Assembly: GCA_949295035.1 (NCBI GenBank) | Contig: CASFJO010000047.1 | Span: 1-52,343, forward strand | DNA length: 52,343 nt | DNA from: an uncultured Gemmiger sp. | GTDB taxonomy: Bacteria; Bacillota; Clostridia; Oscillospirales; Ruminococcaceae | Reading direction: 5' to 3' | Shown: in pieces, positions 1-52,343 of the stretch | Numbering within the stretch: the stretch's first letter is position 1 | Layout: each line of letters begins with the position of its first letter | Notes under the pieces: model-generated | What the model saw: only the letters and a program-made list of their open reading frames with translations | What the model was told of the DNA's origin: nothing | Database searches by the model: none | Program-made: the position numbers and the translations under genes

Positions 1-1
1 C

Positions 2-1060
2 GCCACCCGCCCCGCCGCCGTGCGGGACGCGCTGCTGGCCGCCCGGGACGCGGGGGCCGTGCGCGCCGGGGTGGTGCTCAGCGGGGACACCGGGTTTTAC
101 TCCGGCGCGGCGGGGCTGCTGCCCCTGCTGCGGGCCGCGGAGATCCCGGCCCGGGTGCTGCCCGGCGTGTCCAGCGTGCAGCTGCTGTCCGCCCGGCTGG
201 GCCGCCCCTGGCAGGATTGGCGGCTGGTCTCCGCCCACGGCGTGCTGTGCGACCCGGCGGCGGAACTGGCCTGGGGCAAACCGGTGTTCTTTTTGACCGG
301 CGGGGCTCAGGGCCCGGCCTGGGTGGCCGCCCGCCTGCGGGACGCGGGGCTGCCCCGGCTGCCGGTCACGGTGGGGGAGCGGCTGGGCCTGCCCGGCGAG
401 CGCATCACCCGTACCACCGCCGCCGACTGCGCGGACCGGTCCTTTGACGGGCTGAGCGTATTGCTGGCCGAGGCTGCGCCCTGCCCGGGGGTGACGGGTC
501 CCGGCGTGCCGGACGAGCTGTTCTGCCGGGGCAAGGTGCCCATGACCAAGCGGGAGGTGCGGGCCGCGGCCATGAGCCGGCTGCGCATCCGGCCCGGCGA
601 GACCTGCTGGGACGTGGGCGCGGGCACCGGCAGCGTCAGTATCGAGCTGGCGCTGGCCGCCCGGGGCGGCGCGGTCTGGGCGGTGGAACACAGCGCCGCC
701 GCCTGCGAACTCATCCGGCTGAACCGGCGGCGGTTCGGGGCCTGGAATCTGCGTTTGCAGCAGGGTCTGGCCCCCGCCGCCCTGGCGGACCTGCCCGCCC
801 CGGACGCGGTGTTCGTGGGCGGCACCAAGGGCAATATGGCCGCCATCCTGGCCGCCGCGCTGGAAAAGAACCCCGCCGCCCGCGTCTGCGTCTCCGCCAT
901 CGCGCCGGAGACGCTGGCCGCCGCGCTGGCCGCCTTCGCGGCCCGGGGCCTGGCGGCGCAGGCGGTGCAGATCGCTGTCAGCCGGTCCCGCGCCGTGGCG
1001 GGGCTGCATCTCATGGAGGCCGCGAACCCGATCACCCTGATCGCGGCAAACTGCCCATGA
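2..1060 (+). CDS. cbiET: Precorrin-6Y C5,15-methyltransferase (decarboxylating), CbiE-CbiT fusion, 5' truncated by window
   Basis: The reading frame is open from base 2, so the start codon and roughly the first 45-60 residues lie outside the window. The first ~155 visible residues are a tetrapyrrole methylase (CbiE) with the loop GDTGFYSGAAGL. From about residue 165 the CbiT half follows, with the entry motif MTKREVRA and a class I SAM-binding loop WDVGAGTGSVSIE. Together the two halves of this family methylate C5 and C15 of the corrin ring and decarboxylate the C12 acetate in cytoplasmic cobalamin synthesis. Separate cbiE and cbiT are common in anaerobic pathways; the fused form is often called CobL. 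The stop overlaps the cbiA start by 4 bases (ATGA), so the two are translationally coupled. The family call is secure; the internal GTG at base 20 is not the true start. Confidence 0.93.
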   Translation, partial: ATRPAAVRDALLAARDAGAVRAGVVLSGDTGFYSGAAGLLPLLRAAEIPARVLPGVSSVQLLSARLGRPWQDWRLVSAHGVLCDPAAELAWGKPVFFLTGGAQGPAWVAARLRDAGLPRLPVTVGERLGLPGERITRTTAADCADRSFDGLSVLLAEAAPCPGVTGPGVPDELFCRGKVPMTKREVRAAAMSRLRIRPGETCWDVGAGTGSVSIELALAARGGAVWAVEHSAAACELIRLNRRRFGAWNLRLQQGLAPAALADLPAPDAVFVGGTKGNMAAILAAALEKNPAARVCVSAIAPETLAAALAAFAARGLAAQAVQIAVSRSRAVAGLHLMEAANPITLIAANCP

Positions 1061-2409
1061 TCGCCTGTCTGCTGGCCGCGCCCGCTTCGGGCAGCGGCAA
1101 GACCACCATGACCTGCGCCCTGCTGGCCCTGCTGGCAAAACGGGGGCTTTCCCCCTGCGCCTTCAAGTGCGGGCCGGACTACATCGACCCTATGTTCCAC
1201 CGGTCGGTGCTGGGGGTGCCCAGCCACAACCTGGACCTGTTTTTGTCGGATGAAGCCACCGTGCGCGCCCTCTACACCCGCTACGCCGCCGGCCACGGGG
1301 CCGCGGTGGCGGAGGGGGCCATGGGCTTCTACGACGGGGTGGGCGGCTCCACCCCCGAGGCCGGGGCCTGGCACCTGGCCCATACGCTGGACCTGCCGGT
1401 GCTGCTGGTAGTGCGGCCCGGCGGCTCCTGCCTGACGCTGGCGGCGCTGATCCGGGGGCTGCAAACCTTCCGTACTCCCAGCCACATCGCCGGGGTCCTG
1501 CTCAACGAGTGCGGCCCTTCCATGGCGGCGACGCTGGCGCCGGTCATCCGCCGGGAGACCGGCCTGCCGGTGCTGGGCTGGCTGCCGCCCATGGAACAGG
1601 CCCGTTTCCCCAGCCGGCATCTGGGGCTCTACACCGCCGCTGAGATACAGGATCTGAACGGGCGCATCGGCGCGCTGGCCGCCCAGCTGGACAAAACGCT
1701 GGACTGGCCCGCCTTTCTGGCGGCCTGCCAGCGCCCGGACCCGCCCGCCGTTTCCGCCCCGCCCCGGCCCGAAAGTCCGGTGCGGCTGGCGGTGGCCCGG
1801 GACGAGGCGTTCTGCTTCTGCTACGAGGAAACGCTGGATGAGCTGCGCAACGCCGGCGCCGACCTGGCCTTTTTCAGCCCGCTGCGGGACAAAGACCTGC
1901 CCGCCGGGGCGGCCGGGCTCTATCTGCCCGGCGGCTATCCGGAACTTCACGCGGCGGCGCTGGCGCTGAACACCCCCATGCGCCGGGCGGTGGCCCGGGC
2001 GGTGGAGCGGGGGATGCCCACCGTGGCGGAGTGCGGCGGCTTTCTCTATCTGGGCAAAAGCCTGGAGGACGGGGACGGGCAGCACTGGCCCATGGCCGGC
2101 GCGCTGCCCGGGGCCGGATACAAAAAGGGGCGGCTGGCGCGGTTCGGCTACGCCCGCCTCACCGCCGGGACCTCCGGCCTGCTGCTGGATGCGGGGCAAA
2201 GCGCCCCCATCCATGAATTTCACCATTGGGACAGCACTGCCTGCGGCACGGACTTTACCGCCCGCAAGCCGGTGAGCGGCCGCAGCTGGGAGTGCGGGTT
2301 TTCCCGCCCCGGGCTGTACGCGGCCTTCGGCCATCTGTATATGGCGGGCACGCCCGGCATGGCCGCCCGTTTTGTGAACGCCGCCCGGCAGTGGGCCGGG
2401 AAACTGTGA
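1057..2409 (+). CDS. cbiA: Cobyrinate a,c-diamide synthase
   Basis: A 450-residue ATP- and glutamine-dependent amidotransferase that converts the a and c acetate side chains of cobyrinate to amides. It starts with a P-loop at residues 9-16 (PASGSGKT) in an N-terminal dethiobiotin-synthetase-like domain. The C-terminal class I glutamine amidotransferase domain carries the nucleophile motif ECGGFLYLG with Cys326, and there is a late FHHWD segment. The length fits CbiA. The start ATG overlaps the cbiET stop. The symbol cbiA is preferred over cobB because the rest of the cluster (cbiC, cbiET, cbiP) is of the anaerobic type. No missing motif was noticed. Confidence 0.95.
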   Translation: MIACLLAAPASGSGKTTMTCALLALLAKRGLSPCAFKCGPDYIDPMFHRSVLGVPSHNLDLFLSDEATVRALYTRYAAGHGAAVAEGAMGFYDGVGGSTPEAGAWHLAHTLDLPVLLVVRPGGSCLTLAALIRGLQTFRTPSHIAGVLLNECGPSMAATLAPVIRRETGLPVLGWLPPMEQARFPSRHLGLYTAAEIQDLNGRIGALAAQLDKTLDWPAFLAACQRPDPPAVSAPPRPESPVRLAVARDEAFCFCYEETLDELRNAGADLAFFSPLRDKDLPAGAAGLYLPGGYPELHAAALALNTPMRRAVARAVERGMPTVAECGGFLYLGKSLEDGDGQHWPMAGALPGAGYKKGRLARFGYARLTAGTSGLLLDAGQSAPIHEFHHWDSTACGTDFTARKPVSGRSWECGFSRPGLYAAFGHLYMAGTPGMAARFVNAARQWAGKL

Positions 2410-2429
2410 GGATCAAGGGGGGATCAAGG

Positions 2430-3524
2430 ATGGAAACCAAAGAGCAGGATCGTCTGGCCGGGCTGCTGGCCCGGATCGGCCCCGAGGATGGATCGGCCCG
2501 TGCCGAAGCGGCCCGCCGGTGGGCCGCCTGCGCCAAACCCCTGGGCAGCCTGGGGCTGCTGGAAACGGCCCTCGAGGACATCGCCGCCCTCACCGGCAGC
2601 GCCGACATCACGCTCGGGCCCCGGGAGGTGCTGGTATTCTGCGCCGACAACGGGGTGGTGGCCCAGGGGGTGTCCCAGAGCGACAGTTCGGTCACCCGCA
2701 TCGTCACCCGCAACCTGGCGGCACACAACACCTCGGTCTGCCAGATGGCCGCGGCGGCCCGGTGCGGCGTGGTGCCGGTGGACATGGGGGTGGAGGACCT
2801 GCCCCCCACCCCCGGCGTGCTGGACCGGCGGATCGCCAACGGCACCGCCGATATCACAAAAGGCCCGGCCATGAGCCGGGAACAGGCCGCGCAGGGCATC
2901 CTGACCGGCATGGAACTGGTGCGCCAGCGCAAAGAGGCCGGGGTGCGGCTGCTGGCCACCGGAGAGATGGGCATCGGCAACACCACCACCGCCAGCGCGG
3001 TGGCCTGCGCGCTGCTGGGCCAGCCGGTGGAGACCATGACCGGCCGGGGCGCGGGCCTCTCGGATGAAGGCCTGCGCCGCAAAAAGGCCGCCATCGCCAA
3101 GGCCCTGGCGGTCAACGCCCCCGACCCCGCCGACCCGCTGGGCGTTCTGGCGGCGGTGGGCGGTTTTGACATCGCCGGAATGTGCGGGGCTTTTCTGGGC
3201 GGGGCGCTCTGCGGGGTGCCGGTGCTGGCGGATGGGGTCATCAGCGCGGTGGCCGCGCTGCTGGCGGTGCGGCTGTGCCCCGCCGCCGCCAAGGCCGTGG
3301 TGGCAAGCCATGTGTCGGCAGAGCCTGCCGGGGCGCTGCTGCTGGCGGCGCTGGGCAAAAAACCGCTGATCACCGCCGGGATGCGGCTGGGAGAGGGCAC
3401 CGGCGCGGTGGCCGCCATGCCCCTGCTGGACATGGCCCTGGCCGTCTACGCCGGCTGCTACACCTTCACCGAGAGCGGCATCGAGGCATACCAGCCCCTG
3501 GGCGGCGAGGACGAGGCGGAATGA
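2430..3524 (+). CDS. cobT: Nicotinate-nucleotide:dimethylbenzimidazole phosphoribosyltransferase
   Basis: A 364-residue enzyme that makes the alpha-ribotide of the lower-ligand base from nicotinate mononucleotide. The start was set at ATG 2430, after a GGGGATCAAGG leader. The longer open frame running upstream overlaps cbiA by about 200 bases and is not credible. Diagnostic features are a GIGNTTTASA loop (residues 181-190), the TGRGAGLSD segment, and the catalytic glutamate in RLGEGTGA (Glu322, matching the Glu near the C-terminus of Salmonella CobT). The stop overlaps the cobU start (ATGA). Which lower-ligand base is used cannot be told: no bluB or bza gene is in the window. Confidence 0.95.
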   Translation: METKEQDRLAGLLARIGPEDGSARAEAARRWAACAKPLGSLGLLETALEDIAALTGSADITLGPREVLVFCADNGVVAQGVSQSDSSVTRIVTRNLAAHNTSVCQMAAAARCGVVPVDMGVEDLPPTPGVLDRRIANGTADITKGPAMSREQAAQGILTGMELVRQRKEAGVRLLATGEMGIGNTTTASAVACALLGQPVETMTGRGAGLSDEGLRRKKAAIAKALAVNAPDPADPLGVLAAVGGFDIAGMCGAFLGGALCGVPVLADGVISAVAALLAVRLCPAAAKAVVASHVSAEPAGALLLAALGKKPLITAGMRLGEGTGAVAAMPLLDMALAVYAGCYTFTESGIEAYQPLGGEDEAE

Positions 3525-4069
3525 GCGCCCGGTTCACTCTGGTGGCGGGGGGCGCGGCCAGCGGCAAGAGCGAGTTTGCCGAGCGGCTGATCCTGGAATC
3601 CGGCCCGCTGCCCCGGCAGTATATCGCCACCATGGAGATTTTTGACCAGGAGTGCCGCGCCCGGGTGGCCCGGCACCGGGCCATGCGGGCCACAAAAGGG
3701 TTTTCCACCCTGGAGTGCCCGGTGAACCTGCCCGGCGCCCCGGTCCCCTCCGGCGGGGCGGTGCTGCTGGAGTGCATGACCAACCTAACCGCCAACGAGC
3801 TGTTCAGCCCGAACGGCGCGGGCAGCCCCCAGGCGGCCGAGGATTCCATCCTCGCCGGGGTGGACCGCATCATGGCCGGCTGCGCCCGGCTGGTGATCGT
3901 CACCGGCGAGGTGTTCAGCGGCGGGAACCGGTACGCCGGCAACACCGATCTCTACCTGCGGCTTCTGGCCCGGGTCAACCGGGCGCTGGCCGCCCGGGCG
4001 GACGAGGTGTGCGAGGTGGTCTGCGGGCTGCCGGCCTGGTATAAACGCGAAAACGAGGTGTTTGCATGA
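3521..4069 (+). CDS. cobU: Adenosylcobinamide kinase / adenosylcobinamide-phosphate guanylyltransferase (CobU family, first copy)
   Basis: A 182-residue P-loop protein. The Walker A motif GGAASGKSE is at residues 8-16, and an ARHRAMR segment corresponds to the region of the guanylylated histidine in CobU. The kinase phosphorylates the aminopropanol arm of adenosylcobinamide and then attaches GMP to give AdoCbi-GDP, the substrate of CobS. The C-terminal part usually reads NEVGxGIVPxxxxxR; here it is degenerate (GEVFSGGNRYAGNTDLY). A second, shorter CobU-like gene follows after cobS and has the canonical C-terminal motif instead. The gene is coupled to cobT and cobS by 4-base overlaps. The family is certain; whether this copy performs both reactions is not. 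Confidence 0.88.
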   Translation: MSARFTLVAGGAASGKSEFAERLILESGPLPRQYIATMEIFDQECRARVARHRAMRATKGFSTLECPVNLPGAPVPSGGAVLLECMTNLTANELFSPNGAGSPQAAEDSILAGVDRIMAGCARLVIVTGEVFSGGNRYAGNTDLYLRLLARVNRALAARADEVCEVVCGLPAWYKRENEVFA

Positions 4070-4845
4070 CAGCGCTTGCCACGGTGGCGGTGGCCTTCGC
4101 GATGTTTTCCGCCATCCCGGTGCCCCAGCCGGAATGGAACGCGCGCAACATGCGCTACGCCCTCGCCGCCTTTCCGCTGGTCGGGCTGGTCTGCGGGCTG
4201 GCCTGGGCCGGGTGGGCCTGGCTGGCGGGGACCCTGGCCTTTCCGCCGCTGCTGCGGGCCGGGGGCTTGTGCCTGGCCCCGGTACTCGTTACCGGGGGCA
4301 TCCACCTGGACGGCTACGCCGATACCAGCGACGCCCTGGCCAGCTGCGCTGAACCGGAAAAAAAGCGGGAAATTCTCGCCGACCCCCACTGCGGTGCCTT
4401 CGCGGTGATCCGGCTGTGCGTGTATTTTACCGCCTATCTGGCTCTCTGCGGTGCGGTGGACCCCACCCCCCGGGCGGTGCTGGCCATAACCCTGGGCTTT
4501 GTGCTGGAGCGGGCGCTGTCCGGCTGGGCGATCACGGCCTTCCCACTGTCCAAAAACACCGGCCTGGCCCACACCTTCGCTACCGGGGCGGACAAGGCCC
4601 GCTGCCGCCTGCTGCTCACGGTGCTGGCCGGGGCGGCGGCGCTGGGGATGGCGGCCGCCTATGGAGCCATAGGCGGGGCCATGGCCCTGGCGGTGCTGGC
4701 CACCTTCGCCCAGTACCGGTTCGATATCTGCCGCCGGTTCGGCGGGCTGTCCGGCGATCTGGCCGGGTGGTTCGTGCAGCGGGCGGAACTCTGGATGCTG
4801 GCGGCGCTGGCCGCCGGGCAGCTGATCGCGGGGAGGTTCGTATGA
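4066..4845 (+). CDS. cobS: Adenosylcobinamide-GDP ribazoletransferase (cobalamin synthase)
   Basis: A 259-residue integral membrane enzyme that joins AdoCbi-GDP with alpha-ribazole (or its phosphate) to finish the cobamide. The family signature GGIHLDGYADTSDAL is at residues 79-93, with the metal-binding aspartates, and several hydrophobic segments follow. The early segment FSAIPVP is also typical. The gene is preceded by cobU with an ATGA overlap and followed by the short cobU-like gene with another. The length is normal. Confidence 0.95.
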   Translation: MTALATVAVAFAMFSAIPVPQPEWNARNMRYALAAFPLVGLVCGLAWAGWAWLAGTLAFPPLLRAGGLCLAPVLVTGGIHLDGYADTSDALASCAEPEKKREILADPHCGAFAVIRLCVYFTAYLALCGAVDPTPRAVLAITLGFVLERALSGWAITAFPLSKNTGLAHTFATGADKARCRLLLTVLAGAAALGMAAAYGAIGGAMALAVLATFAQYRFDICRRFGGLSGDLAGWFVQRAELWMLAALAAGQLIAGRFV

Positions 4846-5180
4846 TCTTCGTAACAGGGCCGCTGTACAGCGGAAAACGGGCCTGGGCCCAAAAAATACT
4901 GGGCTGTTCCGAGCAGGAACTGCCTGCCCGCGCCGTATGGGATGTGCAGGAGCTGGCAGCCGACGCGGCCGACCTGCCCGCCCTGGCCGACAAATTGGCC
5001 CGGTACGAGGTGGTCATCGCCACCGAGGTGGGGGCCGGGGTGGTGCCCGCCGACCCGGCCGAGCGGGCCGCCCGGGAAGCCGCGGGCCGTCTTGCCTGCC
5101 TGCTGGCCGCCCGGGCCGACCGGGTGGTGCGGGTGTTCTGCGGCCTGCCCCTGCCGCTGAAAGGAGAATTGCCCCAATGA
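4842..5180 (+). CDS. Short CobU-like protein (second copy)
   Basis: A 112-residue protein that matches only the ends of CobU. It has an N-terminal P-loop variant (VTGPLYSGKRAW, residues 4-15) and a canonical CobU C-terminal motif (ATEVGAGVVPADPAER), followed by ARADRVVRVFCGLP. The middle of the normal ~180-residue fold, including the guanylylated-histidine region, is absent. It sits between cobS and cobC with 4-base overlaps on both sides, so it is translated within the operon and is not decayed debris. It could be an accessory subunit to the full-length CobU four genes' span upstream, or a stand-alone kinase. The CobU relation is clear; the specific activity is inference. Confidence 0.75.
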   Translation: MIFVTGPLYSGKRAWAQKILGCSEQELPARAVWDVQELAADAADLPALADKLARYEVVIATEVGAGVVPADPAERAAREAAGRLACLLAARADRVVRVFCGLPLPLKGELPQ

Positions 5181-5776
5181 AGGTCTATCTGCTGCGCCAT
5201 GGCCTCACCGCCTACAACGCGGTAAAGAAATACCAGGGCACCCGGGATATCCCGCTGTGCCCCGAGGGACGTGCCGCCCTGCGCTATGCCGGGTGGGACC
5301 CGGATACGGTGTACGTCTCCCCCCTGAGCCGGGCGGTGGAGAGCGCCCGCATTCTGTTCCCCCATTCCCGCCTTGTGCCGGTGGCCGACCTGCGGGAGAT
5401 GTGCTTCGGCATCTTTGAAGGCCGCAACTACATCGAGATGGAACGGGACCCGGAGTACCGGGCCTGGGTGGGGGAGGACTGCCGGGGCCGCTGCCCCGGC
5501 GGCGAGAGCCGGGACGAGTTCTCCGATCGCAGCTGCGCCGCCTTCGCCCGGCTGCTGGAAGAAGCCCTGGCCGCCGGAAGGCCGGAGCTGGTCATTATGG
5601 CGCACGGGGGCACCCAGATGGCGGTGCTGGAGCGGTACGCCGAGCCCCGGCGGGAGTATTACGAATGGTGTTCCGGCAACGGGGCGGGGTATCTGCTGGA
5701 CGCGGCGGACTGGCCCACCCGCCGCACCCTGCGCCTTGTGGAAGAAGTGCGCTACACAAAGGAGGAAGCCCGATGA
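5177..5776 (+). CDS. cobC: Histidine phosphatase, probable alpha-ribazole phosphatase
   Basis: A 199-residue member of the phosphoglycerate-mutase-like histidine phosphatases. The phosphorylated His8 lies in LLRHGLTAYN, the acid/base glutamate region is FGIFEGRNY, and the second histidine is in MAHGGTQ. The start ATG at 5177 overlaps the previous stop. In the middle of a cobamide operon this family removes the phosphate from alpha-ribazole-5'-phosphate or adenosylcobalamin-5'-phosphate. That substrate is inferred from context; the family alone does not fix it. The next gene, cbiB, starts within its stop codon. Confidence 0.88.
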   Translation: MKVYLLRHGLTAYNAVKKYQGTRDIPLCPEGRAALRYAGWDPDTVYVSPLSRAVESARILFPHSRLVPVADLREMCFGIFEGRNYIEMERDPEYRAWVGEDCRGRCPGGESRDEFSDRSCAAFARLLEEALAAGRPELVIMAHGGTQMAVLERYAEPRREYYEWCSGNGAGYLLDAADWPTRRTLRLVEEVRYTKEEAR

Positions 5777-6735
5777 CCGTGCTGCTGGCCGCCGTGTGCG
5801 GCTTTGTGCTGGACCTTGCGCTGGGAGACCCGGCCTGGATGCCCCATCCGGTGGTGTTCATGGGCCGGTGTATCGCCCGGCTGGAAAAAGGGCTGCGCCG
5901 GGCTTTCCCCGCCACCCCGAAAGGGGAGCTGGCGGCGGGCTGTGTGCTGGCGGCGGCGCTGCCGCTGGGCACCCTGGCGTTTACCGGCCTGGCGGTCTGG
6001 CTGTGCGGCCGGGCGCATCCGGCGCTGGGGTTTGCGCTGCAAACCGTCTGGTGCGGGCAGGCGCTGGCCATGCGCGGTTTGCGGGATGAGAGCCGCAGCG
6101 TGCAGCGGGCCCTCACCGGCGACACGCTGGAGGCTGCCCGCAAGGCGGTGAGCCGCATCGTGGGGCGGGACACCGCCGCCCTCACCGCCGCCGGGGTCAC
6201 CAAAGCCGCGGTGGAAACGGTGGCCGAGAACTTTGCCGACGGGGTGATGGCCCCGCTGCTGTACATGTTCCTGGGCGGCGCGCCGCTGGCGCTGTGCTAC
6301 AAATCCATCAACACCATGGACAGTATGGTGGGATACAAAAACGACCGGTATCTGTATTTCGGCCGGGCGGCCGCCCGCCTGGATGACGCGGCCAACTATC
6401 TGCCCGCCCGTCTGGCGGCGCTGCTGCTGGTGGCGGCCGCCCTTACCGGGCAGTCGGCGGCGGGGGCCTTTCGCGTCTGGCGGCGGGACCGGCGCTGCCA
6501 CGCCAGCCCCAACTCGGCCCAGACCGAGGCCGCCATGGCCGGAGCGCTGGGGGTGCAGCTGGCCGGGCCGGCCTATTACTTCGGCAAACGGTATGAAAAG
6601 CCCACCATCGGGGACGATATCCGCCCCATCGAGCCGGCGGACATCGCCCGGGCCGGGCGGATGCTGTACGCGGCGGGCTTTCTGGCCGTGGCGCTGGGGG
6701 CGGCGGCGCGGTTTGTGATTGTGTGGATTCTGTAA
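5773..6735 (+). CDS. cbiB: Adenosylcobinamide-phosphate synthase (membrane amide ligase)
   Basis: A 320-residue polytopic membrane protein that attaches (R)-1-amino-2-propanol phosphate to adenosylcobyric acid. The family motif GDPAWMPHPVVFMGR is at residues 17-31, with the later segments ETVAENFADGVMAPLLY, NTMDSMVGYKN and a C-terminal RPIEPADI. It has a good ribosome-binding site (AAAGGAGGAA) inside the end of cobC. The neighbours cobD, which makes its aminopropanol-phosphate substrate, and cbiP, which makes cobyric acid, follow directly. Confidence 0.94.
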   Translation: MTVLLAAVCGFVLDLALGDPAWMPHPVVFMGRCIARLEKGLRRAFPATPKGELAAGCVLAAALPLGTLAFTGLAVWLCGRAHPALGFALQTVWCGQALAMRGLRDESRSVQRALTGDTLEAARKAVSRIVGRDTAALTAAGVTKAAVETVAENFADGVMAPLLYMFLGGAPLALCYKSINTMDSMVGYKNDRYLYFGRAAARLDDAANYLPARLAALLLVAAALTGQSAAGAFRVWRRDRRCHASPNSAQTEAAMAGALGVQLAGPAYYFGKRYEKPTIGDDIRPIEPADIARAGRMLYAAGFLAVALGAAARFVIVWIL

Positions 6736-6751
6736 GGGGGGGGGAGAGAGG

Positions 6752-7804
6752 ATGCCGCTGATCCATGGGGGCGACTGGGCCGGCTACAAGGCCCGGTACG
6801 GCGGGATGCCGCTGGATTTTTCCGCCAACGTGAGCCCGCTGGGCCTGCCCGACGGGGTGCGCCGGGCTATGATACAATCGCTGGAGAATGCCCATCTCTA
6901 CCCGGACCCGCTCTGCCGGGCGCTGCGGGCTGGCCTGGCGGAACACCTGCGCCTGCCGGCCGAAGCCATTCTCTGCGGGGCCGGCGCGGCGGACCTGATC
7001 TTCCGGCTGGTGCTGGCGGCGCGGCCCAAAGCGGCCCTGGTCACCGCCCCCACCTTTGCCGAGTATGAGCAGGCGCTGGCCCTCTCTGATTGCCGGGTGC
7101 AGCGGTATACCCTGCGGGAAGAGAACGGCTTTCTTTTGACCGAGGACTTTCTCGCCGCCATCCGCCCCGGGGTGGACCTGGTGTTTTTGTGCGAACCCAA
7201 CAACCCCACCGGCCGCACCACCTCCCGGCCGCTGCTGGCGCGCATCCTGGCCGCCTGCGAAGCGGCGGGGGCAAAGCTGGTGGTGGACGAGTGTTTCAAT
7301 GAATTTCTCGCTGACCCGGCGGCCCATACCCTGCGCGGTGAGCTGGCCGGCCATCCGGGCCTTGTGATCCTGAACGCCTTCACCAAATGGTACGGCATGG
7401 CCGGGGTGCGGCTGGGTTATGCCCTTTGCTCCGACACGGACCTGCTGGAACGGATGCGGGCCTGCGGCCAGCCCTGGGCGGTGTCCATGGAGGCGCAGGC
7501 GGCAGGGCTGGCCGCCCTGTGGGAGACCGAATACAGCGCCCGGCTGCATGCCCTGGTGGCCGGGCAGCGGCCGCGGCTGGCCGCGGGTCTGGCGGCGCTG
7601 GGCTGCCGTGTGGTGCCCGGCGAAGCGAATTATATCCTGTTCTCCCGCCCTGAGCCGGACCTGGCCGCCCGGCTGCGGGAGAAAGGGGTGCTGCTGCGGG
7701 ATTGCGCCAACTATCCGGGCCTCGGCCCCGGATGGTACCGGGCCGCGGTGCGCACCGGGGAGGAAAACGACGCCTTTTTGCGGGCGATGAGGGAGGTGCT
7801 GTAA
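6752..7804 (+). CDS. cobD: L-threonine-O-3-phosphate decarboxylase, PLP fold type I
   Basis: A 350-residue aminotransferase-fold protein. The PLP lysine is Lys212 in AFTKWYGMAGVRLGY, the aspartate/asparagine motif is CEPNNPTG, and the N-terminal segment FSANVSPLGLP is typical of CobD. It supplies (R)-1-amino-2-propanol-O-2-phosphate for CbiB. The start ATG 6752 follows a purine-rich GGGGGGAGAGAG tract. A histidinol-phosphate aminotransferase is the main alternative by homology, but the placement between cbiB and cbiP makes CobD far more likely. Confidence 0.9.
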   Translation: MPLIHGGDWAGYKARYGGMPLDFSANVSPLGLPDGVRRAMIQSLENAHLYPDPLCRALRAGLAEHLRLPAEAILCGAGAADLIFRLVLAARPKAALVTAPTFAEYEQALALSDCRVQRYTLREENGFLLTEDFLAAIRPGVDLVFLCEPNNPTGRTTSRPLLARILAACEAAGAKLVVDECFNEFLADPAAHTLRGELAGHPGLVILNAFTKWYGMAGVRLGYALCSDTDLLERMRACGQPWAVSMEAQAAGLAALWETEYSARLHALVAGQRPRLAAGLAALGCRVVPGEANYILFSRPEPDLAARLREKGVLLRDCANYPGLGPGWYRAAVRTGEENDAFLRAMREVL

Positions 7805-7806
7805 GG

Positions 7807-9276
7807 ATGGCGCGGTGCATTATGATACAGGGCACCATGTCCGGCGCGGGCAAAAGCCTGCTGGTCACGGCGCTGTGCCGCATCTTCCGGCAGGACGGCT
7901 GGCGAGTGGCCCCCTTCAAGAGCCAGAACATGGCGCTGAACAGCTACATCACCCGGGACGGCCTGGAGATGGGCCGGGCGCAGGTGGCCCAGGCCGAGGC
8001 CGCCGGCAGGGAGCCGGATGTGCGGATGAACCCGATCCTGCTCAAGCCCTCCAGCGACACCGGCAGCCAGCTGATCGTGAACGGAGAGGTGCGGGGCCAG
8101 TACGACGCGGCCCGGTATTTTCGGATGCGGGAGAGCCTGGTGCCGGATATCCTCGCCGCCTACCACTCCCTGGCCGATGAGAACGACATCCTGGTGATCG
8201 AGGGGGCGGGAAGCCCGGCCGAGATCAACCTGAAAGGGGACATCGTGAACATGGGCCTGGCCCGGCTGGTGGACGCGCCGGTGCTGCTGGCGGGGGATAT
8301 CGACCGGGGCGGGGTGTTTGCCCAGCTGTACGGCACGGTGGCCCTGCTGGAGCCGGAGGACCGGCAGCGGGTCAAGGGCCTGCTCATCAATAAATTCCGG
8401 GGGGATGTCAGCCTGCTCACCCCGGGCCTGGAGCAGCTGCGGCAGCTCACCGGGGTGCCGGTGCTGGGGGTGGTGCCCTACACCCGCGCGGACATCGACG
8501 ACGAGGACAGCCTGGCCCCGCGGCTGGAGGAGTACCGGGCCCGCCGGCCGCTGGACGTGGCGGTGATCCGGCTGCCCCATATCGCCAACTTCACCGATTT
8601 CTCCCCCTTGGAGAGCCATCCGGCGCTGGGGGTGCGGTATGTGCAGCGGGCGGAGGAGCTGGGCCAGCCGGACCTGACCGTGCTGCCCGGCACCAAAAAT
8701 ACCATGGGGGACCTGCTCTGGCTGCGCCAGAGCGGGTTTGCCGCGGCGGTGCAGAAGCTGGCCGCCGCCGGGCAGCCGGTGCTGGGGGTCTGCGGCGGGT
8801 ATCAGATGCTGGGCCGCCGCCTGGACGACCCGGACGGGGTGGAGCAGCAGGGCAGCCAGCCCGGGCTGGGCCTTTTGCCCTGCGTGACCCGGTTCACCGG
8901 CCAAAAGACCCGTACCCGGGTGACCGGCCGCACCGTGGCCGGCCCACTGGCGGGGGCTGGTCTGGACGCCTACGAGATCCACATGGGCCGCACCGACACC
9001 GGCGGCGCCGATCCCTTCGCCACCCTGGCGGACGGCCGGCCGGAGGGCGCGGCGGCGGGCTGCGTGTTTGGCACCTATCTGCACGGCCTGTTCGACACCG
9101 GTGAACTCACCGACAAGCTGGCCGTCTGGCTGCTGGCACGCCGGGGCCTGCCGGCTGACGCCGTGCGCACCGAGAGCCACGCCGCCTACAAAGAGCGGCA
9201 GTACGACCTGCTGGCCGGCGCGGTGCGCGCCGCGCTGGACATGGAGGCGGTCTACCGCATCCTGGACAAACACTGA
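7807..9276 (+). CDS. cbiP: Adenosylcobyric acid synthase (glutamine-hydrolysing)
   Basis: A 489-residue amidotransferase that amidates the b, d, e and g side chains. The N-terminal P-loop is QGTMSGAGKS. The class I glutaminase domain has its nucleophile Cys329 in GVCGGYQMLG and the histidine in TYLHGLFD near the end. The start ATG 7807 is 2 bases after the cobD stop, with AAGG overlapping. CobQ/CbiP length is normal. The longer open frame upstream of this start lies inside cobD and is discarded. Confidence 0.95.
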   Translation: MARCIMIQGTMSGAGKSLLVTALCRIFRQDGWRVAPFKSQNMALNSYITRDGLEMGRAQVAQAEAAGREPDVRMNPILLKPSSDTGSQLIVNGEVRGQYDAARYFRMRESLVPDILAAYHSLADENDILVIEGAGSPAEINLKGDIVNMGLARLVDAPVLLAGDIDRGGVFAQLYGTVALLEPEDRQRVKGLLINKFRGDVSLLTPGLEQLRQLTGVPVLGVVPYTRADIDDEDSLAPRLEEYRARRPLDVAVIRLPHIANFTDFSPLESHPALGVRYVQRAEELGQPDLTVLPGTKNTMGDLLWLRQSGFAAAVQKLAAAGQPVLGVCGGYQMLGRRLDDPDGVEQQGSQPGLGLLPCVTRFTGQKTRTRVTGRTVAGPLAGAGLDAYEIHMGRTDTGGADPFATLADGRPEGAAAGCVFGTYLHGLFDTGELTDKLAVWLLARRGLPADAVRTESHAAYKERQYDLLAGAVRAALDMEAVYRILDKH

Positions 9277-9300
9277 TTCCCAAGGAAAGAAGGAGTTTCC

Positions 9301-9969
9301 ATGCAGCATACCTTGCCTGCCGACATCGAGCGCACCAGCATGGCCATCATCCAGGCTGAACTGGCCCAGCGGGGCATCGCCGTGCCGGAGGATACAGCCC
9401 CGGTGGTCTGGCGCGTGATCCACACCACCGCGGATTTTGACTACGCGGAGAACCTGCGCTTTACTCCCGAAGCGGTGGCCCGGGGCATCGAGGCCCTGAA
9501 AGCCGGGGCCGACATCGTCACCGATACCCGCATGGCCCAGGCCGGGGTGAGCAAGCCCAGCCTGGCCAAACTGGGCGGGCAGGCGCTTTGCTTTATGGGG
9601 GACGAGGCGGTGGCCGAGGCGGCCGCCCGCAACCACACCACCCGGGCGGTGGCCGCCATGGACAAGGCGGTGGCCGAACACCCCGGCACGGTGCTGGCGG
9701 TGGGCAACGCCCCCACCGCCCTGCTGCGGCTGGAGGAGCACATCCGCGCCGGCGCCCGCCCGGCCCTGGTGATCGGGGCGCCGGTGGGCTTTGTGAACGT
9801 GGTGGAGAGCAAAGAGCGAATCCTGGCCGCCTGCCGCGCTGCCGGCGTGCCCGCCATCGTGGCCCTGGGCCGCAAGGGCGGCAGCGGGGTGGCCGCCGCC
9901 ATCTGCAACGCCCTGCTCTATTCCGCCGTCAATGCCCTGGACCCCGCCGCCCGCGGCTGGCAGGGCTGA
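9301..9969 (+). CDS. cbiC: Cobalt-precorrin-8 methylmutase
   Basis: A 222-residue enzyme that moves the C11 methyl group to C12 to give cobyrinate. The proton-shuttling histidine is His41 in RVIHTTADFDY. Other family segments are DTRMAQAGVSK, VGNAPTALL and GAPVGFVNV, then the ending GRKGGSGVAAAICNAL. The ribosome-binding site AAGAAGGAG lies 7 bases upstream. It is the last recognised corrin-ring gene in the operon and is 30 bases from the transporter gene that follows. Confidence 0.95.
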   Translation: MQHTLPADIERTSMAIIQAELAQRGIAVPEDTAPVVWRVIHTTADFDYAENLRFTPEAVARGIEALKAGADIVTDTRMAQAGVSKPSLAKLGGQALCFMGDEAVAEAAARNHTTRAVAAMDKAVAEHPGTVLAVGNAPTALLRLEEHIRAGARPALVIGAPVGFVNVVESKERILAACRAAGVPAIVALGRKGGSGVAAAICNALLYSAVNALDPAARGWQG

Positions 9970-9999
9970 ACCCGACCAAACCATCATGAGGAGTATACT

Positions 10000-10962
10000 A
10001 TGAAACACCGTATCCTGGCCCTGATCCTGGCGCTGGCCTGCGCCGCTCTGCCCCTCGCCGGCTGCGCCGCGGCCCCGTCCTTCGCCGATTCCTCCGCCCC
10101 GGCGGAGCCCGCATCGGTCACCTTTACCGACGCCATGGACCGAACCGTCACCGTCACCGGCACGCCCCAGCGGGCAGCGGCTTTGATCGGCAGCTTTGCC
10201 GACGTGTGGTGCCTGGCGGGCGGCGCCGATACCCTGGCCGCCGCCGCGGACGACACCTGGACCCAGTTCAGCCTGGACCTGCCGGACACGGTGGTCAATC
10301 TGGGCGGTACCACCGAGCCCAATCTGGAGGCGCTGCTGTCGGTCAAGCCGGACTTTGTGCTGGGCAGTACCAAGACCGCCGCCGACGTGGAACTGCTGCC
10401 CACCCTGGAGGCAGCGGGCATCCCGGTTGCCTATTTTGATGTGAGCAGTTTTGAGGACTATCTGTCCATGCTCGAGATCTGTACCCGGCTGACCGGCCGG
10501 GCCGACCTGCACGAGGAAAACGGCACCGCCGTGCAGCAGCAGATCGACGACGCCCGCGCCCTGGCCCAGGGCAAAGAAGGCCCCTCGGTGCTGTATCTGC
10601 GGGCCTCCGGCAGCAGCTGTAAGGTCAAGAACAGTGAGAACACCGTATTGGGCGAGATGCTGGCCGACCTGGGCTGTACCAACATCGCCGACAGCGAGAC
10701 CAGCCTGCTGGAGAATCTGTCCATGGAGGTGATCCTCAAGGCCGATCCGGACTGTATCTTCATCGTGCTGCAGGGCTCCGATCCGGCCAAGCCCCAGAAA
10801 AGCCTGGAGGAGGCGGTGCTGTCCAACCCTGCCTGGCAGCAGCTCACCGCCGTAAAGGAGGGCCGGGTCTACTACATGGACCAGCGGCTCTACAACGTGA
10901 AGCCCAACGCCCTGTGGGGCCAGGCTTACCAGCAGCTGGCGGAACTGCTGTATGGAGCGTAA
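10000..10962 (+). CDS. Substrate-binding lipoprotein of a FecB/BtuF-type ABC importer
   Basis: A 320-residue exported protein. A signal peptide ends in the lipobox LAGC with lipidated Cys22, and a Ser/Ala/Pro-rich linker follows. The periplasmic-binding domain (Peripla_BP_2 type) starts with the FTDAMDRTVTVTG strand and includes NLEALLSVKPDFVLG. This family binds ferric siderophores, haem or cobalamin. Its place inside a cobamide operon and next to siroheme genes suggests a corrinoid, tetrapyrrole or metal chelate, but the substrate cannot be read from the sequence. The stop overlaps the permease start by 11 bases. Confidence 0.88.
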   Translation: MKHRILALILALACAALPLAGCAAAPSFADSSAPAEPASVTFTDAMDRTVTVTGTPQRAAALIGSFADVWCLAGGADTLAAAADDTWTQFSLDLPDTVVNLGGTTEPNLEALLSVKPDFVLGSTKTAADVELLPTLEAAGIPVAYFDVSSFEDYLSMLEICTRLTGRADLHEENGTAVQQQIDDARALAQGKEGPSVLYLRASGSSCKVKNSENTVLGEMLADLGCTNIADSETSLLENLSMEVILKADPDCIFIVLQGSDPAKPQKSLEEAVLSNPAWQQLTAVKEGRVYYMDQRLYNVKPNALWGQAYQQLAELLYGA

Positions 10963-11947
10963 CGCGGCGGCCGGCCGGGTGGCCGTGCGGCTGGGCCTGA
11001 TGGGGGCGGCGGCGGTGCTGGCCGCGGTTCTGAGTTTGTGCCTGGGGCCGGTGTCCCTCACCCCGGCGCAGCTGTGGCAGGAATTGTGGGGGCAGGGGGA
11101 CGGCGCGTCCATCCTGGCTTTTGTGCGGCTGCCCCGCACGGTGGGATGCGTGCTGGCCGGGGCGGCGCTGGCGGTGAGCGGCGGCATCATCCAGACGGTG
11201 CTGGCCAATCCGCTGGCGGCTCCCAGCACCATCGGGGTCAACTCCGGCGCGGGGCTGGGGGTGACGCTGTGCTGCGCTTTGGCTCCGGGCGCGCTGGCGG
11301 CGGTGCCCTTCGCGGCCTTTCTCGGGGCCTTTGTGGGGGTGCTGTTCATCCTGCTGCTGGCCGAAAAGGCCGGCGCCTCCCGCATCACCCTGGTGCTGGC
11401 AGGGGTGGCCTTGTCCAGCATGTTCGGCGCCGGGGTGGACGCGGTGGTTACCCTGTTTCCGGACGCGCTGATCGGCTACTCCGATTTCCGCATCGGCGGC
11501 ATGGCCAACCTGTACCTGGGCCGGCTGCTGCCCGCCGGGGCGGTGATCCTGGTCTGTGTGCTGCTGGCCATGCTGCTGGCCAGCGAGATGGATCTGCTGG
11601 CCCTGGGCTCGGATACCGCCCGCAGCCTGGGGCTGCGGGTGCGGCCGGTGCGCACGGCGCTGCTGGCCCTGGCGGCAGCGCTGGCGGGCGCGGCGGTGAG
11701 CTTCGCGGGCCTGCTGGGCTTTGTGGGGCTGATCGTGCCCCATATCGTGCGCCGGCTGCTGGGCGGGGGCAGCCTGCGGCTGGTGGCCGGGTGCGCCTTG
11801 TGCGGCGCGGCCCTGCTCACCGCCTGCGATCTGGTCTCCCGGCTGGCCTTCGCGCCCTTTGAACTGCCGGTGGGCATCGTGCTGTCCCTGGCGGGCGGAC
11901 CGTTCTTTTTGTGGCTGCTGTTTCAGAAAAGGGGGACCCACTCATGA
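10952..11947 (+). CDS. FecCD-family ABC transporter permease
   Basis: A 331-residue membrane protein with about ten hydrophobic segments and the FecCD signatures: RLPRTVGCVLAGAALAVSGG, NPLAAPSTIGVNSGAGLG, and the C-terminal GFVGLIVPHIVRRLLGG that docks on the ATPase. It imports the ligand delivered by the lipoprotein encoded just upstream. It overlaps both neighbours (11 bases before, 4 after), so the three genes form a tight importer cassette within the operon. Confidence 0.92.
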   Translation: MERNAAAGRVAVRLGLMGAAAVLAAVLSLCLGPVSLTPAQLWQELWGQGDGASILAFVRLPRTVGCVLAGAALAVSGGIIQTVLANPLAAPSTIGVNSGAGLGVTLCCALAPGALAAVPFAAFLGAFVGVLFILLLAEKAGASRITLVLAGVALSSMFGAGVDAVVTLFPDALIGYSDFRIGGMANLYLGRLLPAGAVILVCVLLAMLLASEMDLLALGSDTARSLGLRVRPVRTALLALAAALAGAAVSFAGLLGFVGLIVPHIVRRLLGGGSLRLVAGCALCGAALLTACDLVSRLAFAPFELPVGIVLSLAGGPFFLWLLFQKRGTHS

Positions 11948-12699
11948 TCGAACTGCGCGGCCTCTCGGTGGGCTACCGGGGCGAACCGGTGCTGCAAGGG
12001 GTGGACCTGGCCTTCCAGCCGGGGCGGGTCACGGTGCTTCTGGGCCCCAACGGCTGCGGCAAAAGCACCCTGCTCAAGACCGCCCTGGGCCTGCTGCCTC
12101 CGCTGGCGGGGCAGGTGTTCTACGACGGGGCGCCGCTGCAAACGCTGGCCCCGGTGCAGGTGGCCCGGCAGGCGGCCTACATGGCCCAGAGCCGCAGCGT
12201 GCCCCAGATCGAGGCGCGCCGGATGGTGCTGCACGGGCGATTCCCGTACCTGTCCTTCCCCCGGCGATACCGGCCGGAGGACAGGCAGGCGGTGGACGAG
12301 GCGATGAAGGAGGCGGGCGCATCGGAACTGGCGGGCTGCCTGATGCAGGAACTCAGCGGCGGTCAGCGCCAGAAGGTCTACCTGGCCATGGCCCTGGCCC
12401 AGCGCACCGGCACCATCTTTATGGACGAGCCCACCACCTGGCTGGATGTGCGCCATCAGCTGGAGGTCATGGCCACAGCCCGGCGGCTGGCCGCCGGCGG
12501 CAAGGCGGTGGCGCTGGTTTGCCATGATCTGTGCCTGGCGCTGCGCAACGCCGACACAGTGGTCCTTCTGGCCGACGGGGCGCTGCGCATGACCGATACC
12601 CCCGACCGGGTCTATGAGAGCGGCGCGCTGGACAAAGCTTTCGGTGTGCGGGTGCGCCGGGTGGAGATGGACGGCAGCTGGCAGTATTTCTGCGAGTAA
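11944..12699 (+). CDS. ABC transporter ATPase, FecE/BtuD type
   Basis: A 251-residue nucleotide-binding subunit. Walker A is GPNGCGKST, the Q-loop region is YMAQSRSVPQ, the signature is LSGGQRQKVYLAMALAQ, and Walker B is IFMDEPTTWLD. It powers the upstream FecCD permease. The start ATG 11944 overlaps the permease stop; the longer frame upstream lies within the permease gene. A ribosome-binding site for the next gene, AAGGAGG, lies right after its stop. Confidence 0.93.
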   Translation: MIELRGLSVGYRGEPVLQGVDLAFQPGRVTVLLGPNGCGKSTLLKTALGLLPPLAGQVFYDGAPLQTLAPVQVARQAAYMAQSRSVPQIEARRMVLHGRFPYLSFPRRYRPEDRQAVDEAMKEAGASELAGCLMQELSGGQRQKVYLAMALAQRTGTIFMDEPTTWLDVRHQLEVMATARRLAAGGKAVALVCHDLCLALRNADTVVLLADGALRMTDTPDRVYESGALDKAFGVRVRRVEMDGSWQYFCE

Positions 12700-12711
12700 G
12701 GAGGCATATAC

Positions 12712-13347
12712 ATGGGCTGTTTCCCGCTGTTTATCGAACTGGAGGGCCGCCCCTGCCTGGTGGCGGGCGGCGGCAGGGTGGCGCTGCGCAAGGTGAAAAA
12801 GCTGCTGCCCTTCGGCCCCCGCGTCACGGTGGTGGCCCCGGCCGTCTGCCCGGAACTGGCGGCTGTGCCCGGGGTGCGGTTTGTGCGCCGCCGGGTGCGC
12901 CCGGCCGACCTGCGAGGCCAGGCCCTGGTCATCGCCGCCACCGACAACGCGGGGATGAACCGGCGCATCGCCTCGGCCTGCCGGGCCCGGCGCATCCCGG
13001 TGAACGTGGTGGACGATCCGCGGGCGGGCAGTTTTCTGTTTCCCGCCCTGGCCCAAAGAGGGCCGCTCACGGTGGGCGTCAGCACCGGCGGGGCCAGCCC
13101 GGACGCGGCGGTGTATGTAAAGCGCCGCATCGAGGCTGCCCTGCCCGGAGCGGAGTTTGGCCCCATCCTCACCTGGCTGGCGGCCTGCCGGGGGCCGGTC
13201 AAGGCGGCGCTGGAGAGCGAGAACGCCCGCGCGGCGCTGTTTGCCCGGTTGTTTGATACATGTATGGAAACGGGGCGGCCCCTCACCGACGCGGAGTTTG
13301 CCGCCCTGCTGAATCAAGCGAAACAGGAGGAAAACACCCATGGCTGA
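12712..13347 (+). CDS. Precorrin-2 dehydrogenase / sirohydrochlorin ferrochelatase-like protein (Met8/CysG-N family)
   Basis: A 211-residue protein. The Rossmann motif is AGGGRVALRK (from about residue 19), and the NVVDDPRAGSFLFPA segment holds the catalytic aspartate of the family, followed by VGVSTGGASP. It oxidises precorrin-2 to sirohydrochlorin with NAD+ and may chelate a metal, feeding siroheme or cobalt-sirohydrochlorin in the anaerobic B12 route. The ribosome-binding site is AAGGAGG. It overlaps the following cobA-hemD gene by 8 bases, so supply and use of precorrin-2 are coupled. Confidence 0.9.
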   Translation: MGCFPLFIELEGRPCLVAGGGRVALRKVKKLLPFGPRVTVVAPAVCPELAAVPGVRFVRRRVRPADLRGQALVIAATDNAGMNRRIASACRARRIPVNVVDDPRAGSFLFPALAQRGPLTVGVSTGGASPDAAVYVKRRIEAALPGAEFGPILTWLAACRGPVKAALESENARAALFARLFDTCMETGRPLTDAEFAALLNQAKQEENTHG

Positions 13348-14803
13348 AACCGGCTGCGTGTATCTGGTGGGGGCGGGCTGCGGCGCCGCCGATCTGATCA
13401 CCCTGCGGGGGCTGCGCCTTTTGCAGACCTGCGAGGCGGTGGTCTACGACGATCTCATCGACCCGGCCCTGCTGGCCCAGGTCCCGCTGACCGCCGAGCG
13501 GTACTGCGCGGGCAAGCGGGCGGGCCGCCACTCCATGCCTCAGCCCGAGATCAACGAACTGCTGATCCGACTGGGGCAGGGCGGCAAACAGGTGGTGCGG
13601 CTCAAGGGGGGCGACCCCTTTGTGTTCGGTCGGGGCGGAGAGGAGTTTCTGGCCCTGCGCCAGGCGGGGGTGCCCTGCCGGGTGGTGCCGGGCATCTCCT
13701 CCGCCATCGCGGTGCCGGGGGCGGCGGGCATCCCGGTCACCCACCGGAACACCGCCCGCAGCTTTCATGTGATCACCGGCCACACCGCCGCCGGGCCGGA
13801 CGGTCTGCCGGAGGACTTTGACGCCCTGGCCCGGCTGAACGGCACCCTGGTGTTCCTGATGGGGCTGGGCGCGCTGGAGACCATCGCCGCCCGGCTGATG
13901 GCGGCGGGCAAACCGGATGAAACCCCGGCGGCGGTGATCAGCGGGGGCAACGCCCCCCATCCCGCCGCGGTGCGGGGCACCCTGCACGATATCGCCGCCC
14001 GCACCCGGGCCGCCGGGGTCGAGGCTCCGGCGGTGATTTTGGTGGGGGCCACCGCCGCGCTGGAACTGGCCGACCCGCCCGCCGGGCCGCTGGCCGGGCA
14101 GCGGGTGGGGCTGGTGGGCACCATCTCCTTCACCGATAGGCTGGCCGGCAAACTCGCCGCCGCCGGGGCCGAGCCCCGGCTCTGTGTGGCCGCCCGCACC
14201 GAAGCGCTGCCCGTATCCCTGGACTGGGCCGCCCTGGCCGACGGCGCCCCCCGGTGGCTGGTGCTCACCAGCGCCAACGGGGCAGAGCGGCTGTTCGGCC
14301 TGCTGCGGGAAAACCGGGTGGACCTGCGGCGGCTGGCCGGCTGTAAATTCGCCGCCATCGGCCCCGCCACCGCCGATGCCCTGGCGGCGCAGGGCATCCA
14401 GGCCGACCTGCGCCCCGGGACCGCCACCGGCGAGGAACTGGGCCGCCTGCTGATCGCCACGGTGCCCGCCGGGCAGCCCATTCTGCTGCTGCGGGCGGAG
14501 AACAGCACCCCCCTGCTGCGCGAGATGCTGCGCGGGGCCGGTTACCCGGTGGAGGAACGTCCGCTCTACCGCACCGTCTACCAGCCGCTGGCCCCGGCCC
14601 GGGCGGGGGAGGCGCTGGTGTTTGGCAGCGCCGCCGGTGTGCGGGCCTACTGCGAGGCCTTCGGCGCGCCACAGGCCGGGGTGCGGTGCGTCTGCATCGG
14701 CCCCGTCACCGCCGGGGAACTGGCCCGGCACACCGCCGCGCCCTTCGCCACAGCGCCGGACATCTCCGCCGCCGGCATCCTGGCCTGCCTGGAGAATTTG
14801 TGA
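13340..14803 (+). CDS. cobA-hemD: Uroporphyrinogen-III C-methyltransferase / uroporphyrinogen-III synthase fusion
   Basis: A 487-residue two-domain enzyme. Residues 1-~245 are SUMT, with YLVGAGCGAADLITLRG, VVYDDLIDP, the SAM-site motif GGDPFVFGRGGEE and GVPCRVVPGIS. Residues ~250-487 are a HemD-type synthase domain (ANGAERLFGLLRE, FGSAAGVRAYCEAFG, CIGPVTAGELA). The protein turns hydroxymethylbilane into precorrin-2. Such fusions are common in Clostridia. HemC and earlier enzymes are not in the window. It is the last gene of the operon; a terminator hairpin follows 10 bases after the stop. Confidence 0.93.
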   Translation: MAETGCVYLVGAGCGAADLITLRGLRLLQTCEAVVYDDLIDPALLAQVPLTAERYCAGKRAGRHSMPQPEINELLIRLGQGGKQVVRLKGGDPFVFGRGGEEFLALRQAGVPCRVVPGISSAIAVPGAAGIPVTHRNTARSFHVITGHTAAGPDGLPEDFDALARLNGTLVFLMGLGALETIAARLMAAGKPDETPAAVISGGNAPHPAAVRGTLHDIAARTRAAGVEAPAVILVGATAALELADPPAGPLAGQRVGLVGTISFTDRLAGKLAAAGAEPRLCVAARTEALPVSLDWAALADGAPRWLVLTSANGAERLFGLLRENRVDLRRLAGCKFAAIGPATADALAAQGIQADLRPGTATGEELGRLLIATVPAGQPILLLRAENSTPLLREMLRGAGYPVEERPLYRTVYQPLAPARAGEALVFGSAAGVRAYCEAFGAPQAGVRCVCIGPVTAGELARHTAAPFATAPDISAAGILACLENL

Positions 14804-14812
14804 ACCGCACGT

Positions 14813-14842
14813 CCCGCCGGCTCTGCCGGGCGGGGCGTTTTT
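14813..14842 (+). terminator. Rho-independent terminator of the cobamide/siroheme operon
   Basis: A GC-rich stem (CCCGCCGGC with GCCGGGCGGG, one bulged G, loop TCT) is followed by a run of five T. It lies 10 bases after the cobA-hemD stop. Confidence 0.85.
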
Positions 14843-14848
14843 GTGTTC

Positions 14849-14891
14849 CTTACAAAACGGTCACGCGCGCGGGGCGCGGATGGCGTATAAT
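14849..14891 (+). promoter_or_regulatory. Promoter of the two-component operon with GTCAC-like direct repeat
   Basis: A consensus -10 TATAAT is at 14886-14891, with no good -35 hexamer at the usual distance, which suggests an activator-dependent promoter. Upstream, CTTAC (14849-14853) and GTCAC (14860-14864) are 11 bases apart. The same GTCAC box recurs three times before the transporter genes at 16616-16643. The binding role is inference. Confidence 0.55.
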
Positions 14892-14927
14892 AAAACCGTG
14901 TAACCCGCCCGCAAGGAGGAATTTTGT

Positions 14928-15608
14928 ATGACCCGTATCTTACTGATCGAGGACGACGACACCATCGCCCGGGGACTGGCCTATTCCCTGGAACAGGAGG
15001 GCTGGGTGGTCACCTGCCTTGCCACCCTGGCCCAGGGCCGTGCCGCCCTGGAAAGCGGCCCCTTCGACCTGCTGCTGGCCGACGTGGGGCTGCCGGACGG
15101 CAGCGGCTACGAACTCTGTGCCGCCGCCAAGAGCCGGGGCATCCCGGTGATCTTCGCCACCGCCCGGGGGGACGAGGGCAGCGTGGTGCTGGGGCTGGAC
15201 ATGGGGGCGGACGACTACATCGTAAAACCTTTCCGGCTGCGGGAGGTGGCCAGCCGTATTCGGGCGGTGCTTCGCCGGGCCGCCGGCGACGGGGAACACA
15301 TCGCCCGCCTGGGCGATGTGACCATCGACATGCAGCGGGCCCAGGTGACCCGCCGGGGCCAGCCGGTGCCCCTCACCGCGCTGGAATACCGGCTGCTGCT
15401 GACCTTTCTGGCCCATCCCGGCCAGACCCTTACCCGGGGCCAGCTGCTGGAGGGCATCTGGGACGTGGCGGGCAACTTTGTCAACGACAATACCCTGTCG
15501 GTCTACATCAAGCGGCTGCGGGAAAAACTGGAATCCCCGGGCAGGCCGCTGATCGTCACCGTGCGGGGCATCGGCTACCGATTGGAGGACATCCATGCTG
15601 CGCAATAA
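14928..15608 (+). CDS. OmpR/PhoB-family response regulator
   Basis: A 226-residue regulator. The receiver (1-~115) keeps the acidic triad Asp9-Asp10-Asp11, phospho-acceptor Asp52 in LLADVGLPDG, Thr78 and Lys100 in DDYIVKPF. The C-terminal winged helix (~128-226) has LTALEYRLLLTFLAHPGQ and NTLSVYIKRLREKLE. It pairs with the histidine kinase that overlaps its end and probably controls the ABC transporter downstream through the GTCAC boxes. The ribosome-binding site AAGGAGGAA is strong. The layout resembles BceR-type regulators of peptide-antibiotic efflux; the signal is unknown. Confidence 0.92.
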   Translation: MTRILLIEDDDTIARGLAYSLEQEGWVVTCLATLAQGRAALESGPFDLLLADVGLPDGSGYELCAAAKSRGIPVIFATARGDEGSVVLGLDMGADDYIVKPFRLREVASRIRAVLRRAAGDGEHIARLGDVTIDMQRAQVTRRGQPVPLTALEYRLLLTFLAHPGQTLTRGQLLEGIWDVAGNFVNDNTLSVYIKRLREKLESPGRPLIVTVRGIGYRLEDIHAAQ

Positions 15609-16608
15609 GGAACTGACCGGGCCGCTGGCGGCCACTGTGGCCCTTATCGCCGCGGCGGGCTGTGTGTGCGGCGCGCTGGGCGGCGCGACGGCGGGGCTGG
15701 CCGGGGCGGTCTGCGCCGCGTTGACAGGGGCGCTGTGGATGATCGGCACCGCCCGGCGCTACGCCCGCCTGCGCCAGCTGGGGGAGTATCTGGCCGCCGT
15801 CTACGCCGGGGGCGAATTGCTGGACATCCGGGACAACCGGGAGGGCGAGCTGAGCCTTCTGAAAAACGATCTGCACAAGATCACCGTGACCCTGCGCCAG
15901 CAGAGCGAGCAGCTGGCTCACGACAAGCAATTTTTGCAGGGGCTGCTGGGCAGCGTCTCCCACCAGCTGCGTACCCCGCTCACCGGGATGCTGGTCATGG
16001 CCGATCTGCTGGCCCGGCCCGATCTGCCGGATGAAAAGCGGGCCGAGTTCACCGGCCAGCTCACCGCCCAGCTGGAACGGATGCAGTGGCTGCTGGAACG
16101 GCTGCTCACCCTCTCCCGGCTGGACGCGGGCTGCCTGGTGATGGAGAGTGCCCCCGTGCAGCTGCCCGCGCTGCTGCGCCGGGCAGCCGCCCCGGTGCGG
16201 GTGGCGCTGGAGCTGCGGGGCCAGACGCTGGAGCTGGACTCCCCCGAAGGCCCGGCCTGGCAGGGGGATGAACAATGGACCGCCGAGGCGGTGACAAACC
16301 TGATCAAAAACGCCTCGGAGCACGCCCCGGAGGGCGGCCGGGTGACGGTGCGGCTGCGCCAGGACGCCCTGGCCGCTTGCATCACGGTGGAGGACAACGG
16401 CCCCGGCATCCCGGCGGCGGATATGCCCCATCTGTTTGAGCGGTTTTACCGGGGCTCCAACGCGGCGCCGGGCAGCGCGGGCATCGGCCTGGCCCTGGCC
16501 CGGGAACTGGCCCGTGCCCAGGGCGGAGAGGTCACGGCGGAAAACCGCGCCGACGGCCCCGGGGCCCGCTTTATCCTGCGGCTGCCCATGCGCCCCGGCG
16601 CTTTGTGA
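15595..16608 (+). CDS. Sensor histidine kinase with intramembrane-type sensor region
   Basis: A 337-residue kinase. Two hydrophobic helices (about residues 8-31 and 33-50) are separated by only a few residues, so there is essentially no extracellular sensor domain. The phospho-accepting His123 lies in the H-box SHQLRTPLTG. The HATPase domain has N-box NLIKNASEHAP, DNGPGIP, FERFYRG and GIGLALARELA. Kinases of this build (BceS-like) usually sense through a partner ABC permease, and one is encoded two genes downstream. It overlaps the regulator gene by 14 bases. Confidence 0.9.
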   Translation: MLRNKELTGPLAATVALIAAAGCVCGALGGATAGLAGAVCAALTGALWMIGTARRYARLRQLGEYLAAVYAGGELLDIRDNREGELSLLKNDLHKITVTLRQQSEQLAHDKQFLQGLLGSVSHQLRTPLTGMLVMADLLARPDLPDEKRAEFTGQLTAQLERMQWLLERLLTLSRLDAGCLVMESAPVQLPALLRRAAAPVRVALELRGQTLELDSPEGPAWQGDEQWTAEAVTNLIKNASEHAPEGGRVTVRLRQDALAACITVEDNGPGIPAADMPHLFERFYRGSNAAPGSAGIGLALARELARAQGGEVTAENRADGPGARFILRLPMRPGAL

Positions 16609-16615
16609 GCAAACT

Positions 16616-16659
16616 GTCACCCGCCCGGTCACGGCCCGGTCACCCGGGCCGGGTAGACT
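16616..16659 (+). promoter_or_regulatory. Promoter region of the ABC transporter genes with three GTCAC repeats
   Basis: GTCAC occurs at 16616-16620, 16628-16632 and 16639-16643, spaced 12 and 11 bases, so all lie on one face of the helix. A -10-like TAGACT (16654-16659) follows 10 bases later, placing the repeats over the -35 region, as is typical for OmpR-family activation. The longer core CCCGGTCAC is shared by the last two boxes. Binding by the regulator encoded at 14928 is inference. Confidence 0.6.
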
Positions 16660-16715
16660 GAGAGCAGGGAGGGGAAAGCACCCCGCCCCAACCGTGACAA
16701 GGAGGAGAGCAACCG

Positions 16716-17399
16716 ATGGAATTGCTTCGAGTGGAACACCTGACCCGCCGGTACGCCCAGGGGGCGGCGCAGGTGACGGCATTGGACGATGTTTCCTTTT
16801 CGGTGGAAAAGGGGGAGTTCGTGGCCATCATGGGCCCGTCCGGCAGCGGCAAAAGCACCCTGCTGCACCTGCTGGGCGGGGTGGACAGGCCCACCGCGGG
16901 CCGTGTGATGGTGCAGGGCACCGACCTGTACGCCATGGACGAGACGGCGCTGGCCATCTTCCGCCGCCGTCAGATCGGCCTGGTGTACCAGTTTTATAAC
17001 CTGATCCCGGTGCTGAACGTGCGGGAGAACCTGACCCTGCCCCTGCTGCTGGACGGGCGGCGGGTAGACCGATCCCTGCTGGACCGGCTGACCGATACCC
17101 TGGGCCTGGCCGACCGGCTGGATCATCTGCCGGACCAGCTGTCCGGCGGGCAGCAGCAGCGGGTGAGCATCGGCCGGGCGCTCATCGCCAGCCCGGCGCT
17201 GATGCTGGCGGACGAGCCCACCGGCAACCTGGACAGCCGCAACAGCGCCGAGATCATGGCCCTGCTGCGCCGCTTCCATGAAGAGAAGGGCCAGACCCTG
17301 CTGGTCATCACCCACGACGAGCGGATCGCCCGCCAGGCCGACCGGCTCATCACCATTGAGGACGGGCGCATCACCCGGGACGAGGCGGTGCGGCCATGA
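16716..17399 (+). CDS. LolD/BceA-type ABC transporter ATPase
   Basis: A 227-residue ATPase of the MacB/LolD/BceA class. Walker A is GPSGSGKST, Q-loop VYQFYNLIP, signature LSGGQQQRVSIGRAL, Walker B LMLADEPTGNLD, and switch His in VITHDER. It has a ribosome-binding site ACAAGGAGGAG and overlaps the FtsX permease by 4 bases. Together with the upstream two-component genes it makes a candidate peptide-antibiotic resistance or sensing module, although lipoprotein or other envelope substrates are possible. Confidence 0.93.
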   Translation: MELLRVEHLTRRYAQGAAQVTALDDVSFSVEKGEFVAIMGPSGSGKSTLLHLLGGVDRPTAGRVMVQGTDLYAMDETALAIFRRRQIGLVYQFYNLIPVLNVRENLTLPLLLDGRRVDRSLLDRLTDTLGLADRLDHLPDQLSGGQQQRVSIGRALIASPALMLADEPTGNLDSRNSAEIMALLRRFHEEKGQTLLVITHDERIARQADRLITIEDGRITRDEAVRP

Positions 17400-20062
17400 A
17401 CGTGATCCATTCCCTCACCCGGGCCCAGATGCGGGCCAAGCCCCGGCGCACCCTGACCACACTGGCGGGGGTGGTGCTGTCGGTGGCGATGCTCACGGCG
17501 GTGTTCGCCGGGGCGGATTCCTTTCTGGATCTGATGCGCCGCCAGGCGGTGGCCGACATGGGCAGCTGGCACGGCCGGGTCATCAACACCAGCGAGGCGG
17601 TGGCCCAAAAGGTGGCCGGCGATTCCCGGCTGGACCAGGTGGCCCTCACCGCCAGCTGGGGCGTGGCCCCGGCTGAGAGCGGAAATTATTCCGGCGCGGC
17701 CCTGTTCGGGGCTAACCAGGCTTTTTACGAACTGCTGGGGGTGGAGTGCGTGGAGGGCACCCTGCCCGAAACCTCCCGCCAGCTGGCGATCAGCAAACAG
17801 CTGGCCGAGCAGACCGGCTGGACGGTGGGCAGCCAGGTCACCCTGGACCTGGTGCGGGCCTGGGCGGTGTCCGGCATCAACGCGGACGGTTCCCCGTTCT
17901 ACCAGGCGCAGACCGGCCAGTGGAGCCCCTCGCCCACCGGCTTTGACCATACCGAGCCGGTGGGCAGCGCCGGTTTCACTGTCACCGGCATAGTGGAACT
18001 GGGCGGCTTTTCCGACGGATTCACCGGCTGGTGGCCCTGCTTCACCATCCTGGACAGCGCCCCGGCCGGCAGCCGGTGGGGCGCCTATTTCACCATGAAA
18101 CACCTGTCCGAAGAGATCTGGCAGGTGATGGAGGACATCGCCGCCTGGCAAAAGGCGCAGGACCCGGAGTTTGATCCGGGAGCCGACGGCCGGTCCACCA
18201 ACCGGTCGCTGCTGCTCTACGCCGGGGTGGACCAGGAGGGCAGCTGGCTGCTCACCGCCTTTTACAGCCTGATGGGGGTGGTGCTGGCGGTGATCCTGGT
18301 GGGGGCGGTGTCCCTGGCACAGAACGCCTTCTCCATCAGCCTGGCCGAGCGCACCCGGATGCTGGGGATGCTGGCCAGCGTGGGGGCCACCCGGGACCAG
18401 AAACGCCGGAGCGTGCTGTACGAGGCGTTGCTGCTGGGGCTGGCGGGTATCCCGCTGGGGCTGGCGGCGGGCTGTGCCGGCATGGCCGTCACCCTGCCGC
18501 TGGTCAGCCGGCAGGTGCAGGAATTGTTCCGGTTCGGCGTACCGCTGTATCTGGCGGTGCGGCCGCTGCCCCTGCTGGGGGCCGCCGTGCTGGCCGCTCT
18601 GGCGCTGCTGGTCAGCGCGCTGCGGCCCGCTTTCCGGGCCAGCCGGGTCAGCCCCATCGACGCCATCCGCGGGGAGGGCGAGGTGCGCCTGCGCCCCCGC
18701 GACCTCAAGACGAGCGGTATCACCCGCCGCTTGTTCGGCTTCACCGGCGCGCTGGCACTGAAAAACTGCCGGCGCAGCCGGGGAAGGTACCGGGCCATCG
18801 TTCTCTCCCTGGCGCTCAGCGTGGTCATGCTGCTGGCGGCCAGCGGCCTGTCCTTCTATGTGGATCAGTCGGTGGCCATGCGGTACGGCGTGGACATCCC
18901 GCCGGCCCACGCCACGGTGGGCCTGAGCGACCCGGCCGCCGATCCCGCGCCGCTGCTGGCGGAGATGCAGGCGCTGCCCGGCGCCGGCGAGAGCCAGGTC
19001 ACCGGCGGCGTCGAGGTGGGGCAGATGGGTTCCTGGCAGGTGTCGGAGAGCCAGCTGAGCGCCTCCGCCCGCCGCTGGCTGGCCGAGCGCAGCGAATACC
19101 GGGTGCAGATGGGTCTTGCGCCTCTGGCGGCGGAGGGCGTCTATACCGTTCAGCCCATGCTGCTGGTGCTGGAGGACGATGACTTTGCCGCCTGGGCCGG
19201 CCGGGACGTGACCCTCAGCACCGACCTGCTGGACTGCGTGCTGGTCACCGACAACTACCTGGCCGACCTGGGCAGCTTTGCCCAGCTGAAAAATGCGCTG
19301 CGGATCGAGAAGGGCTTCACCCAGACCTTTGATTTGGGTGAGGGCGGCTTTGCCGACACCTGGCGGGTGGCGGCGCTGGCCGCCGAGGCCCCGGCCAACA
19401 GCGGGGACACGACCCTGGCCGGAGAGGGGCTCACGGTGCAGCTGGTCACCAGCCGCACGGTGTTCGACGCTTTCCTGGCCCGGCAGGCAGCGGCCGGCCG
19501 TACCGGCGCCTATTTCTGGACGGTGCTTTACACCGACGCGAAGGACCCGGTACGGCTGCAGGAGAGCCTGCAGGAGTGGGTCAACACCGGCGACGGGACG
19601 AACGCCTACCGCAGTACCGGTGTGAGCGATATGAGCGGTATGCAGAGCCTGGCTTTCCTGCTGCGGGTGTTCTGCGGCGGCTTTGTGGTGCTGCTGTGCC
19701 TGGTCTGCGCGGCCAACATCCACAACACCGTCACCACCGGCTTTGAGCTGCGGGCCCGGGAGTACGCCATGCTTCGCAGCGCGGGGGTCACCCCGAAGGA
19801 TTTTGCCCGGATGCTGCGGCTGGAAAGCTTGTTCTACGGCATCAAGGCCCTGTGCTGGGGCGTGCCGGCGGGGCTGGCGGTGCTGGCGCTGGAACACCGG
19901 GCCATCAGCCTGAACTTCTACTCCAGCTTCCAGGTTCCGCCGGAGGGCTTTGTGCTGGCGGCCGTGGTGGTATTTGGCGTCTGCGGCCTGTCAGGATGGG
20001 CAGCCCGGCGGCGGTTGGTCCGGCAGACCATCGTGGAGGCGATCCGCACCACCGTGCTTTGA
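17396..20062 (+). CDS. Large FtsX-domain ABC transporter permease
   Basis: An 888-residue membrane protein. One hydrophobic helix is near residues 22-40. A large extracytoplasmic region (~45-280) follows, then three helices (~285-415) forming a first FtsX core (AERTRMLGMLASVGATRDQ). A second helix near 470-490 leads to a second large external region (~495-750), and three C-terminal helices form a second FtsX core with REYAMLRSAGVTPKDF. The two-FtsX build recalls BceB, but it has two big external domains where classical BceB has one. It probably works as a mechanotransmitter or exporter with the ATPase encoded upstream and may also be the sensor for the kinase. No terminator beyond a small ATCCC/GGGAT hairpin follows. 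Confidence 0.88.
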   Translation: MNVIHSLTRAQMRAKPRRTLTTLAGVVLSVAMLTAVFAGADSFLDLMRRQAVADMGSWHGRVINTSEAVAQKVAGDSRLDQVALTASWGVAPAESGNYSGAALFGANQAFYELLGVECVEGTLPETSRQLAISKQLAEQTGWTVGSQVTLDLVRAWAVSGINADGSPFYQAQTGQWSPSPTGFDHTEPVGSAGFTVTGIVELGGFSDGFTGWWPCFTILDSAPAGSRWGAYFTMKHLSEEIWQVMEDIAAWQKAQDPEFDPGADGRSTNRSLLLYAGVDQEGSWLLTAFYSLMGVVLAVILVGAVSLAQNAFSISLAERTRMLGMLASVGATRDQKRRSVLYEALLLGLAGIPLGLAAGCAGMAVTLPLVSRQVQELFRFGVPLYLAVRPLPLLGAAVLAALALLVSALRPAFRASRVSPIDAIRGEGEVRLRPRDLKTSGITRRLFGFTGALALKNCRRSRGRYRAIVLSLALSVVMLLAASGLSFYVDQSVAMRYGVDIPPAHATVGLSDPAADPAPLLAEMQALPGAGESQVTGGVEVGQMGSWQVSESQLSASARRWLAERSEYRVQMGLAPLAAEGVYTVQPMLLVLEDDDFAAWAGRDVTLSTDLLDCVLVTDNYLADLGSFAQLKNALRIEKGFTQTFDLGEGGFADTWRVAALAAEAPANSGDTTLAGEGLTVQLVTSRTVFDAFLARQAAAGRTGAYFWTVLYTDAKDPVRLQESLQEWVNTGDGTNAYRSTGVSDMSGMQSLAFLLRVFCGGFVVLLCLVCAANIHNTVTTGFELRAREYAMLRSAGVTPKDFARMLRLESLFYGIKALCWGVPAGLAVLALEHRAISLNFYSSFQVPPEGFVLAAVVVFGVCGLSGWAARRRLVRQTIVEAIRTTVL

Positions 20063-20076
20063 TCCCAGGCCCGGGA

Positions 20077-20121
20077 TTCGACAAGTTCTGCGCATATCCA
20101 CACAGCGCGCCGTGCTACAAT
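20077..20121 (+). promoter_or_regulatory. Perfect Spo0A box upstream of a TACAAT -10 element
   Basis: TTCGACAA at 20077-20084 is the exact reverse complement of the 0A-box core TTGTCGAA. A -10-like TACAAT is at 20116-20121, with no evident -35 hexamer between, so the box would sit about 45-50 bases upstream of the transcript start. It precedes the frameshifted lipoprotein gene. Matching is by eye; a chance hit is possible in a window of this size. Confidence 0.45.
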
Positions 20122-20157
20122 GCCTTTGAAACGGCAGAAAAAGGAAGTGCGGCGATC

Positions 20158-20579
20158 GTGAACAGACAAAAAAACGGGGAAAGGCGGTGGCCGGGCGCCC
20201 GAAAATGGTTCCGGGCGGCGGCGCTGACGCTGGCAGTGCTTTTGGCGGGCTGCGGCACAAACACGCAAGAGGAGGCGCGGTCCTCCGCCCTGGCGGCGGC
20301 TGTGAGTTCAGCCCCTGTGCCGGAACCGACCGAGCCGCCCGCGCCGACCGACGCCCCCACGCCCCCACGCCCGCGCCGACCGACGCCCCCACGCCGGAGC
20401 CGGAGCCGGAACAGCCGGCCCTTTCCGGGGCGGACGCCATCCTGGTGTGGGTGCCGGTCCACGGCGGCACCAAATACCACAGTGACCCGGGTTGCAGCAA
20501 TATGAAAGATCCGCGCCAGGTCACACAGCAGCAGGCGATGGCCGAGGGCTTTGCCCCCTGTAAAAAGTGTTACGGATGA
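20158..20579 (+). pseudogene. Proline/threonine-rich lipoprotein with C-terminal Cys domain, frameshifted
   Basis: Two frames must be joined. Frame one starts at GTG 20158 (ribosome-binding site AAAGGAAG) and encodes a basic N-terminus, a hydrophobic signal peptide with lipobox LLAGC, and a Pro/Thr/Ala linker. Frame two carries the rest of the linker (PAPTDAPTPEPEPEQP) and a C-terminal domain with KYHSDPGCSNMKDP and APCKKCYG, a small Cys-containing domain common on Firmicutes surface proteins. The break lies in an exact 23-base direct repeat whose copies are 32 bases apart, which is not a multiple of three. Each copy encodes APTDAPTP in its own frame, so repeat slippage is the likely cause. 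It may be a phase-variable gene, a pseudogene or a sequencing error. Confidence 0.7.
20341..20395 (+). repeat. 23-bp exact direct repeat, offset 32 bp, in the lipoprotein linker
   Basis: The copies are at 20341-20363 and 20373-20395 and are separated by CCCACGCCC. Each begins GCGCCGACC and contains a C5 tract. The offset of 32 puts the copies in different frames. Confidence 0.9.
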
Positions 20580-20585
20580 CCCGGC

Positions 20586-20622
20586 GGAAAACCCGCGCCC
20601 CTTGCAGGGGCGCGGGTTTTCC
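20586..20622 (+). terminator. Terminator hairpin after the lipoprotein gene
   Basis: A perfect stem runs from GGAAAACCCGCGCCCC to its complement around a short TTGC-region loop. Its A/T-flanked ends make it plausible in both directions. It lies 7 bases after the lipoprotein stop. Confidence 0.85.
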
Positions 20623-20638
20623 GTTACAATAAGTCCGG

Positions 20639-21574
20639 ATGAAACAATGGAAAGGGGCGGTAGCGTTGGAGGCAGCGGTACGGGCGCGGTTTGCCCGCCG
20701 GGCCGGGCTGATCGGGCTGGGCGCGGTGGGGTATCTGGTGGTGAGCCTGGCACTGCAGCTGGCGGCGGGGCTGGCGCTGCGCGCGGCGTTTCCGGGCGCC
20801 ACCCTCCACGATCCCATAGGGCTGGGGCAGAGCGCCGGCCTGGCGGTCCAGCTGGCGGTAACGGTGGGCAGTCTGGCGATCCCCGCCGGGCTGCTGGCCG
20901 CGGCGCTGCGGCCGGAGCGGACCCGGCTGGGCCTGGTGCGGCCGGCGGCTGGCGGGATGGCGCTCTGGACGCCGGCCGCGCTGGGGGCCGCCATGCTGGC
21001 CAACCTGCTGGCGGGCGTGCTGGGGATAGGCGCCGGCCACGGCCTGGAACTGCCCCGCTCGGGAGCGCCTCTGCTGCTGGCCTTTCTGCAGGTCTGCCTG
21101 GTGCCCGCGGTAGGGGAGGAACTGCTCTTTCGCGGGGTTTTGCAGGGAACGCTGCGGCCCCGGGGCGGATTCACCGCGGCGCTGGCGGCGGCGGTGCCCT
21201 TCGCGCTGCTGCACAGCCGGCCCGGCCAGGCGGTCGTGGCGCTGATCACCGGTCTGGTCATGGGCCTTTCGGTGGAGGCCACCGGCAGCCTGGCCCCGGC
21301 GATCGCCGCCCATCTGGGAAACAATGCCCTGGCTTTTGCTGCCGGCTGGCTGCTGCAGTACGGTTCACCGGAACTGGCGGGCGGGCTGCAGCTGGCCGCC
21401 GCGGTGGCTTTTCCGGTGTGGGGGGCGATGGCGCTGCGGCAGGCGGTTCGCCGCCGATTGCTTCCCCCTGAAAGCGCCGCCGGGCCCGGCGCGCTGCTGC
21501 AAAGTCCGGCCTGGCTGGCCGCCATGCTGGCGCTGGGCGGGGTGTTTGCCGCCCGGTGCGCCGGGATCTTTTGA
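20639..21574 (+). CDS. CPBP-family intramembrane metalloprotease
   Basis: Up to 311 residues with about eight hydrophobic segments. The CPBP (Abi) motifs are all present: the glutamate pair in VGEELLFRGVLQG, the histidine in FALLHSRPGQ, and the third motif AAHLGNNALAF. In bacteria the family includes Rce1-like proteases and bacteriocin self-immunity proteins; the substrate here is unknown. A TACAAT -10 element at 20625-20630 lies only 8 bases before ATG 20639. Initiation at TTG 20666, which has GAAAGGGG 8 bases upstream, is therefore a good alternative and gives MEAAVRARFARR as the N-terminus. The gene is followed by tadA after 16 bases. Confidence 0.88.
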   Translation: MKQWKGAVALEAAVRARFARRAGLIGLGAVGYLVVSLALQLAAGLALRAAFPGATLHDPIGLGQSAGLAVQLAVTVGSLAIPAGLLAAALRPERTRLGLVRPAAGGMALWTPAALGAAMLANLLAGVLGIGAGHGLELPRSGAPLLLAFLQVCLVPAVGEELLFRGVLQGTLRPRGGFTAALAAAVPFALLHSRPGQAVVALITGLVMGLSVEATGSLAPAIAAHLGNNALAFAAGWLLQYGSPELAGGLQLAAAVAFPVWGAMALRQAVRRRLLPPESAAGPGALLQSPAWLAAMLALGGVFAARCAGIF

Positions 21575-21590
21575 AAAAGGAGCCGCGAGG

Positions 21591-22136
21591 ATGACCGATG
21601 AAGAATTGATGCGCCGGGCGCTGGATGAGGCGCGGGCTGCCGCCGCGATGGGCGAGGTGCCGGTGGGGGCGGTGGTGGCCCGGCACGGGCAGGTGGTGGC
21701 CGCCGCTCACAACACCCGGGAGAGCGAACGAAACGCCACCCATCACGCGGAACTGCTGGCCATCGACGCGGCCTGCCGGGCGCTGGGCGGATGGCGGCTG
21801 TGGGAGTGCGAACTGTTTGTCACGCTGGAGCCCTGCCCCATGTGCATGGGCGCTATCCTCAACAGCCGCATTCCCCGGGTGGTTTTTGGCGCGCCGGATG
21901 CCAAGGCCGGCTGCTGCGGTTCGGTGATGGACCTGGCCGCTCTGCCCTTCAACCACCATCCCCGGGTGGAGCGGGGCCTGCTGGAGGAAGAGTCCGCCGC
22001 CTTGCTGGCGGAGTTTTTTGCCGCGCTGCGTGCCCGCCGGGCTGAGCAGAAGGCCCTGGGCATCCCCACCGCCTGGCAGCTGCGCAAAGCGCGGCGCGCC
22101 GCCGAAGAAGCGAAAAACAGGGAGGAAACGCCATGA
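21591..22136 (+). CDS. tadA: tRNA-specific adenosine deaminase
   Basis: A 181-residue zinc deaminase that makes inosine at the wobble position of tRNA-Arg(ACG). The catalytic motif HAE (His52, Glu54) and the zinc ligands Cys82 and Cys85 in PCPMCMGAI are present. The start ATG 21591 follows AAAAAGGAG. The basic C-terminal tail of about 30 residues (RARRAEQKALGIPTAWQLRK onward) is somewhat longer than in E. coli. The stop overlaps the SDR gene start by 4 bases. Confidence 0.94.
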   Translation: MTDEELMRRALDEARAAAAMGEVPVGAVVARHGQVVAAAHNTRESERNATHHAELLAIDAACRALGGWRLWECELFVTLEPCPMCMGAILNSRIPRVVFGAPDAKAGCCGSVMDLAALPFNHHPRVERGLLEEESAALLAEFFAALRARRAEQKALGIPTAWQLRKARRAAEEAKNREETP

Positions 22137-22867
22137 GCATACCCGCCGTACCCGTCGTACTCATCACCGGAGGCAGCCGGGGCATTGGAGCCGCCGCTGT
22201 GCGGGCGTTCCATGCCCGGGGCTGCCGGGTAGCCTTCTGCTACGAAAAAAGCGCGGGATCCGCCGCCGCGCTGGAACGGGAACTGCCCGGCGTGCGGGGA
22301 TTTGCCGCCGATGTGTCCGACCCGGACGCGGTGCGGGGGCTGTTCGCCGCCGTGAAACGGGCATTGGGCGCGCCGGATATTTTGGTCTGCAACGCGGGGG
22401 TGGCCTGGCAGGGCCTGCTCACCGATATGACCGACGCGGACTGGCGGCGGGTGCTGGACGTGGACCTGTCCGGGGCTTTTTACTGCTGCCGGGAGGCGCT
22501 GCCCGCGATGATCCACCGCAAGTGGGGCCGCATCCTGCTGGTGAGCAGCATGTGGGGCCAGGTGGGGGCCAGCTGCGAAGCGGCCTACTCCGCCGCCAAA
22601 GCCGGGTTGATCGGGTTGGGCCGGGCCCTGGCCAAAGAAACGGGGCCCAGCGGCGTCACCGTCAACTGTGTGGCGCCCGGCGTGGTGGAGACCGATATGA
22701 TGGCGGGATTCTCCCCCGATGACAAGGCCGCCCTGGCCGGAGAGACCCCGGCGGGCCGTTTGGGCACCCCGGAAGAGGTGGCCCGGGCGCTGGTGTTTCT
22801 GGCCGAACCCGGCTCGGATTTTATCAACGGCCAGGTGCTAGGGATCAACGGCGGCCTGGTAGTGTAA
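22133..22867 (+). CDS. SDR-family oxidoreductase, FabG-like
   Basis: A 244-residue short-chain dehydrogenase. The NAD(P) motif is TGGSRGIGAAAV, the structural motif CNAGVAW, the catalytic serine in LLVSSMWG, and the YSAAK catalytic pair. The C-terminus FINGQVLGINGGL is typical of 3-oxoacyl-ACP reductases. No other fatty-acid gene is nearby (it is coupled to tadA), so the substrate is open. It may act on 3-oxoacyl-ACP or another ketone. Confidence 0.88.
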   Translation: MSIPAVPVVLITGGSRGIGAAAVRAFHARGCRVAFCYEKSAGSAAALERELPGVRGFAADVSDPDAVRGLFAAVKRALGAPDILVCNAGVAWQGLLTDMTDADWRRVLDVDLSGAFYCCREALPAMIHRKWGRILLVSSMWGQVGASCEAAYSAAKAGLIGLGRALAKETGPSGVTVNCVAPGVVETDMMAGFSPDDKAALAGETPAGRLGTPEEVARALVFLAEPGSDFINGQVLGINGGLVV

Positions 22868-22939
22868 GGGCTTTTTGCTGTTTGGTGTTCACTCTCCCGC
22901 CCCCTGTCTGCATACAATGGGCAAAAAAGGGGGATGGAT

Positions 22940-23920
22940 ATGGCAGCGATCTTTGAAAACGGCATCGACGTGTCCCGCTACCAGGGTGTGATCGACTGGA
23001 GCAAGGTGGCTGCGGCTGGGCAGCAGTTCGCCATTGTGCGGGTGGGTTCCACCGACGGCAGCGGCGTCTATGTGGACCCGTACTTCAAACGGAACGTGGA
23101 GGGCGCTCACGCCGCCGGCCTCAAGGTGGGTGCCTACTACTATACCTACGCCAAGACCGAGGACGCGGTGATCCGGGAATTGAGCACCTTTCTGCCGGTG
23201 CTGGAGGGCTACCAGCTGGAATACCCTGTTTTTGTGGATATGGAGGATTCCAGCTTTGCCTCTCTGACCCGCAAGCAGGTTACCGATCTGACCCGGTTTG
23301 CCATGGACATTTTGTACCAGAACGGCTGGTACGCGGGATATTATACCTACACTTTCTTTGCCACCAACTACATTGACACCGCTTCTCTGGCGGACTACCC
23401 GCTTTGGATCGCCGATTACCGGGGTTATGTGGGCTACCAGGGCGGTTATACCATGTGGCAGTATTCCAGCACCGGCCAGGTCAGCGGCATTCAGGGCAAC
23501 GTGGATATGAACCGCAGCTATGTGGATTTTCTGCCTTTTATCCAGGAGGGCGGATACAACGGCTTCCCGGCTTCGTCCGGCCCGGTCATGATGCCGCTGG
23601 AAGACCAGCTGCTGGAAGTGTTCAGCGAGCGGTGTGAATACTTCAATTCGCCGGACGTGAACGATGTGGTGGGCTATCTGCCGCTGGGCACCTATCCGGC
23701 GGTGGCGCTGAGTGAGAAGGAGTACGGAGGTTTTGCCTGGGTGACCTTCCGGCTGGGAGGCAATATCTGGTGGACCGCCCTGCTGGAGGACCGCTGCCGG
23801 CTGATCAGCGACGACACCGGCGGAGACTGCGCGGAGTGTCAGGCCCAGCTGGCGGATGCCAACGCCCGCATCGAGGAGGCGCGCCAGCTGCTGAACGAGG
23901 CGCTGGATGCCCTTGGATAA
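22940..23920 (+). CDS. GH25 lysozyme-like muramidase with C-terminal SH3-like and coiled-coil region
   Basis: A 326-residue protein. The GH25 domain (~1-200) starts NGIDVSRYQGVIDW with Asp10, has the catalytic Asp100-x-Glu102 pair in FVDMEDSS, and shows the later WIADYRG and MWQYSSTG strands. Residues ~250-295 look like an SH3-type beta domain (FAWVTFRLGGNIWWTALL), and the end (~300-326) is a short coiled coil after CAEC. No signal peptide or membrane helix is visible. ATG 22940 was chosen because the AAGGGGG site abuts the alternative ATG 22934 too closely. A -10-like TACAAT lies at 22913-22918. It has its own transcription unit and no phage genes around it. Confidence 0.85.
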   Translation: MAAIFENGIDVSRYQGVIDWSKVAAAGQQFAIVRVGSTDGSGVYVDPYFKRNVEGAHAAGLKVGAYYYTYAKTEDAVIRELSTFLPVLEGYQLEYPVFVDMEDSSFASLTRKQVTDLTRFAMDILYQNGWYAGYYTYTFFATNYIDTASLADYPLWIADYRGYVGYQGGYTMWQYSSTGQVSGIQGNVDMNRSYVDFLPFIQEGGYNGFPASSGPVMMPLEDQLLEVFSERCEYFNSPDVNDVVGYLPLGTYPAVALSEKEYGGFAWVTFRLGGNIWWTALLEDRCRLISDDTGGDCAECQAQLADANARIEEARQLLNEALDALG

Positions 23921-23929
23921 AGGAAAAAT

Positions 23930-23970
23930 CCGCAAAAAGGGTTTCGTTTTGCGGGGGAATCTGGTATACT
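23930..23970 (+). promoter_or_regulatory. Hairpin after the lysozyme gene and extended -10 promoter of the AI-2E-family gene
   Basis: An 8-bp stem CCGCAAAA/TTTTGCGG (23930-23954) lacks a following T-run, so it is a weak terminator at best. Directly after it, TGGTATACT (23962-23970) is an extended -10 element; TTTCGT 17 bases upstream is a poor -35. Confidence 0.5.
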
Positions 23971-24035
23971 GGACCGTAGGCTCGACAGATCCACTTCAAA
24001 AACAGCGGCCGCAGCTGTCGGCCGGGAGGAATACC

Positions 24036-25244
24036 ATGGAACTGAACAAACGCACCCTGCGCACCATCGCCCTGCTGGCGGCGGGCTGCATCCTGCTGTA
24101 TTGGGCGCTGCAAAACCACAAGGCCCTGATGGATCTGGTCAATTGGGTCACCGGCCTGCTGCGTCCCTTCCTGATCGGCAGCGCCATCGCTTTCATTCTG
24201 AACGTACCCATGCGCGCCTTTGAAAAATGGCTGCCGGCCAAAATGAAGCCGGGCCGCCGGCGGGCGCTGGCCATGCTGCTGGTCCTGGTGGCGGTGGTGG
24301 CGGTGGTGGCGCTGGTGCTGGGCCTGGTGATCCCGCAGCTGGGCGCCACCGTGACCCAGATCGGCAATCAGCTGCCCTTGTTTTGGACCTCGGTGCAGCG
24401 CTGGGCGCTGGAGTTGATGGACACCTATCCGGAACTGGCCGCCGCCCTGGACGAGGCGGTGGGCGGCATGATGACCACCGATTGGAAGGGCCTGGTCAGC
24501 ACCATCACCAGCTGGCTGACCAGCGGCGGCGCGGCGGTACTGGGCGGCACCCTGACCGCGGCGGGCGGCGTGATGAGCGGCGTGTTTGACTTCTTTGTCA
24601 GCTTCTGCTTCGCGGTCTATGTGCTGGCCCAGAAGGAGCGGCTGGGCACCCAGGCCCGGATGCTGCTGTATGCCTTTGCCCCCCGCGCCCGGGCCGACCG
24701 GGTGATGGAGGTGGCCGGCCTGGCTCACCGCACCTTCTCCAAGTTCATATCCGGCCAGTGCACCGAGGCGGTGATCCTGGGCAGCCTGTTCGCGGTGGCC
24801 ATGACCCTCTGCCGCATGCCTTATGTGTTGCTGATCAGCGTGCTCATCGCCTTTACCGCGCTTATCCCCATCTTCGGCGCCTTTATCGGGTGCGGGGTGG
24901 GCGCGTTTCTGATCCTGGTGGACGATCCCATCCAGGCGCTCTGGTTCGTGGTACTGTTCCTGTGCCTGCAGCAGATCGAGGGCAACCTGATCTACCCCCG
25001 CGTGGTGGGCAGCAGCGTGGGTCTGCCCTCCATCTGGGTGTTGGCGGCGGTCACGGTGGGCGGCAGCCTGATGGGCATCGCGGGCATGTTGCTCATGATC
25101 CCGCTGGCCTCGGTCTGTTACAGCCTGCTGCGGGCCAACACCCACGCCCGGCTGCGCAGCCGCGGCATTGATTATCGCACCCTGTTCCCCGGTTCGCCCC
25201 GCCCGGGGCCTTCGCCGGAACCGCCGCAAAAGCCGAAAACCTGA
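24036..25244 (+). CDS. AI-2E family transporter (PF01594-type membrane protein)
   Basis: A 402-residue polytopic membrane protein. The N-terminal helix pair (RTIALLAAGCILLYWAL), the FILNVP region, a central soluble segment, and four C-terminal helices carry the family stretches TALIPIFGAFIG, QQIEGNLIYPRVVG and LPSIWVLAAVTVGG. The family name comes from E. coli TqsA; other members are Na+/H+ antiporters or export other solutes, so the substrate is unknown. The start ATG 24036 has the ribosome-binding site GGGAGGA. A longer open frame upstream includes the promoter and is rejected. Confidence 0.88.
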   Translation: MELNKRTLRTIALLAAGCILLYWALQNHKALMDLVNWVTGLLRPFLIGSAIAFILNVPMRAFEKWLPAKMKPGRRRALAMLLVLVAVVAVVALVLGLVIPQLGATVTQIGNQLPLFWTSVQRWALELMDTYPELAAALDEAVGGMMTTDWKGLVSTITSWLTSGGAAVLGGTLTAAGGVMSGVFDFFVSFCFAVYVLAQKERLGTQARMLLYAFAPRARADRVMEVAGLAHRTFSKFISGQCTEAVILGSLFAVAMTLCRMPYVLLISVLIAFTALIPIFGAFIGCGVGAFLILVDDPIQALWFVVLFLCLQQIEGNLIYPRVVGSSVGLPSIWVLAAVTVGGSLMGIAGMLLMIPLASVCYSLLRANTHARLRSRGIDYRTLFPGSPRPGPSPEPPQKPKT

Positions 25245-25275
25245 TACTATTTGTATAAAATTATATGATTATGAC

Positions 25276-25313
25276 AAAAACCGCCTTCCGGCCAATGCCG
25301 AAAGGCGGTTTTT
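25276..25313. terminator. Bidirectional terminator between convergent genes
   Basis: AAAAACCGCCTT pairs with AAGGCGGTTTTT, and an inner GGC/GCC extends the stem. A-run and T-run flanks serve both the plus-strand permease gene and the minus-strand amidohydrolase gene. Confidence 0.92.
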
Positions 25314-25324
25314 GTTGTTGCCGG

Positions 25325-26896
25325 TCAAGCGTGATAGAGCCGCCGCCCCTCTTTGATCGCGGCGAGGATGCGGATGTCCGCGATCCGGTTGGGGGAAACG
25401 GAGAGGGGATCGGCGTCCAGCAGGGTAAAGTCCGCCAGCTTGCCGGGCGTGATACTGCCTTTGCGCCCCTCCTCAAACAGCTGCCGGGCGGCCTGGATGG
25501 TCACCGCCTCCAGGGCGGCCTGTACAGGCACCGTTTGTTCAGGGCCCAGCGCACGCCCGCCGCGGGTACGGCGGGTGACCGCGTTCTGCACCGAAAACAG
25601 AGCGTGAGGCGGTGCGGCGGGGGCGTTTTGGTGCAGCGTGAACCCCACCCCGACCTCCAGAGCCCAGGCCAGCGGACTCATGCTCACGGCCCGCTGGGCG
25701 CCCAGCGCCGAAAGCAGATGATAGTCGCCCCAATAGTAAACGTGATCGTGGGAGAAGCTGGCCAGGATGCCCAGCCAGGCCATCGCTTCCAGCTGATCCC
25801 GGCGCACGGTCTGGGCGTGTACCGCCACCGGCCGCAGTTCTTCCCGGCTGCCGGTCTCGGCCCGGACGGCCTGCCAGCAGCGCAGCAGCTGGTCGATGGC
25901 CGCGTCCCCGTCCGCGTGTAGCATCGGCTGCCAGTGCCGCCGCATACATCCCGCCAGAAAGGCGGTCACCTCTTCATCGGTGCGCAGCGGCGCGCCCCGG
26001 TAGTCCGGCGGCAGACCGTCAGGAGGGGTGTGGTAAGGCTGGCTCAGCCAGGCGGTCTTTTTGTGCGAGACGCCGTCCAGAAGCAGTTTGACCCCGGCCA
26101 GCCGGCACCGGTGCTGATAGGGGTTTTGCGCCGGCGGCTGCTGGGGCAGGTGGGCCAGGGCGGCAGCCTCGTCCAGATAACAGGCCACGTCGCCGCCGAT
26201 CAGCCCCTGCCGCCCCGCCTCCCGCAGCAGAGATATCTCGGTCCCGGTAGCCCGGGCGTCCTGCATGGTAGTCACTCCGAAAGAGGCGTATAGCCGGGCC
26301 GCGTCCGCCACCGCCAGCAGCAGCTGATCCCGTCCGGGCCCCTGGATCCGGGCGGCGACTGTCGGATCGGTGAGCAGGCGCCCGGGCAGGGGAGAGGGCG
26401 CCTGTTCCGGCCGGTCATATCCCAGCCGACACAGCCCTTCGCTGTTGGCGGCGCCCCATTCGCCGCCGGCGCCGGTCAGCAGGAGGGGCCGATCCCGGGT
26501 CACCTGATCCAGTTCTTCCCGGGTAGGCAGGCGGCCCAGCCGGGCGCTGTCACAGCCAAACCCCAACACCCACACCTCCGGGGGCAGGGTGTGGGTGCGC
26601 AGGTATTCCCGCCCGCTCTCCAACAGAGCGGGAAGGGCGTCGCAGCTGCCTTCCGGGGACGGGCGCGCGTCCCACAGCAAGCGATCCCAGGCAACCGCGC
26701 TCAGGTGAGAGTGCCCGTCGATAAAGCCGGGCAACAGGGTCGCACCCTCCCAGTCCTCTACCCGGGCATCGGGATACAGGGCGCGCAGCACGGCGAAATC
26801 CCCCGTGCGCAGGATGTGTCCGTCCTTCACCAGGACCCCGCTGCACACCGGCAGGGCAGGGTCCATCGTGCGGACCAAAGCATGGTACAGTTCCAT
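25325..26896 (-). CDS. Amidohydrolase family protein (YtcJ-like, Amidohydro_3)
   Basis: A 523-residue metal-dependent hydrolase. The first metal motif GHSH lies in LLPGFIDGHSHL near residue 65. Later segments MLHADGDAAIDQLL, VAVHAQTV and FSHDHVYYWGD supply further histidines, and the C-terminal beta strand region GSITPGKLADFTLLD is typical. The start was set at ATG 26896, which has AAGGA 7 bases upstream; a longer frame starting at 27007 crosses the promoter and terminator. The family hydrolyses amide bonds, often with unknown substrates. It is a single-gene unit with its own promoter and palindrome. Confidence 0.85.
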   Translation of the reverse strand: MELYHALVRTMDPALPVCSGVLVKDGHILRTGDFAVLRALYPDARVEDWEGATLLPGFIDGHSHLSAVAWDRLLWDARPSPEGSCDALPALLESGREYLRTHTLPPEVWVLGFGCDSARLGRLPTREELDQVTRDRPLLLTGAGGEWGAANSEGLCRLGYDRPEQAPSPLPGRLLTDPTVAARIQGPGRDQLLLAVADAARLYASFGVTTMQDARATGTEISLLREAGRQGLIGGDVACYLDEAAALAHLPQQPPAQNPYQHRCRLAGVKLLLDGVSHKKTAWLSQPYHTPPDGLPPDYRGAPLRTDEEVTAFLAGCMRRHWQPMLHADGDAAIDQLLRCWQAVRAETGSREELRPVAVHAQTVRRDQLEAMAWLGILASFSHDHVYYWGDYHLLSALGAQRAVSMSPLAWALEVGVGFTLHQNAPAAPPHALFSVQNAVTRRTRGGRALGPEQTVPVQAALEAVTIQAARQLFEEGRKGSITPGKLADFTLLDADPLSVSPNRIADIRILAAIKEGRRLYHA

Positions 26897-26917
26897 AAGC
26901 GTTCCTTCTTCTTTGTG

Positions 26918-26947
26918 CAAGCGGTGCGCTTGTTGTACCCTACTATA
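26918..26947 (-). promoter_or_regulatory. Promoter of the amidohydrolase gene with a palindromic operator-like site
   Basis: On the minus strand TATAGT (26947-26942) is a -10 element. Immediately downstream, CAAGCG-GTG-CGCTTG (26918-26932) is a perfect 6-bp inverted repeat covering the expected first transcribed bases, a typical repressor position. No regulator gene lies next to it. Confidence 0.5.
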
Positions 26948-27004
26948 CACGTTCTGTGTCACGAAGGAATAAACGCTTTGTGAACAGACCAAGAACGAAA
27001 ACGC

Positions 27005-27038
27005 CACGCCCCGGTGCGCGGCCGCGCACCGGGGCGTG
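27005..27038 (-). terminator. Terminator of the sodium/solute symporter gene
   Basis: A 34-base perfect palindrome (CACGCCCCGGTGCGCGG and its complement) is followed on the minus strand by GCGTTTTCGTTCTT. It lies 6 bases after the symporter stop. Confidence 0.88.
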
Positions 27039-27044
27039 AAAGAC

Positions 27045-28613
27045 TCAGACGTTGTTGCGGGCGTTTTCCCGGGCCAGCCGAAACTCCGCCAGAATATCGG
27101 CGGAGGGTTCCCGGTCGAGCAGGGAGACCGCCACGATCACGACCAGGCTGATCAGGAAGGCGGGCAGCAGTTCGTAGATGCCAAAAAGGCCGCCCAGGGG
27201 CTTGACAGCCAGTTTCCAGACGAAAACGCTCACCGCGCCGGATACCATGCCGGCGATAGCGCCCGCCCAGGTGGTGCGCTTCCAGAACAGGCTGGTGAGC
27301 ATGATGGGCCCGAAGGTGGCGCCAAAGCCCGCCCAGGCAAAAGCCACAAGGGTAAAGATCACGCTGTTCTCGTCCAGGGCGATGACCATGCCTATCGCCG
27401 AGATCACCAGCAGTACGACGCGGCTGACCCACAGTACCGCTTTGTCGCTGGCGTCCTTTTTCAGAACGCCCTGGTAGATGTTCTTGGCAAAGGCGGAGGC
27501 CGCGATCAGCAGATAGGAGTCGGACGAGGAGATGGTGGCGGCCAGAATGCCGGCCATCACCACGCCGGCCAGCAGCGGAGGCAGCAGATTGGTGCTGAGC
27601 ACAATAAAGATATTCTCCGCGTCACTGGCGGTGAGCAGCGCGGTGGGGTACAGGGTGCGGCCGGTCAGACCGATAAATACCGCGCAGCCCAGGCTGATCA
27701 CGCACCAGACGGTGGCGATCCGGCGGGACTTGGTCAGTTCGCTGGTTTTGCGGATGGCTATGAACCGCAGCAATACCTGGGGCACGCCGAAGTAACCCAG
27801 CCCCCAGGAAAGGGTGCTCAGCACGGTGATCAGGCCATAGGCCCCCGCCTCGCCGAACTGGGGCGCGCCGTTGACCACCTGCTGGACCCCGTCGGTCATG
27901 ACCGGCTGGGCGATACCAAAGAAATCCAGAAAGCCGGGGATGGCCGCCACGTTTTGCAGCACCGCCTCGGGGCCGCCCGCGACCGCCACGCCGGTGCCCA
28001 GGATCATGGCAAGTGCCAGGATCATGACCACTGCCTGCATGAAATCGGACGCGCTCTCGGCCAGAAAGCCGCCGATCACCGTATAGAAGATCACAAACAG
28101 TGCGCCGGCCACCATCATGCTCTGGTAGGACAGGCCGAACAGGGTGCTGAACAGTTTGCCGCAGGTCACAAAACAGCTGGCGGCATAAACGGTAAAGAAC
28201 ACCAGGATAAACACCGCCGAGATGGTCAGAAGGACCTTTTTCCGCTCCTTGAACCGGGCGGAAAAGAACTCCGGGATGGTGATGGCGTCCCCCGCCACCA
28301 CCGAGTAACAGCGCAGCCGCCGGGCAACCAGCAGCCAGTTCAGATAGGTACCCACGGCCAGGCCGATGGCGGTCCAGGCCGCGTCCGACACACCGCACCA
28401 GTAGGCTACGCCCGGCAGCCCCATAAGCAGCCAGCCGCTCATGTCGGAAGCCTCGCCGCTCATGGCCGCGATCCAGGGGCCCAGGCTGCGCCCGCCGAGA
28501 AAATAGTTTTCGGTGCTTTGGTTGGCGCGCCGGGCGAAAAACAGCCCGATGGCCACCACACAGGCCATGTAGCAGCACATGGCGATCAAGGTTTTCAAGG
28601 TGTTCCCATCCAC
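27045..28613 (-). CDS. putP: Sodium:solute symporter (SSF), probable Na+/proline symporter PutP
   Basis: A 522-residue membrane protein with about 13 hydrophobic helices. SSF hallmarks are the ENYFLGGRSLGPW entry motif, SGEASDMSGWLLMGLPG on the Na+-site helix, ARRLR, and the signature around GGFLAESASDFMQAVVM. The match is closest to PutP-type proline carriers. The start is GTG 28613, with GGGAGGGA 7 bases upstream; the frame stays open to 28883, but that stretch covers the promoter. It probably imports proline as a nutrient or osmolyte. The substrate is inferred from the subfamily. Confidence 0.88.
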   Translation of the reverse strand: MDGNTLKTLIAMCCYMACVVAIGLFFARRANQSTENYFLGGRSLGPWIAAMSGEASDMSGWLLMGLPGVAYWCGVSDAAWTAIGLAVGTYLNWLLVARRLRCYSVVAGDAITIPEFFSARFKERKKVLLTISAVFILVFFTVYAASCFVTCGKLFSTLFGLSYQSMMVAGALFVIFYTVIGGFLAESASDFMQAVVMILALAMILGTGVAVAGGPEAVLQNVAAIPGFLDFFGIAQPVMTDGVQQVVNGAPQFGEAGAYGLITVLSTLSWGLGYFGVPQVLLRFIAIRKTSELTKSRRIATVWCVISLGCAVFIGLTGRTLYPTALLTASDAENIFIVLSTNLLPPLLAGVVMAGILAATISSSDSYLLIAASAFAKNIYQGVLKKDASDKAVLWVSRVVLLVISAIGMVIALDENSVIFTLVAFAWAGFGATFGPIMLTSLFWKRTTWAGAIAGMVSGAVSVFVWKLAVKPLGGLFGIYELLPAFLISLVVIVAVSLLDREPSADILAEFRLARENARNNV

Positions 28614-28667
28614 TACAAATCCCTCCCTGTCGCGCGCTGTTTTGGCCGCGCGAACCGTATGCAACCT

Positions 28668-28673
28668 ATTGTA
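28668..28673 (-). promoter_or_regulatory. -10 element for the symporter gene
   Basis: TACAAT on the minus strand lies about 55 bases before the GTG start. The -35 is not evident (TTCGCC at a 19-base spacing). The 295-base gap between the symporter and the next plus-strand gene holds this promoter and a divergent one. Confidence 0.45.
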
Positions 28674-28854
28674 ACGGATTTCAAAGGCTTTGGCGAACTT
28701 TTTTTCTAAATCGTTCAAGTGCCTGAAAAAACTGCCGCTCAGCGCCGCATCTTTGTTTTGCGTGTTTTCGCTCTGCACGCTGGCACCGCCGGCGGAGGCG
28801 GGCATATCATGGGAATAAACCATACTTTTGCACGCCGGCAGGCTCCGGGCGGGG

Positions 28855-28884
28855 TTGTGCGGACAGCGGGGGATATGGTACAAT
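28855..28884 (+). promoter_or_regulatory. Sigma-A-type promoter of the YitT-like gene
   Basis: TTGTGC (28855-28860), an 18-base spacer and the extended -10 TGGTACAAT (28876-28884). It is followed by AAAGGA and the TTG start at 28909. Confidence 0.65.
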
Positions 28885-28908
28885 ATCGGTAAGAAAGGAT
28901 GTGTTAGT

Positions 28909-29544
28909 TTGATTACCCGGCTTGGGCCGAAAAACTGTGCGGTCGCTCTGCTCGGCAGCGCGATCCTTGCCTTCGGCCTCTATAATGTTCATTCCCTTTC
29001 CGGCGTCACCGAAGGCGGTGTGCTGGGTCTCACCCTGCTGCTGGAGTATTGGTTCGGGCTGTCGCCCGCGATCAGCGGCCTGGTGATGAACCTTGCCTGC
29101 TATCTGCTGGGCTGGCGGCTGTTGGGCCGCTGCTTTATCCTGTACTCAGCAGTGGCGGGCGGCGGCTTCTCGGCGTTTTACGCCCTGTTTGAACAGTTCG
29201 ATCCCATCTGGCCGCAGCTGGCCGACAGGCCGCTTGTGGCGGCGGTGGCGGGGGCGCTGTTCGTGGGCGTGGGCGTGGGCCTGGCCGTCCGGGCCGGCGG
29301 CGCCCCCAGCGGGGACGACGCGCTGGCCATGGCCACATCACGGCTGACCGGTATCCCGCTGCAGTGGGCTTACCTGCTGTTTGATCTGCTGGTGCTGGGC
29401 TTTTCGGTGAGCTATATCCCGCTGGGGCGTATCGGCTATTCGCTGCTCACGGTGCTGATCTCCGGGCAGCTGATCGGCTGGGTGCAGCGGGTGCGCATCC
29501 CCCGCCGCGTACAGGAACGAACCGGCCGCGCATCCGACAAATGA
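28909..29544 (+). CDS. YitT/YczE-family integral membrane protein
   Basis: A 211-residue protein with about five membrane helices. It shows the family-type segments [37 protein letters not shown] and [19 protein letters not shown], and ends in a short basic tail. The TTG at 28909 has AAAGGA 9 bases upstream; no ATG fits downstream of the promoter, so a TTG start is preferred. The family has no well-established function. It is followed after 19 bases by the YbjQ-like gene, probably in one transcript. Confidence 0.68.
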
Positions 29545-29563
29545 CCCGCAAGGAGGTAGAACG

Positions 29564-29884
29564 ATGATCGTTACCACGACCCCCGGGGTGGAGGGCCATC
29601 CCATTCAGGAGTACAAGGGCGTTGTTTTCGGCGAGGTGATCGCCGGTGTCAACTTTGTAAAGGACATGATGGCCGGTTTCAGCAACTTTTTCGGCGGCCG
29701 GTCCGGCACCTATGAGGAGGAATTGATCCAGGCCCGGGAAGCTGCGCTCCAGGAGATGGAGCAGCGGGCCGCGGCTCTGGGCGCCAACGCCGTGGTGGCG
29801 GTGGATGTGGCCTATGAGGTTCTGGGCAGCGACAACGGTATGCTTATGGTCAGCGCCTCCGGCACCGCCGTGGTCCTCGCGTAA
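29564..29884 (+). CDS. YbjQ/UPF0145 family heavy-metal-binding-domain protein
   Basis: A 106-residue small cytoplasmic protein. The family pattern is complete: [19 protein letters not shown], then [45 protein letters not shown] and a final MVSASGTAV strand. The members form pentamers and have been suggested to bind metals, but no biochemical role is settled. The ribosome-binding site AAGGAGG is strong. A terminator follows 13 bases after the stop. Confidence 0.9.
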
Positions 29885-29897
29885 AACACAGCAACAA

Positions 29898-29933
29898 AAA
29901 AGGGGCGGCCCCCGATCGGGGGCCGCCCCTTTT
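29898..29933. terminator. Bidirectional terminator
   Basis: A perfect 18-bp half-stem (AAAAGGGGCGGCCCCC plus GA) lies around a central GATC, with A-run and T-run flanks. It serves the YbjQ-like gene on the plus strand and the ABC-2 permease gene on the minus strand. Confidence 0.93.
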
Positions 29934-29941
29934 GCCCTTTT

Positions 29942-30736
29942 CTACAGGCTCAGATCCCGGCGGCGGAACACCGCTATCCCCAGCACGTACAGCGCCAGCG
30001 CCGCCCCGGCCAACACCGCCGCCGGCCACAGATCCGCCGTGCCGTCTGCCAGGCCGACCGGGTCAAAGAGGGTCATTGGGGTGAAAAAACGCAGCGTCTG
30101 CCAACCCTCGTCCATGCCGGCCAGCATGTCCACCAGCACAAACAACACGCAGATCCCGCCGCCCGTGCCGGTGGCGAAGCGGCTGTCCGGCACCGCGCAG
30201 CCTGCCACAAAGCAGAGGGCTGCCAGCAGCTGCAAAAGGGCCCAGAGCCCCAGGTTCATCGCCGCGTAGCGGCTCATCTCCAGTTCGCCCGGGAACATCG
30301 CCGCGGCAAAACCCAGCCCCAGCCCCGCGATCCACAGGCACAGCAGGGTCACCGCACCGGCCAGCGCCGCCGCCTGCACAGCGGCCAGTCTGCGCCGGGA
30401 CAAGGGCGCGGCCAGCAGCCAGGCCATCGAGCCCCGGTCGATCCACCGCACCAGAAACCGGCTGTTCAGCAGCAGAATCAGCACCAGGGGCAGGGCGATA
30501 TAGAGAAACCCATACAGATAGTTGGCCAGAAATCCCGCCAGCGTGCTGCCCGGGGAGGCCATGCCGAAAGCCGCGAACATCTGCGGCATGGCTTCCATCA
30601 TCATCCGAAGGCTTTCGCCCAGTTCCGGGTCAAACATGCTGGTCACGACCCCGGCGTACATCGCCAGTACCGCGCCGATAAGCGCAAAAGGCCGCCAGGC
30701 CAGCGCGGCGTCCCGCCGCAGAAGGGTCCCGCTCAT
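29942..30736 (-). CDS. ABC-2 type transporter permease
   Basis: A 264-residue membrane protein with about six helices. A cytoplasmic N-terminus (SGTLLRRDAALAWRP) is followed by helices and a periplasmic segment rich in Met (MMMEAMPQMFAAFGMASPG). The middle RWIDRGSMAWLLAAPLSRRRL is typical of Firmicutes ABC-2 permeases. It pairs with the ATPase encoded upstream, which overlaps it by 4 bases. The substrate is unknown; related pairs export drugs, peptides or lipids. Confidence 0.82.
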   Translation of the reverse strand: MSGTLLRRDAALAWRPFALIGAVLAMYAGVVTSMFDPELGESLRMMMEAMPQMFAAFGMASPGSTLAGFLANYLYGFLYIALPLVLILLLNSRFLVRWIDRGSMAWLLAAPLSRRRLAAVQAAALAGAVTLLCLWIAGLGLGFAAAMFPGELEMSRYAAMNLGLWALLQLLAALCFVAGCAVPDSRFATGTGGGICVLFVLVDMLAGMDEGWQTLRFFTPMTLFDPVGLADGTADLWPAAVLAGAALALYVLGIAVFRRRDLSL

Positions 30737-31632
30737 GGCTGCGCCTCCTTTTCATAGTATTGATAAAAACTTTCTTCCAGGGTCAGGCCGTGGGTCTCCA
30801 GATCCCGGGCCCCGTATTCTGCCCCCAGAGCCAGCAGCGAGGGCAGGCTCTCACCGCCCTGCACCCGGGCGGTGAGCCGCACCCCTTCCGCCCGTGCTCC
30901 GGGCCAGCGGGCCGCCGCGGCGGCCGCCGTCTGCGGATCGGGGAAGGTGAACACATACCGGCGGCTCTTGCCGCGGCGCAGCTGTTCCATGGGCTGTACC
31001 GCCGCCAGCCGCCCCGCCCGCAGCACTGCCGCCCGGGAACAGGTGCGTTCCACCTCTTCAAACAGATGGCTGGAGAGCAGCACCGTGGCACCCCGGGCCC
31101 GGGCCTCGCCGATCAGTTCCACGAACCGGTTCTGCATCAGCGGGTCCAGACCGCTGGTGGGCTCGTCCAGGATCAGCAGTTCCGGCTCCCCCATCAGGGC
31201 GCAGACCAGCCCCACCTTCTGTTTGGTGCCCTTGCTCATCCGCCGGATGGGCTGACGGGGGTCCAGATCCAGCCGGCGGGACAGCGCGCCGGCGTCGCGG
31301 GTATCTTTCCAGCCCCGCAGCCCGGCGAGGAACCGGATCATCCCCGCACCGGTCAACTCCTCCGGCAGGGCCAGTTCTCCGGGCAGATAGCCTACCCGCC
31401 GGTGCAGCTCGCCCGCCCGGGCAAAGCAGTCCTGCCCAAACAGCCGGACGCTGCCCGCCCGGGGCTTCACAAACCCCATCAGATGGCGGATGGTAGTGGT
31501 CTTTCCCGCTCCGTTTGGTCCAAGAAAAGCGAATACCTCTCCCTGTTCCACCGTCAGGTCCAGACCAAAGACGCCCCGGCCCCGGCCATAATCCCGGGTG
31601 AGGCCCCGGATCTCAATCACCGGTGTACTCAC
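30733..31632 (-). CDS. ABC transporter ATPase of an ABC-2 exporter
   Basis: A 299-residue ATPase. Walker A is LGPNGAGKTT, signature MSKGTKQKVGL, Walker B LLILDEPTSGLD, and the switch is in LLSSHLFEEVERT. A C-terminal ~80-residue regulatory domain with aromatic and Arg-rich stretches is usual for this group (CcmA/YxlF-like). The start is GTG 31632, with GAGGAGGG 7 bases upstream; the ATG six codons earlier lies before this site. A sigma-A promoter is 55 bases upstream and overlaps the spoIVB upstream region. Confidence 0.9.
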   Translation of the reverse strand: MSTPVIEIRGLTRDYGRGRGVFGLDLTVEQGEVFAFLGPNGAGKTTTIRHLMGFVKPRAGSVRLFGQDCFARAGELHRRVGYLPGELALPEELTGAGMIRFLAGLRGWKDTRDAGALSRRLDLDPRQPIRRMSKGTKQKVGLVCALMGEPELLILDEPTSGLDPLMQNRFVELIGEARARGATVLLSSHLFEEVERTCSRAAVLRAGRLAAVQPMEQLRRGKSRRYVFTFPDPQTAAAAAARWPGARAEGVRLTARVQGGESLPSLLALGAEYGARDLETHGLTLEESFYQYYEKEAQP

Positions 31633-31686
31633 GAATATCCCTCCTCGCAAGGCGCGGCAGACGATCGGTTCGTCCGCGCTACCCTC

Positions 31687-31714
31687 ATTCTACCGGATTG
31701 ACAGAGATTTACAA
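31687..31714 (-). promoter_or_regulatory. Sigma-A-type promoter of the ABC-2 exporter operon
   Basis: On the minus strand TTGTAA (31714-31709), a 16-base spacer and TAGAAT (31692-31687). The plus strand carries a perfect TTGACA (31698-31703) inside this promoter, but no well-spaced -10 follows it. Confidence 0.65.
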
Positions 31715-31722
31715 GGCCCCGC

Positions 31723-31752
31723 TCATAAATTCCCTTGCGGCGGTGCATACTG
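31723..31752 (+). promoter_or_regulatory. Sigma-G-like promoter of spoIVB
   Basis: TCATA (31723-31727), exactly 18 bases, then CATACTG (31746-31752). This resembles the forespore sigma-G pattern (GMATR, 18-base spacer, CATnnTA) with one mismatch in each half. In Bacillus subtilis spoIVB is transcribed by forespore sigma factors, which supports the reading. It lies about 85 bases before the start codon. Confidence 0.55.
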
Positions 31753-31835
31753 TTTGTCAGAGAAGGGGCGGCGCGGTTGCGCCGCCCCCGAAATTCCGCC
31801 GGCCCGGCGCGGCGGGCAGGAAAGGGGCAAACTGT

Positions 31836-33062
31836 ATGCGAAAGTTTTTGCGGCGCGCCGCCGCGCTGCTGCTGGTGCTGGGAATGGCGATCCTGGCGAT
31901 GGTGGGCTATACCTTCAGCCGCCTGCCGGATACCTTCCTCGTGGCCGAGGGGCAGACCCTGACCATCGCGCCGATGCCGTGGGTGCGCGCGGCCGACCAG
32001 AGCGAGATCGCCCGGCAGGCCTCCGCCGTTCCGGCGGGAGGCAGTTACAATACGACACTGGCGCTGTGGGGCGTGATACCGGTCAAAACGGTGCGCACCG
32101 TAGTGGTAGACCGGCGGGTGGTGGCCGTTTGCGGCATGCCGTTCGGGATCAAGATGTTTTCAGACGGAGCCCTGGTAGTGGGCTTCAGCGATATCCGCTC
32201 CGTTTCGGGGTACTGCAATCCCGCGCGGGAAGCCGGCCTGGAGATGGGAGACTGGATCCTGTCGGTGAACGGCGCCCGGATCACCGGCAACGATGATCTG
32301 CGGAAAGCCATTCAGGAGAGCGGGCCCGATCCCTGCACGGTGGTCTACAGCCGGGACGGGGTCCAGGCGGTGACCACCTTTACCCCGGTGACCGACGTAT
32401 CCGACGGCAGTTTTCGGGCCGGGGTATGGGTGCGGGACTCCTCGGCGGGGGTGGGGACCCTGACCTTTGTGGACAACACGACCGGCATGTTTGCCGGATT
32501 GGGCCATTCCATCAGCGATGTGGATACCGGCGAGAGCATCGCGCTGCGAAGCGGCGAGATCGTGCCGGTGGAGATCATCGGTTATGAAGCGGGCCGGGTG
32601 GGCGATCCGGGCCAGCTGAAAGGGCGGTTTGCCAGCCAGATCGCGGTGGGTACCGTGCTGGGCAACGACGCCACCGGCGTATACGGCACCGTGCGCACCC
32701 TGCTGGGCGGCCAGGACATGACGGTGGCCCAGGCGCAGGAGGTGGAAGAAGGTCCGGCCCGGATCCTGACGACCATCGAGGGCAGCGAACCAAAGTGGTA
32801 CCAGGTGGAGATCGAGCAGGTGACCCTCTCCCGGCAGGACCCGAACCGGAACCTGGTGCTGCGGGTGACCGATCCCGGCCTGCTTGCCGCCACCGGAGGC
32901 ATCGTGCAGGGGATGAGCGGCAGCCCCATCGTGCAGAACGGCCGGCTGGTGGGGGCGGTGACTCATGTGCTGGTCAACGATCCCACCCGCGGCTACGGCA
33001 TCTTTGCCGAGACCATGCTGGAAATGGCAGACCAGCTGGCAGAGCAGAAAATGGCCGGATAA
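31836..33062 (+). CDS. spoIVB: SpoIVB serine peptidase, sporulation signalling protease
   Basis: A 408-residue forespore protease that, in the known pathway, is secreted across the inner forespore membrane and triggers pro-sigma-K processing by cleaving SpoIVFA. It has an N-terminal membrane helix (~7-28), a PDZ domain (~105-185, AREAGLEMGDWILSVNG) and an S55 peptidase domain. The catalytic residues appear intact: His224 in GLGHSISDVDTG, Asp346 in RVTDPG, and Ser361 in QGMSGSPI. The 15-residue Asp-Ser distance matches B. subtilis. The start is ATG 31836 after GGAAAGGGG. spo0A normally lies directly downstream; here a minus-strand gene is between them. Confidence 0.95.
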   Translation: MRKFLRRAAALLLVLGMAILAMVGYTFSRLPDTFLVAEGQTLTIAPMPWVRAADQSEIARQASAVPAGGSYNTTLALWGVIPVKTVRTVVVDRRVVAVCGMPFGIKMFSDGALVVGFSDIRSVSGYCNPAREAGLEMGDWILSVNGARITGNDDLRKAIQESGPDPCTVVYSRDGVQAVTTFTPVTDVSDGSFRAGVWVRDSSAGVGTLTFVDNTTGMFAGLGHSISDVDTGESIALRSGEIVPVEIIGYEAGRVGDPGQLKGRFASQIAVGTVLGNDATGVYGTVRTLLGGQDMTVAQAQEVEEGPARILTTIEGSEPKWYQVEIEQVTLSRQDPNRNLVLRVTDPGLLAATGGIVQGMSGSPIVQNGRLVGAVTHVLVNDPTRGYGIFAETMLEMADQLAEQKMAG

Positions 33063-33066
33063 GGAA

Positions 33067-33101
33067 ACGGGCGAGGATACCGCATCGGTATCCTCGCCCG
33101 T
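33067..33101. terminator. Bidirectional terminator between spoIVB and the convergent DUF3267 gene
   Basis: A perfect 16-bp stem (ACGGGCGAGGATACCG and its complement) with a CAT loop is followed by CTGTCTTTATT on the plus strand. Confidence 0.88.
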
Positions 33102-33107
33102 CTGTCT

Positions 33108-33674
33108 TTATTCCTTCGAATACACCGTCATGCCGATCCCGGTATCCTTTACCAGGATATCTTTCGGCATCCTTGCGAATTTGACCGTCACGAATATATC
33201 GCCCGCCGCCCCGGAGACATTGCATACCTGCAAAAGATAGATCACCCAGAACCAGTCCGGCGGCACCAGCAGATTGAGGATGGCGAACACGAACAAAAAT
33301 ACCACGATCGGGGCCAGCGCGATGGCGATATAGCTCGTTTTGTCATAATAGTCATCGCTGCCCGCGAAAGCGTAGAGGCCGGTAAAGCCGTAGTGGACCT
33401 TTTTCGTGCCGCAGGCTTTCATCGTGACACCGTGAACCAGCTCGTGCAGATACAGGTAGGCGACCAGAGAACCGATAAGAACCAAAGATTTCAGGAGCGT
33501 ATTGTTCTGTGCCCAAAAGGTGGAAAACGGAACAATACCATTCATGAGCGCCAACATGGCGGCGGCGATCACGAGAGACAAAACGTTGACGAATATAGCG
33601 ACTCTCCCATTCTTTTGGAGGTTTACCGAATAAATCTCCCTGTATCCAGGGCCTAAGTTCTGAACAGATCGCAT
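33108..33674 (-). CDS. DUF3267-type putative membrane zinc metalloprotease
   Basis: A 188-residue protein with four or so hydrophobic segments and a zinc-protease motif HELVHG (HExxH) after a membrane helix at about residues 70-90. An asparagine-rich C-terminal motif near CNVSGAAGDIF recalls the third ligand region of M50-like/DUF3267 proteins. The start ATG 33674 has GAGGTGG 5 bases upstream; a GTG three codons earlier overlaps that site. The gene is transcribed from its own strong promoter, opposite to spoIVB and spo0A. Its base composition is visibly more AT-rich than that of its neighbours, suggesting later acquisition. It is a possible functional cousin of SpoIVFB, but that is speculation. 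Confidence 0.72.
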   Translation of the reverse strand: MRSVQNLGPGYREIYSVNLQKNGRVAIFVNVLSLVIAAAMLALMNGIVPFSTFWAQNNTLLKSLVLIGSLVAYLYLHELVHGVTMKACGTKKVHYGFTGLYAFAGSDDYYDKTSYIAIALAPIVVFLFVFAILNLLVPPDWFWVIYLLQVCNVSGAAGDIFVTVKFARMPKDILVKDTGIGMTVYSKE

Positions 33675-33744
33675 GCGGGCCACCTCGTATAGCGATAAAA
33701 GGGTGTACGGCTGAAACTGCGCGGCGGAAACCGGCGTTTTTCAA

Positions 33745-33772
33745 AGTATAGCATTTTTTGGCAAAATGTCAA
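33745..33772 (-). promoter_or_regulatory. Strong sigma-A promoter of the DUF3267 gene
   Basis: On the minus strand a consensus TTGACA (33772-33767), a 16-base spacer and TATACT (33750-33745), preceded by TG at the extended -10 position. Confidence 0.85.
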
Positions 33773-33971
33773 TGCTTTCGGAGAGCTGCCGTGCCGCCCT
33801 TTTGGGCTGTCCCCATACAGGCCCTGCGGGAAGCGGCAATGGCCCGGACGGAGGGCGCCGCCGGCAAAACGGCGAAGCGGGGCGCGGCCCGAAATATTCC
33901 GCCCGGTTCCGCCCTGGTTCGACCGCGCACGGGCGAGGGGTGGCGAAAACCCGACGGCGGAAGCCGCTTTG

Positions 33972-34036
33972 TGTCGAGAAAAAATCCGAAGAAAAATTTG
34001 GAATCTATTGCACAAATTGGAAATAACTGGTAAAAT
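33972..34036 (+). promoter_or_regulatory. spo0A promoter with a Spo0A-box-like site
   Basis: TTGCAC (34008-34013), a 17-base spacer and TAAAAT (34031-34036), with TG at the extended -10 position. TGTCGAG at 33972-33978 matches the 0A core TGTCGAA in six of seven bases, about 30 bases upstream of the -35. This suggests autoregulation. The rest of the 415-base gap between the DUF3267 gene and spo0A shows no credible coding sequence. Confidence 0.65.
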
Positions 34037-34089
34037 CTACTCCAGACAAGGAAATCCGCCGCAACGGAGAACTAATGGAGGAAAAGACA

Positions 34090-34839
34090 ATGGAAAAGAT
34101 TCGATTTTTGATGACGGACATCGGCGCGGCCACTGAGGCATGCCGCAGTGCGTTGGAGCAAAAAGGCGTGGAAGTTTCAGTTTGTGAGCGGGACGGGGAA
34201 GCGGCGCTGCGCTGCCTGCTGGAACAGCGGCCCCGCGCGGTTCTGCTGGAGGCCTTCATGCCGGGGCTGGACGCGCTGGCGGTCAAGCAGCGGTACGCGG
34301 CTGCGGGCGGCGGCAACACGGTGTTCTTCGTCACCGGCAACTTCCGCAACGAGGACCTGGAGCAGGAATTGCTGGAGAGCGGATTTTCCTTCTACTTTGT
34401 CAAACCTTTTGACGAAACGGTGCTGGCGGCCCGGGTGATGCGGGCGGCGGGCATGCCGCCCCGGCCCCACATCACGGTGGACAACGATGAGGCGGCGGTC
34501 ACCGAGATCCTGCACCAGATCGGGGTGCCGGCGCACATCAAGGGCTACAAGTTTCTGCGGGACGCCATCCTGCTGACCATGGCCGATCCGGAGTACATCA
34601 ACGCGGTGACCAAGCGGCTGTATCCCGAGATCGGCAAGATGAACGGCACTACCGCCAGCCGTGTGGAGCGGGCCATCCGCCATGCCATCGAGGTGGCCTG
34701 GGACCGGGGCGATGTGGATACCCTGAACATGTATTTTGGCTACACCATCCACAATCTGCGGGGCAAGCCCACCAACTCGGAATTTATCGCCATGATCGCC
34801 GACCGGATGCGGCTGGACAAGAAACAGCGCATCGGCTGA
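34090..34839 (+). CDS. spo0A: Spo0A sporulation master regulator with atypical receiver domain
   Basis: A 249-residue regulator. The C-terminal Spo0A DNA-binding domain (~135-249) is highly typical: EILHQIGVPAHIKGYKFLR, TTASRVERAIRHAIEVAW and GKPTNSEFIAMIADRMRL. In the N-terminal receiver the phospho-acceptor Asp is replaced by Glu54 (LLEAFMP where LDIxMP is expected), and the acidic pair ADD reads TDI (Asp10 kept, next position Ile11). Thr82 and Lys105 of the receiver are kept. The start at ATG 34090 is set by GGAGG 8 bases upstream; the ATG at 34075 contains that site. The protein may be locked in an active-like state or regulated without the usual phosphorelay, which is inference. A terminator follows. 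Confidence 0.95.
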   Translation: MEKIRFLMTDIGAATEACRSALEQKGVEVSVCERDGEAALRCLLEQRPRAVLLEAFMPGLDALAVKQRYAAAGGGNTVFFVTGNFRNEDLEQELLESGFSFYFVKPFDETVLAARVMRAAGMPPRPHITVDNDEAAVTEILHQIGVPAHIKGYKFLRDAILLTMADPEYINAVTKRLYPEIGKMNGTTASRVERAIRHAIEVAWDRGDVDTLNMYFGYTIHNLRGKPTNSEFIAMIADRMRLDKKQRIG

Positions 34840-34846
34840 CACAACA

Positions 34847-34876
34847 AAAAGCCGGACCCGACGGGGTCCGGCTTTT
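34847..34876 (+). terminator. Terminator of spo0A
   Basis: AAAAGCCGGACCC pairs with GGGTCCGGCTTTT around a GACG loop, starting 7 bases after the stop. Confidence 0.93.
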
Positions 34877-34946
34877 GCTGTTGAACGGGGCGAGAAGGCG
34901 CGCATGGGCGGGATAAAGCGCCCGGTACGCCTGTCGGCCGGCCCTT

Positions 34947-36641
34947 TTATCCCTTGATCTGCATACCGCAGGCGGCACAGTTCTTGTCCGCCGTTTCGCC
35001 CTGGCCGGCCAGGTCCTTCATACGGCTGGCGTACAGCACGTACCCGCCGGACAGATTGTATACCCGGGCGCCATGCTGGGCCAGGATACGGGCCGCCACA
35101 TAGCCGCGCAGGCCCACCTGGCAGGTCACATAGACCGGGCGGGTCAGGTCCACCTCATCCAGCCGGCTGCGCAGCTGGTTGAGAGGAATGTTCACAAAGC
35201 CGGGGATGCCGCCCAGAGCTGCCAATTCTCCCGGGTTGCGCACGTCCAGGCGCACCGCGTTGTCCGGGATGGCGTCGATCTCGTCGGCAAAGAAGGGGGT
35301 CATGGCGCCGTCCAGTACGTTTTCCGCCACAAAGCCCGCCATGTTCACCGGGTCCTTGGCGCTGGAGAAGGGCGGCGCGTAGGCCAGTTCCATCTCCGCC
35401 AGGTCCGACACGCTCATCCCGAACCGGATGGCCACGGCCAGGGTGTCGATCCGCTTGTCCACCCCTTCACCGCCCACGATCTGGGCGCCCAGCACCCGGC
35501 CCTCCGGGCTGTACAGCAGCTTGATGACCATCTGGGTACCGCCGGGGTAGTAGCCCGCGTGGCTGGAGGAGACGGTGAAGGTCTTGCGATAGGGCGTGCC
35601 GGCGGCTTTCAGGCTCTCTTCCTTTTCGCCGGCGGTGGCCACCGTCATCTCAAAGAACTTCATGATGGAGGTGCCGATGCTGCCCTTGTAGCGGGCGTTT
35701 TTGCCGCAGATCACGTCCGCCGCTATCCGGGCCTGCTTGTTGGCGGGGCCGGCCAGGGGGATCACCTGCTGGCGGCCGCTCACCAGGTTGCGTACGGTGG
35801 CCGCGTCGCCCAGCGCAAAGATGTCCGGCACGTTGGTGCGCAGCTGTTCGTCCACCAGGATCTCGCCCCGGCGACCCAACTCCACGCCGCTGCCCTGCAG
35901 AAAACGGGTCTCGGGGGCCACGCCGATGGACAGGATCACCATGTCGGCGGGAACCACGTCGCCTCCCTCCAGGATCACTCCGTTCTCGGTAAAGCCGGCA
36001 CACTTGCGGTTGATGTACAGCCCCATGCCGGCGGCCCGGATGCGGTTATGGACCATGTGGGCCATGTCGGTGTCCAGCGGGGCCATCACGTGGGGGGCCG
36101 CCTCCACCACCGATACGGTCAGGCCACGGTCGGCCAGATTTTCGGCCATCTCCAGGCCGATGAAGCCCGCGCCGATCACCGCGGCGGTGCGGGGCCGGGC
36201 CTGCTCAATGTAGTCATAGATAGCATAGGTGTCCGGGATGTTGCGCAGGGTGAACACATGGTTTTTTTCGATGCCCGGGAAGGCCGGCCGGATGGGGGAG
36301 GCACCGGGCGAAAGCACCAGTTTGTCATACCGTTCGGTGTAGCGTTCCCCGGTGGCGTGGTTCAGTACCGTCACGGTTTTGGCGGCGCTGTCCACCGCAG
36401 TGACCTCCTGGCGCACCCGTACCTCCACGTTGAACCGGGCGTGGAAAGCCTCGGGGGTCTGCAGCTGCAGAGCGGCCTTGTCGGTAATGACCTGGCCGAT
36501 GTAGTAGGGCAGACCGCAGTTGGCAAAGGAGATGAAATCCCCTTTTTCAAACAGGATGATCTGCGCGTTTTCGTCGTTCCGGCGCAGCCGGGCCGCGCAG
36601 CCCGCGCCGCCGGCCACACCGCCCACGATCAGAATCTTCAT
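34947..36641 (-). CDS. CoA-disulfide reductase / FAD-dependent pyridine nucleotide oxidoreductase with rhodanese domain
   Basis: A 564-residue flavoprotein. An N-terminal FAD motif (VGGVAGGAGCAARLRR) and the single active-site Cys42 in SFANCGLPYYIG define the CoA-disulfide-reductase/NADH-oxidase group. The NAD(P) motif GAGFIGLEMAENL and the second FAD motif FALGDAATV follow. The C-terminal rhodanese domain (~465-545) has its cysteine Cys507 in VTCQVGLRG. A tail adds a CxxC pair (Cys555, Cys558). The likely role is thiol/polysulfide or CoA redox balance. The ribosome-binding site AAGGTG lies 7 bases before ATG 36641. The gene follows an unusually long structured leader. An inverted repeat GGGATAAA/TTTATCCC spans its stop codon. 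Confidence 0.9.
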   Translation of the reverse strand: MKILIVGGVAGGAGCAARLRRNDENAQIILFEKGDFISFANCGLPYYIGQVITDKAALQLQTPEAFHARFNVEVRVRQEVTAVDSAAKTVTVLNHATGERYTERYDKLVLSPGASPIRPAFPGIEKNHVFTLRNIPDTYAIYDYIEQARPRTAAVIGAGFIGLEMAENLADRGLTVSVVEAAPHVMAPLDTDMAHMVHNRIRAAGMGLYINRKCAGFTENGVILEGGDVVPADMVILSIGVAPETRFLQGSGVELGRRGEILVDEQLRTNVPDIFALGDAATVRNLVSGRQQVIPLAGPANKQARIAADVICGKNARYKGSIGTSIMKFFEMTVATAGEKEESLKAAGTPYRKTFTVSSSHAGYYPGGTQMVIKLLYSPEGRVLGAQIVGGEGVDKRIDTLAVAIRFGMSVSDLAEMELAYAPPFSSAKDPVNMAGFVAENVLDGAMTPFFADEIDAIPDNAVRLDVRNPGELAALGGIPGFVNIPLNQLRSRLDEVDLTRPVYVTCQVGLRGYVAARILAQHGARVYNLSGGYVLYASRMKDLAGQGETADKNCAACGMQIKG

Positions 36642-36680
36642 ACGTTTGCACCTTGCCTTTCCAATCAGAGATCATGCGGG

Positions 36681-36871
36681 GACCGCGGGGTGAGAACTCC
36701 GCGGTCGTCCGGTGTAATGAGCACCATACCCCCGATGCGCAAGCCCTGTACCCCGCCGATGCGGCAGGGCGCCTCGGCAGTCTGGCAGAAGCCGGGATGT
36801 TCCCGCTCACGCCGGGCGTCTTGGCGCTGCCGGCGCAGGGCGACCCATCCAGACCCTTCCTGGGTTTCGCC
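36681..36871 (-). ncRNA. Candidate structured leader RNA upstream of the CoA-disulfide reductase gene
   Basis: A strong minus-strand promoter would start a transcript near 36888, leaving a leader of roughly 245 bases before ATG 36641. Nearly all of it can fold into consecutive helices (plus coordinates): 36839-36871 (GGCGA-CCCA with TGGG-TTTCGCC), a long-range CGGCAG (36775-36780)/CTGCCG (36827-36832) stem enclosing GGGA-TGT-TCCC near 36793-36804, 36743-36770 (GCCCTG/CAGGGC around CCGC/GCGG), 36711-36725 (GGTG/CACC) and 36681-36706 (GACCGCGG/CCGCGGTC). No protein-coding frame looks convincing and no riboswitch class is recognised. The strand is inferred from the promoter. It may be a cis-regulatory element or a stand-alone small RNA. 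Confidence 0.45.
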
Positions 36872-36894
36872 TTGGGGAAGTGGGTGTATAAGGA

Positions 36895-36923
36895 ATTGTA
36901 GTAGTTCAGGGGCGGATAGTCAA
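36895..36923 (-). promoter_or_regulatory. Strong sigma-A promoter reading into the structured leader
   Basis: On the minus strand TTGACT (36923-36918), a 17-base spacer and TACAAT (36900-36895). Confidence 0.78.
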
Positions 36924-36946
36924 GTTTCGGCCCGGATCTTTGCCGG

Positions 36947-37036
36947 TCGGACCCGTCTTTCGAGGTCCGATCGTGCGAACGCGCCGCCTGGCTCCCGGGA
37001 AGAACACCGCCCGCGCGGCGTTCTTCCCGGGATTTT
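36947..37036 (+). other. Two strong hairpins before ispDF, the second terminator-like
   Basis: TCGGACC/GGTCCGA forms a hairpin at about 36947-36970. TCCCGGGAAGAAC (36993-37005) pairs with GTTCTTCCCGGGA (37020-37032) around an inner CCGC/GCGG, followed by TTTT (37033-37036), giving a plus-strand terminator shape. No plus-strand gene precedes it, so its purpose is unclear. The gap 36642-37144 holds only this, the leader RNA candidate and promoters. Confidence 0.65.
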
Positions 37037-37080
37037 CTGCCCTTGCAAGGCCCGGTCTGGATTTTTTTGCCGGATACCTA

Positions 37081-37086
37081 TATAAT
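37081..37086 (+). promoter_or_regulatory. -10 element of ispDF
   Basis: A consensus TATAAT; TGGATT 17 bases upstream (37058-37063) is a poor -35. It lies about 60 bases before the start. Confidence 0.55.
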
Positions 37087-37144
37087 AGGGGTATAAAACA
37101 TGTGAGAAAAGCGGCGGCCTGCCTGCCGCGGAAAGAGGCGTTCC

Positions 37145-38269
37145 ATGACCCAGACCGTTACCGCCGTGATCGTGGCCGCCGGGGCTTCCACCCGGATGGG
37201 CTTTGACAAGCTGGCATATACCTGGCAGGGGCGCAGCGTTCTGGAGCGGAGCGTGCGCGCCTTCGACCGGCATCCCCTTGTCAGCGAACTGGTGCTGGTG
37301 GCCGGGACGGGCAACCGGCAGCAGGCCGAGGCGGTCGCCGCCGCCTGCCGTCTGCCCGCCCGGGTGGTGGAAGGGGGCGCCACCCGGGCCGAGAGCGTGC
37401 GCCGGGGCGCGCAGGCCGCGTCCGGGCAGCTGCTGGCCATCCACGACGCGGCCCGCCCTTTTGTGAGCGAGGCGGTCATCACCGCCGCGCTGGAGGGGGC
37501 CGCCCGCTGCGGAGCCGCCGCCCCCGCTGTGCCGGTAAAGGATACGGTCAAGGTGGCCCGCGACGGCCGGGTGGAGTCCACCCCTGACCGGGCGGCCCTT
37601 TTCGCGGTGCAGACGCCCCAGTGTGTGGACCGGGCGCGCTACCTGGCCGCGCTGGAGACGGTGGACTACACCGCCCTTACCGATGACTGCCAGGTGATGG
37701 AGCAGGCCGGCTGCCCGGTGCTGCTCACCACCGGCGATTATGCCAACTACAAGATCACAACGCGGGAGGATCTTCCCGCCGGGGAGGCTGCCATGGAACT
37801 GCGGGTGGGACACGGATACGACGTGCACAAACTGGTGGAGGGCCGCCGCCTGATCCTGGGCGGGGTGGATATCCCCTACGAAAAGGGCCTGCTGGGTCAT
37901 TCGGACGCGGACGTGCTGACCCACGCGGTCATGGACGCGCTGCTGGGCGCCGCCGGCCTGGGGGATATCGGCCGGCATTTTCCGGATTCCGACCCGGCCT
38001 ATAAAGGGGCGGACAGCCTGAAGCTGGCCGCCCACGTGGCGGCGTTGCTGGCCCGGGAGGGCTGGAAGGTGCAGAACGTGGACGCGACCATTCTGTGCCA
38101 GGCCCCGAAGCTGGCCGCCCACATCCCCGCCATGATGCAAAATCTTGCCGCGGCGCTGGGCCTGGCCGCCGGGCAGGTGCATGTGAAGGCCACCACCGAG
38201 GAAAAGCTGGGCTTTACCGGCGCGGGGCAGGGCATCGCCGCCCACGCGGTGGCGCTGCTGGCCCGATGA
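37145..38269 (+). CDS. ispDF: Bifunctional IspD-IspF (MEP pathway)
   Basis: A 374-residue fusion. Residues 1-~215 are the 2-C-methyl-D-erythritol 4-phosphate cytidylyltransferase ([38 protein letters not shown]). Residues ~218-374 are the 2,4-cyclodiphosphate synthase ([10 protein letters not shown] metal site, [40 protein letters not shown]). The two enzymes act at steps 3 and 5 of isoprenoid precursor synthesis. The fusion is known in several bacterial groups. It is followed by a new promoter and cdaA. Confidence 0.95.
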
Positions 38270-38303
38270 CCCGGCTTGCCGGAGCAAAATGGACCAAAAA
38301 GCA

Positions 38304-38332
38304 TTTTCAAGCGGCGGCGTGTGTGCTATACT
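38304..38332 (+). promoter_or_regulatory. Promoter of the cdaA operon
   Basis: TTTTCA (38304-38309), a 17-base spacer and TATACT (38327-38332), preceded by TG at the extended -10 position. The GTG at 38341 falls at the expected transcript start and cannot serve as the start codon. Confidence 0.68.
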
Positions 38333-38382
38333 ACATTTAAGTGTGGCCCCGCGCCGGGCCGCCCGGAACAGGAGGAAGCGCT

Positions 38383-39267
38383 TTGTTCAGCCAGATTTTG
38401 CAGAACGCCTTTGTCGTTGATTTTATCAGCAACCTGCGGGCCAGCGACCTGCGGGATGTGCTGGATATCCTGATCGTGGCCCTGGTGGTCTACGGCATCC
38501 TGAACCTGGTGCGCAAGACCCGCTCGGGTCAGTTGGCCCGGGGCGCGCTTCTGTTGCTGGTGGTCTACGCGGTGGCGGACACGGTTCGGTTCCGCACAGT
38601 GGCTTACCTGCTGCAGAACGTGCTGCAGATCGGCCTGCTGAGCCTTGTGGTGGTCTTTCAGCCGGAGATCCGCCGGGCGCTGGAACAGGTGGGCCGGACC
38701 GACCAGTGGGCCGGCAATCTGTTCCGGATGCACCGCAACGACGACGCCACCGTGCGGGCCACCTGGAAAAACGCCATCGTGGCGGTGTGCGACTCGGCTG
38801 AGCAGCTCAGCGAGGAGCGCACCGGCGGCCTGATCGTGATGGAACGGGGCATCAACCTGTCGGAGATCATCCGCACCGGCACCCTCATCAACGCCGACGT
38901 GACACTGGAACTGCTGGGCACGGTGTTTTATGAGGGCACCCCCCTGCACGACGGGGCGGTGGTCATCCGGGACGGTGTGCTCAAGGCTGCCGGCTGTGTG
39001 CTGCCCCTGTCCAACAACCTGGAGATCAGCAAGGATATGGGCACCCGCCACCGGGCCGCGCTGGGGATGAGTGAGAACTCCGACGCGGTGATCGTGGTGG
39101 TCAGCGAGGAGACCGGGATCATCTCACTGGCCAAGAACGGGGTGCTCATCCGCCGGCTGGACCGGCAGAACCTGTTCAACCTGCTGATGGAGGAGATCCT
39201 GCCGCCCGAGACGGAGAAAAAGACAAAGAAACAACCTTTCTGGAGAAAGAAACATGAAAAAGTTTAA
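38383..39267 (+). CDS. cdaA: Diadenylate cyclase CdaA (c-di-AMP synthase)
   Basis: A 294-residue membrane enzyme. Three N-terminal helices fall in residues ~20-85, followed by the DAC domain. Catalytic motifs are Asp190-Gly-Ala in LHDGAVVIRDG and Arg222-His-Arg224 in GTRHRAALGMSE. It condenses two ATP into c-di-AMP, which controls potassium uptake, osmolyte balance and cell-wall homeostasis. TTG 38383 was chosen because AGGAGGAA lies 5-6 bases upstream and the promoter excludes the earlier GTG. Its end overlaps cdaR by 14 bases. Confidence 0.94.
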   Translation: MFSQILQNAFVVDFISNLRASDLRDVLDILIVALVVYGILNLVRKTRSGQLARGALLLLVVYAVADTVRFRTVAYLLQNVLQIGLLSLVVVFQPEIRRALEQVGRTDQWAGNLFRMHRNDDATVRATWKNAIVAVCDSAEQLSEERTGGLIVMERGINLSEIIRTGTLINADVTLELLGTVFYEGTPLHDGAVVIRDGVLKAAGCVLPLSNNLEISKDMGTRHRAALGMSENSDAVIVVVSEETGIISLAKNGVLIRRLDRQNLFNLLMEEILPPETEKKTKKQPFWRKKHEKV

Positions 39268-40519
39268 GTGGGAAAAACTCTGGGGGGACCGGCGGTTTCT
39301 GCTGCTCCTGTCTTTGTGCATCGCCATCCTGCTGTGGACCTATGTGACCATGGTGGTCATGCCCAATACCGACACCACCCTGTCCGACGTTCCGGTGGAT
39401 TTTACCTACGATTCGGCCAAATACACTACCCTGGGGCTGGACATCGTCAACGAGCCGCCCTACACCGTGGACCTGAGCCTTTCCGGTGACGGTTCGGTGC
39501 TGGGGGCGGCCAGCGCCTCCGACTTTGTGGTCTACCCGGACTATTCCTCGGTCAAGGGGGCGGGCAGCCAGACCCTGAACCTGAATGTCAAGATCGTCAA
39601 CCCGGATCTGGAAAACCGGGTCACCGCCACCATCGAGCGGGGCCGCCGCACGGTGGACGTGGTGTTTGACACCGTACTCACCAAGACCCTGCCGGTCACG
39701 GTGGAGGCCGGCGGCCTGCATATCGCCGAGGGGTATTCCCTCAACCGGGTCAGCAGTTCGCCCTCGGAGATCACCATCACCGGGCCCTCCAGCGAGGTGT
39801 CTCAGGTGGCGTCGGTGGTGGCGCCCCTGGCGGTGAGCGCGGAACTCAGCGAATCCCAGCTGATGCAGGTATCGCTGGAACTGCGGGACGCAAACGGCAA
39901 CATCTTGGACCTTCCCTACACCACCATAGAGGATGACATCGTGGACGTGACGGTGTCGGTCTACAAACAGGTGGAACTGCCGCTGGTGGTCAACTTTATC
40001 AATGTGCCCGCCTCCTTTGACGCGAACACCCTGCAGTACAGCCTGAGCCAGGAGACATTGAAGGTTTCCGGCCCGGAACGGGGGGTCAACAACCTGACCG
40101 AGTTGTCGGTAGGTTCCTTTGATCTGTCCACCTTCTCGCTGGAGAAGGATTATCAGATGAACGTGGAACTGCCCGAGGGCCTGGTCAGCGATGAGAATAT
40201 CAGCAGCGTCACCCTCAGCTTTGACACTACCGGCATGAACGAGCGCAGTTTCAACGTCAGCCAGATCAGTGTCATCAACGTGCCCGCCAACTACCAGATC
40301 GAGGCCACCACCAAACGGATCAACAATGTGGTGCTGGTGGGCCCGGAGGAAGATCTGAAACAGCTGGCCGCCGGCAGCATAGAAGCCCGTATCAACGCCG
40401 AGGACCTGCAGGTGGCAGTGGGTACCCAGACGGTGGCGGTGCAGATCCTGGTGCCGTCCAATCCGCGGGTGTTCGCCGTCGGCACCTATACGGTTCAGTG
40501 CAATATCACATCACGATGA
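39254..40519 (+). CDS. cdaR: CdaR-like protein with YbbR domains, regulator of CdaA
   Basis: A 421-residue membrane-anchored protein. One N-terminal helix (LLLLSLCIAILLWTYVTMVV) is followed by about four extracytoplasmic YbbR repeats, each with a conserved pattern such as SEITITGPSSEVSQV and NVVLVGPEEDL. In Bacillus the protein binds CdaA and tunes its activity. The coupling to cdaA by overlap supports the same role. glmM, the usual third gene, is absent; an FAD-dependent dehydrogenase gene follows after 7 bases. Confidence 0.9.
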   Translation: MKKFKWEKLWGDRRFLLLLSLCIAILLWTYVTMVVMPNTDTTLSDVPVDFTYDSAKYTTLGLDIVNEPPYTVDLSLSGDGSVLGAASASDFVVYPDYSSVKGAGSQTLNLNVKIVNPDLENRVTATIERGRRTVDVVFDTVLTKTLPVTVEAGGLHIAEGYSLNRVSSSPSEITITGPSSEVSQVASVVAPLAVSAELSESQLMQVSLELRDANGNILDLPYTTIEDDIVDVTVSVYKQVELPLVVNFINVPASFDANTLQYSLSQETLKVSGPERGVNNLTELSVGSFDLSTFSLEKDYQMNVELPEGLVSDENISSVTLSFDTTGMNERSFNVSQISVINVPANYQIEATTKRINNVVLVGPEEDLKQLAAGSIEARINAEDLQVAVGTQTVAVQILVPSNPRVFAVGTYTVQCNITSR

Positions 40520-40526
40520 GGGACCC

Positions 40527-42131
40527 ATGCTCTATGTACGCAACATCCGCCTGCCGCTGACCGCACCGGTCGCCCAGGCGCAGGCCCGGGCCCTGCACAC
40601 GCTGGGGATCCGCGCGTCGCAGGCCGCCCGGTGCGAGGTGGCGCGCCTGTCGGTAGACGCGCGCCGCGGCCATCCCGTGCTGGTGTATACCATCGCGGTC
40701 ACACTCAAAGACGAGGGTGCGGAACCGGCCTTGGCCGGCTCCGCGCCCTGCGTTGCTATCGCCCCCCGGCAGCCGCTGGTGCTGGGCCGTGGCAGCCGCC
40801 GGATGCCGCACCGCCCGGTGGTCTGCGGCCTGGGCCCCGCCGGGCTGTTCTGCGCCCTGGTGCTGGCCCGGCAGGGATACCGCCCTCTGGTGCTGGAACG
40901 GGGCCCCGCCCTGGACGACCGGGTGCGGGCGGTGGAGGCCTTCAGCGCCACCGGCATCCTGAACGCCAACGCCAACATCCAGTTCGGCGAAGGGGGCGCG
41001 GGCACCTTTTCGGACGGCAAACTCACTACCCGTATCGGGGACCCGCTCTGCGGCTTTGTCACCGAGACCCTGCTGGAGCATGGCGCTCCCGCCGATGTGG
41101 CCTGGCGGCAGAAGCCCCATGTGGGCACCGATCTGCTGCGTGGGGTCATCCGGTCTATCCGGGGCGAGATCGAGGCCCGGGGCGGGCAGGTGTTGTTCAA
41201 CACCCGGCTCACCGGCCTGGAGCGGGACGGCGCGGGCCGGCTGCGGGGCGTCGCCACCACCTCCGGGGCCATCCCTTGTGCGACCCTGGTGCTGGCGGTG
41301 GGGCATTCCGCCCGGGATACCTTCGATATGCTGATGGAGCAGGGCCTGCCCCTGACCTGCAAACCGTTTTCGGTGGGAATGCGGGCCGAGCATCCCCAGA
41401 GCGCCATCGACCGGGCCCTCTACCACGAGGCGGCGGGCCATCCCGCCCTGCCGGCCGGGGAGTACCAGCTCAGCGTCCATGTGGGCGGCCGGTGCGTGTA
41501 CAGCTTCTGTATGTGTCCCGGCGGCCAGGTGGTGGCCGCCGCCAGCGAGGAGGGCGGTGTGGTGACCAACGGCATGAGTTATCACGCCCGCGCCGGCGCC
41601 AACGCCAATGCGGCGGTGGTGGTCAGCGTGGACGGGGCGGATTTTGGCGAGGACCCGCGGCGGGCCATTGCGTTCCAGCGAGAACTGGAGCAGGCAGCGT
41701 TTGCCGCCGGCGGCGGGGGATATGTGGCCCCGGCCCAGACCATGAACGGATTTCTGGCCGAAAAAGCGGCGCTGGATCTGGATCGGGTGCGTCCCACCTA
41801 CGACCGGGGGGTCACGGCGGCAGACCTGAACCGGCTGCTTCCGCAGCAGCTGGCGTCCGCGCTGCGCCAGGGCCTGGCCGGCTTCGATCGGAAACTCAAG
41901 GGCTATACCGCGCCGGACGCGGTACTCACCGGTTTGGAGACCCGGACATCCAGCCCGGTGCGCCTGCAGCGGGGCGGAGACTATGCCTGCCCGGCGCTGC
42001 CGGGGCTGTACCCCTGCGGCGAGGGAGCCGGCTACGCCGGCGGCATTATGAGCGCCGCGGTGGACGGGGTGCGGGTGGCCCGCGCCATTTGTGAGGAGTT
42101 TGCGCCGCCCGGGGCGGTAAAGGGAGAGTAA
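40527..42131 (+). CDS. NAD(P)/FAD-dependent dehydrogenase of the COG2509 type
   Basis: A 534-residue flavoprotein. An N-terminal ~80-residue alpha/beta domain (NIRLPLTAP, ASQAARCEVARLSVDARR) is typical of this uncharacterised family. The FAD motif VVCGLGPAGLFCALVLARQG follows, then NIQFGEGGAGTFSDGKLTTR and the C-terminal FAD segment GLYPCGEGAGYAGGIMSAA. The physiological substrate is unknown. It lies in one transcript with cdaAR and the XpaC-like gene. Confidence 0.85.
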   Translation: MLYVRNIRLPLTAPVAQAQARALHTLGIRASQAARCEVARLSVDARRGHPVLVYTIAVTLKDEGAEPALAGSAPCVAIAPRQPLVLGRGSRRMPHRPVVCGLGPAGLFCALVLARQGYRPLVLERGPALDDRVRAVEAFSATGILNANANIQFGEGGAGTFSDGKLTTRIGDPLCGFVTETLLEHGAPADVAWRQKPHVGTDLLRGVIRSIRGEIEARGGQVLFNTRLTGLERDGAGRLRGVATTSGAIPCATLVLAVGHSARDTFDMLMEQGLPLTCKPFSVGMRAEHPQSAIDRALYHEAAGHPALPAGEYQLSVHVGGRCVYSFCMCPGGQVVAAASEEGGVVTNGMSYHARAGANANAAVVVSVDGADFGEDPRRAIAFQRELEQAAFAAGGGGYVAPAQTMNGFLAEKAALDLDRVRPTYDRGVTAADLNRLLPQQLASALRQGLAGFDRKLKGYTAPDAVLTGLETRTSSPVRLQRGGDYACPALPGLYPCGEGAGYAGGIMSAAVDGVRVARAICEEFAPPGAVKGE

Positions 42132-42136
42132 CAGGA

Positions 42137-43372
42137 ATGAACGACAACAGAAGCGGCAAAGATTTCGATCAGGACAGTCTGGGAGCGATCTTGAGCGACG
42201 CGGCCCAGGTGTTCAAAGAATCGGTGGCGCCGGCGCTGGCTCAGGCCGGCCGGGATATGGGCAATGCCATTGAAAAAACCGCCCGGGATTTTTCCACCCA
42301 GCAGCAGGCCCGCAATACCCAGCGGCAGGCGGAACTGGAACGCCAGCGGGCCCAAATGGCTGAGCAGATCGCCGCCCGGCAGGCCAAGGCCGCCGAGCAG
42401 CGGCGGCTGGCCGCCCGCCACAACAGTTTTGTGTTCCGGCAGCTGGCCTACGGCCTCGCCGGGGCGTTTGCCTGTTTTGTGGGCGGCACCATGGGGCTGG
42501 GCGCGCTGGGCGCCTTGCTCTCGATGGAACCGGTAGGCGCGGCGCTCAGCGGCGGTGTGGCCGCGGTGATCCTGGTGCTGGGCATCCACCTGCTGCGCAT
42601 ATCCACCGGGGTGCGCCGGGCCGAGAACTATTTGAAGTTTATGGACGGCTGGGTGGGCTGCACCCTGGCCGAGCTCAGCCAGCATACCCATCTGCCGGTG
42701 GCACGGCTTGCCGCGGATCTGTCCTGGCTGATCCGGCATAAGGTGCTCAATGGGGTGTGGCTGGACCTGGACGGGGAGATCCTGTTCACCGACGCCAAGG
42801 CCTATGAGGAATACCTGGCCCAGCGCCGGGCCGCGGCGTCCGCCCCGGCCGCTGCGCCGCAGGCGGAACAGGAGGCGGCGCCTGCCGGGGAGACGGCCGA
42901 GGCGGTGCTGACCCAGGGCCGCAGCTTTCTGCGCCAGACGGCCCAGCTGCGCACCATGATCGAGGACGTGCAGGTGCACGCCCGGGTGGTGCAGATGGAA
43001 CAGATCGTGCAAAAGCTGCTGGACTGGGTGCAGGAAAACCCGGGCGGGGCTTCCAAGCTGCGGCGGCTGACCCGCTATTACCTGCCCACCACCCTCAAGC
43101 TGCTGCGCACCTATACCTCGGTGGACGACAACCCGGGCGAGAAAGCCCGGCAGATCTGCCAGGAGATCGACCGCATTCTGGACACGGTGAACCAGGCCCT
43201 GCTGCAACTGCAGGATACCCTGCTGGAAGATACTGCCCTGGATGTGTCCGCTGAGATCAGCGCGCTGGAGTCGATGCTGGCCCAGGAGGGCCTCACCGGG
43301 CCCAGCCTGGACCTGGCGGCTTCGGCCGCCCCCTATGTGCCCGGGGTCAAGGGCAACGACGACCTGCTGTGA
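42137..43372 (+). CDS. XpaC-like (5-bromo-4-chloroindolyl phosphate hydrolysis) family protein
   Basis: A 411-residue protein. A charged, Gln/Arg-rich coiled coil (~40-95) precedes two membrane helices (~105-125 and 130-155). A winged-helix-like segment (GWVGCTLAELSQHTHLPVARL) comes next, then an Ala/Pro linker (~232-255) and a helical C-terminal domain with LTRYYLPTTLKLLRTY, the hallmark of the XpaC family. The family usually sits next to telA (toxic anion resistance), which is not present here. The function is unknown; a membrane or envelope stress role is a guess. Confidence 0.78.
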   Translation: MNDNRSGKDFDQDSLGAILSDAAQVFKESVAPALAQAGRDMGNAIEKTARDFSTQQQARNTQRQAELERQRAQMAEQIAARQAKAAEQRRLAARHNSFVFRQLAYGLAGAFACFVGGTMGLGALGALLSMEPVGAALSGGVAAVILVLGIHLLRISTGVRRAENYLKFMDGWVGCTLAELSQHTHLPVARLAADLSWLIRHKVLNGVWLDLDGEILFTDAKAYEEYLAQRRAAASAPAAAPQAEQEAAPAGETAEAVLTQGRSFLRQTAQLRTMIEDVQVHARVVQMEQIVQKLLDWVQENPGGASKLRRLTRYYLPTTLKLLRTYTSVDDNPGEKARQICQEIDRILDTVNQALLQLQDTLLEDTALDVSAEISALESMLAQEGLTGPSLDLAASAAPYVPGVKGNDDLL

Positions 43373-43415
43373 GGAGCCGGTCGCAAATCTGAAGAAACGG
43401 GAGAGAACGGGACCC

Positions 43416-45452
43416 ATGGGATATTCGGTTTGGCAAGTACAACAGGCGGACAGCCGCCGGGCGGCCTCGCTGGCCGCGGCGATCGGCGCGCCCGGCCTGC
43501 TGGCCCGGGTGCTGGTGGCCCGCGGGCTGGATACCCCCGAAAAAGCCATGGCGCTGCTGGGGGAGGATGCCCCCCTGTCCGACCCGTTTTTGCTGAAGGA
43601 TATGGATAAGGCGGTGGAGCGCATTCTGCGTGCCATCGACGCGCAGGAGCCCATGGTGGTGTTTGGCGATTACGACGTGGACGGAGTCACGGCCACCGCC
43701 CTGCTCTACCAGCATCTGCGCAACATGGGCGCCCGGGTGCGGTGTATGCTGCCCAGCCGGGAAGGGGAGGGCTACGGCCTCTCCGCCGCCGCGGTGGAAA
43801 AACTGGCCGCCAAGGGCTATACCCTGGTGATCACGGTGGACAATGGGGTCAGCGCCGTGGCGGAGGCCGATCTGGCCGCCCGGCTGGGGATCGACCTGGT
43901 CATCACCGACCACCATCTGCCCCCCGAAACGCTTCCCCGGGCGGTGGCGGTGGTGAACCCGGCCCGGCCGGACGACGAGAGCCCGTACAAGACCCTCTGC
44001 GGCGCGGGGGTGGCCTTCAAACTCTGCGCAGCGCTGGACGGCTGCGCGCCGGAGGAACTGCTGGACTTTTGCGGCGATCTGGCTGCCATCGGCACGGTGG
44101 CGGACGTAATGCCGCTGGTGGGGGAGAACCGCACCCTGGTGCGGGCGGGGCTGCAAAGCTTGCAGAACCCCGACCGGCCCGGCCTGCTGGCCCTGATGGA
44201 AAGCGCCGGCCTGGCTGACAAGACCCTCACCGCCGAGAATATCAGCTATGCCCTGGCGCCCCGCATCAACGCGGCGGGCCGGATGGGCAGCCCCGCCCGG
44301 GCGCTGCAGCTGCTGCTGTGCGAGGATTGGGAGCAGGCTGCGGCCCTGGCCGAGGATCTGAACCGCTGCAACCAGGCCCGCCAGGCCGCCGAGCAGAAGA
44401 TTTTGGAAGAGGTGCAGGCCCAGCTGGCCGCCGACCCCGCTCTGCTGCGGGACCCGGTGCTGCTGCTCTGGGGGCAGGACTATCACCCCGGTGTGATCGG
44501 CATCGTGGCCAGCCGCCTGGTAGAAAAGTACGGCCGTCCCGCCGTACTGGTGAGCCTGCAAAACGGGGAGGGCCGGGGCTCCGGCCGCAGCGTGGCGGGC
44601 TTCAACCTGCACGCCGCCATTGCCTCCTGCGCCGACCTTCTGCTGCGGTACGGCGGGCACGCGCTGGCGGCGGGTCTGTCGGTAGAACCGGACCGCCTGC
44701 CGGAACTGCGCCGGCGGCTGAACGAATGGGCCCGTGCCCGCTGCCCGGTGCCGCCGGCTCCCGCCCTGCGGCTGGACCTGGAGATCCGGCTGAACGAGGT
44801 GTCGGTGGAGGACGTGCAGAGCCTGGCCTGGCTGGCCCCCTGCGGAGCGGGCAATCCCGCCCCCCTGTTTTTGGTGCGGAACGCCCAGGTGGAAGGGGTC
44901 TGGCCGGTGGGGGATGGCCGCCACAGCCGGATCCGGCTGCGGCAGGATAGCGGCTGCCTGTACGCGGTATATTTTGACTATACCCCCGCACAGCTTCCCT
45001 GCCGTGCGGGCGATCGGGTGGACGCGGCGATCTCCCTGAGCGTCTATGAGGGGAAAAATGGTCCCCAGCTGTCCGGCCGTATCCGGGAATTGCGCCCGGC
45101 GGGGCTGGACGGGGCATTTGTGGAGCAGGCTCTCTGGTTCGAGGCGCTGCAGGGGGGCGCGCCGCTGACCAAAGAGCAAAAAGCCGCCCTGCGCCCCGAA
45201 CGGGCGGATACCGTGGCGGTGTACCGCCTGGTACAAGGCGGTGCGGTGAGCGCCGATGATCCGCTGGGCCTGTTTGCCGCGGTAGGGGGCGGCAAGGCGG
45301 GCAAGGCGCTGGTCAGCCTGGAAGCGCTGCGGCAGCTGGGCCTGGTGGAGGCGCGCGGCCTGCCGGACGGCGCAAGGCGCTGGGTGCCGGTGCCGGCGGC
45401 CGGCAAGCAGGATCTGGCCAGCGCGCCGATCCTGCGGCAACTGGAGGAGTGA
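43416..45452 (+). CDS. recJ: Single-stranded-DNA-specific exonuclease RecJ
   Basis: A 678-residue 5'-3' exonuclease of recombination and base-excision repair. DHH-domain motifs are VVFGDYDVDGVTATALL, VTVDNGVSA and LVITDHHLPPE, followed by GTVADVMPLVGENR. The DHHA1 motif RGSGRSVAGFNLHAA..CADLLLRYGGHALAAG is split by the usual short loop, and an OB-type domain follows. The start ATG 43416 was chosen over a longer frame overlapping the XpaC gene. relA follows after 6 bases; the apt gene that often lies between them in Firmicutes is missing. Confidence 0.94.
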   Translation: MGYSVWQVQQADSRRAASLAAAIGAPGLLARVLVARGLDTPEKAMALLGEDAPLSDPFLLKDMDKAVERILRAIDAQEPMVVFGDYDVDGVTATALLYQHLRNMGARVRCMLPSREGEGYGLSAAAVEKLAAKGYTLVITVDNGVSAVAEADLAARLGIDLVITDHHLPPETLPRAVAVVNPARPDDESPYKTLCGAGVAFKLCAALDGCAPEELLDFCGDLAAIGTVADVMPLVGENRTLVRAGLQSLQNPDRPGLLALMESAGLADKTLTAENISYALAPRINAAGRMGSPARALQLLLCEDWEQAAALAEDLNRCNQARQAAEQKILEEVQAQLAADPALLRDPVLLLWGQDYHPGVIGIVASRLVEKYGRPAVLVSLQNGEGRGSGRSVAGFNLHAAIASCADLLLRYGGHALAAGLSVEPDRLPELRRRLNEWARARCPVPPAPALRLDLEIRLNEVSVEDVQSLAWLAPCGAGNPAPLFLVRNAQVEGVWPVGDGRHSRIRLRQDSGCLYAVYFDYTPAQLPCRAGDRVDAAISLSVYEGKNGPQLSGRIRELRPAGLDGAFVEQALWFEALQGGAPLTKEQKAALRPERADTVAVYRLVQGGAVSADDPLGLFAAVGGGKAGKALVSLEALRQLGLVEARGLPDGARRWVPVPAAGKQDLASAPILRQLEE

Positions 45453-45458
45453 GAGGTT

Positions 45459-47627
45459 ATGGAACAACGCTATATCACCTATGACGATTTGAAAAAAGCG
45501 GCGGTGAAATCCGGCCGCTCCTACGACATGGCCATGCTGGACAAGGCCTACGCTCTGGCGGAAAAGGCCCACAACGGCCAGAAGCGCCGCAGCGGCGAGC
45601 CGTATATCTGCCATCCGCTCAACGTGGCCCGCATCCTGATCGACCTGGGCCTGGACACCGAGAGTTTGTGCGGCGCGCTGCTGCACGACGTGGTGGAGGA
45701 TACCAACGTGACCCTGGCCCAGATCGAAAGCCAGTTCGGGGCCGAGGTGGCCCGGCTGGTGGACGGGGTCACCAAGCTGACCAAGATCCAGTTTTCCTCG
45801 GTGGAGGAGCAGCAGGCCGAAAACCTGCGCAAGATGCTGCTGGCCATGAGCCAGGATGTGCGGGTCATGCTGATCAAACTCTGCGACCGGCTGCACAACA
45901 TGCGCACCGGCGACGCCTGGCCTGAGCAGAAACGCCGGGACAAGGCGCTGGAGACGATGGAGGTCTACGCCCCTATTGCCCACCGGCTGGGCATCAGCAA
46001 TATCAAAGAGGAACTGGAGGACCTGAGCCTTCGCTATTTGGACCCGGTGGGCTACGACGAGATCAAGCGGCTGCTGTCCGGCAGCGGCGGTGAGGCGTTC
46101 GTCAAGAAGGTGGCCGGGGTCATCAAGGAACGTCTGGCCGAAAACGGCATGCCGAATGCCACCATGAAGAGCCGGGTCAAAAGCGTCTACGGCATCTACC
46201 GTAAAATGTTTATACGGGGCAACAGCTTTGAGGAGATCTACGACGTCTACGCCGTTCGCATCATTCTGGATACGGTGGCCGAGTGTTACAACGCGCTGGG
46301 GGTCATCCACGATATGTTCCACCCGCTGCCCAACCGGTTCAAGGACTATATCTCCACCCCCAAACCCAATATGTACCAGTCGCTGCACACCACCGTGATC
46401 GGGCACGAGGGCATCCCCTTTGAGGTGCAGATCCGCACCTGGGAGATGGACCAGATGGCCGAGTACGGCGTGGCGGCCCACTGGAAATACAAGGCCGGCA
46501 TTCAGGGCAGCGACAAGCTGGAGGAGCGCCTGGCCTGGGTGCGTCAGCTGCTGGAGAGCCAGCGGGAGAGCGACGACGCCAGCAGTATCCTCCAGGACAT
46601 CAAAAGCGATCTGCTGCCGGAGGAGGTCTTTGCGTTCACCCCCCGGGGGGATGTGATCAACCTGCCCGCCGGCGCCACCGCCATCGACTTTGCCTACGCC
46701 ATCCACTCGGCGGTGGGCAACCGGATGGTGGGCGCCAAGGTGAACAACCGGATCGTGCCCATTGACCACAAGGTCAACACCGGCGAGATCATTGAGATCA
46801 TCACCGGCCCCGCCGACAAGGGCCCCAGCCGGGACTGGCTCAAGATCGTGCGCACCAGCGAGGCCAAAAACAAGATCCGCAACTGGTTCAAGAAGGAGCG
46901 GCGGGAGGAGAACATCGCCACCGGCCGCGACATGCTGGAAAAGGAGATGCGCCGCAACCTGATCAACGTGCCGGCGGACAAATGGGACGAGTTCATGGCC
47001 GAGATCGCCCGCCGCCAGCGGGTCAACAGCGTGGACGAGCTCTACGCCGCCATCGGTTACGGCGGTATCCAGCTTAACCGGCTGATGGGCAAGGTCAAGG
47101 ACGAGTATCAGAAGCTCCGCGCCGCTGAGCCGCCCAAAATGATGCTGGAGGACATCCCCATCAAAAAGACCCGCGGCAGCGACGGCGTGGTGGTGGAGGG
47201 CATCGACAACTGCCTGATCAAGTTCGCCAAGTGCTGCAGCCCGCTGCCCGGCGATGAGATCATCGGCTTTATCACCCGGGGGTTCGGCGTCTCCATCCAC
47301 AAGCGGGACTGCACCAACGTGCAGGCCAGCCTGGCCGATCCCGCCAACGAGGGCCGCTGGGTGCGGGCCTACTGGGAGGACAATGTTCAGGAGAGCTTCA
47401 AAGCCACGCTGGAGATCTACGCCACCGACAGAGACGGCCTGCTGGGCGATATCGCGGTGGCTCTGGGCGAGCTGCGGGTGCCCATCTACGCCCTCAACGC
47501 CCGCCAGGCCGACAACGGCCGGGCGGCCATGTCGGTAACTTTGGGCATCACCAATACCGAGCATCTCAACAACGTGCTGGCCAAGCTGCGCAAGATCCGG
47601 GACGTGCTGGCCGTGACCCGCGTGTAG
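45459..47627 (+). CDS. relA: Bifunctional (p)ppGpp synthetase/hydrolase
   Basis: A 722-residue Rel. The hydrolase HD domain (1-~190) is intact, with the His-Asp pair in GALLHDVVEDT and CDRLHNMRT. The synthetase domain (~225-345) has RVKSVYGIYRKM, DVYAVRIILDTV and EVQIRTWEMDQMAEYGVAAHW. A TGS domain (~388-450, VFAFTPRGDVINLP), a zinc-finger region around KCCSPLPGD and a C-terminal ACT domain (~645-722) follow. All motifs suggest both activities. The ribosome-binding site is weak (GAGAGG). Confidence 0.95.
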   Translation: MEQRYITYDDLKKAAVKSGRSYDMAMLDKAYALAEKAHNGQKRRSGEPYICHPLNVARILIDLGLDTESLCGALLHDVVEDTNVTLAQIESQFGAEVARLVDGVTKLTKIQFSSVEEQQAENLRKMLLAMSQDVRVMLIKLCDRLHNMRTGDAWPEQKRRDKALETMEVYAPIAHRLGISNIKEELEDLSLRYLDPVGYDEIKRLLSGSGGEAFVKKVAGVIKERLAENGMPNATMKSRVKSVYGIYRKMFIRGNSFEEIYDVYAVRIILDTVAECYNALGVIHDMFHPLPNRFKDYISTPKPNMYQSLHTTVIGHEGIPFEVQIRTWEMDQMAEYGVAAHWKYKAGIQGSDKLEERLAWVRQLLESQRESDDASSILQDIKSDLLPEEVFAFTPRGDVINLPAGATAIDFAYAIHSAVGNRMVGAKVNNRIVPIDHKVNTGEIIEIITGPADKGPSRDWLKIVRTSEAKNKIRNWFKKERREENIATGRDMLEKEMRRNLINVPADKWDEFMAEIARRQRVNSVDELYAAIGYGGIQLNRLMGKVKDEYQKLRAAEPPKMMLEDIPIKKTRGSDGVVVEGIDNCLIKFAKCCSPLPGDEIIGFITRGFGVSIHKRDCTNVQASLADPANEGRWVRAYWEDNVQESFKATLEIYATDRDGLLGDIAVALGELRVPIYALNARQADNGRAAMSVTLGITNTEHLNNVLAKLRKIRDVLAVTRV

Positions 47628-47648
47628 GCGGAGAAAGGACGGACCTTT

Positions 47649-48098
47649 ATGCGAGCTGTGATCCAACGGGTGAGCCGCGCCTCGGTGGTGGTGAACGGGG
47701 GCGAACCCCGGTCCATCGGCCCCGGCCTGGTCATCCTGCTGGGGGTGGGCGAACACGACACCCTGGACCTGGTGCCCAAGCTGGCGGAAAAGTGCGCCCA
47801 TCTGCGCATCTTTACCGATGAGAACGACAAACTCAACCTGAGCGCCGTGCAGCTGGGCTATTCCGCCCTGGTGGTCAGCAATTTTACTCTGTACGGCGAT
47901 GCGCGCAAGGGCAAACGCCCCAGTTTTACCGCCGCTGCCAAGCCGCCCCTCTCGTCGGACGCCTACGAGCGCTTTTTAGCCGAAATACAAAAACAGGGCC
48001 TGGCCGATGTGCAGCACGGCGAGTTCGGCGCCGATATGCAGCTGACTTTGACCAACGACGGCCCGGTCACGATCTTGCTGGACACCGACCAGTGGTGA
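47649..48098 (+). CDS. dtd: D-aminoacyl-tRNA deacylase
   Basis: A 149-residue enzyme that removes D-amino acids from tRNA. It has the N-terminal RAVIQRVSRASV, RIFTDENDKLNLS and the cross-subunit NDGPVTILLDT motif (NxGPVT). The otherwise very conserved SQFTL motif reads SNFTL here. The length is normal for Dtd. The ribosome-binding site is GGAGAAAGGA upstream. It sits in its usual place downstream of relA. Confidence 0.93.
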   Translation: MRAVIQRVSRASVVVNGGEPRSIGPGLVILLGVGEHDTLDLVPKLAEKCAHLRIFTDENDKLNLSAVQLGYSALVVSNFTLYGDARKGKRPSFTAAAKPPLSSDAYERFLAEIQKQGLADVQHGEFGADMQLTLTNDGPVTILLDTDQW

Positions 48099-48122
48099 TC
48101 CGCCTATCCAAGGAGGTATGGT

Positions 48123-48722
48123 ATGAAATTGCTCCATCTCACCGGTCCCGCCCCCTATTTCACCAACAGCTTTCTGCTGGTGAGCGGGGGTGAGGCGGCC
48201 ATCATCGACCCCGCGCCGGAGGCCTCCCGCTTTGCTCCGCTGCTGGAACAGGAAGGCGCCCGGCTCACCCACATCCTGCTCACCCACGGCCACTTTGACC
48301 ATGTGTACGGGCTGGACAGCGTGCGCGCCGCCTGGCCCGCCGCCCGGCTGTGCCTGTTCCGGGCCGACGCGGCCGGCAGCGACGACCGGCCCGTGCGGGA
48401 GAGCCCGGAGATCCTCTGGCTCACCGACGGGCAGTCCCTCACGGTCGGGGACACCTCCCTGGTTGTGCTGCATACCCCCGGCCATACGCCGGGTTCCTGC
48501 TGCTATTTCTGTGAGGGCGCGCTGTTCACCGGCGATACCCTGTTCGCGGGCAGCGCCGGCCATACCGACCTGCCCGGCGGCGATTGGGAAGCCCTGATGC
48601 AGAGCCTGCACCGCCTGGCCGAGAGCCCGATCCTGCCGGATACCCTGCGGGTGCTGCCCGGTCACGGGGCTTTCAGCACCATGGGCATCGAGCGGGCGCA
48701 GAATCCTTACATGAAAGGCTGA
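48123..48722 (+). CDS. MBL-fold metallo-hydrolase, glyoxalase II-like
   Basis: A 199-residue hydrolase. The metal motif LLTHGHFDHVYG (HxHxDH), HTPGHTPGSCCYF, LFTGDTLFAGSAGHTDLPGG and the final PGHG give the full dinuclear metal site. The likely substrate is a thioester such as a hydroxyacyl-thiol, but the family is broad. This gene commonly follows dtd and precedes hemZ in Clostridia. Strong ribosome-binding site AAGGAGG. Confidence 0.88.
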   Translation: MKLLHLTGPAPYFTNSFLLVSGGEAAIIDPAPEASRFAPLLEQEGARLTHILLTHGHFDHVYGLDSVRAAWPAARLCLFRADAAGSDDRPVRESPEILWLTDGQSLTVGDTSLVVLHTPGHTPGSCCYFCEGALFTGDTLFAGSAGHTDLPGGDWEALMQSLHRLAESPILPDTLRVLPGHGAFSTMGIERAQNPYMKG

Positions 48723-48726
48723 CAAT

Positions 48727-50175
48727 ATGAACATCGTCATCACCGGCCTGGGCTCGGTCTATGAGACCGAAAATGTGGCCCGGTTGTTTTATCCGCAGGG
48801 GCGGTTGCTTGCCGCCCGCCCCTCCGGCCGGGAAGACCTGGTGCTGGCCCGCGCGGGCCGGCACAGCCTGCTGGCCGCCGTGCGGGCGGACGGGCGCTGT
48901 GCCTGGCTGCGCCGCCCGCTGCCCGGCGGGCAGGACCCGGAGTACGCCCTGACCGATCTGGTCTATCAACTTCTGGCGGGATTTACCGGCGTGCGCCCGC
49001 CCTGGGGTTCCATGACCGGGGTGCGTCCGGTGCGGATCATCCACGACAGCCGGGCCCGGGGCCTGTCGGAAGAAGCCATCCGCGCCCGTTTTGTGGACCG
49101 GTACCACTGCACCGAGGAAAAATACCGGCTGGCCCTCTCCATCGCGGATCTGCAGCGGCCGGTGCTGGCCGCCGCCCGCCCCCGGGACTGCAGCCTGTAC
49201 ATTGGCATCCCGTTCTGCCCGTCCCGGTGCAGCTACTGCAGCTTTGTGTCCCGCACCATCGAGCGGGAGCATAAGCTGGTGCAGCCCTATGTGGACGCCC
49301 TGTGCCGGGAAATCGAGGAGATGCGCCGCCAGATGGACCTCTGCGGGCTGACCCTCAAGACAATCTACATCGGCGGCGGCACCCCCACCAGCCTCTCTGC
49401 CGGCCAGCTGCGCCAGCTCATGGGCAAGGTGCGGGAACTGTTCGATTTGGCCGCGCTGGAGGAATATACCGTGGAGGCCGGCCGCCCCGACTGCACCGAC
49501 GCGGAAAAGCTGGCGGTGCTGAAAGAATACGGCGCCACCCGCATCTCCATCAATCCCCAGACCTTTTCGGACGCGGTACTGGCGGGCATTGGCCGCCGCC
49601 ACACCGCCGCCGACATCGAGCGTTGCTACGCCGAGGCACGGACTGCGGGCCACGCCAACATCAACATGGATCTGATCGCCGGCCTGCCCGGGGAAACGGT
49701 GGAGGGATTTGCCGCCAGTTTGCGCCGGGCGATCGAACTGGGGCCGGAGAATATCACCGTGCATACCCTGACCCTCAAGCGGGCCTCCAACCTGGTGATC
49801 GACAAGGCCCGGGACGAATACGGGGATGTGGCCGAGATGCTGCGTGCCTGCTCCGTTTTGGCGGACGCGGGGTACCGCCCCTACTACCTTTACCGGCAGA
49901 AGGGCACCCTGCAGAACCTGGAGAACACCGGCTGGTGCAAGCCGGGCTTTGAAGGGCTGTACAACATCTACATCATGGAAGAGGTACACACCATCCTGTC
50001 GGCGGGGGCGGGCGGTTCCACCAAGCTGGTGCAGCCCGGCGGCGACAGGATCGAGCGCATCTTCAACTACAAATATCCCGCCGATTACATCAACGGTTTC
50101 GACACCGTGATGGAACGCAAACAAGGAGTGAGTGAGTTCTATGCCCGCTATCTGGATCCCGAAACGGCTGGTTGA
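48727..50175 (+). CDS. hemZ: Radical SAM protein HemZ (coproporphyrinogen dehydrogenase family)
   Basis: A 482-residue radical SAM protein. A ~155-residue N-terminal domain precedes the [4Fe-4S] motif PFCPSRCSYCSF, then IYIGGGTPTSL, RISINPQTF, NMDLIAGLPGETVEG and a C-terminal YYLYRQKGTLQNLENTG. This matches the HemZ subgroup of HemN-like proteins in Firmicutes. Its real substrate in organisms lacking protohaem synthesis is uncertain. The end overlaps the kinase gene by 35 bases. Confidence 0.9.
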   Translation: MNIVITGLGSVYETENVARLFYPQGRLLAARPSGREDLVLARAGRHSLLAAVRADGRCAWLRRPLPGGQDPEYALTDLVYQLLAGFTGVRPPWGSMTGVRPVRIIHDSRARGLSEEAIRARFVDRYHCTEEKYRLALSIADLQRPVLAAARPRDCSLYIGIPFCPSRCSYCSFVSRTIEREHKLVQPYVDALCREIEEMRRQMDLCGLTLKTIYIGGGTPTSLSAGQLRQLMGKVRELFDLAALEEYTVEAGRPDCTDAEKLAVLKEYGATRISINPQTFSDAVLAGIGRRHTAADIERCYAEARTAGHANINMDLIAGLPGETVEGFAASLRRAIELGPENITVHTLTLKRASNLVIDKARDEYGDVAEMLRACSVLADAGYRPYYLYRQKGTLQNLENTGWCKPGFEGLYNIYIMEEVHTILSAGAGGSTKLVQPGGDRIERIFNYKYPADYINGFDTVMERKQGVSEFYARYLDPETAG

Positions 50176-51067
50176 GACCAGCCTGATCAATACCGCCGCC
50201 GAAAGCGCCCAAAGCTTTGTCTCCCACTGTGAGATCGAATATGAGAGCCGGGTCTACGCGGCGGCAGGGGAGGTGCTGGCCAGCGGCTGCCACGTGGTGA
50301 TGCTGACCGGCCCCTCCGCTTCCGGTAAGACCACCACCGCCCACAAGCTGGCGGCCGCGCTGGTGAAGCGGGGCTGCCCGGCGCAGGTGGTCAGCCTGGA
50401 CAACTTCTATCTGAACCTGAACGACTACCCCCGCCTGCCGGACGGCAGCAAGGACTACGAGAACATCACCGCCCTGGACGTGCCGGCCATCCATGCGGTC
50501 CTGGGCCAGCTGCTGAGCCGGGGAGAGGCGGACCTGCCGGTGTTTGATTTCACCACCGAGAACCGCAAATCCGAGACCGAGCATATTTCCCTGAACGGAG
50601 GGGTCTGCGTGGTGGAGGGCATCCACGCGCTGAATCCCATCCTGACCGCACCGCTGCCCCGGGACAAGGTGTACAAGATCTATGCCGGCCTGCGGGAAGA
50701 GTATTCCCACAAGGGCCAGCGGGTGCTGCCCACCCGGGACATCCGGCTGGCCCGCCGGATGGTGCGGGATTACAAGTTCCGCGGCCACAGCCTGGAAAAG
50801 ACCCTGGGCATGTGGGGCAGCGTCTGTGCCGGTGAGGACCGGTTCATCAAGCCTTTCAAGGTGGAGGCCGATCTTTTGCTGGACACATCGTTCAGTTACG
50901 AGCCCTGCCTGCTGTCCGGCCAGATCGCCCCGATGGCGGGGATGCTGCCGGACGACAGCCCCCTGGCCGAGACCCTGAACAGCCTGGCCGGCCGGTTTGC
51001 CCTGTGCGATCCGCTGGACCCGGCCCTGGTGCCCGCCGACAGTATGCTGCGGGAATTTCTGGGTTGA
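50141..51067 (+). CDS. Uridine-kinase-like P-loop nucleoside kinase
   Basis: A 308-residue kinase of the PRK/URK family. The P-loop is TGPSASGKTTTAHKLA, the substrate region VVSLDNFYLN and LDVPAI, and GVCVVEGIHALNP follows. Unlike the longer clostridial nucleoside kinases it lacks an N-terminal TGS-like domain. ATG 50141 was chosen; the GTG at 50132 is only 3 bases from AAGGAG, while the ATG is 12 away, so either could be used. It overlaps hemZ and is the last gene of the recJ-relA run. Confidence 0.82.
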   Translation: MPAIWIPKRLVETSLINTAAESAQSFVSHCEIEYESRVYAAAGEVLASGCHVVMLTGPSASGKTTTAHKLAAALVKRGCPAQVVSLDNFYLNLNDYPRLPDGSKDYENITALDVPAIHAVLGQLLSRGEADLPVFDFTTENRKSETEHISLNGGVCVVEGIHALNPILTAPLPRDKVYKIYAGLREEYSHKGQRVLPTRDIRLARRMVRDYKFRGHSLEKTLGMWGSVCAGEDRFIKPFKVEADLLLDTSFSYEPCLLSGQIAPMAGMLPDDSPLAETLNSLAGRFALCDPLDPALVPADSMLREFLG

Positions 51068-51077
51068 GTTTCGCCGC

Positions 51078-51106
51078 TTGCGTCCCGGGCGGCGGGGCGG
51101 TATAAT
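51078..51106 (+). promoter_or_regulatory. Promoter of the zinc-ribbon gene
   Basis: TTGCGT (51078-51083), a 17-base spacer and a consensus TATAAT (51101-51106). Confidence 0.75.
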
Positions 51107-51163
51107 ACAGATAAACCAAACCAAACAGCGGGCGTACAGCCCGGGAATGAGAGGTGCTTTCGC

Positions 51164-51541
51164 ATGAATCTGGATTTGAACCGTATCCTGGATACCGGCA
51201 TGGAGATGGCCCAGAGCGTAAAGGGCGCCGCGGTAGATCTGGCCGATAAGGGCAAAAAGCAGGTGGAACTGCTGAACGCCCAAAACAAGCTGGCCCGCGC
51301 GCAGCGGCAGCTGGGCGCGCTGGTCTACAGCCTGATCCAAAGCGGGGAGGAGAACCGGGAACTGGTGAACAAGTATGTGCAGGCCATCGCTGCCGTCGAG
51401 CAGGAGATCGACCGCCTCAAGGCCCAGCCGGAATTTACCCCTTCCCCCGCCGCGGAAAAGGTGGTCCGCCATTGTTCCCAGTGCGGCGCCGAGGTGGAAG
51501 AGGATGCCCTCTTTTGTCATCGGTGTGGGGCACAGCTCTAA
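51164..51541 (+). CDS. Small zinc-ribbon protein with N-terminal coiled coil
   Basis: A 125-residue protein. Residues ~10-85 are largely helical (ADKGKKQVELLNAQNKLARA, AAVEQEIDRLKAQ) and the C-terminus is a rubredoxin-like zinc ribbon with CSQCG and CHRCG. No membrane helix is seen. Proteins of this build are common and uncharacterised in Clostridia. It has its own promoter and a terminator 58 bases after the stop. Confidence 0.8.
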   Translation: MNLDLNRILDTGMEMAQSVKGAAVDLADKGKKQVELLNAQNKLARAQRQLGALVYSLIQSGEENRELVNKYVQAIAAVEQEIDRLKAQPEFTPSPAAEKVVRHCSQCGAEVEEDALFCHRCGAQL

Positions 51542-51598
51542 ATCCGCCCTGGGCGGCGCGCTGATGATCCGGCGCGGCCGGCCAAACAAGCAGCTCTG

Positions 51599-51635
51599 AA
51601 AAATCGTCCTTCGGCCCCGCCGGAGGGCGATTTTT
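51599..51635 (+). terminator. Terminator after the zinc-ribbon gene
   Basis: AAAAATCGTCCTTCGG pairs with CCGGAGGGCGATTTTT (two G-T pairs) around a CCCCG loop. Confidence 0.88.
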
Positions 51636-51718
51636 GCGGATTTTGCAAAAAAAATCTTCGGACAAGGGTGGAAATGGTTGGCAGATGTTCAAATACCGTC
51701 ATTTTCCGTATAAAATAC

Positions 51719-51747
51719 TTGCAAACCGGCAATGGGTACTGTAAAAT
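51719..51747 (+). promoter_or_regulatory. Promoter of mazG
   Basis: TTGCAA (51719-51724), a 17-base spacer and TAAAAT (51742-51747), about 60 bases before the start codon. Confidence 0.75.
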
Positions 51748-51809
51748 GGTAAAAGCCGATTTTTCGTTTGCAGACGGCCGGAGAGCCGCGCTGCCGGGAG
51801 GTGCTCACC

Positions 51810-52343
51810 GTGGTGGATTATACGCCCAAGGCCCGCTATGATCTGCAGGACCTGCTGGAGGTAGTGCGCCTGCTGCGCGCCCCTGGAGGCTGCCCCTGGG
51901 ATCGGGCCCAGACCCACGAGAGCATCCGGGCCAATTTTCTGGAGGAGACCTATGAGGCGGTGGACGCCATCGACCTGAAGGACCCCGAACTGCTGCGGGA
52001 AGAACTGGGCGACGTGCTCATGCAGGTGGTGCTGCACTGCCAGATGGAAGCGGAGGAAGGCCGGTTCACCTTTGCGGACGTGTGCGACGAGTTGTGCAAA
52101 AAGCTGGTCTGGCGGCACCCCCATGTGTTTGGGCAGGCGCAGGCCGCCGGCGGCGAGCAGGCGCTGGCCAACTGGAACGAACGCAAAAATGCCGAGAAGG
52201 GCCGTGTGACCGCCCGGGATGATCTGGAGAGCGTGCCCGCCGCGCTGCCGGCGCTGATGCGGGCCGCCAAACTGCAGAAACGTGCCGCCGGCCGGGGCGT
52301 GCCGGCGCCCGATGCCAGCGCCGCGGTGGACAGGCTGCAGGCC
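51810..52343 (+). CDS. mazG: Nucleoside triphosphate pyrophosphohydrolase MazG, 3' end cut by window
   Basis: The first 178 codons are visible and the frame is open to the window edge. The start is GTG 51810 with GGGAGGTG 6 bases upstream (the GTG at 51813 is equally possible). The N-terminal MazG domain is clear: GGCPWDRAQTHESIRANF, the metal-binding EETYEAVDAID and the EELGDVLMQVVLH helix, then FTFADVCDEL and RHPHVFG. MazG hydrolyses (d)NTPs to monophosphates and can lower ppGpp levels, which is of interest next to relA. The second MazG domain starts just before the edge. Confidence 0.93.
   Translation, partial: MVDYTPKARYDLQDLLEVVRLLRAPGGCPWDRAQTHESIRANFLEETYEAVDAIDLKDPELLREELGDVLMQVVLHCQMEAEEGRFTFADVCDELCKKLVWRHPHVFGQAQAAGGEQALANWNERKNAEKGRVTARDDLESVPAALPALMRAAKLQKRAAGRGVPAPDASAAVDRLQA

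Follow-up and report, generated by a model that had tools for sequence, protein, structure and literature searches.

A Spo0A orthologue without the phospho-acceptor aspartate in a Gemmiger-like bacterium, and the recurrent absence of this residue in Oscillospirales

Introduction

Phosphorylation of Spo0A at a conserved Asp residue is described, in a passage of PMC11210211, as the common trigger of endospore formation. The locus analysed here raises the question of how Spo0A works when that Asp is absent. In the window, namely the whole stretch of 52,343 nucleotides under analysis (contig CASFJO010000047.1 of assembly GCA_949295035.1, from an uncultured Gemmiger sp.), the initial annotation recognized a spo0A gene with Glu at the place of the phospho-acceptor Asp and proposed a constitutive or phosphorelay-independent regulator, perhaps in a lineage that lost or rewired sporulation.

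Results

The window encodes the Spo0A of a Gemmiger-like genus

The spo0A open reading frame was confirmed in its coordinates and frame (Table 1); a GGAGG ribosome site (34077-34081) lies 8 nt before the ATG. The product has the two-domain layout of Spo0A, with an N-terminal receiver (Response_reg, 35.3 bits; Pfam cut-off 30.2) and a DNA-binding domain (Spo0A_C, 149.2 bits; cut-off 25), and it scores 229.9 bits with the equivalog model TIGR02875 (spore_0_A), over the curated cut-off of 200. The DNA-binding domain is essentially canonical also by sequence comparison, as had been annotated. The nearest named relatives of the protein are those of Gemmiger sp. An120 and of two Gemmiger MAGs (98-99% identity), and the genome is Gemmiger-like (An120 group). 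A second, canonical spo0A, looked for as a refutation, was not found in the window's genome (assembly 91.8% complete), and all four genomes analysed for the genus, two of them 99% complete, carry a single spo0A. Judged by its domains and the curated model score, the protein is the genus's own, orthologous Spo0A. We also noticed two weak matches to the DNA-binding half of Spo0A without a receiver in the window's genome (G000, C40:24973-25254 and C72:25312-25608; E about 0.001-0.002).

Table 1. Features of the spo0A region, in coordinates of the window
Feature	Position	Strand	Basis and remarks
spoIVB (SpoIVB peptidase S55), upstream neighbour	31623..33062	+	Family model match over cut-off
Gene for DUF3267 putative zincin peptidase, between spoIVB and spo0A	33108..33683	-	Family match
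117-base leader of spo0A: sigma-70-like site (34009-34036) and ribosome site	33973..34089	+	Conservation in genus; putative function
spo0A, 249 aa and stop	34090..34839	+	ATG at 34090, stop ends at 34839; Pfam and TIGR02875 matches; sole copy found in genome
Receiver domain, residues 1-120	34090..34449	+	Pseudo-receiver: Asp10 and Lys105 kept; Ile11, Glu54 and Gly83 changed
Codon of Ile11, second acidic-pocket position	34120..34122	+	Sequence alignment
Codon of Glu54 (GAG), place of phospho-acceptor Asp	34249..34251	+	Alignment to 1dz3 and 295 sequences
Codons of Thr82 and Gly83; Gly83 at place of switch Thr/Ser	34333..34338	+	Two alignments
Codon of Lys105, conserved pocket lysine	34402..34404	+	Two alignments
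Spo0A_C DNA-binding domain, residues 137-239, canonical	34498..34806	+	Pfam and sequence comparison

Three of five key receiver residues are changed

Residues were mapped by a gapless alignment to the receiver of the solved Spo0A 1dz3 and by a multiple alignment in which 1dz3 was joined to 295 sequences, and the two agree. Glu54 aligns to Asp55, Lys105 to Lys106, and Gly83 to Thr84 of 1dz3. Glu hence stands at the phospho-acceptor place and Ile11 replaces the second acid of the pocket, both as first annotated, while the first acid, Asp10, is present. The annotation had further regarded Thr82 and Lys105 as kept; this holds for Lys105, but the switch place is Gly83, and Thr82 lies one residue earlier. 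Two residues after the pocket Lys (Lys+2) stands Phe107.

Among the features of a Spo0A activated by phosphorylation, therefore, Lys105 is kept, but the protein has no Asp acceptor, only one acid in the pocket and no switch Thr/Ser. It retains homology to receivers with the phospho-acceptor Asp replaced, by which alignment the domain is classed as an aspartate-less pseudo-receiver. Of the mechanism discussed below, the best-supported step is the impossibility of phosphorylating the usual Asp.

Glu54 is fixed in the genus and the receiver is under selection

Comparison with related genomes showed Glu54 to be genus-wide, since it is found in all four genomes analysed for the genus, one of which matches the isolate An120 (L039). 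At codon 54 the window has GAG and its three relatives have GAA, a synonymous difference at the very base on which the choice between Asp and Glu depends, which indicates that Glu54 is not a sequencing error. Among six pairs in the genus (dS 0.13-0.40), dN/dS was 0.011-0.038 for the receiver and 0-0.031 for the DNA-binding domain; the receiver is thus not decaying.

Leader, neighbours and 0A-box words

The leader of spo0A differs from those of the genus relatives L038, L039 and L040 at 2, 2 and 5 places, while the 117 bases preceding it have only 55-79% identity across six pairs. It contains a single sigma-70-like site, whose second hexamer is preceded by TG (TG-TAAAAT, promoter-like), and a similar TGGTA core occurs in five of six aligned leaders from Faecalibacterium, Fournierella and Anaerofilum but not in L045. 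At the upstream edge of the leader, TGTCGAG (33972-33978) is one letter off the 0A box. The conserved leader fits, without proving, control by transcription, and its intactness alone does not establish that Spo0A is controlled by amount.

As in the Bacillus gene order, where spoIVB is a typical neighbour of spo0A, spoIVB is found near spo0A in the window, with one gene between them; its model match does not start until residue 81, and the open reading frame as called probably begins too far upstream. The intervening gene varies in the genus: L039 (2602-3651) and L040 (2604-3653) have there a 349-aa protein that by eye looks like an HTH-plus-repeat regulator, L038 has only about 270 bases (3731-4000), and no relative of the DUF3267 gene was seen beside spo0A in 12 named loci.

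In 26 of 28 genomes, with Asp or Glu alike, the 250 bases preceding spoIIAA do not contain the 0A-box word TGTCGAA; the other two genomes had three sites, 0.7 being expected for this one operon and one strict word. The search thus lends no support to a link between Spo0A and the spoIIAA target. Within the window, the same word occurs 3 times against an expectation of 2.3, consistent with chance.

The Asp is repeatedly absent in Oscillospirales

We then collected 225 Oscillospirales loci, consisting of 12 named loci and the best rows of larger, overlapping searches that had matched 356/394 and 262/297 genomes; taken from best rows, the set leans towards sequences like that of the window. Position 54 is Asp in 165 of these loci, Glu in 45, Asn in 11, Ser in 2, and Trp and Gly in one each, and hence acidic in 210. 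When counted as 217 distinct sequences, Spo0A keeps Asp in 162 and lacks it in 55, and all five key residues are intact in 50. In 70 Spo0A sequences from other Clostridia, a control of 30 best rows and 40 spread by family that leans towards canonical Spo0A, Asp is kept in 67 and all five residues in 59.

To be free of this bias, we also made an even draw of 30 Oscillospirales genomes, of which 27 had a match and 26 were readable at position 54; a fragment of the DNA-binding part from the end of a contig (L331) and the extra copies L332 (Asn) and L333 (Asp) were left out of the count. Asp was absent in 10/26 (Asn in 6, Glu in 3, Ser in 1) versus 3/70 in the other Clostridia (Fisher p 8e-5, relatedness disregarded), or in 9/25 without the window, which is one of the Glu cases; all five key residues were present in 9/26.

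Parsimony on one FastTree tree (287 rows, key columns excluded) counts 35 undirected changes between Asp and non-Asp within the order, and over all 287 rows 22 independent pairs lie on starred branches, although long branches make the starred branches less sure. A more careful tree, restricted to 45 rows close to the window, has 7 such changes. A single Glu origin for genera g1 and g13 was also considered; the best tree gives two, but the topology test does not reject a single one (p-AU 0.239). Together with the dN/dS values, the recurrence across the order suggests that Glu54 is more than chance. Loss of Asp is associated with loss of Lys by Fisher's test (p 0.0016) but not significantly with independent pairs (median p 0.125), and no association was seen with loss of the second acid or of the switch residue; the loss of Asp and the other pocket losses are at most loosely coupled.

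Among 54 Asp-less genomes of the 225-locus sample, 50 have a single spo0A match (E<=1e-20), and four (G311, G444, G486 and G387) have two. The Trp at position 54 belongs to L022 (genome G168); a Trp replacement at the phospho-acceptor place was not found in the ALR survey, according to a passage of PMC4395418.

Position 54 remains constrained

In Oscillospirales the receiver has roughly three times the evolutionary rate of the DNA-binding domain (tree length 112.9 over 116 columns versus 35.2 over 112), but tips without Asp are no faster than those with Asp (receiver p 0.97; ratio p 0.17). The entropy of position 54 is 1.14 in the order versus 0.32 in other Clostridia, and its conservation ranks 11th and 10th, respectively, among the 120 receiver columns. 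Position 54 is therefore still constrained, although in many sequences it does not serve as a phospho-acceptor; such constraint speaks against drift, yet leaves room for a role of charge. Asp61, furthermore, is nearly invariant in the order.

Sporulation genes are kept in most genomes without the Asp

Sporulation markers were searched in 80 chosen genomes, 46 without and 34 with the Asp. SpoIVA, SpoIIE, SigF-type and SpoVAC were each matched in 45 of the 46 Asp-less genomes, and all four in 42, compared with 29/34 for SpoIVA and 31/34 for each of the other three in the genomes with Asp. Matches over the family cut-off were obtained for SpoIVA in 72/80 and SpoVAC in 47/80, but for neither SigF nor SpoIIE in the 80 genomes nor for SpoIIAA in 30; the matches to these three are thus relatives by score, those of SigF-type may include SigG, and the SpoIIE match of G104 is weak and covers the phosphatase part only. 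Conversely, the three genomes of genus g202 (G429, G584 and G523; 94, 67 and 78% complete) keep Asp54 (loci L082, L081 and L084) but match none of the four markers nor alpha/beta SASP, so that Spo0A may have another job there.

The window's genome still has relatives of early and middle sporulation genes, including a spoIIAA-like gene with a SigF-type gene 500 bases on. SpoIVA and SpoIVB pass their cut-offs and SpoVAC falls just under (159.6 of 164 bits), like SpoIIE, SigF-type and SpoIIAA, which are also matched below theirs; SASP genes, however, are absent from the window's group with Asp or Glu alike. Indeed, they were found in none of 42 genomes of the Faecalibacterium-like group (12 without Asp and 30 with it; g202 is included, and G476 may fall outside the clade on the tree), most of which match the other markers, versus 35 of the 38 other genomes. 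This agrees with a passage of Medvecky 2018 (PMC6069880), in which Faecalibacterium, Anaerofilum and Gemmiger lack spore proteins while other required genes are present. Either spores without SASP or another use of the programme would account for this pattern, and classical spores are doubtful in the window's own group, which may make none. In general, nonetheless, loss of the Asp is not a sign of sporulation loss, since the markers are kept in Asp-less genomes and 31 of the 34 Asp-less genomes outside the group have SASP genes.

Discussion

How, then, does this Spo0A work? As the most likely reading, and with moderate confidence, we propose that it acts without phosphotransfer from a kinase, its receiver being selected as a dimer or partner module and its activity being set by amount and/or by another input. 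A receiver without the Asp would take no phosphate from a histidine kinase, and strong selection would keep it as a module for forming dimers or binding partners. The activity of Spo0A would then depend mainly on the quantity of protein expressed from the conserved promoter region; another ligand, partner or covalent change might replace or supplement this control. Through the essentially unchanged C-terminal domain, Spo0A should still bind DNA, and its targets may still be sporulation genes. Pseudo-receivers often self-dimerise, and a few are controlled by amount or partners, as stated in an excerpt of PMC12632262. Independence of the phosphorelay, one half of what the initial annotation proposed, is supported by inference from the genus-wide absence of the Asp, the failure to find another spo0A and the strong selection on the receiver. 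The other half, constitutive activity by a Glu that mimics phosphate, has been weakened for the reasons given next. In our ranking, accordingly, action independent of phosphorylation comes before phosphate mimicry, and mimicry before a shift of the phosphorylation site.

If Glu54 mimicked phosphate, the receiver would be held in its active state, Spo0A would be constitutively on, and dosage would decide entry. Replacement of Asp by Glu activates some response regulators, according to passages of PMC4395418 and PMC12632262; Lys105 is kept in the pocket, Glu is retained despite the synonymous difference at its codon, and Glu is the commonest replacement among the 225 loci (45/60 without Asp), a set leaning to the window's kin. 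The charge of position 54, which is mostly acidic and well conserved, may also matter, as a mimic would need. In the even draw, however, Asn leads with 6/10 and Glu has 3/10. Binding to the conserved Thr and Lys is a possible mode of action for a Glu mimic (a passage of PMC12632262), and the Thr partner is missing here with Gly83 at the switch place; Phe at Lys+2, as in Phe107, biases CheY to the inactive state (another passage of PMC12632262). Furthermore, Asp-to-Glu alone is often insufficient, and Spo0A is named as such a case in a passage of PMC4395418 that cites Green 1991. With the switch Thr/Ser gone and relatives using Asn, Ser, Trp or Gly at position 54, Glu alone as a mimic is the less likely explanation, and we consider phosphate mimicry unlikely overall.

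Quite improbable, though ranked next to mimicry, is that phosphorylation has moved to another residue (e.g., Asp10, Asp61 or a Ser/Thr) or is supplied by small-molecule phosphodonors. The retention of Asp10 and Lys105 and the near invariance of Asp61 would suit this possibility, but the second acid and the switch Thr/Ser, both lost, would not.

That sporulation has been lost in the lineage and the receiver is drifting would be consistent with the lack of SASP genes in 42/42 genomes of the Faecalibacterium-like group, with the report on Gemmiger, Faecalibacterium and Anaerofilum (Medvecky 2018) and with the loss of the second acid and switch residue as well. The low dN/dS of the receiver, nonetheless, largely refutes decay; SpoIVA and SpoIVB pass cut-offs beside other sporulation relatives, tips without Asp are not faster, and SASP genes are common in Asp-less genomes outside the group. 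The suggestion of a lineage that lost sporulation is hence mostly unsupported, the markers being kept in nearly all Asp-less genomes and the marker-less genus g202 having kept the Asp, and we regard decay as very unlikely. An artefact, whether an error of sequencing or a second, canonical spo0A that the 91.8% complete assembly lacks, can practically be dismissed, because Glu54 recurs in three further assemblies (one an isolate), the different Glu codon in relatives refutes an error, and two genomes of the genus that are 99% complete have a single spo0A each.

Compared with canonical Spo0A (B. subtilis, B. stearothermophilus 1dz3 and C. difficile), the window's protein shares the two-domain layout, a closely similar Spo0A_C and spoIVB near the gene, but is without the phospho-acceptor Asp, the second acid and the switch Thr/Ser. 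Spo0A of Faecalibacterium (L041, L042, L043 and L045) is 71-77% identical and also has Gly83, but it keeps Asp54, unlike the window's protein, and has Thr in place of Asp at position 11; SASP genes are likewise absent in the four genomes of genus g6 tested. With aspartate-less receivers (ALR) and pseudo-receivers (PsR) such as ChxR, HP1043, GlnR, RitR and BldM, the protein has in common the replaced Asp, the first acid and Lys, and a DNA-binding output, whereas it differs from these examples in being an orthologue of the sporulation master regulator and in recurring in one order. Aspartate-less receivers are already known, but we found no published account of a natural Spo0A with this trait throughout an order: no paper on a natural Asp-less Spo0A came up in searches of the open-licence PMC literature, and in the main texts of two reviews Spo0A is not listed as ALR/PsR, appearing only as a laboratory mutant in PMC4395418 and without mention in PMC12632262.

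Extending our proposal of phosphorylation-independent action to the whole order can only be tentative, and we would hold it to be possible rather than probable: in Oscillospirales, which form a large gut order, entry into sporulation would have been repeatedly uncoupled from phosphorylation of Spo0A, with the receiver turned into a constitutive dimer or another sensor, and many species would still sporulate. If a large order has indeed repeatedly dropped the Asp yet kept the programme, the presence of spo0A would not equal input from a kinase, searches for sporulation kinases in Oscillospirales may be futile, and the prediction of spores as well as the choice of culture triggers would need another basis. 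Asp, Glu and Asn at this position in close relatives, furthermore, provide natural matched pairs for testing how a receiver is rewired to its output. Control of spore formation in Oscillospirales may therefore depart from the textbook mechanism.
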